Shown here piece after piece: positions 1-45,898 of a DNA stretch of 45,898 nucleotides. Position numbers and translations under genes: made by a program. Origin of the DNA: Bacteroidaceae bacterium (GTDB taxonomy: Bacteria; Bacteroidota; Bacteroidia; Bacteroidales; Bacteroidaceae). How positions within the stretch are numbered: the first letter of the stretch is position 1; every line of letters begins with the position of its first letter. The stretch lies in assembly GCA_017469685.1 (NCBI GenBank), contig JAFUFW010000004.1, positions 1 to 45,898 on the forward strand, read 5' to 3'. Under the pieces are notes generated by a model. That model did not search any database and was not told where the DNA came from. It was given only the letters and a program-made list of their open reading frames with translations.

Positions 1-22
1 AACTAAATATAGCCCCGTACAC

Positions 23-1528
23 CTAATTGATAGATAACAACTGCTCAATCAGGGCGCGGTCGTTGCTCAGACGAGGCACCTTGTGCTGCCCGCCCATCTT
101 GCCGCGGCTCTTGAGCCAGTCGTTGAAGAGGCCAGGGCGCGCTGTGATGAGCTCCAGCGGTTGAAGGGTTATGTTCTTGAAGCGCTTGGCCTCGTAGTCG
201 GAATTGATGTCCTGCAGCGCCTTGTCGAGAAGCTCGGCAAAGGCTGCCTTGTCTGCCGGTTCCTTGACAAACTCCACGAGCCACTGGTGGCGGCAGTGGC
301 CTTCCTCGTCCATGAAGACGGGGGCGGCGGTGTACTCGCTCACCTCAGCGCCGGTAGCCTCGCATGCCCGTGCCAAGCCCTGCTCGGCATTGTCCATCAC
401 GAGTTCCTCGCCGAAGGCGTTGATGAAGCACTTGGTGCGCCCCGAGATGATGAACTTATAGGGCTCGGTAGAGGTGAAACGAACGGTGTCGCCTATCATG
501 TAGCGCCAGAGACCGCTTGAGGTAGTAATGACCATGGCATAGTTCTGGCCTGGACGCACGCCCCAGAGGGGAACGACGGTGGGTGAAGGCTTGTCCATCT
601 CGTTCATGGGGATGAACTCGAAGAAGACTCCGTAGTCTATCATCAACAGCAGTGAAGCATCTTGCGGAGTGCTCTGAACGCCAAAGAAACCTTCACTGGC
701 ATTGTAGGTCTCCATATAGTGCATCCGAGGCGAACGAATGATGCGGCGGTACTGCTCGCGATAGGGAGTGAAGGCTACGCCGCCGTGCCAGAACACCTCG
801 AGGTTAGGCCACAGCTCATCAATAGTCGACTTGCCCGAGAGCTCGAGCATGTGGTCGAGCACTGAAAGCATCCAGGAGGGTACGCCGCTGAGGCTGGTCA
901 CATTGCGGTGCATGGCCTCGCGGGCTATGCGCTCACGCTTCTGCTCAAAATCGGCAAGAAGCGCAGTATGCTTGCTGGGCACACGTATGTAGTTGACCAG
1001 AGGGTTCATGTTCTCAATGAGGATGGCACTGAGGTCGCCCACATAGGAGTGCTTTGTGTTGTAGTTAGGAGCATGCGAACCACCCAGCACCATCGAGCGT
1101 CCGTCTAAGAGCCGGCTGGCTGGGTTGTTGTGCAGGTAGAGTGCTACGCAGTCAAAACCGCCGGCGTAGTGCGTATCCTTCAGCGCCTGACGCGACACGG
1201 GTATGAACTTACTCTTGTCGCTCGTTGTGCCGCTGCTCTTGGCATACCAGTCAACGTGTCCTGGCCACAGCACGTCACGCTCGCCATGGCGCATGCGATC
1301 GATATATACCTTCAGGTCGTCATAGCTGTTGACGGGACAGGCTGAAGCAAATTGCTCGTAGGTCTCTACGTGTTCGAAATTGTGCGAACGTCCCCACTCC
1401 GTGGCCTTGGCTGCCGAAAGCAGCTGCCGCAGCACTTTCATCTGTATGGCTTCAGCAGCGCTGGCGTAGGCATTAAGAGCCTTCATGCGCCTGGAGAAGA
1501 TAGGACGTATAAGGTTGGTGATACTCAT
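23..1528 (-). CDS. GH3 auxin-responsive-promoter-family acyl-adenylating protein
   Basis: A 501-residue protein of the GH3 family, which shares the ANL adenylate-forming fold and in plants conjugates acyl acids to amino acids. The bacterial role is not established. Seen here: the nucleotide-binding loop SSGTTSDKSKFIP (about residues 98-110), a mid-protein METYNASEG segment typical of the family's second adenylate motif, and GDTVRF before the C-terminal lid domain. Length matches bacterial GH3 proteins. The ATG overlaps the rnc stop by four bases (ATGA), so translation is probably coupled to rnc and the gene is the last member of an acpP-fabF-rnc-GH3 unit. That context suggests a fatty-acyl or related acid substrate, but this is inference. 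No signal peptide is visible, so it is probably cytoplasmic. Confidence 0.85.
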   Translation of the reverse strand: MSITNLIRPIFSRRMKALNAYASAAEAIQMKVLRQLLSAAKATEWGRSHNFEHVETYEQFASACPVNSYDDLKVYIDRMRHGERDVLWPGHVDWYAKSSGTTSDKSKFIPVSRQALKDTHYAGGFDCVALYLHNNPASRLLDGRSMVLGGSHAPNYNTKHSYVGDLSAILIENMNPLVNYIRVPSKHTALLADFEQKRERIAREAMHRNVTSLSGVPSWMLSVLDHMLELSGKSTIDELWPNLEVFWHGGVAFTPYREQYRRIIRSPRMHYMETYNASEGFFGVQSTPQDASLLLMIDYGVFFEFIPMNEMDKPSPTVVPLWGVRPGQNYAMVITTSSGLWRYMIGDTVRFTSTEPYKFIISGRTKCFINAFGEELVMDNAEQGLARACEATGAEVSEYTAAPVFMDEEGHCRHQWLVEFVKEPADKAAFAELLDKALQDINSDYEAKRFKNITLQPLELITARPGLFNDWLKSRGKMGGQHKVPRLSNDRALIEQLLSIN

Positions 1529-2361
1529 TGATTCTCGTCTGTTGCTTCTGGCACAAGGGCCACAGGGGCTTCCTCTTCGGCTGTGCGCCGGGTCTTGGCA
1601 TCGAAGATGGCTTGCACCCAGGCCTTGTCCTGCTTGAGGACCTTTAGCGTGGCTTTGGCAGCTTGCTGGTGGCTCTCTTTCTTTGAGTAGCCGCGCCCTG
1701 TCTCACCATCGAGGCCTTCAATGATGGTGCGCGTAACGAAAACCGGCGTCGAGTTGTTCTCCCGCTTCTCATCGATGATGCGGAATTCCAGCGCCAGTTT
1801 GTTCTTCTGTGCCCACTCTATCAGTTTCGACTTGAAATTCACCTCTTTGGCTGCCATCTTGTCTATGTTGATGACGGCCTTGAGGATGCGGTCGCGCATG
1901 AAATGCATGCAGGCATCGTAGCCGCGGTCGAGGTAGATGGCGCCTACTAAGGCCTCAAAAGCATTGCCGCCCATATAGCTGTTGTGGCTCGACGAATGAC
2001 TATTCGAGTGCACAAGCTGTTCCAGACCTATCTCCGTGGCAAGCTTGTTAAGCGTGTCGCGCTGAACGAGCTTGCTGCGGGTATTGGTGAGGAAGCCTTC
2101 GCGGCGGTCGCGATAGCGGCGATAGAGTATGTCGCTCACGATGCTTTCGAGTACAGCATCGCCTAAGTATTCGAGGCGTTCGTTGTGCTCGCCTACTCCT
2201 CGGGGGCCGGAGTGCGACACCGACTTGTGGGCAAGCGCCTGCTTGTAAAGCCTGATATTGTGTGGATAGAAGCCTAAGATAGAATAAATAGACCGCACCA
2301 ACTCCCGGTCCTTGCGGAAGGGGAGCTTGATGCGGTCAATTAAGTTACTGTTGACAAACAC
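1525..2361 (-). CDS. rnc: Ribonuclease III
   Basis: Double-strand-specific endoribonuclease that processes rRNA precursors and structured mRNAs. The signature ERLEYLGDA (residues 61-69) and the second acidic cluster GNAFEALVGAIYLDRG (about 132-147) supply the Mg-binding Glu/Asp residues, and a C-terminal double-stranded-RNA-binding domain spans roughly 180-255 (GRGYSKKESHQQAAKATL). The start used is GTG at 2361; an in-frame stop lies a few codons upstream, and the N-terminus resembles Bacteroidales RNase III (a LIDRIKLPFRKDRE stretch). It follows fabF after 35 bases and overlaps the GH3 gene by four bases. The acpP-fabF-rnc order is the usual one in this phylum. Confidence 0.95.
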   Translation of the reverse strand: MFVNSNLIDRIKLPFRKDRELVRSIYSILGFYPHNIRLYKQALAHKSVSHSGPRGVGEHNERLEYLGDAVLESIVSDILYRRYRDRREGFLTNTRSKLVQRDTLNKLATEIGLEQLVHSNSHSSSHNSYMGGNAFEALVGAIYLDRGYDACMHFMRDRILKAVINIDKMAAKEVNFKSKLIEWAQKNKLALEFRIIDEKRENNSTPVFVTRTIIEGLDGETGRGYSKKESHQQAAKATLKVLKQDKAWVQAIFDAKTRRTAEEEAPVALVPEATDENQ

Positions 2362-2396
2362 TTTCTTGCCGATTCATTTGTTCAACATCTGCCTCG

Positions 2397-3665
2397 TCAA
2401 CCTTCATATTTCTTGAAGATAACGCAAGCATTATGACCTCCGAAACCGAAAGTGTTGCTCAAGGCTGCACGCACGGTGCGCTGCTGTGCCTTGTTGAACG
2501 TGAAGTTCAGGTCGTAGTCTATCTCCTCGTCGCGGTCGTCATCGGCATGGTTGATGGTGGGGGGGACGATGTCGTTCTTCACGGCCAGTACGCTGGCAAG
2601 AGCCTCAACGGCGCCGGCAGCGCCAAGCAGATGACCCGTCATCGACTTAGTCGAAGAGATATTCAGCTTATAGGCATGTTCGCCAAAGACGTCCTTGATG
2701 GCCTTGGCCTCAGAGATGTCACCCACGTGGGTGGAAGTACCGTGTACGTTGATGTAGTCGATATCCTCGGGCTGCATACCGGCATCGTCAAGAGCGTTCT
2801 GCATCACGAGTTTGGCGCCGAGGCCTTCAGGGTGCGAGGCTGTGATGTGGTGAGCATCGGCGCTCATGCCCTCGCCAACCATCTCGGCATAGATTTTTGC
2901 TCCGCGTGCCTTAGCGTGTTCCAGTTCCTCAAGGATGAGGCAACCGGCTCCTTCGCCCATAATGAATCCGTCGCGGCTGGCGCTGAAGGGGCGGCTGGCC
3001 GTCTCGGGCTCATCGTTGCGCGTGGAGAGGGCTTTCATGGCGTTGAAGCCGCCTACGCCGCCTTCCGTGATAGCTGCTTCGGCACCGCCGCTGACGATGA
3101 CGTCGGCCTTGCCAAGACGAATGAGGTTGAAGGCATCGGCCAAGGCGCTGGTGCTGGAAGCACAAGCGGAGGTCGTGACATAGTTGGGGCCATGGAAGCC
3201 GTGGATGATGCTGATGTGACCAGCGGCTATATCGGCTATCATCTTGGGAATGAAGAAGGGGCCGAATTTGGGCCCGAGCTCAGCGCCGGTGCGGCCATAA
3301 GCTACTATTTCTTCCTCGAACGTCTTGATGCCTCCGATGCCGACGCCGTAGACGACGCCCACGCGATTCTTGTCCAAGCCTTCGTATTCCAGGCCGCTGT
3401 CGGTGATAGCCTGATTAGCGGCGGCAATTGCATACTGGCAATAGAGGTCCATCTTGCGGGCTTCCTTACGGTCGATGCCGTAGTCCTCTGAATTGAAGTT
3501 CTTAACCTCGCAGGCAAACTGCGTCTTGAACTTCTCGGGGTTGAAATGGGTGATAGGTCCGGCTCCGCTCTTGCCGGCTACGAGGTTCTGCCAAGTTTCC
3601 TCGACAGTGTTGCCAAGTGGTGTCACGGCGCCAAGGCCTGTTACCACAACTCTTTTTAATTCCAT
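2397..3665 (-). CDS. fabF: Beta-ketoacyl-ACP synthase II
   Basis: Condensing enzyme of type II fatty acid synthesis that extends acyl-ACP with malonyl-ACP. The catalytic Cys lies in TTSACASS (Cys168). The two histidines lie in NVHGTSTHVGD (about 308) and STKSMTGHLLGAAGA (about 340), and GFGGHN follows near the end. The ATG at 3665 (MELKRVVVTG) gives 422 residues, the normal length. An upstream in-frame extension to 3770 only translates an intergenic repeat and is rejected. It lies downstream of acpP in the same direction, separated by about 170 bases that contain an inverted repeat. Confidence 0.96.
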   Translation of the reverse strand: MELKRVVVTGLGAVTPLGNTVEETWQNLVAGKSGAGPITHFNPEKFKTQFACEVKNFNSEDYGIDRKEARKMDLYCQYAIAAANQAITDSGLEYEGLDKNRVGVVYGVGIGGIKTFEEEIVAYGRTGAELGPKFGPFFIPKMIADIAAGHISIIHGFHGPNYVTTSACASSTSALADAFNLIRLGKADVIVSGGAEAAITEGGVGGFNAMKALSTRNDEPETASRPFSASRDGFIMGEGAGCLILEELEHAKARGAKIYAEMVGEGMSADAHHITASHPEGLGAKLVMQNALDDAGMQPEDIDYINVHGTSTHVGDISEAKAIKDVFGEHAYKLNISSTKSMTGHLLGAAGAVEALASVLAVKNDIVPPTINHADDDRDEEIDYDLNFTFNKAQQRTVRAALSNTFGFGGHNACVIFKKYEG

Positions 3666-3691
3666 AGTTATGTTGTAAAAGTTGACGAGTT

Positions 3692-3758
3692 GACGAGTTG
3701 ACAAGCGAACAAGTTGGCCCATGTGCCACTCGTCTACTCGTAAACTTGTCAACCCGTC
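3692..3758. repeat. Inverted repeat between acpP and fabF
   Basis: Arms GACGAGTTGACAAG (3692-3705) and CTTGTCAACCCGTC (3745-3758) are complementary with one mismatch and sit in the acpP-fabF spacer, next to extra copies of GTTGACGA. It could form a hairpin in the transcript that separates a high level of acpP from fabF. No U-run follows either arm, so a classical terminator is unlikely. Confidence 0.5.
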
Positions 3759-3835
3759 TACTGTTAACAATGCGTTCGCTCTCTCGCCAAGACGCCTTTT
3801 AGGGCTGCGACGAGACTTAAGAACGTGTTAATGTG

Positions 3836-4069
3836 TTATTGATGTGCTTCGATGTAAGCAACAGCGTCGCCGACGGTGGCAATCTTCTCTGCTTCGTCGT
3901 CGGGAATGGAAAGACCGAACTCTTTCTCGAACTCCATGATGAGCTCTACGGTGTCAAGAGAATCTGCACCGAGGTCGCCGGTGAAGCTCTTTTCTGCACT
4001 TACTTCTGCTGCATCAACGCCAAGCTTGTCGACGATGATATCTTTAACTTTGCTTTCGATTTCAGACAT
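3836..4069 (-). CDS. acpP: Acyl carrier protein
   Basis: A 77-residue acidic carrier that holds growing acyl chains on a 4'-phosphopantetheine arm. The attachment serine is Ser37 in GADSLD, followed by the recognition helix [14 protein letters not shown]. Length and charge are standard. It is the first gene of the acpP-fabF-rnc-GH3 series and has a recognisable promoter 80-110 bases upstream, consistent with high expression. Confidence 0.97.
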
Positions 4070-4148
4070 AGTCGTAATGATTAAATTGGTTTGATGTGAA
4101 TAATCTGTTTAATAGAGGCAGCTGACAGAAGCTACCTGTTTCAAGGCG

Positions 4149-4180
4149 CAAAGGTCGGACTTTTTATTCAGACTACCAAA
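4149..4180 (-). promoter_or_regulatory. Bacteroidetes-type promoter of acpP
   Basis: Read on the minus strand: TTTG (4177-4180), 20 bases, then GACCTTTG (4149-4156). The second box matches the TAnnTTTG -7 consensus except for G in place of T at the first position. The spacing fits the -33/-7 pattern of the phylum's primary sigma factor. The leader to the acpP ATG is about 70 bases. Confidence 0.55.
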
Positions 4181-4234
4181 TAAATAAGCAAAAAAGTGCG
4201 CAAACATGCACACAAGGGTACACCTTTGTGCAAT

Positions 4235-5272
4235 TTACACGCATTCTCTGCGTAGTGGATAGTCGTTGCGCAGCTGTTCGAATTGCTCGGGATTGGCCCG
4301 CAAGCGGTCGGTGTCAGCCATAGGATTGTAAAGCTGCAGGGCGCGCTCGGCCGGGTCGTCGCTGAAAATCGTGCCGGAGGCTAAGGCCGGAGGCTTTATA
4401 TGGTAGACTGTGGCCTTGTTCAAGAAGAGCGCCACAGCCTGCAGGGCCATGCGAGTGGCATTGGCCTTGCCGTCGGCACTGTAGCCCGCTATATGGGGCG
4501 TGGCTATGAAGGCTCTCCCAAGCAGGCTGCTATTAACCCTCGGCTCTCCCTCCCACGTGTCGATGACAGCCTCGCTCACCCACCCGGAATCCAAGGCTTT
4601 GAGCAACTCCTCTTCATCGACGACGCCACCACGGGCCGCGTTGACAATCACCGGATGCTTTCTCAGGAGGCAGAAGAAGCTGGCATCTGCCAGATGGTAA
4701 GTGGCATGTGGCTGCTCGCGGGTCAGCGGCGTATGGAATGTTATTACGTCGCACTCTCTCTGAAGCTCGTAGAGCGAGCTCCAGCATAAGCCCGCCGGAA
4801 GCTTGTGGTGGGCCTCCTCGCGAGGCGGATCATTCAGCAACACGCGCTTGAAGCCCATGCGTAGTGCGGCGGCCATCACCTCCGTGCCTACATGACCCAC
4901 GCCCACGATGCCGATGGTAGACTCGTGGATGTTAAAGCCTCGTTCGCGCTCGAGCAGCAGAAGGCTGTTCTGAACATACTGCGCTACGCTCGTGGCATTG
5001 CAGCCGGCGCAGTTTGTCCACTCGATGCCAGCCTCGCGCAGGTAGTCGGTGTCGAGGTGGTCATAGCCGATGGTAGCAGTGACAACTAACGCCACAGACG
5101 ACCCTTCAAGCAGCTGGCGGTCTACTCGCGTGCGCGTGCGTATAATTAATATGTATGCGTCGCGCACGTCATCAGCAGTTATCTCGCCGCCGCGTTTGGC
5201 CACAACCTCGTCTGCCAACTCATGCAGATAAGGCTGTATGTATGGGATCTTATCGTCTACGACAATCTTCAA
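4235..5272 (-). CDS. pdxB: 4-phosphoerythronate dehydrogenase
   Basis: NAD-dependent enzyme of the DXP-dependent pyridoxal-phosphate pathway that oxidises 4-phosphoerythronate. It belongs to the D-2-hydroxyacid dehydrogenase family. Seen: the Rossmann motif GIVGVGHVG, the substrate arginine in NAARGGVVDEEEL, the acidic partner in DTWEGEP and the catalytic His in TPHIAGYSADGKA, followed by a PdxB-type C-terminal region. I chose the TTG at 5272 because family proteins begin at this point (MKI-V-D-E/D). The TTG at 5293 would add seven residues that only translate an A/T-rich ATTGAAGATT repeat. It lies directly downstream of murF in the same direction, so the two are probably co-transcribed. Confidence 0.9.
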   Translation of the reverse strand: MKIVVDDKIPYIQPYLHELADEVVAKRGGEITADDVRDAYILIIRTRTRVDRQLLEGSSVALVVTATIGYDHLDTDYLREAGIEWTNCAGCNATSVAQYVQNSLLLLERERGFNIHESTIGIVGVGHVGTEVMAAALRMGFKRVLLNDPPREEAHHKLPAGLCWSSLYELQRECDVITFHTPLTREQPHATYHLADASFFCLLRKHPVIVNAARGGVVDEEELLKALDSGWVSEAVIDTWEGEPRVNSSLLGRAFIATPHIAGYSADGKANATRMALQAVALFLNKATVYHIKPPALASGTIFSDDPAERALQLYNPMADTDRLRANPEQFEQLRNDYPLRRECV

Positions 5273-5296
5273 TTTTAAATCTTCAATTTTCAATCT

Positions 5297-6748
5297 TCAA
5301 AGTTTATCCGGCAACTGATGGAGTTTTGTGCTGTTGGAGCCCTTGATAAGGATGAGGCGACCTTGGGGGCAGCCGGCTGCGATGGCGTCGGCAACCGCTT
5401 GAACATCCTTGAACATCCGAACGTTCAGGCCTTCGCGGCCGTTCGTTTCGCCTTGTTCGTCCGTACGTGCAGCCGCTTCTGTCAGTACGTCCTCAAACTC
5501 TTCGCCCACGAACCAAGCCTCTTCCACTCCGGTGCACAAAGCTTCCGTAGCCACGCGCAGGTGTGCTCCGCGGCTCTCGGCTCCAAGCTCTTTCATCGCT
5601 CCGAGGATAACCATCTTGTGCTTGTGCTCTATGTTGTGGAGGTTAGCCAGCGCCGCCAACATAGAGGTGAGGTTGGCGTTGTAGGCATCGATGATCAGCT
5701 CGTTCTTGGTGGTGCGGCGGAACTCGGAGCGGCCGAGCGAGGGCTGGTAGCTGGTCAGCGCGCCATCAATCTCTGCCGGCGCTACACCAAAGTGCAAACC
5801 GACGCACACGGCAGCCAGCACGTTGTCGAGGTTATAGTCGCCTATGAGCTGGGTGGCGGTGGTGAAGTGTTCGGCGGGGAACGCCGAACGGCTAAACGTA
5901 TCGACAGAAGGGGTTGCGGCAACGCTTTTCCAGGCTACGTTAAGCGTAGGATTGCACGCAGCCACGCCACCTTCGCAAAGCGTTGAGGCCACTGCCTCGC
6001 CGGCGCGTGCATAGGTGATACATTTCTCTGACGCCGCGTCTATCTCGCGCTCAGCGAGCATCCCCATGAGGTCGGCATTGCTGGCGCAGGCAAAGATGCG
6101 GGCAGTGGTGCTCTGCTTCAGAAAGTCGTAGAGCTCGCCCTTAGTGCGCTTCACGCCATCAAACGAGCCGAAGCCTTCGAGATGGGCGCGGCCCACGTTG
6201 GTGATGAGGGCGTAGTCGGGACGGACGATGTCCGTCAGGAAAGCTATCTCGCCGGGGTGATTGGCCCCCGTCTCTATGATGGCTATCTCATGTTCTTCGG
6301 GGCGCAGGCGCAAGAGCGTCAAGGGCACGCCGATATGGTTGTTCAGATTGCCCTGGGTGTAAAGCACGCGGAACTTGCGCTGCAGCACGGCGGCCAGCAA
6401 CTCCTTCGTCGTCGTCTTGCCATTGGTGCCAGTGACCTGAATGACAGGCCCCCTGAAATGCTGCCTATGAAAGGCTGCAAGCGCCTGAAGAGCTTTCAGC
6501 ACATCATCGACAAGCAGATAGCGGCCCGCAGGGTTCTCCTCTGTCAAGGCATCGCCATCAGGCACCACGCCTGCATCGTCCACCACGGCCACAGCCGCAC
6601 CGTCCTTAATAGCCTGCGACGCAAAGCGGTTGCCGTCGAAGGTCTCGCCCTTAAGGGCAAAGAACAGACAGCCGCCGGTGATGCGACGACTGTCTGTGCT
6701 TACTTCTGTGTGTTGCTTATAAATCTCGTATAAGAAATCTATGGACAT
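5297..6748 (-). CDS. murF: UDP-N-acetylmuramoyl-tripeptide--D-alanyl-D-alanine ligase
   Basis: Cytoplasmic ligase that adds D-Ala-D-Ala to the UDP-MurNAc-tripeptide, the last soluble step of peptidoglycan precursor synthesis. The N-terminal domain has STDSRRITGGCLFFALKGE, the ATP loop GTNGKTTTKE lies at residues 106-115, and the Mur-ligase segments ETGANHPGEI and NVGRAHLEGFGS follow. The C-terminal domain starts near IIDAYNANLTSM. At 483 residues it is slightly long: the segment around 235-290 carries an insertion rich in Ala, Ser and Val. The next gene downstream is pdxB. Confidence 0.95.
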   Translation of the reverse strand: MSIDFLYEIYKQHTEVSTDSRRITGGCLFFALKGETFDGNRFASQAIKDGAAVAVVDDAGVVPDGDALTEENPAGRYLLVDDVLKALQALAAFHRQHFRGPVIQVTGTNGKTTTKELLAAVLQRKFRVLYTQGNLNNHIGVPLTLLRLRPEEHEIAIIETGANHPGEIAFLTDIVRPDYALITNVGRAHLEGFGSFDGVKRTKGELYDFLKQSTTARIFACASNADLMGMLAEREIDAASEKCITYARAGEAVASTLCEGGVAACNPTLNVAWKSVAATPSVDTFSRSAFPAEHFTTATQLIGDYNLDNVLAAVCVGLHFGVAPAEIDGALTSYQPSLGRSEFRRTTKNELIIDAYNANLTSMLAALANLHNIEHKHKMVILGAMKELGAESRGAHLRVATEALCTGVEEAWFVGEEFEDVLTEAAARTDEQGETNGREGLNVRMFKDVQAVADAIAAGCPQGRLILIKGSNSTKLHQLPDKL

Positions 6749-6878
6749 ACAATAATCTTACTTTATTTACATGTAATGACCATGAATTAACCACGAATTT
6801 ATCATTAAATTATCTGAAGAACTGACTGTGTATTAATGAATAATTAATATTAATGGCCATTTGTGTTTAAGACATTTG

Positions 6879-8126
6879 TTACTTGCCAAGGATGATGTTT
6901 ACGAGGGCCGTGACGTCAGCAATCGTTACATCGCCGTCGCCATTGACGTCGGCCACCGCCTTACTCGCAGCCTTGCCAAGGATGATGTTCACCAGCGCAG
7001 TGACATCGGCAATCGTCACCTCTCCGTCACCATTCACATCGCCACGCTTGGCGAACTGGATGGTGTAGGTATGGTAGTTAGTCAGATCAGCCCCAAATGA
7101 GCCATCGTCCTTGCAGTCCTCACCTTTCACTGTAATCGTCAACTGCGCACTTCCTTCATCATAGGACCTCTCTATGGAGGCTCCGCGTCCATTGCTCGTC
7201 AGCAACAGCTCATCTGCATCATAGCAATCCTCAATTGTAATAGTTCCGTCTGCGACAGGAGAAATAGCGTCGCCTTTGTAAGTTGCAGTAGCGAGCTCGG
7301 AGTAATATAGGAGGGTAACGTCGTCTATCATTATGTAATTACCAGACTTAATACCGCTACGATCAGCAAAATAATCTGTGGCCGAGATGATTATATTAAG
7401 TTGCTCAGGAACAGAATTAGTTTTATAGTCAAAATCAGCGGTCCAAGTCTCCCAACCATTAGTCGCTTCTGATTTATATGATTCAATATTGGCTATCAAC
7501 TCAGCACCTTCAGATTTAGAAATAGTACCTCCGGTGATTGTTTCTTTGCCAAGGATATTCCTATCTCGATTGGTCATTGTAACCTTCGTCGCTGTGCCCC
7601 ATGACAAAACACCGATGGCAGTATTTGACGGGACATCCTTTTGTGTCCATTTTCCTTTCCAAAGATAAGCGACCAAAGAACATTTTTCGGCGCCTTTACT
7701 TATATTCCTTTGATATCGCAGCTGAATTCCATCAGGGTGATGCGTGAATGATATGCCACCGAAGCAACCACCATCAGCATTTCGTACGCTAGTAAGCCTT
7801 GTTTCTGCTGTAGCCCAAGTTGTACCTAAAGTGATGTAACCAGGTGCTGTCTGTCCCATGACAGAGACATTCTTGAGCTTTATTCCATTTCCAGAGTACC
7901 CTGAGATTTTGTTCTCAGCTACTAATGGCATTGTAGTATTGGGAACATTAGACACACACCATCCTGTAGGAGTATATCCATATGCAGTCGTGACATTATC
8001 TCCTTTTTCCCACGGATAGCATTTTACAGAGTCTCCTTCAAAATCGCTATTCTCCACCTGGTATTGTGCCTTTGCCGTCATTCCCATTCCGGCCATTAAG
8101 GCTAAAGCTATAAAAACCTTTTTCAT
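6879..8126 (-). CDS. Exported PCMD-like protein with C-terminal dockerin repeats
   Basis: A 415-residue secreted protein. It starts with a signal peptide (MKKVFIALALMAGMGMTAKA-Q). The body resembles the putative carbohydrate metabolism domain found in Bacteroidales surface glycan-binding proteins: an N-terminal NSDFEG start, FTHHPDGIQLRYQR in the middle, and IMIDDVTLLYY closing the jelly-roll-like part. The C-terminus holds two nearly identical type I dockerin repeats, each DVNGDGxVTIADVTALVNII, with the Ca-loop Asp/Asn residues intact. It lacks the short T9SS tail seen on other proteins here. No cohesin is present in the window, so a cellulosome role is not supported. It starts 23 bases after the BRO/DinD-like gene and is probably the third gene of that unit. 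Confidence 0.75.
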   Translation of the reverse strand: MKKVFIALALMAGMGMTAKAQYQVENSDFEGDSVKCYPWEKGDNVTTAYGYTPTGWCVSNVPNTTMPLVAENKISGYSGNGIKLKNVSVMGQTAPGYITLGTTWATAETRLTSVRNADGGCFGGISFTHHPDGIQLRYQRNISKGAEKCSLVAYLWKGKWTQKDVPSNTAIGVLSWGTATKVTMTNRDRNILGKETITGGTISKSEGAELIANIESYKSEATNGWETWTADFDYKTNSVPEQLNIIISATDYFADRSGIKSGNYIMIDDVTLLYYSELATATYKGDAISPVADGTITIEDCYDADELLLTSNGRGASIERSYDEGSAQLTITVKGEDCKDDGSFGADLTNYHTYTIQFAKRGDVNGDGEVTIADVTALVNIILGKAASKAVADVNGDGDVTIADVTALVNIILGK

Positions 8127-8149
8127 TTGTTATCGTGTTTTGGTTGTTA

Positions 8150-9013
8150 TTATTCAATTTCTTTAGCATCGGCATCTGTCGAGGCATTATTATCTTCTAA
8201 GCCCTTGAGGTAGTCGCGGGCATTGAGGCTTGTCACTACTGAACGGCCGAGCTGAGCCTCAAGCTGGTTGCGGGCAGCTTTAGCCACACCGCCGCCTCGC
8301 TGTGCTACGCGGGCATGGGCATTATAGCCTTTCGGATTCTCGGCTTTCGACAATTCTGTCGTTGACGCTTCAGCCAGCGCGTTGAGTAGCAGCTCAACAT
8401 TGGTCGTGTTGTCACGGAGGTTCTCTTTGTGCAAACCCTTTAGGTGCTTGTACTCGCGAGTCGTATGTCCGCTCCAAGTGCGAGTGATGATGTCTGTCAA
8501 TGCTGCATACTGCTGTCCTTCCACGCCACCGCGCTGCCATTCATCAGTAAGCTGCTTGCGCACCTCGATGGTTTTCATGCGCTGGTTGATCCAACTTTCG
8601 GAATAGCCAAGGCGACGATAGTCGGCAACAGCTTGGTCTATGGACAGCTCTGGATTCTGTAGTTGGTTGAGGCGTTGCGAAGCCACATTAGCCATCCATC
8701 GTTTAAAAGGTTCGGCCTTAGGCGATGGGATGGATTGTATGATTCGAAGGACTTGTTCGGTGGTGCCTGCCAACGTTTTCCTGCGTCGCCCACTTTCAGT
8801 GGTCATCAGTATCTGGGGACAATTTGTCCCCACGTAGTCGTGTAGTTCAGGATCGCGTTTGCGAATCTTTTTTAAATAATCCGTGGGATTAATACTTTCT
8901 GTCAATACTCCCACAACATCTACGACCGAGAAATACCATTCTTCAGTCTCATCGTCCCACACTACACGTACAGGGCGGTCGCCATATTGCTTGAATGCTT
9001 CTTGCAGACTCAT
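8150..9013 (-). CDS. BRO-family / DinD-like protein
   Basis: A 287-residue soluble protein. Residues about 5-115 form a Bro-N domain (VRVVWDDETEEWYFSVVDVV), the domain of baculovirus BRO and phage antirepressor proteins, ending near QVLRIIQSIPSPKAEPFKRW. The C-terminal half resembles DNA-damage-inducible protein DinD (YKHLKGLHKENLRDN...ELLLNALAEASTTEL). Its ATG overlaps the stop of the upstream surface-protein gene as ATGA, and the dockerin gene follows after 23 bases. Proteins of this kind are usually nucleic-acid-binding and often phage-derived, but no integrase or other phage gene is near. A role in regulating its neighbours would be inference only. Confidence 0.8.
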   Translation of the reverse strand: MSLQEAFKQYGDRPVRVVWDDETEEWYFSVVDVVGVLTESINPTDYLKKIRKRDPELHDYVGTNCPQILMTTESGRRRKTLAGTTEQVLRIIQSIPSPKAEPFKRWMANVASQRLNQLQNPELSIDQAVADYRRLGYSESWINQRMKTIEVRKQLTDEWQRGGVEGQQYAALTDIITRTWSGHTTREYKHLKGLHKENLRDNTTNVELLLNALAEASTTELSKAENPKGYNAHARVAQRGGGVAKAARNQLEAQLGRSVVTSLNARDYLKGLEDNNASTDADAKEIE

Positions 9014-10815
9014 CGTTTGAGAATCTTCTTGCCATCAACTATCACTATGCCACGGGCGTGCTTGGGATTCACGCGCATACCGGCGATATTGTAAGTGCGT
9101 TGAGCGTTGAGCGTTGAGCGTTGAACGTTGGCAACTCCGTCAACCATACCTCCGCTGACAACGACATCGTGGGCAGGCATCGTCTCAGGTACCTCATCCC
9201 AACCGCTGAAGCTGTAGCGCTCGTCGCCAGTCACCTCGGGGGCGGTAATCTCTGTGCCATAGTCGAGAGTGTATTCGGCATAGACTTGGCCGTCGAGCAT
9301 AAAGGTGATGGTGTACTGATTTACGGTGTAGTTACCATGCACAAGAATATGGCCTGCAGGTACGGTCTCAGGAATCTCGCTATCCCAGGCGAAGGTGTAA
9401 CCTTCACGTTCCTCAACCTCAGGAGCAACGATGGGCGAACCATAGTCCTGCAGCTGCTCAACTACAGCCTCGCCGTCAACGATTATCTGCACCCAATACT
9501 GGTTGATAACATACTCGCCGTAAGCTTCCACATCTTCTGCAGGTACGGTGGCAGGAGCCTCCGAGCGCCAGTAGAACGTATAGCCTTCGCGCTCCTCAAT
9601 CTCAGGAACAGTGATAGTGGCTCCATATTCCATCTCTTCCTCGAACACGATGTCATCACCAACCTTAAACGTTACCTTATACTTGTTTATAGTGTAAGAG
9701 CCATTGATGGTGACGTCCTCGCCAGGCATCGTCTCAGGCACTTCGCCTGTCCAGGTGAAAGTGTAGCCTTCGCGCTCATCGACTACAGGGGCAGTGACAA
9801 CTGCGCCTTCCTCAAGTTCCTCGCTGCTGATGGTTTCACCGTCAACGATAAAGGTGAGGGTGAATGTTGAAGGCTCCTCTGGGAAGAGAATTGTGTAGTC
9901 GAAAGGAGTGCCCACTTCTACACTGATTGTCTGTCCCAGCAATTCCTGCATATCAATGTCAATCGTTACATATAGCTTCTTATCGCAGATAGTACCTTTC
10001 AACACAATAGGAATCTCACCCAGCATCGGGCCAAACCACATCTCTATTTCTTCAAGGTCGCCTTCTGTGATAGTTATATTCCTTATCACTTCAAAGTCAT
10101 AAACATTACTCTTTCCATCAACAGCTGTCAATTCAATATCTTCAAGGGTTATGTCTCCAACTCCGAGAACGTCTTCGCCTGATCCTAAGCAGAAGTTTTT
10201 CAAAGAGAATGTCATCTTATCATTCTCTGCGTTCACTTGAATGTTAGCAAGCTGAGGCGCACTGCTCTCTTCGTTAACAGTCACAACGAGAAAGTCTGAG
10301 TATGTTTTGTCTGACATTGACTTATTATCAATAAGCGTACCGACCTCAACATGAATAATCTGTTCGAGAAGTTCCATCATATCAATGTCGATAGTGACAT
10401 ACAGCTTCTCGTTACAGATATATCCCTTGAGCACAATAGGAATATCGCCAAGCATCGGGCCAAACCACGTATCGATTTCTTCAAGGTCACCTTCTGTGAT
10501 AGTTATTGCCTGATTCACCTCAAAACTATATAGCCCCTGAACATCTGACTCTGTGAGCTGAATATTATCCAATGAGATAGTTCCTATTCCAAGAATGTCA
10601 TCACCCGCTCCAAGACAGAAGTTCTTGAGTGAAAATGTCATTACATCGTCATTAACAGTTACATCGATATTTGCAGCCTGAGGGTCAGAACTGTCCTCGT
10701 TGACAGTAACTACGAGATAATCAGTAAATGTCTTCGTCGTCTGTGCTGTAGCCTGCAAGTTAATACCCAAGAATGAAGCGAGGGCGACAGCGATTGTGAG
10801 TAGAGTTTTTTTCAT
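9010..10815 (-). CDS. Calycin-like / InlB B-repeat surface protein with T9SS-type tail
   Basis: A 601-residue exported protein. After a signal peptide (cleavage near LQATAQ) come two tandem calycin-like domains of about 140 residues (about 27-165 and 168-305), each with TVNE-S, MTFSLKNFCLG and EGDLEEI-WFGPMLG. Four InlB B-repeat-like modules follow (about 320-555; the repeated features are EEREGYTF-W and E-PETMP/VPA-D-). The protein ends with the short Por/T9SS-type signal TYNIAGMRV...GKKILKR. Between the repeats and the tail, residues VQRSTLNAQR are encoded by a heptamer repeat. It probably binds ligand at the cell surface; the ligand is unknown. It heads a three-gene unit and has its own promoter. 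Confidence 0.8.
   Translation of the reverse strand: MKKTLLTIAVALASFLGINLQATAQTTKTFTDYLVVTVNEDSSDPQAANIDVTVNDDVMTFSLKNFCLGAGDDILGIGTISLDNIQLTESDVQGLYSFEVNQAITITEGDLEEIDTWFGPMLGDIPIVLKGYICNEKLYVTIDIDMMELLEQIIHVEVGTLIDNKSMSDKTYSDFLVVTVNEESSAPQLANIQVNAENDKMTFSLKNFCLGSGEDVLGVGDITLEDIELTAVDGKSNVYDFEVIRNITITEGDLEEIEMWFGPMLGEIPIVLKGTICDKKLYVTIDIDMQELLGQTISVEVGTPFDYTILFPEEPSTFTLTFIVDGETISSEELEEGAVVTAPVVDEREGYTFTWTGEVPETMPGEDVTINGSYTINKYKVTFKVGDDIVFEEEMEYGATITVPEIEEREGYTFYWRSEAPATVPAEDVEAYGEYVINQYWVQIIVDGEAVVEQLQDYGSPIVAPEVEEREGYTFAWDSEIPETVPAGHILVHGNYTVNQYTITFMLDGQVYAEYTLDYGTEITAPEVTGDERYSFSGWDEVPETMPAHDVVVSGGMVDGVANVQRSTLNAQRTYNIAGMRVNPKHARGIVIVDGKKILKR
9097..9131 (-). repeat. Heptamer tandem repeat (TCAACGC)4 inside coding sequence
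   Basis: On the plus strand GCGTTGA occurs four times exactly (9097-9124), followed by an imperfect fifth unit ACGTTGG. It encodes the junction between the InlB-like repeats and the T9SS-type tail. Seven is not a multiple of three, so gain or loss of one unit shifts the frame and replaces the tail with a short sequence ending at a stop. Both alternative frames were read and both terminate before the natural end. Confidence 0.8.
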
Positions 10816-10905
10816 AAATCTGTATTTGAGTTTGTAATCTTAATCTTATTTCTTCATGCTTGCACATAAAAGACGCGTCCATGTGTGCGCGCAGGAAAAC
10901 GACTG

Positions 10906-10936
10906 CAAAGGTAGAAAAAAGGTGGGACGCGACCAA
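10906..10936 (-). promoter_or_regulatory. Promoter of the calycin/InlB-DinD-dockerin unit
   Basis: Read on the minus strand: TTG (10934-10936), 20 bases, then TACCTTTG (10906-10913), a full match to the TAnnTTTG -7 box. The leader to the ATG at 10815 is about 85 bases and A/T-rich. Confidence 0.65.
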
Positions 10937-10978
10937 GGAAAATCTGGTTTACGCCCTAAAATAACCGATTTTTCTTCA

Positions 10979-10998
10979 AAAAACGTCCATTTCATCGC
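10979..10998 (+). repeat. 20-base motif copy 1 (intergenic)
   Basis: AAAAACGTCCATTTCATCGC, two differences from the consensus AAAAACGCCCATTTCATCGA. It lies between the surface-protein promoter and the pyrH terminator and is inverted relative to copy 2 on the other side of pyrH. Confidence 0.7.
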
Positions 10999-11034
10999 TT
11001 CGAATCTTCACCCACTTCCAGTAAGTCAAGATAT

Positions 11035-11091
11035 GAAAAAGCCTCAGCTCTGCGCCTGGACATCAGTGTGTCTGGGCACAGGGCTGAGGCT
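11035..11091 (-). terminator. Rho-independent terminator after pyrH
   Basis: On the minus strand AGCCTCAGC (complement of 11083-11091) pairs with GCTGAGGCT (complement of 11040-11048), with further pairing inside, and TTTTTC follows. It begins about 40 bases after the pyrH stop. Confidence 0.75.
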
Positions 11092-11130
11092 GTATGGAAG
11101 GGTCAATCCGGGGCTGTGGTGAACTTGCCT

Positions 11131-11841
11131 CTACTTATGTACCAAGGTACCTATTGGCTCGCCATCGATCACCTTTCGGAGGTTGCCACGCACGTCCATG
11201 TTGAAGACATAGATGGGCAGGTCGTTCTCCTTGCACATAGTAGTGGCGGTGAGGTCCATGACTTTGAGTCCGCGGTTGTAAACCTCGTCGAAAGAGATCT
11301 CGTCGAACTTCGTTGCCGTCGGGTCCTTCTCAGGATCGGCCGTATATACGCCGTCGACGCGCGTGCCTTTGAGCATCACATCAGCTTCAATCTCTATGCC
11401 ACGCAGCGAGGAGCCCGTGTCAGTTGTGAAGTATGGGTTGCCTGTGCCACCGCTGAAGATGACCACTTCGCCCAGCTCCATAGCCTCTATGGCTTTCCAC
11501 TTAGTGTAGAACTCGCCCACGGGCTCCATGCGAATGGCTGTGAGCACGCGGCTTTTGACGCCTGCGGCGGTAAGGAAGCTGTTTAGGGCGAGCGAGTTGA
11601 TGACGGTTGCAAGCATACCCATCTGGTCGCCTTTGACGCGGTCGAAGCCTCGACCGGCCCCACTCAGGCCTCGGAAGATGTTGCCGCCACCGATTACGAT
11701 GCCTATCTCCACGCCAAGGTCGTGAATCTCCTTAATCTGTTCTGCGTACTCGGCCAGCCGATTCTCGTCGAGGCCATACTTCTGTTCGCCCATAAGACTC
11801 TCTCCGGAGAGCTTGAGCAGGATTCTCTTGAATTTTGGCAT
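11131..11841 (-). CDS. pyrH: UMP kinase
   Basis: Hexameric bacterial UMP kinase of the amino-acid-kinase fold that makes UDP for RNA, cell wall and lipid A precursors. Seen: KLSGESLMG at the N-terminus, VIGGGNIFRG for phosphate binding, DQMGMLATVINSLAL, FSGGTGNPYFTTDT and the ADPEKDP loop. At 236 residues the length is typical. It appears to be a single-gene unit with its own terminator; copies 1 and 2 of the 20-base motif flank it in opposite orientations. Confidence 0.96.
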   Translation of the reverse strand: MPKFKRILLKLSGESLMGEQKYGLDENRLAEYAEQIKEIHDLGVEIGIVIGGGNIFRGLSGAGRGFDRVKGDQMGMLATVINSLALNSFLTAAGVKSRVLTAIRMEPVGEFYTKWKAIEAMELGEVVIFSGGTGNPYFTTDTGSSLRGIEIEADVMLKGTRVDGVYTADPEKDPTATKFDEISFDEVYNRGLKVMDLTATTMCKENDLPIYVFNMDVRGNLRKVIDGEPIGTLVHK

Positions 11842-11880
11842 ATAATTGAATTAAAAGTGAAATAAAAGTGAATTATCTAA

Positions 11881-11900
11881 TCGATGAAATGGACGTTTTT
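11881..11900 (-). repeat. 20-base motif copy 2 (pyrH upstream region)
   Basis: The complement reads AAAAACGTCCATTTCATCGA, one difference from the consensus. It lies 40-60 bases upstream of the pyrH start. Confidence 0.7.
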
Positions 11901-11909
11901 ATGCACTTC

Positions 11910-11937
11910 GATGTGTTTTTGATGTGTTTTTGATGTG
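11910..11937. repeat. 11-base tandem repeat upstream of pyrH
   Basis: GATGTGTTTTT occurs twice in tandem (11910-11920, 11921-11931), followed by GATGTG. It sits between the lpxB stop and pyrH. No function is visible. Confidence 0.6.
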
Positions 11938-11944
11938 CCTAATC

Positions 11945-13078
11945 CTATTCCTCGATGGAATGGGCGTTTTTAGACGATGTAAGCAAGCTCTTGATGAGTG
12001 CGGCCGCGCGTTGTGGAGCTCCGGGTTTTCCCAGGCGTCGTGCCATGTCCTCATAGCCGGCAAGCTGAGCCTCGCGAGCAGAACCTCCAGGCAGGATGCT
12101 TTCGAGGTGGGCATGGCAGGCGCTGACGGTCATGTGGTCTGCGACGAGTTCGGGCACCACTTCGCGCCCGGCAACAAGGTTGACGAGCGAGATGTAGGGA
12201 ACTTTTATCAGGATCTTCCGCAGCAGCGATGCCAGCTGTCGGGCTTGCATGAAGTAGCACACCACCTGCGGAACACGGAACAATGCCGTCTCCAGCGTGG
12301 CTGTGCCTGAAGTAACGAGGGCTGCCGTAGCCTCTGAGAGCAGCTGATAAGTCTGCCCGTAGACAATCTCCACCTTGTGGTGGCCTACATATTTATTATA
12401 GTAGTCTGGCTCTATGCCCGGCGCGCCGGCTATCACGAGGCGGTAGCTGTCAGCGAAAGGTTCGGCCGCTGCGAGCATACGGGGCAGGTTGTCACGAATC
12501 TCGTGAGTGCGGCTGCCGCAGAGCAAAGCGATTGAAGACTTCCCCAATGCGGAGGGGGTGAGTCTGAAATCCGCGACCTCGTCCACGGTCGGATTGCCAA
12601 CATAGTGAATGGGATAGCCGTGTTTCTTCTCGAAGAAGTCGACCTCGAATGGGAGTATGGAGAATATCTCGTCGACGTTGCGACGTATTCCCTTGATGCG
12701 ATATTCCTTCCATGCCCAAAGCTTGGGAGCGATGTAGTAGTAGACGGGGCAGAGAGCGCGGTCATGTACGAACTTGGCTATCTTGAGATTAAAGCCCGGG
12801 TAGTCGACGAGGATTACCACGTCCGGTTCCCACGCCACAATATCTTCCTTGCACTGCCGCATACCTTTCAAGATTGTACGTGCGTGAAGAGCAACCGCCA
12901 CAATACCCATATATGCAAGGTCACGGTAGTGGCGGACGAGGGTCATTCCCTCGGCTTCCATCAAGTCGCCCCCGAAGCCTCGGAACTGGGCTTGAGGGTC
13001 TTCAGCCTTCAGTGCGGCTATGAGATGCGAGGCATGGAGGTCGCCGCTGGCCTCGCCGGCAATGAGATAGTACTTCAA
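11945..13078 (-). CDS. lpxB: Lipid-A-disaccharide synthase
   Basis: GT19-family glycosyltransferase that joins UDP-diacylglucosamine and lipid X into the lipid A disaccharide at the inner membrane. Seen: YYLIAGEASGDLHASHLI at the N-terminus, VVILVDYPGFNLKIAKF, YYIAPKLWAWKEYRI, ILPFEVDFFEKK, the VGNPTVDE segment and the C-terminal TSGTATLET loop. At 377 residues the length is normal. The start is TTG at 13078, preceded by an A/T repeat. It follows surE by 38 bases in the same direction. The 3' end contains copy 3 of the 20-base motif. Confidence 0.95.
   Translation of the reverse strand: MKYYLIAGEASGDLHASHLIAALKAEDPQAQFRGFGGDLMEAEGMTLVRHYRDLAYMGIVAVALHARTILKGMRQCKEDIVAWEPDVVILVDYPGFNLKIAKFVHDRALCPVYYYIAPKLWAWKEYRIKGIRRNVDEIFSILPFEVDFFEKKHGYPIHYVGNPTVDEVADFRLTPSALGKSSIALLCGSRTHEIRDNLPRMLAAAEPFADSYRLVIAGAPGIEPDYYNKYVGHHKVEIVYGQTYQLLSEATAALVTSGTATLETALFRVPQVVCYFMQARQLASLLRKILIKVPYISLVNLVAGREVVPELVADHMTVSACHAHLESILPGGSAREAQLAGYEDMARRLGKPGAPQRAAALIKSLLTSSKNAHSIEE
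11952..11971 (-). repeat. 20-base motif copy 3 (3' end of lpxB)
   Basis: The complement reads AAAAACGCCCATTCCATCGA, one difference from the consensus. Here it encodes K-N-A-H-S-I-E at the LpxB C-terminus. Confidence 0.7.
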
Positions 13079-13116
13079 GTAAATATAAAATATAAAATAT
13101 AAAAGCGAGGTAACTG

Positions 13117-13914
13117 TTAATCTGTTAACTTACTAATCTGCTCAAGGACTGCGTGGGCGGTCAGGTCTATGGTCACGGGAACAACGGAACAGTAGCCAGC
13201 GCGGAGGGCAGCGAAGTCTGTATCAGGCGCTTCAGGTTCGAGGTCATGGAAGTCGCCCGTGAGCCAGAAGGAGTGCAAGCCGTGGGGATTCGTGGCGGAA
13301 GCCCATTCAGCCTCCCAGCGGCCTCGCGCCTGACGGCAGACACGCCAGCCACGAACCTTGTCGAGGGTTGGCATATTCACGTTCAGACATACGTCTTGCG
13401 GCAAGCTCTGCTGAAGCACACGGTTGCAAAAAACGCCGATTTCATCGAGCGTAGCATGGCTGACGGGATAATCCTCATAGCGCTGCCCGCGTTGTAGCCA
13501 AAGCGAGAAGCCGATGCTGGGGATACCCTTCATGCAGCCCTCGAAGACAGCCCCCATCGTGCCGCTGTAGTGGGCACTGATGCTGGCGTTATCTCCATGG
13601 TTGATGCCGCTGAGTATAAGGTCTGGCCGCTTGGGAAGGATGTTGTCCCATGCGAGCTTGACGCAATCGACGGGAGTACCTGTACAGGCGAACAGATGTA
13701 TATCTTCCGGGTAACCTTTTGCCACGGCAGGGCCAGAGAGCTCTTTGTAGCTGACAGGGATCGTGCTGGTAATGGCTGCGGCAGAGCCTGAGCGAGGCCC
13801 TTCGGGCGCCACAACGTAGATGTCGCCTAACGAGGCTACAGCGCGCGCCAAAGCTTGTATGCCCGCAGCAGCAAAGCCGTCGTCGTTAGTGATGAGGATA
13901 AGGGGCTTGTTCAC
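13117..13914 (-). CDS. surE: 5'/3'-nucleotidase SurE
   Basis: Metal-dependent nucleotidase (survival protein E family) that dephosphorylates nucleoside monophosphates. The metal site NDDG is at residues 10-13, APEGPRSG follows, and the second motif ILSGINHGDNAS is intact, as is SAHYSGTMGAVFEG. At 265 residues the length is typical. The start is GTG at 13914. It lies between the alpha-2-macroglobulin gene (33 bases upstream) and lpxB (38 bases downstream), and surE-lpxB is probably one transcript. Copy 4 of the 20-base motif lies inside the gene. Confidence 0.95.
   Translation of the reverse strand: MNKPLILITNDDGFAAAGIQALARAVASLGDIYVVAPEGPRSGSAAAITSTIPVSYKELSGPAVAKGYPEDIHLFACTGTPVDCVKLAWDNILPKRPDLILSGINHGDNASISAHYSGTMGAVFEGCMKGIPSIGFSLWLQRGQRYEDYPVSHATLDEIGVFCNRVLQQSLPQDVCLNVNMPTLDKVRGWRVCRQARGRWEAEWASATNPHGLHSFWLTGDFHDLEPEAPDTDFAALRAGYCSVVPVTIDLTAHAVLEQISKLTD
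13429..13448 (+). repeat. 20-base motif copy 4 (inside surE)
   Basis: AAAAACGCCGATTTCATCGA, one difference from the consensus. On the coding strand it encodes D-E-I-G-V-F, a frame different from the other genic copies. Confidence 0.7.
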
Positions 13915-13947
13915 TTATTGGGATTATGGATTAGAGATTAGTGGTTA

Positions 13948-16900
13948 TTACTTTTCCACGTTGAGTTGCAGGGCTGGTGTGTTGCTGCCATATTCGGGAG
14001 CATAGAGGCAACGGAGAGTCACAAGGCCGGTGGTGTAGGTGCCATCGCGGTCTATGAAGGCCTCTTCCTCGAGCACATAGGTGCCCTTTGGCAGACGGTC
14101 GAAGAAATAGTCGGTGTGGGCATCGCGCACGGCACGGTAGTAGCCGAGGCCACCCTGATATCTGTATCCTGACATCTGGCTGGCTGGTTCGGCGCAAGCG
14201 GCTCGCGAAACTCGCAGGCAAACGTACTCATAGTCGCGGTCGGCAGTGATGACGTAGCGGCTTGTCAGCCGGTCGCCGACCTTAAGGTTGGCAGCATTTA
14301 CTTCGCGGCGCACCTTAAGCCCTGTGGCGGAAGCCGAAGCATCTGTCATCGGCGTGAGGAAGGTAGCGACGACGGCCCCCCAAGCCTCGCTGTCGGTGTG
14401 GCGTGTGACGGTGACAGTCTTAGGCGCCTCACCATCTGCAAACTGTTGCTTGATGAAGCCGAGGCCTGCCACAGCCTTGTCGGCACTCTTGCGGGTGATG
14501 TCAACGTGGCGTCGGGCATAGTTGAGCTTGATGTCGTCGGGCTCTGAAGCACTAAGTTCAGACGTATTACCCGTCACGAGGGCATAGATAGCATCGGCAG
14601 TACAGATATTCGATTCCCACATCTGTGTCCGCTTTTGCTGCAGAAGCCAGCGACGCAAGCCACGTTGCAAGACCTTATTCTGAGGCTCCATGACATTCAC
14701 AGCTTCCATAGCTGCCACATGATGGATAATCTTGTGGCTCGTAGGTTCGAAGCTGCCGCCTGCATAGTCGAAGAAAGTGCCATGGTCGGCAGTGGTCGTG
14801 GTGTGTTCGAGCAGCGACTCATAGTATTGCCGTGCCTCTGCCTGACGACCGGCGCCTTTCATCACCACGGCAGCCATGGCGCGTTCCCAGTTGTCCATGG
14901 ATGCGACGCTGCCTTTCATGTGGTCGAGCAGATAGGTGACGTCTTTCTTCTGTGCGGAAGTGAGGTTTACACCCGCGTGCTGCGTGGTGTAGACGTAGCT
15001 GAGATAAGCAAGCGAAGCCGTGCTCACCTTTACCCCCTTGGCCTCAGCCTTCTTCAGTTCGGCAATATGCTGTGCCATCTTCGAGGCAACGAAAGCGACG
15101 TTCTTCGCAAGCAGACGGGTCAACGTGGACTTGACCTCTGCGGGAAGGGTATGGAAATCATTGGTCATTGTACGCAGGCGAGTGAACTCAGAGGCCACCA
15201 TGCGCGTCATCACCTCGCTGCTCTTCATGCCAGGGAACCAAGCATAGCCACCGTCGGGCTCCAGACGCTTCTCCACACGCTGAGCCAAGGAGACGAGTGT
15301 TGCCTCTTGGCGACTGATGTCGAAGAGCTCGATGAGGCGCGCTTTGCGGTCGGCCTCGCTCTCAGCTTCGCGCAACCAAGGTGTCTCGTCGAGAATAATC
15401 TGCTTCAGTTCCTCGTCCTCGGCCAGTTTACTGGCGAGCGACGGCTGTCCCTGAGCAGCTTCGCGCTGCCATATATCCACGAGCGACTGAAGGCGAGGCG
15501 TGTTGTTGGCGATATAGGTCGCGAGCGACTGTGCCTGCAGCGATGTGGCAAGGGATATGATGTCGTCGTGCTGCGGCTCGATAAGCGAGGGCAGTGCCTG
15601 CAGGGCATACCAGATGGGGTGAGCCGTATATTCTACGGTAAGGCGGCGGTTGGTAGCCGTGGGGCTGTTGTGGTTGAAGAGCGACGAGAGGTCTGTGGTG
15701 AACGTTCCGAGGCTGTCGGCACGTATCTCTACGCTCTCAGTGACGTAAGTCTTATTGGGCAGTATGGGCAGGTAGCGCTGCTCGCCGTCGGTGAACGAGC
15801 GGCTGCTGGCTGTCAGGCGCACGGCCACAACGGGGTAGTCGTCGGTGGGCATATAGTCGAATGTCAGCAGACATTCGCCTTTGGCATCAGCCTTGAAGGG
15901 TATCTTGCGCTTTAGGATTACCTTCTCTGTCTCGGGGTCGAACACCTCCAATAGAGCCAGCCCTTCGATGGGGTCGTCGGTCAGGTTCTGAATGGTGGCG
16001 CGCAAGCCTGCATTGTCACCCACGCGCAGGAAGCGCGGCAGGTAGAGTTGCGCCATCATCTCCTTTTGGGCGATTGTCTGTGCCTGAATATTGGCTGTGA
16101 GGAGGTCGCTGGTATGCGCTACGCCCAGCAGCTGCCAGGTGGTCAGGCTCTCGGGCAAAGTGAAGGAGAGGGTGACTTCGCCGGTGGCGGGGTCGGAATG
16201 GAGGCGTGGGAAGAATGCAGCCGTCTCGTTGAAGTTCGTGCGGAGGGCAGCGATGGCAGGTGAGATGGTGGGCACATCGCCATCATCCACGCCACCTTTA
16301 TCCTCATACTCTTCAGTATCTTTAGTCGCCATCTGAGCGCTGGCCGCCATCATCATAGGCGCTTCAGCGGGAGCACCAATCTCCGCTACCATGTCATTCA
16401 TCACGACACTCTCCTCAGTAGCCATCACGCCGCCAGCACGGCTGGCCTTCATCATCCTGCGCAATCCGAAGCCTCCATGATTGAAGGCGAGCCCGTAGGT
16501 CCATTGCTCATCAAAGGAGTCGAAGCTGAGTCCGGGAGAGCGGTAGTCCTTCATCGCGAAGTAAAGCTGATGCGAGGAGTTTCCGTTGGCAAAGAAATCC
16601 TGCGAACGCCAGGGCAGGAAGCGGAGGCGATGCATTCGGCTGACGAGCAAGTCCCACGAGTGTGGCGTCAGCTGGTCGAGTGATGCATCGTAGATGGTAG
16701 CCATGAGGTTGGCGCTTGCTGGCTTGCCGTCTGGGTCGGTGAGGCGCAGGGTCCATGTCTCGCGGTCGCCGGGATGCAGACGGTCGCGGAATGTTGTCCA
16801 CTGCCAGTGAAGTTCCTTTGAAGGCATTGCCAGCTTGAGGCTTTGGTTCATGATGTAGCAGGTGCCGTGCTTCACGAAGGCCAAGTGGGCGGTAACGCCG

Positions 16901-19749
16901 TCGCCGTATTCTGGCAGGTAAGGTATCTCAATCGTTCGCAACTCGTCGGAGAGTGGAATGAGCTGATCCTTGACGATGCCGTCCTTAGAGACGAGGCTGT
17001 AGTAGAGAGCTACGTCCTCAAAGCTACTGCCCACTTGTATGCGGGCAGGGTGCAGGGCATCGAAAGTGTCGACCTGGCAGTAGAGCCAGCTCTCGGCGCT
17101 GCGTGGCAGGCGGGAGTCGGTCATCGAGAAGAGATAGAAGCGGGCACAGGCTGAAGCAGTGTCGTTGCCAGCCTGGGCGTTGGCGCGCAGTTCATAGTCG
17201 CCTGAAGGCAGGCCACGAAGGGCATCGAGGATGGCAGAGGGGGCAATGCCGGTCACTAAGGCGTTGGTGGCCATGAATGACTTCTCGTCTGGCGAGGACA
17301 CAGTGGCTGTTGCGGGATAAATGTCGCAGCGTATGTCGCCTTCCACGGCCTTACCCGTCGAGGAGAGGAGTGAGAAAGCGGGAGCCTTCAGGCGGTCGCG
17401 GTCCTGCTTCTCGTCCATTGTGATATTCAGCCGCAGGGGCGTAGTGCAGAGGGGCACACGCAGACAGCCCTCGCGGGTCTCGCCGGCAACGCTGAGCACT
17501 TCGGCGTTGAGGCGAAGCACAAGGCCGTGGCGCAGGGCTTCGGCAGGAATATCCTTAAGAGGTACGCGCACGCGGAAGATGCCTTGACCGTCGGTTTGGA
17601 CGGTGTCTATGGGCATCTCGGGCGAGTCGTCGTGACTGAACCACCAGAAGTAAGGATATGTGAACTGGTATGTGCCAGTGACGCGAGCTTCCCTGATGGG
17701 TACGCCAGTGTAGGCAATGGCTCTACCTGTCAGTTCTATGCTATCCTGCGGCCACTGCATGGCGGGCGCCTCGTCCATCTTCACCTCAAAGGTCGGGCGT
17801 TTGTACTCTTCAACGCGGAAACTGACGTCGGCTCCGTCGGTCTGTATGCGATAGATGCCAGGCAAGCTTCCCTTAGGGAGGACAAAGTCGGCAGCAAGCA
17901 CACCGAGGGAATCCGTGGCGGCGCTGGAGGTGGCAACTTCTTTCCAGTTGGCGTTGCGAAGGATTAGCTTGTAAGTCTTGCCAGCCAGGGCGTGGGCATC
18001 CCAATTTGCCTGAGAGTAGGCTATGCCGCTGAGGTACACTGTCTGACCAGGGCGATAGATGGCACGGTCGGTGTAGAGACGGAGATTGGTGGACGTCTGC
18101 CCGTCGGCATAGAATGAATTACGCCCCCAAAGGCTTTCTTCGGGGAGGTAGTGGTCTGTGGCCGTGCTGGCAGCAATGATGAACTGCGGGCGGTTGTCCT
18201 TACTGTTTTGGTATTGGAAGAGAGCACGTCCTTCGGCATCAGTCTTGAGATTGCCTTCTTGAGTGCGTTTCCCTGAGCGGTAGTTGCTGCTGTAGATGGC
18301 CACGGAGGCCCCTTCGACAGGCAGCCCGCTCTCAGCATCCACGACAATGACCTCCAGCGTCTTGGCATCGTGGAAGCGGTAAATCGTCTTCAGCGCGGTG
18401 ACGCGGAAGAGTCTGTACTGATTCGTAACGGTCTTCTTCGTGGCCTCCTTCTCGTCGGTTGTGCCGCTGTAGAGGATAGCGTAGCGGCCAGGCCCGGGTG
18501 CCGTCCAGATGATGCTGTCCTCTATCGTTTCGTAAGGTGCGCCGTGCTGAATGGTGGGACGAAGCGTCTGCACGAGGGTGGCGTTGTTGCGGAAGAAGTC
18601 ATTCACAGAGAGCTTGCTGCGATGAACGTCCTCTTCTTTGAAGGTATCCTTCAGGCGATAAACGGCGAGTGTGACGCCTGTTGCGTTCACATTGGATATT
18701 TTCCAGGTATAATCCTTGCCAGGGTAGTATATTTCGTTGCCTTGCCAGTTGACGTAGGGGTGGCGTAGCTCGTTGAGGAAATTGCGCACTTCGCCGAGGC
18801 GATCGTAGCGTGGATAGCGGCGTATGGCTTCCTCAGCCCAGGCAACCCTCTGCTCTCTCGTTATGTCATTGTCAAATCTATCCAACAACTTGAGATAGAC
18901 TTCTGTGCATAGCGGCAGGTCGGCGTAGACTTCCGTGAGATGCAGAAGTTCCTTGGTGATATCACGTCCCGGGACGGGAGTGATGCCGAGCGGGTCGACG
19001 CGTGCGACGTCAATCAGGTCGAGGTCCAGGAGGAGCTGTGCTTCGCGATTGCCTAAGCGTACATATTCTGCCTTCACGGCATTAGCCAGCTCTGATGCCG
19101 GCGATGGTTTCCACATACCTTGATTGCGTTTGCGCACCCGCTGCCAGAGGATATGCAGGAGGTCGTGGTTGAAATATTTTGAGTGCGTTTCCTGCTTCAC
19201 GAAGGGCAGCCAGTCCTTGCTCTTGGCAGCAGACAAAGCCTGGATGTCAGCGAGAGAGCGGCGCCAGTTCTCGGTTGCGGCGCTGTCGTACTGCTCCTGA
19301 GTCCATTCTTTCATCTCCTCGCTGGTGAGCTGAAGGGCGCGAGCCTGCGAGCGAGAGCTGTTGTTCTCGTAGATCTCTGCGAGGATAGAGGCATAGATGG
19401 CCTTGGCCTCGGGGCGCGACTCACGGCTGCGCAGGACTTCGAGTTCAGCCACGTCAGTGAAGAAGCTGTCAGGAACCCATTCCTGATGCAAGGCTGCGGC
19501 ACGCAGGCGGGCGCTCAAGGCTTGCCCCTGATGCCCTTCGCCCTCAGCTTTCTTCAGGATTTTCTGCAAGGCTTCGTAGGCCGACTTAGGTTTACCGTCG
19601 TTCTCGAATTGTTCCACTTGCTTCCATAGAGCAGCATAAGAAGATGACCCTCCCCCCGCCCTACCCGATTGGGAGGGAGCAGTTACCTTCGAAAATAGGG
19701 GAGATGCCATAAGCAGAGCGATTACAATGATAGAGATAATACGTCTCAT
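13948..19749 (-). CDS. Alpha-2-macroglobulin family protein without thioester motif
   Basis: A 1933-residue exported protein. It starts with a signal peptide (MRRIISIIVIALLMASPLFS), then a helical N-terminal region of about 300 residues, MG domains (the MG2-type segment LRLYTDRAIYRPGQTVYLSG is near 565), a bait-like variable region with Met/Ala/Glu-rich sequence near 1115-1150, the A2M core (LPESLTTWQLLGVAHTSDLL) near 1210, and an alpha-helical thioester-type domain with GGYAWFPGMKSSEVMTRM near 1500. Where thioester members have C-x-E-Q there is SLIEPQHDD (about 1386), so no thioester can form. Such proteins are periplasmic or surface protease traps or envelope-integrity factors; without a thioester it probably acts non-covalently. 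Residues just after the signal peptide come from a GC-rich repeat. Confidence 0.88.
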   Translation of the reverse strand: MRRIISIIVIALLMASPLFSKVTAPSQSGRAGGGSSSYAALWKQVEQFENDGKPKSAYEALQKILKKAEGEGHQGQALSARLRAAALHQEWVPDSFFTDVAELEVLRSRESRPEAKAIYASILAEIYENNSSRSQARALQLTSEEMKEWTQEQYDSAATENWRRSLADIQALSAAKSKDWLPFVKQETHSKYFNHDLLHILWQRVRKRNQGMWKPSPASELANAVKAEYVRLGNREAQLLLDLDLIDVARVDPLGITPVPGRDITKELLHLTEVYADLPLCTEVYLKLLDRFDNDITREQRVAWAEEAIRRYPRYDRLGEVRNFLNELRHPYVNWQGNEIYYPGKDYTWKISNVNATGVTLAVYRLKDTFKEEDVHRSKLSVNDFFRNNATLVQTLRPTIQHGAPYETIEDSIIWTAPGPGRYAILYSGTTDEKEATKKTVTNQYRLFRVTALKTIYRFHDAKTLEVIVVDAESGLPVEGASVAIYSSNYRSGKRTQEGNLKTDAEGRALFQYQNSKDNRPQFIIAASTATDHYLPEESLWGRNSFYADGQTSTNLRLYTDRAIYRPGQTVYLSGIAYSQANWDAHALAGKTYKLILRNANWKEVATSSAATDSLGVLAADFVLPKGSLPGIYRIQTDGADVSFRVEEYKRPTFEVKMDEAPAMQWPQDSIELTGRAIAYTGVPIREARVTGTYQFTYPYFWWFSHDDSPEMPIDTVQTDGQGIFRVRVPLKDIPAEALRHGLVLRLNAEVLSVAGETREGCLRVPLCTTPLRLNITMDEKQDRDRLKAPAFSLLSSTGKAVEGDIRCDIYPATATVSSPDEKSFMATNALVTGIAPSAILDALRGLPSGDYELRANAQAGNDTASACARFYLFSMTDSRLPRSAESWLYCQVDTFDALHPARIQVGSSFEDVALYYSLVSKDGIVKDQLIPLSDELRTIEIPYLPEYGDGVTAHLAFVKHGTCYIMNQSLKLAMPSKELHWQWTTFRDRLHPGDRETWTLRLTDPDGKPASANLMATIYDASLDQLTPHSWDLLVSRMHRLRFLPWRSQDFFANGNSSHQLYFAMKDYRSPGLSFDSFDEQWTYGLAFNHGGFGLRRMMKASRAGGVMATEESVVMNDMVAEIGAPAEAPMMMAASAQMATKDTEEYEDKGGVDDGDVPTISPAIAALRTNFNETAAFFPRLHSDPATGEVTLSFTLPESLTTWQLLGVAHTSDLLTANIQAQTIAQKEMMAQLYLPRFLRVGDNAGLRATIQNLTDDPIEGLALLEVFDPETEKVILKRKIPFKADAKGECLLTFDYMPTDDYPVVAVRLTASSRSFTDGEQRYLPILPNKTYVTESVEIRADSLGTFTTDLSSLFNHNSPTATNRRLTVEYTAHPIWYALQALPSLIEPQHDDIISLATSLQAQSLATYIANNTPRLQSLVDIWQREAAQGQPSLASKLAEDEELKQIILDETPWLREAESEADRKARLIELFDISRQEATLVSLAQRVEKRLEPDGGYAWFPGMKSSEVMTRMVASEFTRLRTMTNDFHTLPAEVKSTLTRLLAKNVAFVASKMAQHIAELKKAEAKGVKVSTASLAYLSYVYTTQHAGVNLTSAQKKDVTYLLDHMKGSVASMDNWERAMAAVVMKGAGRQAEARQYYESLLEHTTTTADHGTFFDYAGGSFEPTSHKIIHHVAAMEAVNVMEPQNKVLQRGLRRWLLQQKRTQMWESNICTADAIYALVTGNTSELSASEPDDIKLNYARRHVDITRKSADKAVAGLGFIKQQFADGEAPKTVTVTRHTDSEAWGAVVATFLTPMTDASASATGLKVRREVNAANLKVGDRLTSRYVITADRDYEYVCLRVSRAACAEPASQMSGYRYQGGLGYYRAVRDAHTDYFFDRLPKGTYVLEEEAFIDRDGTYTTGLVTLRCLYAPEYGSNTPALQLNVEK
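19646..19680 (-). repeat. GC-rich palindromic element inside the macroglobulin gene
   Basis: The minus strand reads GCTCCCTCCC-AATC-GGGTAGGGCGGGGGGAGGGTC and encodes APSQSGRAGGGS directly after the signal peptide. A very similar copy lies inverted at 19793-19828. Confidence 0.75.
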
Positions 19750-19792
19750 AAGGTAAAAAAACTAAGATGAGCACAATTCTTGAAAGGTATTC

Positions 19793-19828
19793 GCTCCCTC
19801 CCCTGACGGGAAGGGCGGGGGGAGAGTC
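19793..19828 (+). repeat. GC-rich palindromic element between pepD and the macroglobulin gene
   Basis: GCTCCCTCCC-CTGA-CGGGAAGGGCGGGGGGAGAGTC, in inverted orientation to the copy at 19646-19680. The two copies flank the start of the macroglobulin gene. Confidence 0.75.
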
Positions 19829-19835
19829 CTCTATT

Positions 19836-21293
19836 CTACTTCGCCGGAATCTCGGCCAGCAAAGTCTTGAGGAAGGTCCAGAAGCGGCCTACGCTGGGGA
19901 TGTTGCAGCGTTCGTTGGGCGTATGTGGCGAACGCAGCGTAGGACCGAAGCTGATGAGGTCCATCTTTGGGTAGACTTGTCCGATGAGACTGCACTCCAA
20001 TCCAGCATGAACGACCTCCACACGGGCGGGCTTGCCTTCGAGGCGCTCGTAGAGAGCTGCCATCTGGGCGGCAATGGGCGAGTCGAAGTTTGGCTGCCAG
20101 GCGCCGTATTCGCCGCCGTACTCCACCTTCATTCCTGCCATGCCGAAGACGCTCTCGAACATCTCCTGCTCGAGCTCGAGGTAGCTGTCGCACGACGAGC
20201 GCGCCAGAATGAGCACGCTGGCCTTGCCGCCGCCGATCTCTATGATGGCCATGTTGGAACTCGTCTCAACCACGTGCGGGATGCTGGGGATGTTGCGCAG
20301 CACGCCGTCGTGGCAGGCAAGGATGGCGCTGATGAGGTTGTCCTGCACCTCAACGGGCACCTGCATGGCAGGCAGTTCAGTGCGCTCTACTGCGATTTCT
20401 ACACCTTCCTCCACGCCGCGGAACTCGGCAGCGAAGGTCTTCTGGCAGTAGTCGGCAAGCTCGCGCAGGTCGGCTTCGTTCTCGGCAGGAATGGTAAGCA
20501 CCACCTCTGCCGTGCGGGGAATGGCGTTGCGCATATTGCCGCCTTTCCAAGTAGCCAGACGAGCATCGTCGTCCTGAATGGCCTGGCGTACGAGGCGTGC
20601 CATCAGCTTGTTGGCATTGGCGCGTCCCTGGTTAATCTCAAGTCCGCTATGTCCGCCCTTCAGTCCGCTGATGGTCACTTTCACGGCAATGTCGTCCTTG
20701 TCAGCCTCCACTTCCTTGTATTCGAGTGTGGCCGTGACGTTGACGCCGCCCGCCGAACCGATGCAGAACTCGCCCTCGGTCTCATTGTCGATATTCAAGA
20801 GGATGTCTCCGTGAAGCGTGTCGGCAGCCAGATGGTTTACGCCCCACATGCAGGTCTCCTCGTCGGAGGTGATGAGGGCTTCCAGCGGACCGTGCTGCAG
20901 AGTATTGTCCTCAAACACAGCCATGATGGCTGCCACGCCGATGCCGTCGTCCGAACCCAGCGTAGTGCCTTTGGCCTTCAGCCATTCGCCGTCTATCCAT
21001 GTCTCGATGGGGTCTGTCTCGAAGTTATGGGTGCTCTCGTCGGTCTTCTGCGGCACCATGTCCATGTGTGCCTGCATTGTGCACGTCTTGCGGTTCTCGA
21101 AGCCAGGCGATGCCGGCTTGTGCATGACGATGTTGTCGCCGCCGTCCTTGTAAGCTTCGATGCCCCGTTCCTTTGCCCAGTCGAGCAGGAACTGCTGGAT
21201 TTTCTCGAGGTGTCCGCTTGGGCGGGGCACCTGTGTCAGTTTGTAGAAGTTGCCGAAGATGGCTTTCGGCTCAAGATCATGAATTGTTGCCAT
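19836..21293 (-). CDS. pepD: Aminoacyl-histidine dipeptidase (M20 family)
   Basis: Zn-dependent cytosolic dipeptidase (PepD/carnosinase type) that hydrolyses Xaa-His and other dipeptides. Metal ligands are visible in QAHMDMVPQ, TTLGSDDGIGVAA and LITSDEETCMWG, and the last His lies in VVHAGLECSLIG. The dimerisation domain has KGGHSGLEINQGRANANK. At 485 residues it has the PepD length. No signal peptide. The macroglobulin gene starts 86 bases downstream and the flippase-like gene lies upstream in the same direction. Confidence 0.93.
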   Translation of the reverse strand: MATIHDLEPKAIFGNFYKLTQVPRPSGHLEKIQQFLLDWAKERGIEAYKDGGDNIVMHKPASPGFENRKTCTMQAHMDMVPQKTDESTHNFETDPIETWIDGEWLKAKGTTLGSDDGIGVAAIMAVFEDNTLQHGPLEALITSDEETCMWGVNHLAADTLHGDILLNIDNETEGEFCIGSAGGVNVTATLEYKEVEADKDDIAVKVTISGLKGGHSGLEINQGRANANKLMARLVRQAIQDDDARLATWKGGNMRNAIPRTAEVVLTIPAENEADLRELADYCQKTFAAEFRGVEEGVEIAVERTELPAMQVPVEVQDNLISAILACHDGVLRNIPSIPHVVETSSNMAIIEIGGGKASVLILARSSCDSYLELEQEMFESVFGMAGMKVEYGGEYGAWQPNFDSPIAAQMAALYERLEGKPARVEVVHAGLECSLIGQVYPKMDLISFGPTLRSPHTPNERCNIPSVGRFWTFLKTLLAEIPAK

Positions 21294-21346
21294 AGTATGT
21301 TAAATTGGAAAATGATGTATTACGAATGACGAGTGACGAATAAGAT

Positions 21347-22342
21347 TTACTTCTGTTTGCGATCTGGTAACCTGTCTGTCAGAGCCAACGCAGCCGCGGC
21401 ATAGAGGCCGAGAGCGGCCACGAGCAGCGTCTGCACCGAGTGCACTACGAGAGCGAAGAGGGCACCGTCGGTGCCTGCCACGCCATAGAGCACAAGCACC
21501 GTCTTTACGGCGAAGTGCCAGGGGCCGGCACCATTGGGCGTGGGCACCAGCACGGCGAAGGTGCCTACCACAAAGGCCACCAGCGCAACGTCAATCCCTA
21601 AGCCCTCCGTACTCTTGAAGCAGAAGAAGGTGAGATAGAAGTGCAGGAAGTAGCACACCCAGATGGCGATGCTGTTGAACAGGAAAGCACCTACGCCATC
21701 GATATGGCGGATGCTCAGGAGGCCGTCGCGCAGGTCGGTGAGCACAGAGCGGGTGCGGGTGAACAGCTCATAGCGCCTGAGCAGGTAAACACCCGTCAGC
21801 ACGATGAGCACGGCACTGACAGCCGTTACGATCCAACCCGTAGTAGTGAACTGCCCCATGAAAGCGCTCAGCGAGACGCCCGTGCGGGCAAAGAAATCCA
21901 TGAACACCGGCAGCTGCAGCAGGAACACCACGCCCGAAAGCACGGCAATGATAAGCATGTCGATGACGCGCTCCGTAACCACCGTGCCTACGCCACGCGT
22001 GAAACTGACACCATCGTAGCGCTTCAGCACTCCGCAGCGCAGCACCTCGCCCGAGCGGGGCACTACGAGCGAGCTCGCATAGCTTAGGAATACGGCGTTG
22101 ATGCACGTAGAGAGGCGCGGATGCTCGCCCAGAGGCTGCAAGGCCTGACGCCAGCGAATGCCGCGGAACACCTGAGCAAGGATGCCGAAGGGAAACGAGA
22201 GCCACATCCATGTCCAGTCCATCCCACCGACGAAAGCCGCAGAAAGAGTAGACCAGTCGAAGCCGCGGTACATCCACCACAGGATAGCTCCGCCCAGCAC
22301 GAGCGGCAGCAATATTTGCATTATGGAACGCAGTCGCGACAT
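21347..22342 (-). CDS. Flippase-like integral membrane protein (lysylphosphatidylglycerol synthase TM-domain family)
   Basis: A 331-residue polytopic inner-membrane protein with about eight hydrophobic segments, beginning with IMQILLPLVLGGAILWWMYR. Family marks are FRGIRWRQALQPLG, the VPRSGEVLRCGVLKRY loop, VVTERVIDML and VPTPNGAGPWHFAVK. The family comprises UPF0104/AglD-type proteins and the membrane half of MprF; members are thought to move lipids, but the substrate cannot be read here. It is divergent from rsmA, with 166 bases between the starts, and upstream of pepD. Confidence 0.85.
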   Translation of the reverse strand: MSRLRSIMQILLPLVLGGAILWWMYRGFDWSTLSAAFVGGMDWTWMWLSFPFGILAQVFRGIRWRQALQPLGEHPRLSTCINAVFLSYASSLVVPRSGEVLRCGVLKRYDGVSFTRGVGTVVTERVIDMLIIAVLSGVVFLLQLPVFMDFFARTGVSLSAFMGQFTTTGWIVTAVSAVLIVLTGVYLLRRYELFTRTRSVLTDLRDGLLSIRHIDGVGAFLFNSIAIWVCYFLHFYLTFFCFKSTEGLGIDVALVAFVVGTFAVLVPTPNGAGPWHFAVKTVLVLYGVAGTDGALFALVVHSVQTLLVAALGLYAAAALALTDRLPDRKQK

Positions 22343-22449
22343 CTTTATTAAACGACCTTAGGCTTCAGCCCGGAGTTCTTCGCAGAGCGGAGCAACCATA
22401 GGCAGAGCGGAAAGTAAATATTTAAACGCAAAAAACTCAAATCTCGAGT

Positions 22450-22478
22450 CCCTAATCCCTAATCTTTATTTATCTTTG
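22450..22478 (+). promoter_or_regulatory. Promoter of rsmA with CCCTAATC repeats
   Basis: Two CCCTAATC units, then TTTATT, then TATCTTTG (22471-22478), a full TAnnTTTG -7 box. The ATG follows after 30 bases. The same arrangement precedes three other genes here. Confidence 0.75.
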
Positions 22479-22508
22479 CAGCGCAAAATTAATCAATTAT
22501 TCTCGCCC

Positions 22509-23321
22509 ATGCACACAGTTAAGCCAAAAAAGTTTCTCGGACAACACTTCTTAACGGATTTAGATGTCGCACAGCGCATCGCCGACACTGTCGATGCGGC
22601 AGACGGACTGCCCATTCTCGAGGTGGGACCAGGCATGGGCGTCATGACGCAGTTCCTAATGCAGAAGCAGCGCGAGCTTAAGGTAGTAGAGCTTGACTAT
22701 GAGAGCGTTGAATACCTACGCCGCACATGGCCGCAGATGGAGGACAACATCATCGAGGATGACTTCCTGAAGATGCACCTCGACCGCACTTTCGACGGGC
22801 GCCAGTTCGTACTTACGGGCAACTACCCATATAACATCTCTTCACAAATCTTTTTCAAGATGCTCGAGTGTAAGGACCTTATTCCCTGCTGCACTGGCAT
22901 GATACAGAAAGAGGTGGCCGACCGCATCTGCGCCGCTCCGGGCTCGAAAGTCTACGGCATACTCTCCGTGCTCATCCAGGCCTGGTACACACCCGAGTAC
23001 CTGTTCACCGTAGAGCCCAACGTCTTCAACCCGCCCCCCAAGGTGCGCTCGGCCGTAATCCGCCTCACACGCAACACCACGCAGACTCTCGCATGCGACG
23101 AAGCCCTGTTCAAGAGAGTTGTGAAGACAACCTTCAACCAGCGCCGCAAGATGTTGCGCGTGAACCTCCGCCCACTGCTCGCAGAGCTGGGTCTGATTGC
23201 CGACGGACAGCTCCCTTCCGCCCTCACCGAGGCCTTCGACCTCACCCTCCGCCCCGAGCAACTGTCCCTCGCACAATTCATAGAGCTCACAAACATCATC
23301 CAGCAAGCCCTACACCGCTGA
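22509..23321 (+). CDS. rsmA: 16S rRNA (adenine1518-N6/adenine1519-N6)-dimethyltransferase
   Basis: Methylates two adenines of helix 45 during small-subunit maturation (KsgA). Seen: the FLGQHFLTD opening, the SAM loop LEVGPGMGVMTQFL, EDDFLKM, the catalytic NYPYNISSQIFF and FNPPPKVRSAVIRL. The start is ATG at 22509 (MHTVKPKKFLGQ): the possible TTG at 22476 lies inside the -7 promoter box and so cannot be translated. It is one of only two plus-strand genes. Confidence 0.96.
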   Translation: MHTVKPKKFLGQHFLTDLDVAQRIADTVDAADGLPILEVGPGMGVMTQFLMQKQRELKVVELDYESVEYLRRTWPQMEDNIIEDDFLKMHLDRTFDGRQFVLTGNYPYNISSQIFFKMLECKDLIPCCTGMIQKEVADRICAAPGSKVYGILSVLIQAWYTPEYLFTVEPNVFNPPPKVRSAVIRLTRNTTQTLACDEALFKRVVKTTFNQRRKMLRVNLRPLLAELGLIADGQLPSALTEAFDLTLRPEQLSLAQFIELTNIIQQALHR

Positions 23322-23432
23322 TCAAACTCACGCCCCACTTTCACCCCCACCCCGCCGCGCAGCAGCTGTCCCCTCGACAGACCCGCCTGCACCCTTCAAT
23401 ACATACGACCGGAAGTGACAACACATCCAGTC

Positions 23433-23496
23433 GCATTCCCCTGCACGACCAGTCGCATACGCCAGCATGTCCGCCAGCATTCCCCTGCACGACCAG
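23433..23496. repeat. 20-base direct repeat
   Basis: GCATTCCCCTGCACGACCAG occurs at 23433-23452 and again at 23477-23496, 44 bases apart start to start. Confidence 0.75.
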
Positions 23497-23702
23497 ACAT
23501 TTTAGGTGTCCCACCATGGTGATCCACCCAAAAGCCTTAAGCCTTTTCACAAATAGCCATAAGACTTTTTGCCAATAGTCATAGACTTCTTCAGACCCGT
23601 TTTGCTCTAAGAAGCGGCACCGCTCGGCATCTCGAAGAGTGACGCTTGTTCCCGAATGGTCTCAAGAAGCGTCGAGCGTCCGCCGAAGGTCTTAAGACAA
23701 TT

Positions 23703-23735
23703 TCCCTCAGCCATCCCTCAGCTATCCCTCAGCCA
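23703..23735. repeat. Three tandem 11-base repeats
   Basis: TCCCTCAGCCA, TCCCTCAGCTA, TCCCTCAGCCA in perfect tandem. The reverse complement of the core reappears at 23760-23766 and near 23801-23815, so the transcript could fold. Confidence 0.7.
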
Positions 23736-23850
23736 TAACAAATTGACAGCCAAAAAGTTTGAGGGATTGAGACTTTTTTCTGTGTAAAAAAATAATTGCG
23801 GGAATAGCTGAGGTAACAAGAAATGGGTGAAAGTTGTTTGGGTATTATAT

Positions 23851-23893
23851 AAATAAAAAAGGAGGCTGTGTCGCTCAATTTTACACAGCCTCC
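23851..23893 (-). terminator. Rho-independent terminator of the CoA-transferase gene
   Basis: GGAGGCTGTGT (complement of 23883-23893) pairs perfectly with ACACAGCCTCC (complement of 23861-23871), and TTTTTTATTT follows on the minus strand. It begins about 20 bases after the stop codon. Confidence 0.85.
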
Positions 23894-23914
23894 AGGTGTA
23901 TCTTGAAAAAATAT

Positions 23915-25426
23915 TTACTTGATGTACTCAGCAAGGTCGGTCAGACGCATGTCGCCCTTGCGGAGGAAGGTATCGTGCATTGCGAAGGCTGCACTGAGGC
24001 AGTGGTGGGTGTGGCCGCTGTACTTCTCTGCATACTTCAGATAGTCGCGAAGCAGGGGCTGATAGTCGGGGTGAGCCACCTTGATGAGCTCCTCTGCCTT
24101 CTCCATGGCGCACTTACCACGCAGGTCGGCAACGCCGTACTCGGTGATGACGGCATCAACGAAATGGCTGGTATGGTCGATGTGGCTGGCGAAGGGCACA
24201 ATCGAAGAGATGGCGCCGCCCTTGGTCGTTGAGCCGCAGGTGAAGATGCTGAGGTAGGCATTGCAGGTGAAGTCGGCGCTACCGCCGATGCCGTTCATCA
24301 TCTTGGTGCCGCAGATCTTTGTGCTGTTGACATGGCCGTAGATGTCGGCCTCGATGGCTGTGTTGAGCGAGCATACGCCGATGCGGGCAATGACCTCGGG
24401 GTTATTAGAGATCTCAGAGGGGCGCAGTACGAGCTTGTCCTTGAAGAAGTCGATATCGTCGTAGATGCCCTTCAGACATTCGTTCGTAACCGTCAGTGAG
24501 CAGGCGGAGGCTGACAGCACGCGGCCTTCGCGCATGAGCTGCACAGGGGCGTCCTGAAGAACTTCGGTGTAGATGTTGAAGTTGGGCACTTCGGTGCTGT
24601 GGCCGAGAGCTCCGAGCACGGCGTTGGCACCGCTGCCTACGCCCGACTGCAGGTTGAGGAACGTGGGAGGAATCTTACCCTCGCGCATATTCTGTACGAG
24701 GAAGTCGGCCACGTTCTGGCCAATCTTTGTTGTGATGGGGTCTGGATCCTTGAAGGCGCGTGCCTCGTCGGGGATGTTACATTCCACGATGCCGATGATG
24801 CGGTCAACATCAACCTCGACGTAGGGCTTGCCGATGCGGTCGCTGGGGTGGCAGATAGGAACCGGTACGCGGTTGGGGTGGTAGCCTATCTCGTAGACAT
24901 CATGCAGGCCCTTGCTCTTGGGGCTGTGGAAAGCGTTCAGCTCCACGAAGATGCCGCGCTTGGCCAGACGGCACACCGTGGGCGAGATACCGCCGGCAGC
25001 GGTGAGGAAGATATGGGCTTTCGTGCCGTGAACTTCTACGTCGCACGCCTCGATGATGGCCCAGTCGACATCGCCGAGGTAGCCCTGGCGGATTTGTGTT
25101 GCCATGTTTGAGAGATTCAGGTCGGTGTAGCGAATTTCGTTCAAGTTCACGTGCTTGCGAAAGTCGGGGTTTGTGGTGTAAGGTGCGCGCAGACCTATGG
25201 CCTGCTCGTTGGCCAACGCGCCGTCGCAGCTCTGGCCCGTAGAGGCTCCGGTGAAGATGTTAACCTTGAAGGGACGGCCGGCCTCATGCTCGGCGTGAGC
25301 CTTCAGAGCCAGTTCTGCCGTCACGGCTTTTGCTGTGCCGGCTGGTGTGAAGCCAGAGAGTCCAAGTGTGTGCCCATTCTCTATAAAAGCTGCGGCTTCG
25401 GCAGCTGTGATGCGTTTGATTGCCAT
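23915..25426 (-). CDS. Acetyl-CoA hydrolase/transferase family CoA-transferase
   Basis: A 503-residue cytosolic enzyme of the class I CoA-transferase family (succinate:acetate or propionyl-CoA:succinate CoA-transferase type). The catalytic glutamate is probably in NIYTEVLQD, and the glycine-rich segments GASTGQSCDG, GVGSGANAVLG and GIGGSADF line the CoA site. Length is normal. In succinate- and propionate-producing Bacteroidales such an enzyme recycles CoA between succinate and propionate or acetate; which acid is used here cannot be read. It is a single-gene unit: own promoter at about 25525, a 6-3-6 hairpin just before the ATG, own terminator. Confidence 0.88.
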   Translation of the reverse strand: MAIKRITAAEAAAFIENGHTLGLSGFTPAGTAKAVTAELALKAHAEHEAGRPFKVNIFTGASTGQSCDGALANEQAIGLRAPYTTNPDFRKHVNLNEIRYTDLNLSNMATQIRQGYLGDVDWAIIEACDVEVHGTKAHIFLTAAGGISPTVCRLAKRGIFVELNAFHSPKSKGLHDVYEIGYHPNRVPVPICHPSDRIGKPYVEVDVDRIIGIVECNIPDEARAFKDPDPITTKIGQNVADFLVQNMREGKIPPTFLNLQSGVGSGANAVLGALGHSTEVPNFNIYTEVLQDAPVQLMREGRVLSASACSLTVTNECLKGIYDDIDFFKDKLVLRPSEISNNPEVIARIGVCSLNTAIEADIYGHVNSTKICGTKMMNGIGGSADFTCNAYLSIFTCGSTTKGGAISSIVPFASHIDHTSHFVDAVITEYGVADLRGKCAMEKAEELIKVAHPDYQPLLRDYLKYAEKYSGHTHHCLSAAFAMHDTFLRKGDMRLTDLAEYIK

Positions 25427-25432
25427 AATATC

Positions 25433-25447
25433 ACGGGCTACGCCCGT
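25433..25447 (-). promoter_or_regulatory. 6-3-6 hairpin upstream of the CoA-transferase start
   Basis: The minus-strand RNA has ACGGGC-GTA-GCCCGT, six base pairs with a three-base loop, ending six bases before the ATG. An A/T tract (TTTAAACTTTAAAC) precedes it, and another 6-3-6 hairpin with one mismatch lies at 25481-25495. Confidence 0.6.
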
Positions 25448-25524
25448 AGTTTAAAGTTTAAAGTTTAATGATTAAAGAGCATGGCCTGGGGCCGTAGGTG
25501 AAGGTTTTAAGAGTTTTGCGGCTG

Positions 25525-25565
25525 CAAAGATAATAAAAGATTAGGTATTAGGAATTAGAGATTAG
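25525..25565 (-). promoter_or_regulatory. Promoter of the CoA-transferase gene with CCTAATC-type repeats
   Basis: Read on the minus strand: repeated CTAATC-like units, CCTAATC, then TTTTAT, then TATCTTTG (25525-25532). The leader is about 95 bases and contains two small hairpins. Confidence 0.7.
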
Positions 25566-25619
25566 AGTTTTTTTTTCGTTTCCTACTATTTCGTAAAGTT
25601 CCAATATCTATTTCTCTTC

Positions 25620-27638
25620 TTACAGCGGGTCCACATCGAAGAAGATATGTGCTGAGGCGTACGCCTTTTGCTCAAGGAGCTGACTGCGAAGCTCCATGAG
25701 TTGTTTCTTCACCTCTGTTATCGGCAGCTTGCTCTCAAGCTTGAGCATTATACGGCGTATGAAGAGGTTATGGACGCGACCCACGGGCGGCTCATCGGGC
25801 CCAAATACTCGCGTACCCAACAGATGGCGCAGCTGCACTGTAGCCTCACGCGCCAGAGCTTCTATGGTATGCAACTGCCGGTGCTTGAAGTAGACCATCA
25901 CGAGGCGCGTGAAGGGGGGGTAGGCAAAACTTCTGCGCTCAAGCATCTGCTCTCGGTAGGCGGCATCGAAGTCGTTGGCGACGATATGGTTAATGACAGG
26001 TAAGTCAGTGGTCATCGTCTGAAGGATGACAGTTCCCTGACGCTCGCGACGGCCGGCACGCCCTGCCACCTGCGACATCATCTGGAACGCGCGCTCGTAG
26101 GCTCGGAAGTCAGGTTGATTGAGCATAGTATCTGCCGAGAGGATGCCTACGACACTGACGTTCTCGAAATCGAGACCTTTCGTCACCATCTGCGTGCCAA
26201 CGAGTATGTCGGTCTGCCCGCTGGCGAAGTCGTGGATTATCTTTTCGTAGGCTTGTCGCGTGGTGGTGGTGTCGAGGTCCATGCGTACGACGCGCGCCTC
26301 GGGAAACAGTTTCTGAATGTCGTCCTCGATACGCTCGGTGCCGAAACCGTGCTTGCCGAGGTCGGCACTCTCGCAGGCCGGACAGCGCGTAGGCACGGGC
26401 ACGGTGTAGCCGCAATAGTGGCAGGTCATCATGCTGGAGCGGGCATGAAGGGTCATAGGCACGTCGCAGCGCGGGCATGAAGGCACCCAGCCGCAGACGT
26501 GGCACTGCACCTGCGGAGCATAGCCGCGACGGTTCTGGAAGAGTATCACCTGCTGGCGGCTCTCGAGGGCAGAACGTATCTCCTCTATGAGACGCTGCGA
26601 GAAAGCACCAAGCATCAGTTTGCGCCGCCGCTGCTCCTTGACATCTACGATCTCTACCCTCGGCAGTTGCACCCGGCCGTAGCGCTCGGTAAGCTGGATG
26701 AGTCCATATCTGCCCGTGCGGGCCAGATAATAGCTCTCGAACGAAGGCGTGGCCGTGCCGAGGAGCGTCTGGGCGTGAGCCCTTGCGGCCATGACAAGCG
26801 CTACGTTGCGGGCATTGTAGCGCGGTGCAGGCTCCTGCTGCTTGAAGTTCACTTCGTGCTCCTCGTCGACAATAACCAGGCCAAGACGCTGGAAGGGCAG
26901 GAAGACGGACGAGCGCACGCCTACTATAATATCGAAGGGCTGCGCTGATAATTGCCGCTGCCATACGTGGGAGCGTTGTACGTCGGTGAACTTACTGTGG
27001 TAGACGCCAAGGCGGTCGCCGAAAACGGCCTGCAGACGATCTGTGAGCTGAGAGGTGAGCACTATCTCAGGCAAGAGGTAAAGGACCTGCTTGCCGTGGG
27101 CTATGGCTTCGGATATGAGATGTGTATATATTTCCGTCTTGCCCGATGAGGTGACACCCTGAAGCAGACAAACGGGATGTTCCTTCAACCGTTCCCTGAT
27201 GCCCAAGAGAGCAGCAGACTGGGCGGGGGAGAGAGAGGGGAGAGCCCCCTCCATCAAACAGGGGGAGTTCGTCGAAGCATCGAAACGACTGTAGGTAGAG
27301 CGAGTGAGTGGCTTCAGTTTTCCAGGCACAGCGGCCTTGAACACCTCTCCAACGGAACACATGTAATAATCTGCTATCCACTGCCAGAGGCTCAACTGGG
27401 TGGGCAGTATGCAAGGCACCTCGTCGACAATCTCGATGACGTCCTTAACGTTGACCGAAGGGTCGGCGGGCGGCATGTCGTGAAGTTTCACAATGATACC
27501 CGTAGTGCTTCGCTTGTTGCCGAAGGGCACAATAACACGACACCCTGCCTTTGCTTGCGGCTGCAAGTCTGCGGGCAGGGCGTAAGTGAAGAGGCCTTGA
27601 AGAGGCACCGGTATGATGACATCGACGAAGGCAGCCAT
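25620..27638 (-). CDS. priA: Primosomal replication-restart helicase PriA (short form)
   Basis: ATP-dependent 3'-5' helicase that reloads the replisome at stalled forks. Seen: the N-terminal 3'-DNA-binding domain (VDVIIPVPLQGLFTYALP), Walker A GVTSSGKTE at 161-169, the DEEH Walker B in VIVDEEHE, the cysteine-rich zinc segment (CHVCGWVPSCPRCDVPM to CPACESADLGKHGFGTERIE) and helicase lobe 2 with QVAGRAGRRERQG. At 672 residues it is short. Only about 50 residues separate the 3'-DNA-binding domain from Walker A, so the winged-helix domain (about 90 residues in E. coli PriA) has little or no room. A GC-rich repeat encodes residues 124-139 at that point. The reading frame is continuous. Confidence 0.93.
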   Translation of the reverse strand: MAAFVDVIIPVPLQGLFTYALPADLQPQAKAGCRVIVPFGNKRSTTGIIVKLHDMPPADPSVNVKDVIEIVDEVPCILPTQLSLWQWIADYYMCSVGEVFKAAVPGKLKPLTRSTYSRFDASTNSPCLMEGALPSLSPAQSAALLGIRERLKEHPVCLLQGVTSSGKTEIYTHLISEAIAHGKQVLYLLPEIVLTSQLTDRLQAVFGDRLGVYHSKFTDVQRSHVWQRQLSAQPFDIIVGVRSSVFLPFQRLGLVIVDEEHEVNFKQQEPAPRYNARNVALVMAARAHAQTLLGTATPSFESYYLARTGRYGLIQLTERYGRVQLPRVEIVDVKEQRRRKLMLGAFSQRLIEEIRSALESRQQVILFQNRRGYAPQVQCHVCGWVPSCPRCDVPMTLHARSSMMTCHYCGYTVPVPTRCPACESADLGKHGFGTERIEDDIQKLFPEARVVRMDLDTTTTRQAYEKIIHDFASGQTDILVGTQMVTKGLDFENVSVVGILSADTMLNQPDFRAYERAFQMMSQVAGRAGRRERQGTVILQTMTTDLPVINHIVANDFDAAYREQMLERRSFAYPPFTRLVMVYFKHRQLHTIEALAREATVQLRHLLGTRVFGPDEPPVGRVHNLFIRRIMLKLESKLPITEVKKQLMELRSQLLEQKAYASAHIFFDVDPL
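27221..27268. repeat. GC-rich palindromic element inside priA
   Basis: The coding strand reads CTCCCCCT, nine bases, AGGGGGC, then CTCCCC and CTCCCCCGCCC blocks. It is similar in make-up to the elements at 19646 and 19793. It encodes NSPCLMEGALPSLSPA, where the winged-helix domain would be expected. Confidence 0.6.
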
Positions 27639-27695
27639 CTGATTGCTGGAGTTGTCTTAGGGAGGGTTTATAAATTCTCTTATAAAACTAAAAAC

Positions 27696-28286
27696 TTAGA
27701 AGAAATAGTTGACACGAATCTGCCACTCTTTGTTCTTGATATCTATGTCATCAGCCACCTGATCATAGTAGTCGCGAACTTTACCGGCTTTGGAAAGCGG
27801 GATGCTATAGCTGGCTCCGAGTTCAAGATGCTTTAAGAGCCTCAGACCTGCACCCACGTTCCAGCTGATGAGATTGTGCTCGAACGTAGCCTTGAGACCT
27901 TCGCTGGTATAAAGTTTAGAGTTTCCGACATACCAGTCCCACTGTGGGCCTGTTGCCACATAAATCCCGAACTCGTCCGGGCCTATCTCCCAACGGAGGT
28001 TCACCGGCACACGGATATAGCTCATGTGCTTCTTTTCTGTTTCGCCCACCGTAGCTTTGTTCTGTACATAGAGCAGAGCGGCATCAACGCCGAGACCTAC
28101 CACAGGCAGCGTGGCCTTAAGCTTCGGTCCCACGAAGAAGCCTGAACAGTTATCACTCTTGTAGACGTCCTTAGAGAATGACATCTTATTGATGCTGGCA
28201 CCAGCCTCGACGCCAAAGTGAGTCTGGGCGTAAGTCATCGTAGCAGCAACCACTGACGCTGCTATGAACGTTAAGAACCTTTTCAT
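27696..28286 (-). CDS. Small outer-membrane beta-barrel protein (PorT-like)
   Basis: A 196-residue protein with a signal peptide ending at MTYAQ and alternating hydrophobic strands (FGVEAGASINKMSF, FFVGPKLKATLPVVGLGVDAAL, SYIRVPVNLRWEIG, LELGASYSIPL), ending in a terminal aromatic residue (IRVNYFF) as outer-membrane barrels do. It fits the OMP_b-brl_2/PorT-like family. It lies immediately downstream of the gldK-N block in the same direction and could be part of it, but barrels of this kind occur in many contexts, so a secretion role is only suggested. Confidence 0.75.
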   Translation of the reverse strand: MKRFLTFIAASVVAATMTYAQTHFGVEAGASINKMSFSKDVYKSDNCSGFFVGPKLKATLPVVGLGVDAALLYVQNKATVGETEKKHMSYIRVPVNLRWEIGPDEFGIYVATGPQWDWYVGNSKLYTSEGLKATFEHNLISWNVGAGLRLLKHLELGASYSIPLSKAGKVRDYYDQVADDIDIKNKEWQIRVNYFF

Positions 28287-28333
28287 AACAATATATAATA
28301 ATGTGTAAGCGACGTCAACAAGAATAGCTGCAC

Positions 28334-29434
28334 TTATCTGCGCTGTCGGCGGGCAGAGACTCGCGGAGCTGAGCCGCTGCTGACCTTGGCTTGCTTGGGC
28401 TCCTTAGCTGCTGAGGAACGGCGGGTAGAGGAGCTCTTCTCGCTCTTCTGTTCCTTTGAGCTGGCTTCGCTCTTAGATCTGCGAGTCGCCTTCTTTTCAG
28501 CGGCTTTGGCATCGGCATCGACGCTGGCGGTAGAGTCGGCAGCTGTGGGGGCATGCCAGATGCTGTTCTCGAAGTCCACGAGCTGTTGCTCGATACGCTT
28601 CTGCTCAGCAGTCATGGCAGAATCGGTCTTAGCATAGTTTGCCAGCACGCGGCCCTGCAGGTTGTTGGTCTTGTAGATCTTACCCTCGTAGCGGTTCATG
28701 GTGAAGTAGTCGTCGACCGTCATATTGGTGACGTTGTTGAAGTTAGAAGCCATGACAGGCATACGGGAGAGGTACTGGGCTACATCATCGTACTTGATCC
28801 AGAACAGGGGCTTGGGGGTTGCTGTGCCGGGTTCGTTATCGATAGACTCAAACTCATCGCCTTCCATAAGCACGGGGCAGAGTGCGGTCACGCGAGTCTT
28901 ATAGGTTGCAGAGCGCTGGTCGAAATAGCAGCTTTCCTTCATGTAGAATCGCGTCACCTGAGCAGAAGGAATATCGCTCTCGGGCACCGTGATGCGTCCG
29001 CCCTGCTCCTCGTAGTAGATGCGGTAGCGCTCAAGCAGCTCCTTGACGTTGGCCTTATCCTTCTCGTCGAACGACTCGTTGCCATCGAGTTTGTAGTTGT
29101 ATGCATTGATGCGCCCTGAGATGAAGAGGCGGAATAGATAGGTGAACAAATTCTGCTCCTTGCCGCGCGGTTCGACGGGGTAATAGAGAGGTGCATTAGC
29201 ATCCTTCAGCAAATCAAGCTGACGATAGATGTCACGACGCCATACAACGTCCTCTGGCATCTCGGCAGAAGTGGGGAAAGAGAGGGCTGCGCGGTCGGCA
29301 GTCTTCTCGGCGGCAGCTTTCTGCGTTGTGGCTGCCTTCGTGCTGGTAGGTGTCACAGTGCGACGCTTGGCTGGCTGTGCGTTCGAGCCAAGAGAGCACG
29401 CGAGAACGGTTATCAATATGCAGATGCGTTTCAT
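28334..29434 (-). CDS. gldN: T9SS ring component GldN/PorN
   Basis: Periplasmic protein that forms rings with GldK under the outer membrane in the type IX secretion system. A signal peptide (ending near LGSNAQ) is followed by a basic Ala/Thr-rich stretch, then the GldN domain from about 55 to 290 (EDVVWRRDIYRQLDLLKDAN at the start, LFTYLFRLFISGRINAYNYK in the middle, MTVDDYFTMNRYEGKIYKTN later). Residues about 295-366 form a Ser/Lys/Arg/Ala-rich tail outside the conserved domain. It is the last of the gldK-L-M-N genes, 18 bases after gldM. Confidence 0.92.
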   Translation of the reverse strand: MKRICILITVLACSLGSNAQPAKRRTVTPTSTKAATTQKAAAEKTADRAALSFPTSAEMPEDVVWRRDIYRQLDLLKDANAPLYYPVEPRGKEQNLFTYLFRLFISGRINAYNYKLDGNESFDEKDKANVKELLERYRIYYEEQGGRITVPESDIPSAQVTRFYMKESCYFDQRSATYKTRVTALCPVLMEGDEFESIDNEPGTATPKPLFWIKYDDVAQYLSRMPVMASNFNNVTNMTVDDYFTMNRYEGKIYKTNNLQGRVLANYAKTDSAMTAEQKRIEQQLVDFENSIWHAPTAADSTASVDADAKAAEKKATRRSKSEASSKEQKSEKSSSTRRSSAAKEPKQAKVSSGSAPRVSARRQRR

Positions 29435-29452
29435 ATCTATTTATTTCAATTA

Positions 29453-31018
29453 TCAATTTACAGTAACGTCCATGGCACCGTCGAGAGTACGCTCTACTCC
29501 GTCAGGTCCTATAGCTTTGATGCGCGTAATGAAAAAACGTTTACCGCGTGAGAGGCTGCGGAACATATTTTTTTGTCGGGAAGTGAACTCCGCAGAGTTC
29601 GACACCTCGGGAATGGCATTACCCATATTGTCGTAGAACACGGTCTCGAAACCTGTGACGCGGAAGGGTATGTTCAGCAGGCCATCGTCGACGGCTGCAC
29701 CCAGCACGTCAGTACTCATGAGCACCTGCTTAGAGAGCTTACCCCCCTTGAAACGGTTCTCGCCGCCTTGGCCATCGCTGTAGGCAATGAAAGCTGTCGG
29801 GTCGGGCAGCTTGCGGATGCGGAAGGTGAACTTACCCATTTCCTGCACGCGCCCTTCTGTCTGGGCCGACACGGTAATGACGGCTTCGCCGCCCACCTGG
29901 GTGGGGCGTGCCACATACTTGCCTTCGCCCTTTGGCGTAAGCCCGCCTCCACTCATTGTCACCTGCAGCTTATTGGCCGGCACGCCAGGCACGCTGACCG
30001 ACATGGGGTTGTCGTAACCTGCATAGAGCACGTTCATCAGGTCGGCCGAGACGGTGGCCGAGGGAGCCACTACGGTGTATTTCTGCTCGAAGTTGCGGCG
30101 TACGAGTTCGCCCTGGGCATTCATCATCTCGATGTAACCTACGAGGTTGAAATCGCCCGTACGGGAGCAAACTGTCTCGTAGATGCCTCGGTCGCTGTTT
30201 ATCTTCTGTCCGCCGATGTAGATGGTCGGGCGGTTGGTGGTGTCGACAGCGGCCATGAGGATCTGTGCGGTGAAGCGTCCGCCCTGCACGACCGTCTGCG
30301 ATGAAGGAATCACATAGGCGTTGAGCTCGTTGACGCGGATATCCTTGACGCCGATGTTGGATGCCAGGCCATGCAGCACCTCGCCCTCAGCATAGCGCAC
30401 GTCGCTCTGCAGCTTGGTGAGGAGCGTCACGGCGGCAGCCGTGGGCATCGACTCGAACATATACTCTTGCCAGTTCTTGCCGAGGGTGCGCACGCTCTGG
30501 GGCACGTCGGTAGAGAGGTTTGAGGCAATGATACGGCGCTGTGCGGAGTCTGTGACCATCTTCACGATGCGTTCGCGGTAGTCGTTGATGCCGTCGTAGA
30601 GGGCTTTGCCGCGGCCGGTGCCTGGTGCGAGCATGACGCTCGTAGCGGCTTCGAGGTCCTCGCGATTCTTGATGTCGGTGACGTCGCCGTCCTTGCCGTC
30701 GCTCTTCTTCACGATGAGCTTTTTCAGTTCTTCGGCGAAGTTGAACAGCGAGTCGGACATCGTCCTCACTTGCAGGGCCTTATCATACCATTCCTTAACC
30801 TTCTTAGGGTTGGCTTTCATCTGCTCCTCGAAGTCGTCATAGATACCTTCGTTGACAGCCGACGCGTTCTTAGTGGTAGTCTGCAGGCTCTTGTCGACGA
30901 GTGAGAAACCGTTGAGCACGTCGCTCGACACGTTGAGCGCGAGCATCGCCATGAGGACGACGTACATCAGGTTAATCATCTTCTGACGAGGAGATATAGG
31001 TCTTTTCTTAACGGGCAT
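29453..31018 (-). CDS. gldM: T9SS motor component GldM/PorM
   Basis: Inner-membrane protein with one N-terminal transmembrane helix (MINLMYVVLMAMLALNVSSD) that pairs with GldL helices in the proton-driven motor. The long periplasmic part of stacked Ig-like domains reaches to the GldK-GldN ring. At 521 residues it matches the family, and the N-terminal PVKKRPISPRQKMINLMYVV is characteristic. Its ATG lies seven bases after a 6-3-6 hairpin. It follows gldL by 89 bases. Confidence 0.95.
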   Translation of the reverse strand: MPVKKRPISPRQKMINLMYVVLMAMLALNVSSDVLNGFSLVDKSLQTTTKNASAVNEGIYDDFEEQMKANPKKVKEWYDKALQVRTMSDSLFNFAEELKKLIVKKSDGKDGDVTDIKNREDLEAATSVMLAPGTGRGKALYDGINDYRERIVKMVTDSAQRRIIASNLSTDVPQSVRTLGKNWQEYMFESMPTAAAVTLLTKLQSDVRYAEGEVLHGLASNIGVKDIRVNELNAYVIPSSQTVVQGGRFTAQILMAAVDTTNRPTIYIGGQKINSDRGIYETVCSRTGDFNLVGYIEMMNAQGELVRRNFEQKYTVVAPSATVSADLMNVLYAGYDNPMSVSVPGVPANKLQVTMSGGGLTPKGEGKYVARPTQVGGEAVITVSAQTEGRVQEMGKFTFRIRKLPDPTAFIAYSDGQGGENRFKGGKLSKQVLMSTDVLGAAVDDGLLNIPFRVTGFETVFYDNMGNAIPEVSNSAEFTSRQKNMFRSLSRGKRFFITRIKAIGPDGVERTLDGAMDVTVN

Positions 31019-31025
31019 ATAGGGC

Positions 31026-31088
31026 GCGGGCGTTGCCCGCAGTTTTATGTTTAAAGTTTAAATATTCATGAGCACGACCATTGGTCGT
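31026..31088 (-). promoter_or_regulatory. Pair of 6-3-6 hairpins in the gldL-gldM spacer
   Basis: On the minus strand ACGACC-AAT-GGTCGT (31074-31088) and GCGGGC-AAC-GCCCGC (31026-31040) flank an A/T-rich tract containing TTTAAACTTTAAACA. The second ends seven bases before the gldM ATG. Confidence 0.6.
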
Positions 31089-31107
31089 TGTGCTTTGCAG
31101 CGCGGGC

Positions 31108-32043
31108 CTAAACCTTCGGCATATTCACCGTCAGTGCTTCAATCATGCGGGCATATACGCCGTTGAGCTCTTCGATGTTCTTTGCCATCTTGTGTGTCTG
31201 GTCGGTAATCTGGTCGATAGTGCCCACCTGCTGACTGATGCTCTTGAGCTGCATCTCGTAGATGGTGTTGATGCCAGTGAGGGTGCGGTTGAGGTTCACC
31301 ATCTCCTCGCTCTCCTGCGTCATGCGGCTTGCCTGCTCGCGAACGCGGGTGAGCACCTCGGTGAGTTGAGAGAGCTGGTCGACGTATGCCTCGATGGCAT
31401 CCTCCACCTCGGGAGCGTTGGCTGCCTGAGCGTTGGCCAGCATGCCCTGTGCATCCTGACTGAGAGTTGCGCCCACGTTGGCTGCAGCCTGTGCGGCAGC
31501 GGCCAGGTTGGCAGCATCCTCGGCTGAGAGGCCTGCGCCTCCACCAACGTATCCGCCACCACCAACGATAGTCGTGCCGCCCTCAACAGCTTCGCCGCTG
31601 CCTTCAACAGGAGCTCCACCGCCGATTACAACAGTGCCGCCGGCAGGTGCGCCGCCACCGATAATCACGGTGCCGCCACCTGCACCTCCTGCTACTACAG
31701 GGCCACTGCCTGCCACGACGGTGGCTCCGCCGCCAGCTGCGGCAGCAGCTTGGGCTGCAGCCTTCAAGGCTTCAGCTTCTTCGAGGCTTACGAATTCGTC
31801 AGCAAGCTCTGCATCTACCTTAGCATCGAACGGACGGTCGAAGCCAGAGATGAAGAACACGAACACCTCGGTGCCCATACCTATGAAAAGCATCAGGTTG
31901 GCTCCGGGGATGTGAGTCAGTTTGAACAGTGTGCCGAGGATAACAACGGCAGCGCCCCATGAGTAGGCGTAGTTCATGAATGTCTGGCCGGGCACTGAAT
32001 CCATCCAGTGCTGCAGACGGGCTATGAGATTGAATTTAGACAT
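31108..32043 (-). CDS. gldL: T9SS motor component GldL/PorL with glycine-rich insert
   Basis: Inner-membrane protein with two transmembrane helices (about 24-41 and 47-68) in YSWGAAVVILGTLFKLTH and NLMLFIGMGTEVFVFFISGF; the Glu in TEVFVFF is the conserved membrane acid of the proton channel. A cytoplasmic coiled-coil tail begins near 175. Between them, residues 95-170 are almost only Gly, Ala, Val, Thr and Ile, with repeated GGGTVIIGGGAP-like units. The start is ATG at 32043 (MSKFNLIARL), not the GTG nine bases upstream. A 6-3-6 hairpin lies seven bases before it. Confidence 0.93.
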   Translation of the reverse strand: MSKFNLIARLQHWMDSVPGQTFMNYAYSWGAAVVILGTLFKLTHIPGANLMLFIGMGTEVFVFFISGFDRPFDAKVDAELADEFVSLEEAEALKAAAQAAAAAGGGATVVAGSGPVVAGGAGGGTVIIGGGAPAGGTVVIGGGAPVEGSGEAVEGGTTIVGGGGYVGGGAGLSAEDAANLAAAAQAAANVGATLSQDAQGMLANAQAANAPEVEDAIEAYVDQLSQLTEVLTRVREQASRMTQESEEMVNLNRTLTGINTIYEMQLKSISQQVGTIDQITDQTHKMAKNIEELNGVYARMIEALTVNMPKV

Positions 32044-32050
32044 ATTGTGC

Positions 32051-32065
32051 ACGGCCAGCGGCCGT
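32051..32065 (-). promoter_or_regulatory. 6-3-6 hairpin upstream of the gldL start
   Basis: Minus-strand RNA ACGGCC-GCT-GGCCGT, six base pairs, ending seven bases before the ATG, preceded by an A/T-rich CAAAATTCAAC tract. Confidence 0.6.
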
Positions 32066-32094
32066 AGTTGAATTTTGAATGTTTATAGAGCAAC

Positions 32095-33588
32095 TTATTT
32101 CTTTCCCTTATTCTTAATGCCGCTGGCATCACGAACCATTGAGCGGACACAGCGGAAGCCTATGTAGGATCGGGGCTGGTTCTGGTATTCGTATGTGCGC
32201 CAAGCCGAACGTATCATCGACTCCGGGTCTTTCCACGATCCACCGCGCACGCTCTTTTTCTTCAGGCGGTAGGGGTCTTCCTTGGCAGCGTTGTAGCGCA
32301 GCTCAGGGTTGAGGTCGCTCATGGCTTCTACGCCAGCCTCGGTGAAGACGGTCGAGGTCCACTCGGCCATGTTGCCAGCCATGTCGTAGAGGCCGTTGCT
32401 GTTGGCCGAGAAAATTCCGCACTTTGAGGTTATGAGCGATCCGTCCTTGGTGTAGTTGCCACGGTCGGGCTTGAAGTTGGCATAGAAGCAGCCCTTGTCG
32501 CTCTTGACGTCGGCGGCCTCCCAGGGGAACGGAGTTCCGTCCTTGCCGCGGGCAGCATACTCCCATTCTATCTCAGTTGGCAGGCGGTAGGGCTGCACGT
32601 CGGCCACGTTCTGTCCGAGACCTTTGGCCAGGAACTCAGTGCGCCAGCGGCAGAAGGCTGTAGCCTGCTCCCACGTCACACCGACGACGGGATAATCGTC
32701 GTAGGCGGGGTTGGAGAAGTATAGTCGCATATAGCGTTCGTTCTCTGCATTCTGGAAGTCGTTGACCCAGCATGTGGTGTCGGGGTACACATTTATTATA
32801 TATGTGTTCAGGAAGTCCCAAGGTCCAGAGAGCGGACGGGTGATGGTCTGACGCACAATCTTGCCGTCGTCGTCGATATATGCCGTGTCCTTCGAGATGA
32901 TGACGTCGGCCGTCGACACGGCATGGTCGGTGTTGAGGTCGCGCTCCTCGGGGTTGAGGCGATACTTACGCAGGGCTGCTGCGGAGTAGTCGTAGACCTC
33001 GTAGCGGTAGTTCATCTGGCTGGCATCAAGCATCTTGATCCCATCGATGGGGTGCACCACATAGACGCTCTCGATGGCGCGAGCCTCATCTTCTGTAGCC
33101 TTGCGCCAGGGAATGGCCTTGCTCCAGTTGAGGCGCGGAGTGATGGGATTACCCTCCTTGTCCTCCTCAATCTTGTAGGTCTCGTCACCGCCGAAGGCAG
33201 GGTCGGCCAGGCGCTCACGGATGATGCTGTCGCGCACCCACATGACGAACTGGCGATACTTGGCGTTGCTGACTTCTGTCTGGTCCATCCAGAAGCCGTC
33301 GACTGATATGTCGCGGCTGGGGAAGCCGGCGCCCCAGAGCGTGTCGCCCTCCTCAAAACCTACGCGCAGCGAGCCTTTCTGCACGGCAACCATGCCGAAT
33401 GGGGTCGACTCGCCAAAGGCTGTGCCACGCACGCCCGTCACCTCACCTCCCTGTGCCATGGCACCCGACTTGGCACCTGCGCAAGAGGCGAGGATTAAAG
33501 TGAAAAATGAAAGAGTGAAAAGTGAAAAATAAAAGAATCTTCCACCTTTCGTTCCATTGCCTTTCATTGTTAACATGCCTTTCTTCAT
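32095..33588 (-). CDS. gldK: T9SS lipoprotein GldK/PorK
   Basis: Outer-membrane lipoprotein that forms the periplasmic ring with GldN. The signal peptide ends in the lipobox LILASC. The formylglycine-generating-enzyme-like (SUMF1) domain that GldK shares is seen from MVAVQKGSLRVGF through FWMDQTEVSNAKYRQFV, RLPTEIEWEYAARGKDG and NMAEWTSTVF to the end, IGFRCVR. At 497 residues it has family length. The signal-peptide region (about 19-31) is encoded by a T-rich low-complexity tract. The gene is 30 bases after porP/sprF and 51 bases before gldL. Confidence 0.94.
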   Translation of the reverse strand: MKKGMLTMKGNGTKGGRFFYFSLFTLSFFTLILASCAGAKSGAMAQGGEVTGVRGTAFGESTPFGMVAVQKGSLRVGFEEGDTLWGAGFPSRDISVDGFWMDQTEVSNAKYRQFVMWVRDSIIRERLADPAFGGDETYKIEEDKEGNPITPRLNWSKAIPWRKATEDEARAIESVYVVHPIDGIKMLDASQMNYRYEVYDYSAAALRKYRLNPEERDLNTDHAVSTADVIISKDTAYIDDDGKIVRQTITRPLSGPWDFLNTYIINVYPDTTCWVNDFQNAENERYMRLYFSNPAYDDYPVVGVTWEQATAFCRWRTEFLAKGLGQNVADVQPYRLPTEIEWEYAARGKDGTPFPWEAADVKSDKGCFYANFKPDRGNYTKDGSLITSKCGIFSANSNGLYDMAGNMAEWTSTVFTEAGVEAMSDLNPELRYNAAKEDPYRLKKKSVRGGSWKDPESMIRSAWRTYEYQNQPRSYIGFRCVRSMVRDASGIKNKGKK

Positions 33589-33618
33589 ATATAATTTTAA
33601 AAATATTCAATTCTCAAT

Positions 33619-34563
33619 CTACAGAATCCTCACGCTCTGATGGCGGTTCTTGCCTTTCTTGAAGAGGTTGAGGTCGGTGGTGTAGCCCAGACTTACTTCA
33701 TGAGTGCCCTGCAAGGCTCCGACGCCCGAAGTGTAGATCTCGTAGGCGTAGCCGAGCTGCACGCCGTGGAAGTCACCTCCGATGAGCACTGTCGTGGATA
33801 TTGTCGGGCTGTAGCCCAAGCCGAAATACATCTTTCCTTTGGGTCCGTTGTAGGCCAGACGCGCCGTGACGTCGCCTCGCCAGGCGGTAAGATCGGTGCG
33901 CAGGATAGCAGAGGTGTGCACTTTTAATAACGGATTTTTTAGCCGAATATTGTATCCGCCTGTCAAATAATACGTTCGAGGCACCTCAAATTCATTCGCT
34001 TTGCTGTCGCCGAGCGTCACAGTAGGTTGCAACAAATGCAGCCCTGAGAAGCCCACATACCACTCACGGCCATCGTAGCGCAGACCTCCCTCAACGTCGA
34101 AGCTCGTGCCGTTGACTTCCGAAGAGGGGAAAGCCGGATCGCCGGAGTCAATCACGTCGAGACCTGTGCCGTCGAAAGTCTCGGCGAGCAGCGCGCCGCG
34201 TGCTCCCACGCTGAAGCGTCCGCCCCACAGCTTCAGGTGCAGAGCGTACTCTATGTTGAACTTCTTATGCTCGAACAGACCAATCTTATCGTTGACGAAA
34301 CCAGCCCCAACACCATGTGCACGGCTAATCATCCACAGTGGCAGGTCGGCTGTGACGACCATCGTCTGAGGTGCATGCGTGTAGCCCATCATCTGCAATG
34401 CGTAGCCTCCCTGCACGTTGATCTGCTCCAAGAGACCGGCAGCGGCTGGATTATACAGCGACTGCAGCGCCCAATAGTGGTTGAACGCCGGATCATACTG
34501 CGCCGATGCCTGCTTGCCAAAGGCTAACAGGACCGCCAGACATAAGGCTTTATGACATCTCAT
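33619..34563 (-). CDS. PorP/SprF family outer-membrane protein
   Basis: A 314-residue exported protein with a signal peptide (LAFGKQASAQ) followed by the start typical of the family, YDPAFNHYWALQSLYNPAAAG. Many beta strands follow (LPLWMISRAHGVGAGFVND, YALHLKLWGGRFSVGARGAL). PorP/SprF proteins bind the type IX machinery to the outer membrane or help attach exported proteins. It is the first gene of the porP-gldK-L-M-N series and has a TAnnTTTG box about 105 bases upstream. Confidence 0.92.
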   Translation of the reverse strand: MRCHKALCLAVLLAFGKQASAQYDPAFNHYWALQSLYNPAAAGLLEQINVQGGYALQMMGYTHAPQTMVVTADLPLWMISRAHGVGAGFVNDKIGLFEHKKFNIEYALHLKLWGGRFSVGARGALLAETFDGTGLDVIDSGDPAFPSSEVNGTSFDVEGGLRYDGREWYVGFSGLHLLQPTVTLGDSKANEFEVPRTYYLTGGYNIRLKNPLLKVHTSAILRTDLTAWRGDVTARLAYNGPKGKMYFGLGYSPTISTTVLIGGDFHGVQLGYAYEIYTSGVGALQGTHEVSLGYTTDLNLFKKGKNRHQSVRIL

Positions 34564-34671
34564 AGAGTCAACGCTAAAGAGGGCTTATTGCTCGTCATCG
34601 AGCTTCCGTTAGCCATTTTAATAACGGAACAAATGGGGCTGTTATTGCCCGCAACGACCTCTTTTCCGCGG

Positions 34672-34679
34672 CAAAGTTA
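34672..34679 (-). promoter_or_regulatory. Promoter -7 box of the T9SS unit
   Basis: TAACTTTG on the minus strand, a full TAnnTTTG match followed by CCGC. No clear -33 TTTG at the usual distance. The leader to the porP ATG is about 105 bases. Confidence 0.55.
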
Positions 34680-34787
34680 CTATTTTTCTGAAATATCCGT
34701 TCGCTTTTTGCTGTTTTTTTGCAAAAAGACTATAAATATGTACGCACACGCTCGTACGAAGCTGAATACTACGCCTGAGAGGAATGA

Positions 34788-35426
34788 TTATAGCTTGCGG
34801 ATGATGGTGAGGCCGTCGCGCAGGGGCAGAATGACACGCTCCACGCGGGAGTCGGCAGCCACGAGGTCGTTGAAGGCCTTGATGCCTTGCGTCTGGGCAT
34901 CCTTGCCGGCAGTCTGGTGTACGGCATCTGTGTCGACGACGTGCCCATCCCACAATGTATTGTCGGCAAGGATGAAAGCGCCGGGATGCACAATGGGCAT
35001 GACGGCGTTGTAATAGTCAGTATAATGACGCTTATCGGCATCGATAAAGACGAAGTCGAAGGTGCCTAACGTCGGCAGTAGGTCGAGAGCATCGCCGATA
35101 TGAAAATATATCTTTTTGGCCCAGGGTGAGCCTTCGAGCCAAGGCCGAGTGAAATCCTCCTGCTCGTCGTTGATCTCTATTGTGTGCAGTTCGGCGCCGT
35201 CGGGCAGGGCACTGGCCATGCAGAGTGTGCTGTAGCCTGTGAAAGTGCCTATCTCGAGAACACGTTGTGGCCGCGCCATGTGGACCAGCATCTTCAGCAG
35301 GCGCCCCTGCAAGTGACCGCTGGCCATGCGCGGGTAGTTGAGATGCAGGTTCGTGGCTCGCCAGAGCCTATGCAGATATTCAGGCTCGGGGTCGATGTGA
35401 GCGAGGATGTAATCGTCGAGCGTCAT
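34788..35426 (-). CDS. SAM-dependent O-methyltransferase (catechol O-methyltransferase-like)
   Basis: A 212-residue class I methyltransferase of the COMT/CCoAOMT-like family. Seen: VLEIGTFTGYSTLCMA (SAM loop), LHTIEINDEQED (acid after strand 2), FHIGDALDLLPTL, and the metal-site acid in DFVFIDADKRHYTDYY, followed by ILADNTLWDGHVVD. The substrate is unknown. The ATG at 35426 overlaps the aroQ stop by four bases; a longer frame would run back into aroQ and is rejected. It is cytoplasmic and probably translated with aroQ. Confidence 0.88.
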   Translation of the reverse strand: MTLDDYILAHIDPEPEYLHRLWRATNLHLNYPRMASGHLQGRLLKMLVHMARPQRVLEIGTFTGYSTLCMASALPDGAELHTIEINDEQEDFTRPWLEGSPWAKKIYFHIGDALDLLPTLGTFDFVFIDADKRHYTDYYNAVMPIVHPGAFILADNTLWDGHVVDTDAVHQTAGKDAQTQGIKAFNDLVAADSRVERVILPLRDGLTIIRKL

Positions 35427-35839
35427 GCCAGCAGAGCTTCGAGGGCCAGTCTGTAGCTGTCGAGACCGAAGCCGCAGATGACGCCGCGGCAAGCGGCGCT
35501 GATGAGGCTGTGGTGGCGGAAGGGTTCGCGCTGGTGAACGTTGGAGATATGCACCTCTACCGTGGGTGCCGTCACAGCCTTGATGGCATCGTGCAGCGCT
35601 ACGCTGGTGTGGGTATAGGCGGCGGCGTTGAGGACGATGCCGTCGGCTTCAAAACCTACGTCGTGGATGCGTTCAATGAGGTCGCCCTCATGGTTGCTCT
35701 GGAAATAGCCAATCTCCACGTCGGGATAACGTTTGCGTAGCTCGTCAAGGTAGTCCTCGAAGGAGCGGCGACCGTAGATGTCGGGTTCGCGCAGGCCCAG
35801 CAGATTGAGGTTTGGGCCGTTGATTATTTCAATTCTCAT
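35423..35839 (-). CDS. aroQ: 3-dehydroquinate dehydratase, type II
   Basis: A 138-residue dodecameric type II dehydroquinase of the shikimate pathway that forms 3-dehydroshikimate. Seen: INGPNLNLLGLREPDIYG with the catalytic Tyr in its loop, FQSNHEGDLIERIH, NAAAYTHTSVALHDAI and EVHISNVHQREPFRHHS with the active-site His. Length is standard. It sits between a polyprenyl synthase gene and the methyltransferase gene, with an ATGA overlap to the latter. Confidence 0.95.
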   Translation of the reverse strand: MRIEIINGPNLNLLGLREPDIYGRRSFEDYLDELRKRYPDVEIGYFQSNHEGDLIERIHDVGFEADGIVLNAAAYTHTSVALHDAIKAVTAPTVEVHISNVHQREPFRHHSLISAACRGVICGFGLDSYRLALEALLA

Positions 35840-35884
35840 AACTCAATATCTCATTTTTCATTCTTCAATCCTCAATCTTCAATC

Positions 35885-36853
35885 TTACTTTTCCCTCTTC
35901 ACCACGTAGTCGAGATACATGCCGAGGGCTTCTGCCACGGCACCGTCGCGGAGGCCGGTGAGCAGATCAAGGGCTTCGGTGCGCAGGCGTTGCATCTCGC
36001 TCTCTGCATATTCCAGACCTCCGCCAGCGATGGTGAAGTCTACGAGTTCCTGCACCTCTAACTTCGAGGCTTCGCGTGTACGAACGCGGATAGCCAGGCG
36101 GTAGTAGCGAGCGTCAGTGGTGGTGTTCAGGGCGTAAATCACGGGCAACGTCAGCTTGCCTTCGTGCATGTCGTTGCCTTTGGGCTTTCCGGCATCGATG
36201 TTCTCGTCAAAGTCGAAGATGTCGTCGCGGAGCTGGAAGCAGAGGCCTACGATGTGGCCGAAGCGCTCGAGAGAGGCTGCACGCTCCGGGCCAGCACCCC
36301 CGAGGCGTGCGCCGAGGAAGGCGCAGGTTGAGAAGAGGGCGGCAGTCTTCTTGGAGATGACTTCGTAGTAGTCCTGCTCACTGAAAATGGTGCTCTGAGT
36401 GTTGTTCAGCTGCAGCAGCTCGCCGTCGGCCAGCGTCTGCCCAAGCCACGCCATACGGTCGACAGCTTCGAGCGAATGAGTCATCGCCACTTCAGAGAGC
36501 GCCTTCGAGGTAATGAAGTCGCCCACGAGCACGGCAGCCTTATTGTCGAAAAGAGCATTCACAGAGCGCTGGCCGCGCCGCATATTGCTCTCGTCGACGA
36601 CATCGTCGTGCACGAGGCTCGCCGTGTGCAGCATCTCGAGACCGGCGGCAGCGTGCAGGGCCTCGTCGGTTACGGCCCCTCCCTCGCGGGCGCACAGCAG
36701 CAACAGCGTGGGGCGCATCATTTTGCCCAGGCGTCGCGTCAGGTGGTTGAGGGCTGCCGAGAGCAGCGGGTTGTTGGCCTGAAGGGCAGAGCGGAACACG
36801 CCCTTGTACCGACTGAGGTCGTCGGCTATGGGTTGTTGTATCTTCTCTAACAT
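35885..36853 (-). CDS. Polyprenyl diphosphate synthase
   Basis: Long-chain trans-prenyltransferase that builds the polyprenyl tail of menaquinone from isopentenyl diphosphate. The first aspartate motif lies in HDDVVDESNMRRG and the second in LRDDIFDFDEN; KKTAALFSTCAFLG and GKLTLPVIYAL are also typical. At 322 residues it fits IspB/octaprenyl-type enzymes. The start is ATG at 36853, because the TTG at 36865 falls inside the -7 box (36863-36870). That leaves only nine bases between box and start, so the transcript is nearly leaderless. It is divergent from the radical SAM gene. Confidence 0.92.
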   Translation of the reverse strand: MLEKIQQPIADDLSRYKGVFRSALQANNPLLSAALNHLTRRLGKMMRPTLLLLCAREGGAVTDEALHAAAGLEMLHTASLVHDDVVDESNMRRGQRSVNALFDNKAAVLVGDFITSKALSEVAMTHSLEAVDRMAWLGQTLADGELLQLNNTQSTIFSEQDYYEVISKKTAALFSTCAFLGARLGGAGPERAASLERFGHIVGLCFQLRDDIFDFDENIDAGKPKGNDMHEGKLTLPVIYALNTTTDARYYRLAIRVRTREASKLEVQELVDFTIAGGGLEYAESEMQRLRTEALDLLTGLRDGAVAEALGMYLDYVVKREK

Positions 36854-36862
36854 AATTAATCG

Positions 36863-36903
36863 CAAAGGTAGTAAAAGATTATAGATTAGGGATTAGAGAT
36901 TAG
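36863..36903 (-). promoter_or_regulatory. Promoter of the polyprenyl synthase gene with CCTAATC repeats
   Basis: Read on the minus strand: CTAATCTCTAATCCCTAATC, then TATAATC, TTTTAC, TACCTTTG (36863-36870). Nine bases separate the -7 box from the ATG. Confidence 0.75.
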
Positions 36904-36984
36904 TTTTTTTTCCATTTCGTCTCGCTTTTTTCTGGCTTTTTCTGTCTTTCACTTCAAAAAAACTCTAATCTCTAATCCCTAATC
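36884..36984. repeat. Inverted repeat between divergent promoters
   Basis: The left arm GATTAGGGATTAGAGATTAG plus seven T (36884-36910) is complementary to the right arm seven A plus CTCTAATCTCTAATCCCTAATC (36956-36984) apart from a two-base insertion. Each arm is the repeat tract of one of two divergent promoters. Confidence 0.75.
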
Positions 36985-37005
36985 CCTAATCTTTTCTTAC
37001 TTTTG
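36963..37005 (+). promoter_or_regulatory. Promoter of the radical SAM gene with CCCTAATC repeats
   Basis: CTCTAATCTCTAATCCCTAATCCCTAATC, TTTTCT, then TACTTTTG (36998-37005). The ATG at 37014 comes eight bases later, so the mRNA is nearly or fully leaderless. Confidence 0.75.
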
Positions 37006-37013
37006 CCTCCGTT

Positions 37014-37796
37014 ATGAGCGACACAGTAATCTACCCCTCCCCTATCTTTGGCCCCGTGCATAGCCGCCGCCTTGGTCTCTCGCTCGGCATCAACCTCATG
37101 CCGGCCGACGGAAAGGTGTGTACCTTCGACTGCATCTACTGCGAGTGCGGCCTCAATGCCGAACGCCGACCGCGACAGCGCCGCCCGTCGCGCGAAGCCG
37201 TGGTCACCGCCCTGGAAGCTCAGCTGCAGAAGATGACGGCAGAAGGCGCCGTGCCAGACGTCCTCACCTTCGCAGGCAATGGCGAACCCACGCTGCACCC
37301 CGACTTCCCAGCTATTATCGAGGACACCATTGTGCTGCGCGACCGCTACTGCCCCGCCGCCCGCATCAGCGTCCTCTCCAACGCCACGCAGGTAGTGCGC
37401 CCAGAGGTGCACGCCGCCCTCATGCGCGTGGACAATAATATACAAAAGCTCGACACTATAGATAAGGATTATATCCGCCGCGTAGACCGCCCGACGGGGC
37501 ACTACGACCTCGACACCATAATCCGTGCCCTCGAAGACTTCCGCGGCCACGTCATCATCCAGACGATGTTCATGCGCGGAACGGATGCCGACGGCGCCGA
37601 CGTCTGCAACACCTCTGACGTCTACGTCCGCCCCTGGCTCAATGTCCTCCAGCGCATACGCCCAGAGAGCGTGATGATCTACACCGTAGACCGAAAAACG
37701 CCCATTTCATCGATCGGGAAGGCTTTGCCAGCCGAGCTCGACGCTATCGCCGACCGCGTGCGTCGAGCAGGTCTGGAATGCTCCGTAGCTTATTGA
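37014..37796 (+). CDS. Radical SAM protein (COG0731-like)
   Basis: A 260-residue radical SAM enzyme. The cluster-binding motif is CTFDCIYC (Cys-x3-Cys-x2-Cys), and FAGNGEPTLHPDF is the SAM-contacting GEPT-type segment. The N-terminal YPSPIFGPVHSRRLGLSLGINLMP and the overall layout match the family annotated as Fe-S oxidoreductase or wybutosine-synthesis-like; the reaction in bacteria is not known. A small plus-strand unit with a near-leaderless promoter. Copy 5 of the 20-base motif lies near its 3' end. Confidence 0.9.
   Translation: MSDTVIYPSPIFGPVHSRRLGLSLGINLMPADGKVCTFDCIYCECGLNAERRPRQRRPSREAVVTALEAQLQKMTAEGAVPDVLTFAGNGEPTLHPDFPAIIEDTIVLRDRYCPAARISVLSNATQVVRPEVHAALMRVDNNIQKLDTIDKDYIRRVDRPTGHYDLDTIIRALEDFRGHVIIQTMFMRGTDADGADVCNTSDVYVRPWLNVLQRIRPESVMIYTVDRKTPISSIGKALPAELDAIADRVRRAGLECSVAY
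37694..37713 (+). repeat. 20-base motif copy 5 (inside the radical SAM gene)
   Basis: AAAAACGCCCATTTCATCGA, identical to the consensus. Here it encodes K-T-P-I-S-S-I, a frame different from copies 3 and 4. Confidence 0.7.
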
Positions 37797-37959
37797 TTTT
37801 CCGGTTATCCAGTCTTTGGCTTTCAGTTTCTCAGCGGGGATAGTACCAATATAATAGTCCTCCGTGATTGGATTTCCGTATTCATCTTCTTCACCCAAGC
37901 ACTCTGAGCTCCTGCCACAATGAGGCAGAGCATCGTTAATAGGAACCTAAGTTATTCAT
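37797..37959 (-). pseudogene. Decayed exported-protein remnant
   Basis: Downstream of a TATATTTG box (37989-37996) the minus strand has ATGAATAACTTAGG, then a signal-peptide-like stretch in another frame (FLLTMLCLIVAGAQSA), then an acidic segment in a third frame (LGEEDEYGNPITEDYYIGTI and on to KDWITGK) that runs into the antisense of the radical SAM gene. No single frame joins them; two single-base shifts would. The upstream region resembles that of the SpeB-like protease gene. Probably the 5' remnant of a secreted-protein gene. The rest of the spacer up to 38114 holds its promoter, a conserved upstream element and a terminator. Confidence 0.4.
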
Positions 37960-37988
37960 AATGATGTTGTTTTACTACTATCCGGCGG

Positions 37989-38040
37989 CAAATATAACTA
38001 TTATCTCAAAAACATATTTGTCTATTTTTTAACAAAATGA
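37989..38040 (-). promoter_or_regulatory. Promoter and upstream element of the decayed remnant
   Basis: TATATTTG (37989-37996) follows, on the minus strand, the A/T-rich element at 38014-38040 (TCATTTTGTTAAAAAATAGA and on). The same element lies upstream of the SpeB-like protease gene at 41564-41587. Confidence 0.5.
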
Positions 38041-38052
38041 AGGGGGCACACG

Positions 38053-38083
38053 AAAAAAGCCGCAGGCACGAGTGCTTGCGGCT
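38053..38083 (-). terminator. Rho-independent terminator of the ATPase gene
   Basis: On the minus strand AGCCGCAAGCA pairs with TGCCTGCGGCT around a four-base loop (one G-T pair), then TTTTTTC follows. It lies about 30 bases after the ATPase stop. Nearly identical in sequence to the terminator at 39327-39357. Confidence 0.85.
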
Positions 38084-38114
38084 GAAGTCTGTTTTGAAAA
38101 AAAATATTATTCTC

Positions 38115-39242
38115 TTATCTCTTTTCTATCCAGAGTTGGAAGAAGCGATCGTAGACATAATAAGTGTTCTCATTCTGCGCCACAAAATCCTTCTCCATCA
38201 ATCCTCTGACAGCAGAGACGACAGAACTCGTTGAAGGAAGATTGTATTTGCGGACAAACTTACCTCCCGAGATGCTTTTCGCCTGTCCCTCTGCAGCGAT
38301 AGCCAGAAAAACGTTACGCTGCTTCTCTGGCATCTGTCGGAGCAGTTCTTCGTAATAGGTAGAAGACAACTGAAGATAGGTGTCTATAGCCCTGTCAATC
38401 ATCTCAATGGTACACCTCTCACCTTTTGGCGTGAGCATATAGAGCATATTCATAATACGTTGCACATTAGCAGTGATACCCTCAAAGCGCTGGTAGACAG
38501 ACGCTACGACATCATAGGTTATTCGGCGCCCACCATTCTTGGCAAACTGTGGCTCGGCAAACTCCCAGTAATGATCCAAGGGTATCAAGCCAAGGCTCAT
38601 AGGAACAACAGACTGGTAGAAAGGACGTGATGGGGAAAGAAACATCTCGCTCATCAGGTGGCGCTGTGAGCCTGCAAAGATAAAGTTGGCATTAGGGCAC
38701 TGCTGGATCTGGGTGCGCAGGGCGGCTTCTACGTTTTTGTCGTCGTTGTAATAAAGGATCTGCTGAAACTCATCAATAGCTACCAAGCAATGTTTGTCTG
38801 CTGTGCGCAAATAGGCAAAAATCTCATCGAGTGTAGTCTGCGGAGGGACCATCGCCCCAACACCCAGCCCCCACACAGGGTAGCCATTGATGTCGTAAGT
38901 TATTTCTGAACGCACAGATAATAGAGCATTTAGGAAACCCTCCCATACCTTGCGCCCTCTGGACTTCAACGTGTCGAGAATAGACTTGCCAAACACGTTG
39001 ACAAAATCGTGCAACGAATTTGTGGCATAAATGTCGATGAGGAAACAATAATAGTTCTCTTTGATGACCTCCTGTTGGAAGCAGTGTCGCATCAGGTCAG
39101 TCTTGCCTACGCGTCGGGGTGACATCAGCGCAATATTATTGCCATTCGTCAGCAGATTGGTGAGCATAGCAGTCTCGTTCACCCGGTCGCAAAAGTATTC
39201 AGGCCCTGCATAGCCATTGGTTACGAAAGGATTGTCAATCAT
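38115..39242 (-). CDS. AAA/STAND-like ATP-binding protein with C-terminal winged helix
   Basis: A 375-residue ATPase. Walker A is SPRRVGKTD (about 41-49) and Walker B is HCLVAIDEFQQIL (about 150-162). An arginine in FIFAGSQRHLM (about 190-200) probably serves as sensor. The C-terminal 90 residues look like a winged-helix DNA-binding domain (LPSTSSVVSAVRGLMEKDFV). Proteins of this type are common in Bacteroidales and are grouped with archaeal ATPase-like or STAND NTPases; their function is not established. It has its own promoter and terminator, so it is a single-gene unit between a protease gene and a decayed gene. Confidence 0.85.
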   Translation of the reverse strand: MIDNPFVTNGYAGPEYFCDRVNETAMLTNLLTNGNNIALMSPRRVGKTDLMRHCFQQEVIKENYYCFLIDIYATNSLHDFVNVFGKSILDTLKSRGRKVWEGFLNALLSVRSEITYDINGYPVWGLGVGAMVPPQTTLDEIFAYLRTADKHCLVAIDEFQQILYYNDDKNVEAALRTQIQQCPNANFIFAGSQRHLMSEMFLSPSRPFYQSVVPMSLGLIPLDHYWEFAEPQFAKNGGRRITYDVVASVYQRFEGITANVQRIMNMLYMLTPKGERCTIEMIDRAIDTYLQLSSTYYEELLRQMPEKQRNVFLAIAAEGQAKSISGGKFVRKYNLPSTSSVVSAVRGLMEKDFVAQNENTYYVYDRFFQLWIEKR

Positions 39243-39265
39243 ATCTTTTCCTCTTTATTTGCCTG

Positions 39266-39296
39266 CAAAGGAAACGAATTTATCATTAATATCAAA
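39266..39296 (-). promoter_or_regulatory. Promoter of the ATPase gene
   Basis: Minus strand: TTTG (39293-39296), 19 bases, TTCCTTTG (39266-39273), one change from TAnnTTTG. An ATTATC...GATAAT inverted repeat lies just upstream. The leader is about 20 bases. Confidence 0.55.
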
Positions 39297-39326
39297 AAAT
39301 AATTATCAAAAAATGATAATACACAC

Positions 39327-39357
39327 AAAAAAGCCGCAGGCAAGGGTGCCTGCGGCT
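39327..39357 (-). terminator. Rho-independent terminator of the SpeB-like protease gene
   Basis: Minus strand AGCCGCAGGCA, four-base loop, TGCCTGCGGCT (perfect 11-base stem), then TTTTTT. About 35 bases after the stop codon. Confidence 0.88.
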
Positions 39358-39393
39358 GAAGTCTGAAGTCTGCTTTGCAAAAAACTAAGAAAA

Positions 39394-41433
39394 CTACTTC
39401 TTGAGGTATTTCCTTCCGCTACTTACCACAATGCCCTTGTAGTCGCCGCTGACATGCTGTCCGCTTAGGTTATAGAGCGGTGCGGCGTCACGCGTTGCCT
39501 GCGGCTGATTTATGCCCGTGGGCAGTGTTGCGAAATAGGGCCTATAGCCTGAGTGGAACAGAACCTGGTCACCAGTTTTGTTATAATCAAGAATGAAGCA
39601 GTACTGCTTGTCTGTCTTGAACAGATGCTCGTCGAAGAGGAACGAGAAATGCTTCGTCTCGCCCGGCGCGAGGTCCACGTAATAGAAGTGAGAAACAATC
39701 CCCGGACCAGAGTAGGCATGCCCGTCCTCTTCAGGAATCCCCTCTGAGAAGATTGCCATGATCCAGCTGTTGTAGCGTTCGGAAGAGACATTCGTAATGT
39801 CAGCTTCAACGTGTAGCTTCTCATAAATGCCTACGTCATACTTCCAGTCTTCGTCCCAGTAGAAGGTATTATCAGCTTGGTTATAATACATCCCTCTTAA
39901 GCCCTCCAGTGTAAGGTCTGCCGTAAGACGCCGCTCTTCAGGCTGATTCACCACCTCCAACGTGACCTCATGAATGACGTTGTTGCCTTCCCAGTCAGAT
40001 GTGATGCGTATAGGATACGAGCCTGTCTCAGAGGGCGTGGCAATGCATACCACCAAGTCGCCAGCCTGTCCTGGCTGCACATAAGTGCCTGCGCCGCCTA
40101 TCATCCGCCCGTCCATCCAGAGGAAGAGCGCGTTCTCGAGGGTCTCGCCCTCGTTGTGGTGGTTGATCACCGCCACCGTCTTCTGGCCTGCATAGGGGTT
40201 ATAGAAATGTACGTCGTCGACAACTATCTTCCCAGGGTTATCTTCCAGGTCAATACCTGCCGGCAGCTCCTGCAAAGGCACGTCGCTGGTGGCGGGCTGA
40301 AAGCCGAACACAGCCATCTGGTAAAGGTTGTAGCCGCTGAACTCCACCTGATTAGTCTGCAGCTCGCAGTCGTTGATGACATGCAGCTTGCAGTAGAAAT
40401 TTCCAGAATAGTAGCCAATCTCTCCCGTCACGGCATGGAAATAGCCGCGGCCATCGTAGCCGTCGATGATGAAGCTGTGGTTCTGAGCCAAAGCAGCTCC
40501 TGCTGAATAAGGCACAGGCCGCCCGGCAGCCAACTCGTTGTAGACCATCTCCTCCCAGGTGGCGCGCGGATAGGCAGCAGCCCGCACCATGCGGGCGTCG
40601 CTGCTGTAGCCGAAATACTTGGCTATGCGTTCCACGTCAAACACCGAAGCAGAGCCTTTGGAAGAATATTCCATGCCGAGGGCGCAGCCAGCATACATAA
40701 GGAGCTTCTGCACTGCTTCCAGCTGTGCCGGGGTGTAGTTGCAGTCGATGTGATCTGGCGCATAATAGTCCTGCATCTGACCGTAGTCGAAACTGGTAGG
40801 TGGCAGCTCAGGCATATCGATACCCGAGAAGGTAGTGTAGGCTGGAATGGGGATTGTGGTCTGGGCGGGATACTGATAATAGTACATCAACTGAGCCAGC
40901 GTGTTGGCCACGCAACCCGGCGCGCAACGCTCCCCCGTATTGGGGTCGAGGGGGCAGCTGTGGTAGTAGGGGTCGTACTGGTTCCAGCATGTGGTTATCA
41001 ACGGGTAGATGGGTTCGCGGTCCTGCTTCTGCAGTTCGGTATCGTTGCGGGCCGTGAAGAAGGGTGCGGCTGCAGCTGCTGCCACCTCACCGTCGAGGTA
41101 GGTGAGCATATCCTTCAGCGCACCTGAGCGGTGCAGGTCGGCGAAGGAGCCGCTATCGCTATAAGCCAAAACGGCATCTGTGCGGTCGTCGGCAGAGACG
41201 ACCACGAAGCCGCCGTCCGGACCGTTGTTGAACACATATAGGTTGTCGAAGGCTGCCTCCGTCAGTTGCAGCTCTGCGCTGAAGGCTTTTGCCTTCTTTG
41301 CGCCTGACTTGCCGGAGGTTACGGAGCCAAGAAATGAAGCTGCTTTTCCCCGTGCTTCCTCAAGCCCGACGGGGTTAGCCATCAGGAGGGTGCTCACGGA
41401 GAAGCAAGCCATTAAAAGGACATGTTTTCTCAT
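39394..41433 (-). CDS. C10 (streptopain/SpeB-like) cysteine protease-family protein with T9SS-type tail
   Basis: A 679-residue exported protein. After the signal peptide (MRKHVLLMACFSVSTLLMA) comes a Spi-type prodomain (about 21-125), then the papain-fold domain with Gln152 in TTCWNQYDP, nucleophile Cys174 in GCVANTLAQLMYYYQYP and His319 in NHSFIIDGYDGRGYFH. The NWGW motif expected after YFH is replaced by AVTGEIG, so activity is uncertain. Beta-sandwich modules of about 300 residues follow, and the protein ends in LYNLSGQHV...GRKYLKK, the short T9SS-type tail. The start is ATG at 41433; the longer frame upstream adds a non-signal sequence. Own promoter and terminator. Confidence 0.85.
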   Translation of the reverse strand: MRKHVLLMACFSVSTLLMANPVGLEEARGKAASFLGSVTSGKSGAKKAKAFSAELQLTEAAFDNLYVFNNGPDGGFVVVSADDRTDAVLAYSDSGSFADLHRSGALKDMLTYLDGEVAAAAAAPFFTARNDTELQKQDREPIYPLITTCWNQYDPYYHSCPLDPNTGERCAPGCVANTLAQLMYYYQYPAQTTIPIPAYTTFSGIDMPELPPTSFDYGQMQDYYAPDHIDCNYTPAQLEAVQKLLMYAGCALGMEYSSKGSASVFDVERIAKYFGYSSDARMVRAAAYPRATWEEMVYNELAAGRPVPYSAGAALAQNHSFIIDGYDGRGYFHAVTGEIGYYSGNFYCKLHVINDCELQTNQVEFSGYNLYQMAVFGFQPATSDVPLQELPAGIDLEDNPGKIVVDDVHFYNPYAGQKTVAVINHHNEGETLENALFLWMDGRMIGGAGTYVQPGQAGDLVVCIATPSETGSYPIRITSDWEGNNVIHEVTLEVVNQPEERRLTADLTLEGLRGMYYNQADNTFYWDEDWKYDVGIYEKLHVEADITNVSSERYNSWIMAIFSEGIPEEDGHAYSGPGIVSHFYYVDLAPGETKHFSFLFDEHLFKTDKQYCFILDYNKTGDQVLFHSGYRPYFATLPTGINQPQATRDAAPLYNLSGQHVSGDYKGIVVSSGRKYLKK

Positions 41434-41535
41434 ACGCGCGTGTATAAAATAATTAATGTATGTCTGCAGTATCCAATGCCTGTCAGACATGAATGAAATA
41501 ATATATAAACTGGTTGATATGCTTTATTATTGCGG

Positions 41536-41587
41536 CAAAGATATACATTATATATGAAACTCTATTTGTCTATTTTTAACAAAATGA
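41536..41587 (-). promoter_or_regulatory. Promoter and upstream element of the protease gene
   Basis: TATCTTTG (41536-41543) on the minus strand, preceded by the A/T-rich element at 41564-41587 (TCATTTTGTTAAAAATAGAC and on) shared with the decayed gene's promoter at 37989. The leader is about 100 bases. Confidence 0.6.
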
Positions 41588-41596
41588 CTGAGCTTA

Positions 41597-41640
41597 CCAA
41601 AAAACTCCGGGCACCTGCGCTGAGGTGTCCGGAGTTTTTA
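41597..41640 (-). terminator. Rho-independent terminator of the giant surface-protein gene
   Basis: AACTCCGGACACCT pairs with AGGTGCCCGGAGTT (14-base stem with one G-T pair), with a T-run after it on both strands. It lies just after the stop codon of the cysteine-rich gene. Confidence 0.85.
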
Positions 41641-41655
41641 TTGTTAGCATGTGAT

Positions 41656-44600
41656 TTACTTCACAGCCACTTTCGTTCCGTTCACGATGTTGACGCCACG
41701 GCTGACATCGCTGAGGCGGCGGCCAGCAATGTCATAGACGCCAACCACAGCGCCGCGTTCGCTGTTCATTGCAGCGTTGATGCCGGTGACTATGGCCTTG
41801 TTGATAGTGGCCTCGTTAGCGCCGAACCATACGTCGTCAATGACGGAGTTGTCGAGCGTCAGCTTCAGCACAGGCAGGGCGAACTGGCTCTTCTGCGCGC
41901 CTTCGAGGGTTACGGCATACTTCACGTCGCCAGTGCCACGGTCGATGACAACCTCGTTCTGGGCGTATGCGGGCAGGCTGTAGGAGAAGGTGCCGTCCTC
42001 GTTCTGGCTGACGACAACGCCCTCGACGGTGAACTCAGGAATGACGGCGCCCGTCACAGGCATGGTGAAGCCGCTGTAAGTGATGTTCACCTCGCCCGGA
42101 TCTTCGGCAGGCATGATGGTCACCGTCTGCTCGCCGGTGGCCTCGCCCTGCTTGCCCGTCTGCGGGTGGGAGACGATCTGCATGAGCGCGCCGTCGAAGA
42201 TGAGAGGCTTCACGCCTACCCATGTCAGCTCAGCAGGCACCTCCTTGCAGATGGTCACCCACGAGTCGCCGGCCTTGAGCACCAGCTCGGCTGCTTCGAT
42301 GGTTATCTTATCGTAGGTATAGCCATATTTAAGCATCTCGGGGAAGTCGTTTTCGCCAAGAGGTATGTAGAAGATCTCGCTGGTGACGACGTGTGCCGTC
42401 TTCGAGGTGGGTGGCAGCTCCTTGCCGCTGACGTCGCCCGAGAGGCTCACCGTCAGCTTCACGGCTACCTCATCCTCTGCGATTTCGTTCTCGTCGAGAT
42501 AGTTGGTGGCGAAAGTAACCTTCAGCGGTTCATCGGCAGAAAGCATGGTGGGCTCGGCCTCCGTGCCGCTGGCGATGCTGAACTCAGGAGCAAGCAGCTC
42601 AACGCGGTGGCGCACGGAGATGATGTAAGATGTCTTCGACGACTTGTAGTAGTCATTGCCAGAGAAGGAAGCGGTAATCGTAGCGGTACCTGCATGGATA
42701 GGCTTCACCACGCCTGTAGAGGCATCGACAACGGCCACGCTGTTGTCCGACGACGTCCACTTCACGGTCATGCCATCCTCTGGCAGTGCCAGCTTGGGAG
42801 CGTCCATAGGCTCACCAATATATGCTATGAGAGCATCATCGCCGGCCTCAACGCTCATCTCCGGTTCTGCCTTCTTTATGGTGAAGCCTACGGTAATCTC
42901 AGGAGCTGTGAACTCCGTGGTGGCACCGGAGGCTATAAGCACTTCCGTCAGGCTGATGACTTCCTTATCGCCAGCCGATGCCTTGCTGAGCACACCTGCC
43001 ACATCTGGCGTCACGGTCAGCTTCATGCCATTGACTTCGATCTTGGTGGTGCCTCCGAGGGCTGTCTCTGCGACTTTGCTGAGAGCCGCCACGGCATCGT
43101 GGCCCGTTGATGTGAAGGTCACAGTCTGTGCTGCGGGTTCCTCGCCATAGATCCAAGTGAAGTTGAGAGTTTTCTTATCGGCCTTCAAGGCATAGTCTGA
43201 GCCATCATAGTCGAATAAGCGGGTCTCGGTGTGAGTGTCATCGTTGCAGCAGACGCGCTGCTCCAGACCCTTGAGTGCAGGCGTAGCCTCGCGAACGACC
43301 TTCCAGTCACCCCAGTCGTGCCCCGTGCGCGGATCTTTCTGGCCTCTCTTTACCAAGGCCTTGCAGAACTTACAGTATGCATCGCCCGTAAAGCCGTCTA
43401 CGGTGCAGGTGGGATTAACGTAATTATCGTTCTCGTAGACGTTAGCCCAGGTATTGTTCCACTCTTCCGACATTCCATACTTGCCGTGCTTGACTGGTGT
43501 TTTGCTGCCCTTGACGGTCTTGTGGCAACGGTTGCAAAGATAGTCGCCGCTGTAGCCATTCTTTGCGTCTGAAGGTGTGCCATTGTTATAGGCGCAGTAA
43601 GATATGTCCTCTGTGCCGGCGATGGGCGCCTCAGCGCGGTCGTGGCCCAAAGCGGGGATACGTTCGCCCTCATTGATGACGGCTCCGCAGTCTACGCAAA
43701 CGTCGTCGGGCTCATGACCATAGCCTTCGCAGGTTGGTTCTAAACGCTCACCCTTCTCTGTGCCGCCACTATGGTCGCAGCTGCCGATGTAAGCCTCAAG
43801 GCCTACAGCGCCTTCGGGCATCGTGAAGGTAATGACCTTAGAGTTCATGTTAGGTGTGACGGCAGGCATTGGCACGAGCGGGCCACCCTCCCAGTACTGG
43901 TCTTTCCAGTAGGAGCCATCAGTCCACTTCGAGCCGGGAACCTTGTCGTAGGTGATGGTTACCGTGGTGCCAGGAGTGGTAGCGTCGACATTAGCAGTGC
44001 CGCCATAGACCATGACGGGATATGTGCCATAGTCGTAGTGCTTCTTCTCAACATAGGGGCACCAGACACATGCGCGCTGAATAGTGCCTCCCTTCGTAGC
44101 CGTAGCCTTGTTGACGATACTCCAGGGCTCGAAGGTGTGACGCACGGCATTAACTTGGTCGCAGCTCTCGCAATGTGAGTAGTGCTGAACAGAGCTATAG
44201 CCTGCTTTGCCCGACTCAAAGTTAGCATAGCTGAGATCGTAGAAGTGATGCGTATGTGGCAGTTTGTCGATGTTCTCGGTCTTCGTAATGCCACAGACTG
44301 TACACTTAATTTCCTGCTTGCCAAGCTTCTTCTCGGTGGGTTCGACGGTTACCACGGGCGAGCTCCAGGTGTGGATCTCTGCCGGATCTGTACTAAGTAC
44401 GCCGCAGATGCAGGAGAACCAGTGGTCTGTCATACTGTAGTAAACTTGGTCGAAGACGTGGACATGGCCGGGCTCCACCTTCGGGATTATTTCCTTATTC
44501 TTTGTCTCGCAGTCCATACAAGTCTGCTCGCGCAGGCCCTCTTGAGCATCAGTTGCAGCGCGTACGAGCTTCCATTCGCCAAAGCGGTGCTTCGACACTT

Positions 44601-45898
44601 TCTTCACCCCGCTACATTCGCCTAAGCACATGTAGGAGTGTGTGCCGTCGCCATTATTAACATAGTGACCGAAGACGTGCTGGGGATTGATGACAACGGT
44701 GTTGGACTGTGCGCTGCCGTTGGCGTTGGAGACTACGCAGTAGAACTTATGATTGATTGAGCCGTCGCAGTCGTCAGTATGTACGAGTGCTGTCAGCGTG
44801 GCAGTGTGTGTGCCAGAGAAATATCCATCCTCATCTTCGAGGGCCTTTACATTTCCGCTCTTCTGCAACCAATACCACTGATAGGTCAGGTCCTTACCTC
44901 CGGCACGCACCTTGAAGGAGGCGAAGCGGTCGGGGTCTGTCGTCCAGGCACTGGTGTTGGTCTTGCCGGTGTAGTCCTTAGGCTGGTTGATGATGTATGG
45001 TGAGCCATCCTCGGGTATGGTCACGAAGGGAACGCTGACGGTGTTCATCAGCTGGTCGCAGATGGCGCATGAGATCCTGGCGGTGCCGTTCCTACGGCTT
45101 ACGGGGTCAGGCTCTACGATGTTCACGGGCACGCCCTCGGTGTGGATGGCGCGGTCAACGGCAAGTCCACAGTCGGCACATACGTGCCAGTGTGCCTTGT
45201 GGTCGGAGCTCCAAGAGGTGCTAACGTTCGTGTGGGCGCAGTCGGCTTCGTGCTCGCAGAGCTCGAGGCATTGGTTGTCCTCATAGCACCAATGTTCGGC
45301 GAAGTCGTCGCTCTCTACGCAGAGCTCATGGTCGCAACCTTCCGCCTCTGTGTTGGCGAGGCAGCAGGTCGGGCAAAGGTCGCAATACTCGCAAGGCTCA
45401 TCGCCTTCGTAGCACTCGTCACACTGCGGGCAAATGAAGTGGTCGAACGAGTCGGAGTCGTCGCCATCAGGGCAGTAGCCATGGTCGCAATGGTAGCTTG
45501 AGGCGCAGTTCTCACACTTGCCGCAGTACTCACAAAGATCATCAAGTTCTGAACATTCACCGCAGTCGGTGCAGATATGGTCTTCCCACTCGTCGCCATC
45601 TGGGCATAGGCCATGGCCGCAGTGGTAGTCTTCCTGGCAGTCCTCGCACAAGCCACAGTACTCACACTCGGTGTCCTGAGGACAATGCATACAATTCGGG
45701 CAGAGGTGGTCAGCAAAGTCAGAAGAGAAAATGCAGAATCCATGCGTGCAGTCCTCATCATTCTCTGTGAAGTCGGAACAGCAAATCTCGCAATATCCGC
45801 AATCGTTGCATAGATCGATACCTAACGCCTCAGTGCAACGGTCGCATAAATCACATTTATATCCTTCCTCCTCACAACAAATTGAACAATGATCACCT
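41656..45898 (-). CDS. Giant cysteine-rich surface protein with Big_2-like domain and T9SS-type tail (5' end outside window)
   Basis: The reading frame is open from the window edge (codons from 45897) to the stop at 41656, at least 1413 residues; an internal Met at 45690 is not the start. In order: tandem Cys/His repeats of 44-48 residues (CEYCGLCEDC, HCGHGLCPDGDE, DHICTDCGEC), an Ig-like segment (about 45200-44650), several modules of the type GHxWxxW...C-x-x-C known mainly from Firmicutes surface proteins (about 44650-43250), Ig-like regions, a Big_2-like domain (VKWTSSDNSVAVVDASTGVV), more beta domains and the tail VYDIAGRRLSDVSRGVNIV...KVAVK. It is probably anchored at the cell surface; the ligand is unknown. 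The paired cysteines could bind metal or form disulfides. Confidence 0.8.
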   Translation of the reverse strand, partial: GDHCSICCEEEGYKCDLCDRCTEALGIDLCNDCGYCEICCSDFTENDEDCTHGFCIFSSDFADHLCPNCMHCPQDTECEYCGLCEDCQEDYHCGHGLCPDGDEWEDHICTDCGECSELDDLCEYCGKCENCASSYHCDHGYCPDGDDSDSFDHFICPQCDECYEGDEPCEYCDLCPTCCLANTEAEGCDHELCVESDDFAEHWCYEDNQCLELCEHEADCAHTNVSTSWSSDHKAHWHVCADCGLAVDRAIHTEGVPVNIVEPDPVSRRNGTARISCAICDQLMNTVSVPFVTIPEDGSPYIINQPKDYTGKTNTSAWTTDPDRFASFKVRAGGKDLTYQWYWLQKSGNVKALEDEDGYFSGTHTATLTALVHTDDCDGSINHKFYCVVSNANGSAQSNTVVINPQHVFGHYVNNGDGTHSYMCLGECSGVKKVSKHRFGEWKLVRAATDAQEGLREQTCMDCETKNKEIIPKVEPGHVHVFDQVYYSMTDHWFSCICGVLSTDPAEIHTWSSPVVTVEPTEKKLGKQEIKCTVCGITKTENIDKLPHTHHFYDLSYANFESGKAGYSSVQHYSHCESCDQVNAVRHTFEPWSIVNKATATKGGTIQRACVWCPYVEKKHYDYGTYPVMVYGGTANVDATTPGTTVTITYDKVPGSKWTDGSYWKDQYWEGGPLVPMPAVTPNMNSKVITFTMPEGAVGLEAYIGSCDHSGGTEKGERLEPTCEGYGHEPDDVCVDCGAVINEGERIPALGHDRAEAPIAGTEDISYCAYNNGTPSDAKNGYSGDYLCNRCHKTVKGSKTPVKHGKYGMSEEWNNTWANVYENDNYVNPTCTVDGFTGDAYCKFCKALVKRGQKDPRTGHDWGDWKVVREATPALKGLEQRVCCNDDTHTETRLFDYDGSDYALKADKKTLNFTWIYGEEPAAQTVTFTSTGHDAVAALSKVAETALGGTTKIEVNGMKLTVTPDVAGVLSKASAGDKEVISLTEVLIASGATTEFTAPEITVGFTIKKAEPEMSVEAGDDALIAYIGEPMDAPKLALPEDGMTVKWTSSDNSVAVVDASTGVVKPIHAGTATITASFSGNDYYKSSKTSYIISVRHRVELLAPEFSIASGTEAEPTMLSADEPLKVTFATNYLDENEIAEDEVAVKLTVSLSGDVSGKELPPTSKTAHVVTSEIFYIPLGENDFPEMLKYGYTYDKITIEAAELVLKAGDSWVTICKEVPAELTWVGVKPLIFDGALMQIVSHPQTGKQGEATGEQTVTIMPAEDPGEVNITYSGFTMPVTGAVIPEFTVEGVVVSQNEDGTFSYSLPAYAQNEVVIDRGTGDVKYAVTLEGAQKSQFALPVLKLTLDNSVIDDVWFGANEATINKAIVTGINAAMNSERGAVVGVYDIAGRRLSDVSRGVNIVNGTKVAVK
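45259..45810 (-). repeat. Four tandem Cys/His-rich protein repeats
   Basis: Coding units at 45667-45810, 45535-45666, 45394-45534 and 45259-45393 (48, 44, 47 and 45 codons). The shared pattern is C-x2-C-x2-C-x2-C, 4-9 residues, C-x-H-x-x-C, 8-12 residues, H-x-C-x2-C-x2-C, partly degenerate in the last unit. Further related cysteine-rich sequence continues to the window edge. Confidence 0.8.

What the first reader, a model, noticed from the sequence alone, without database searches (positions are those of the whole stretch)
41656..45898. Giant secreted protein built from tandem Cys/His repeats followed by Firmicutes-style C-x-x-C modules
Read directly: at least four 44-48-residue repeats, each with 7-9 cysteines and conserved His, continue beyond the window. 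They are followed by GHxWxxW...CxxC modules, Ig-like and Big_2-like domains, and a T9SS tail. Densely paired C-x2-C and H-x-C motifs look like metal-binding knuckles, which would be unusual on an exported Bacteroidales protein; the second module type is one I know mainly from Firmicutes adhesins, hinting at transfer. Whether the cysteines bind Zn/Fe or form disulfides cannot be read.
Basis: partly seen in the sequence, partly recalled or inferred. Interest (0 to 1): 0.75.

Follow-up and report, generated by a model that had tools for sequence, protein, structure and literature searches.

The report
Secreted metal-knuckle surface protein family
This gut bacterium encodes a very long exported protein whose outer end is packed with conserved cysteines and histidines laid out like metal-binding knuckles, part of a family shared by two distant bacterial groups and without a clear match in the protein-family and structure libraries searched.

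Summary
The gene (window 41656-45897, minus) has four 43-50-residue units with 9-10 Cys each, then HW..CxxC modules, a predicted I-set Ig domain and Big_2. The window ends inside it; its 5' end lies on contig C54 (13-base overlap, same frame).

The Cys/His-rich domain has no convincing Pfam, NCBIfam or PDB match (best: PDB E 0.036). Relatives: 12 of 139 genomes of its genus, G000 included, and Clostridia. The following Ig region is homologous in 6 of 7 Clostridia proteins; the surface tails differ. Vescimonas fastidiosa has a short version.

Metal ligation is favoured over disulfides: in 16 non-redundant rows 78 of 81 Cys and 19 of 22 His columns are invariant, and VKOR and DsbB were not found in 13 of 13 carriers searched. 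Two distant Clostridia rows keep the Cys better than the His. No metal was measured.

Best reading: a surface-tethered fibre with a protease-proof metal-thiolate head, working like protozoan CXXC coats without belonging to them as tested. Transfer is supported; its direction is open.

The parts
41656..45897 (-). Gene for the giant exported protein; 5' end missing from the window
   Evidence: the 5' end with signal peptide (by eye) is on contig C54:1-792 minus
45859..45897 (-). End of the N-terminal half of the Cys/His-rich domain (GDHCSICCEEEGY)
   Evidence: the GDHC codons are read in the same frame at the start of C54
45709..45858 (-). Cys/His unit 1 (50 aa, 10 Cys, 1 His)
45580..45708 (-). 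Cys/His unit 2 (43 aa, 9 Cys, 4 His)
45442..45579 (-). Cys/His unit 3 (46 aa, 9 Cys, 3 His)
45295..45441 (-). Cys/His unit 4 (49 aa, 10 Cys, 2 His)
45229..45294 (-). Cap of the Cys/His-rich domain (22 aa, 4 Cys, 3 His)
45055..45192 (-). HW..C..CG...C..C module 1, predicted zinc-ribbon-like pair of hairpins
   Evidence: pLDDT about 69-76 here
44677..45009 (-). I-set Ig domain (protein residues about 297-407)
44458..44640 (-). CxxC/His module 2
44263..44460 (-). HW..C.CG...C..C module 3
43978..44235 (-). CxxC/His module 4; borders approximate
43228..43791 (-). Further CxxC/His modules (CxxC at residues 734, 788, 842); borders approximate
42670..42768 (-). Big_2 bacterial Ig-like domain
   Evidence: PF02368, E 1e-5
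41659..41748 (-). C-terminal tail ending VYDIAGRRLSDVSRGVNIVNGTKVAVK, sorting-signal-like
   Evidence: sequence; similar tails on neighbouring exported proteins by eye; no curated T9SS model matched

Best explanation
It is a secreted, surface-tethered fibrillar protein. Its outer, N-terminal part is a tandem array of Cys/His knuckles that most likely hold zinc (or another thiophilic metal) after export into an oxygen-free gut. Next come zinc-ribbon-like hairpin modules, an I-set Ig domain and Big_2 as stalk, and a tail that fixes it to the cell surface. The metal-thiolate head gives a compact, protease-resistant, very acidic tip that is either a coat or the binding tip of an adhesin, in some loci probably working beside carbohydrate-binding beta-helix or leucine-rich surface proteins. 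Shown: architecture, family spread, Cys/His conservation. Read by eye: the export signal. Inferred: metal bound in vivo, which metal, protease resistance, adhesion.
Against: No metal has been measured, and AlphaFold2 carries none. His is less constant than Cys outside the close group: where L038 and L039 have a residue, they keep 62 of 68 and 59 of 65 Cys columns but only 5 of 14 and 7 of 13 His columns, and no His column is invariant in the 19 rows. The Cys-rich model is middling (pLDDT 76, pTM 0.48), its PDB matches are weak, and Foldseek's list (best E 0.46) also holds megalin and clearly unrelated enzymes. CxxC motifs can form disulfides too, and metal and/or disulfides are named for the protozoan coats. 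Cys totals are odd in 13 of 21 full-domain rows, but this depends on borders that I chose. DsbA-like enzymes were not searched, and only 1 of the 13 genomes is told to be at least 90% complete. Neighbours are mixed. No binding target is known.
Confidence: 0.5

Rival explanations
1. Disulfide-armoured surface protein: the cysteines pair after export into disulfides and the histidines serve another purpose.
For: Secreted Cys-rich proteins are usually disulfide-linked (established knowledge); megalin chains, recalled as disulfide-rich, are among the weak Foldseek rows; metal and/or disulfides are named for protozoan CXXC coats; in the two distant Clostridia rows Cys is kept far better than His.
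Against: His nearly as invariant as Cys in the 16 close rows; no VKOR or DsbB in 13 of 13 carriers searched; odd Cys totals in 13 of 21 rows, borders mine.
Confidence: 0.2
2. Extracellular metallothionein-like metal store or scavenger: the domain's purpose is to trap Zn, Cu or Cd at the cell surface.
For: About 100 potential ligands and about 25% Asp+Glu per 480 residues; unit number can vary: L020 has an extra stretch of about 43 residues.
Against: None of the 7 neighbour clusters seen in at least 3 of the 18 sources looked, by eye, like a metal transporter or metal regulator (only some were put to Pfam). Spacing is rigidly conserved and an Ig/CxxC stalk follows, which points to a folded structure.
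Confidence: 0.13
3. Thiol-reactive adhesin or redox buffer: reduced cysteines form mixed disulfides with mucin or keratin, or quench oxidants.
For: Very high thiol density at the outer end of a surface protein in anaerobes.
Against: Does not need conserved His or fixed C-x2-C spacing, both seen in the close rows.
Confidence: 0.07
4. Composition artefact: unrelated Cys-rich proteins that match each other only through cysteine content.
For: Cys-rich domains give inflated scores in general.
Against: 7 of 7 Clostridia rows beat all 20 shuffles that keep every C and H; the following Ig region is homologous in 6 of 7, with 0 of 140 shuffles at E 0.01.
Confidence: 0.02

Closest known systems
Giardia variant-specific surface proteins (VSP, PF03302) and similar CXXC-rich proteins of ciliates and Entamoeba
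   Same: Exported, Cys-rich with many CXXC, on the surface of gut or free-living protozoa; substoichiometric zinc binding and metal-dependent protease resistance reported (PMC2996952 and PMC6341118, passages)
   Different: PF03302 not among the Pfam matches; CxxCxxC arrays with conserved His; no terminal membrane span in the window protein; bacterial, with Ig and Big_2 domains
Bacterial fibrillar adhesins (PMC9210967, passages)
   Same: Long, anchored, Big_2/Ig-type domains and a distal N-terminal domain without annotation
   Different: The distal domain is a Cys/His array without a convincing library match; adhesion untested
Zinc ribbons (TFIIB/Brf N-terminal type, recalled)
   Same: CxxC...CxxC on paired hairpins predicted in the HW modules
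   Different: Extracellular, in tandem, extra conserved His and Trp; metal not shown
Cthe_2159 carbohydrate-binding beta-helix (PF14262; binds celluloses and acid sugars per PMC6712302, passages)
   Same: Fused to one family member (L061) and next gene to another (L039)
   Different: A partner, not the Cys-rich domain itself; absent from the window protein

Membership tests
Giardia VSP (PF03302) | Match to the Pfam profile | tested here: not met
   Window protein at E up to 1 and the 10 A1 domains at E up to 10 (HMMER's filters drop most matches above 0.1): not listed
Giardia VSP (PF03302) | C-terminal membrane span with a short conserved cytoplasmic tail | tested here: not met
   Window protein ends ...NIVNGTKVAVK, no terminal hydrophobic span by eye; feature from passage
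Fibrillar adhesin | Length, stalk domains and surface anchor | tested here: met
   Big_2, Ig fold; in relatives SLH and dockerin, sortase-type tail read by eye. For the window protein itself the anchor is only a tail that looks like a sorting signal
Fibrillar adhesin | Binds a surface or glycan | not testable with these tools
   No binding data
T9SS cargo | Match to a curated C-terminal sorting domain | tested here: not met
   No such family at E up to 1 in NCBIfam for the window protein, L003 or L032, nor in Pfam for the window protein
T9SS cargo | Secretion pore SprA in the genome | tested here: met
   TIGR04189, 2640 bits
Zinc ribbon (HW..CxxC modules) | Two CxxC knuckles on beta hairpins | tested here: met
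   Model strands 12-17/23-28 around C17, C20 and 48-54/60-66 around C54, C57; a prediction, not a solved structure
Zinc ribbon (HW..CxxC modules) | Bound zinc | not testable with these tools
   No metal measurement
RING/RBR/LIM/PHD zinc domains (Cys-rich units) | Same fold | tested here: inconclusive
Metallothionein | Match to a library profile | tested here: not met
   Not among Pfam matches at E up to 10 for 10 members (filters as above)

The most novel reading that the evidence does not exclude
A bacterial counterpart of the protozoan CXXC coat: an extracellular zinc-thiolate array with about 100 Cys/His ligands (room for some 25 metal ions) forming the outer tip of giant surface fibres. 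It is possible because the gut is anaerobic, is passed between Clostridia and Bacteroidales, and is re-fitted with whatever anchor the new host uses.
Probability: 0.4. Interest if true: 0.78.

Novelty: new variant of a known kind. Interest (0 to 1): 0.62.

Why it matters
Exported bacterial proteins usually have few cysteines (general knowledge; 22 other long open frames of the window have 0-3.1%). A conserved extracellular domain with about 17% Cys plus conserved His, in anaerobes in which two known disulfide oxidases were not found, would mean that metal-thiolate folds can be built and kept outside the cell in the gut. It would be a new way to make protease-proof surface fibres and a new uncharacterised domain family. 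The short protein of the named strain Vescimonas fastidiosa MM35 makes the question directly testable.

Tried and rejected
Known domain: Pfam, NCBIfam and PDB sequence searches gave nothing convincing for the Cys-rich part. Two weak rows were set aside: DUF1272 in 2 of 10 members, best E 0.054, and PDB 2jz8 (uncharacterised BH09830), E 0.036 over 44 residues in and near unit 4.

Phage or plasmid carriage: 16 stretches in viral contigs matched a pattern but 0 encoded a relative. One plasmid record of 72,556, the 861-kb pMM35_01 of Vescimonas fastidiosa, held a relative. The 'phages' collection was not searched.

L033 as a misbinned Bacteroidales contig: judged unlikely; its GC of 0.45 lies in the 0.41-0.47 of four other contigs of its genome, its codon use leans to that genome (+0.15 to +0.16 per codon) though less than five comparison genes (+0.25 to +0.34), and its C-terminal half carries Flg_new repeats.

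First thought that all recurring big neighbours were beta-helix proteins: corrected; L021's neighbour is LRR + dockerin. Carbohydrate neighbours are not universal.

Direction of transfer: unresolved; long branches, support 84/86 for Oscillospirales against the rest, L033 not separable from Bacteroidales.

Papers: four searches on rumen, zinc-ribbon, Prevotella/T9SS and Oscillospiraceae terms listed no paper whose title or abstract start describes this family; one search showed 10 of 65. Most papers of subscription journals, and preprints, are missing from that library. A search for disulfide systems in anaerobes found nothing useful.
Full report
What is there. The finding lies in one open frame, 41656-45897 minus, 1413 codons, which runs off the contig end; the window is the whole contig C87 of an incomplete genome, G000. 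The missing 5' end is on contig C54: a profile of the domain matched positions 2-229 at C54:1-669 minus, where the window begins at 226. C54 starts with the same 13 bases with which the window ends, in the same frame (GDHC on both), and reads back to what looks like a signal peptide, MTDICRRELRATLTLVALIGLMHPAHA (by eye, no predictor). The whole protein would be about 1659 aa (arithmetic). A second, full-length copy lies about 77-82 kb into C54 (L003, 1588 aa), 59% identical over the 318 residues matched.

Family. Relatives were found in 5 of 101 near genomes, 3 of 301 genomes drawn from the family and 12 of 139 genomes of the genus, G000 included each time, with up to four copies per genome. 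A pattern-based scan of 84,980 species genomes gave 20 confirmed loci out of 209 stretches: 17 titled Bacteroidales or below, one Lachnospiraceae (L033), one Ruminococcaceae (L038) and one Oscillospiraceae (L039). Of the 17 Bacteroidales titles 13 name a ruminant or one of its stomach or gut parts. Further members: 6 of 295 genomes in the order of L039's genome, that genome and one weak case (G685, not read further) included; I call this order Oscillospirales from L039's title, as the tool names no groups. 1 of 250 in L033's family, itself; 1 of 398 in the phylum, L039's own genome. Vescimonas fastidiosa MM35, human source, has a 518-aa version (tblastn E 3e-4). Its Cys-rich part scores 33.9 bits on the Bacteroidales profile against at most 9.8 in 50 shuffles that keep C and H, and 80.4 on the Clostridia profile against at most 43.5.

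Homology, not composition. All 7 Clostridia domains tested outscore their 20 C/H-keeping shuffles. The region after the Cys-rich domain matches the Bacteroidales Ig profile in 6 of 7 (E 4e-22 to 6e-105; L038 does not), with no shuffle of 140 at E 0.01 (a first run with the speed filters on showed only 3 of 7). L033 is 46-53% identical to Bacteroidales rows over the domain, yet its GC fits its own genome and its codon use leans that way, though less than five comparison genes, and it carries Flg_new repeats; so I take it as a real cross-phylum relative. The tree puts the Oscillospirales rows on one side (84/86) and does not separate L033 from Bacteroidales; long branches and odd make-up of L033 and L038 are flagged, and direction is open. 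The two copies in the window genome fall in different clades, W with reindeer L032 and L003 with L020.

Anchors. The same head is attached to different surface tails: Bacteroidales sorting-like tails (by eye); dockerin type I in L039 and Prevotella L021 (L022 ends alike by eye); SLH in L038; a terminal hydrophobic span in L059 and L060 (by eye); a TPQTG sortase-type end in Vescimonas (motif recalled and read by eye). This says that the protein works outside the cell, at the surface.

Neighbourhood. In G000 the gene follows, about 146 bases apart on the same strand, an exported beta-helix-like repeat protein that is the only match in the genome at E 1e-6; a 43% identical protein stands beside the window gene's near orthologue in a reindeer genome. 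In Clostridia, a Cthe_2159 carbohydrate-binding beta-helix is fused into L061 and is the next gene in L039, and Bacteroidales neighbour proteins resemble L061's end (L024 neighbour E 1e-15; G000 neighbour E about 2e-5; E-values for a comparison with a few sequences only). In one search, with 18 sources (L045 and the window are one locus counted twice), the cluster of TPR-AraC or hybrid kinase-AraC regulators is in 5 (two of them checked by Pfam), the beta-helix/LRR cluster in 4 and an LRR_5 cluster in 4. Several members show other, ordinary-looking neighbours (by eye). So a link to plant polysaccharide is a lead, not a rule.

Mechanism proposed. A fibre with a metal-knuckle tip: made, exported by Sec, loaded with zinc outside, tethered by the local anchor, and stable against rumen and gut proteases; every step after export is inference. 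The nearest working parallel is the protozoan CXXC coat: a Giardia VSP became trypsin-sensitive after reducing agents or chelators, reversed by metal (PMC6341118, passages); zinc binding of VSPs is reported in substoichiometric amounts (PMC2996952, passages). Membership in that family was tested by Pfam and not met.

Novelty. The domain has no convincing match in the libraries searched, and the paper searches listed in Tried and rejected showed nothing. The general kind (CXXC-rich surface protein; fibrillar adhesin) is known, so I file it as a new variant of a known kind.

Noticed in passing
window 39394-41490 (-): C10 peptidase (streptopain-type, PF01640 E 5e-40) with an N-terminal Spi-inhibitor-like domain, next gene downstream, 165 bases from the giant gene, with a similar C-terminal tail by eye.
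   Followed up: partly
L038 9806-15979, protein residues 1694-1768: An SLH-bearing exported protein carries an elongation-factor-Tu domain 2 match (E 4e-15), odd for a surface protein.
   Followed up: no
L021 9917-14872 and 15302-19564: Prevotella MAG with two neighbouring exported proteins that both end in type I dockerin, the second with LRR repeats.
   Followed up: partly
L020 10016-11551: An extra stretch of about 43 residues, like one more unit, in the Cys-rich array: unit number varies.
   Followed up: no
L045 900-4244 (-): Exported 1115-aa beta-helix-like repeat protein upstream of the window gene, only match in the genome at E 1e-6, no Pfam family at its cut-off.
   Followed up: partly
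window 41530-43110 (+): 526-aa open frame mostly antisense to the giant gene; looks like a shadow frame.
   Followed up: no
L065 8853-13553 (+): Next to the Vescimonas relative, a 1566-aa protein annotated as cadherin-like with a sortase-type end by eye.
   Followed up: no
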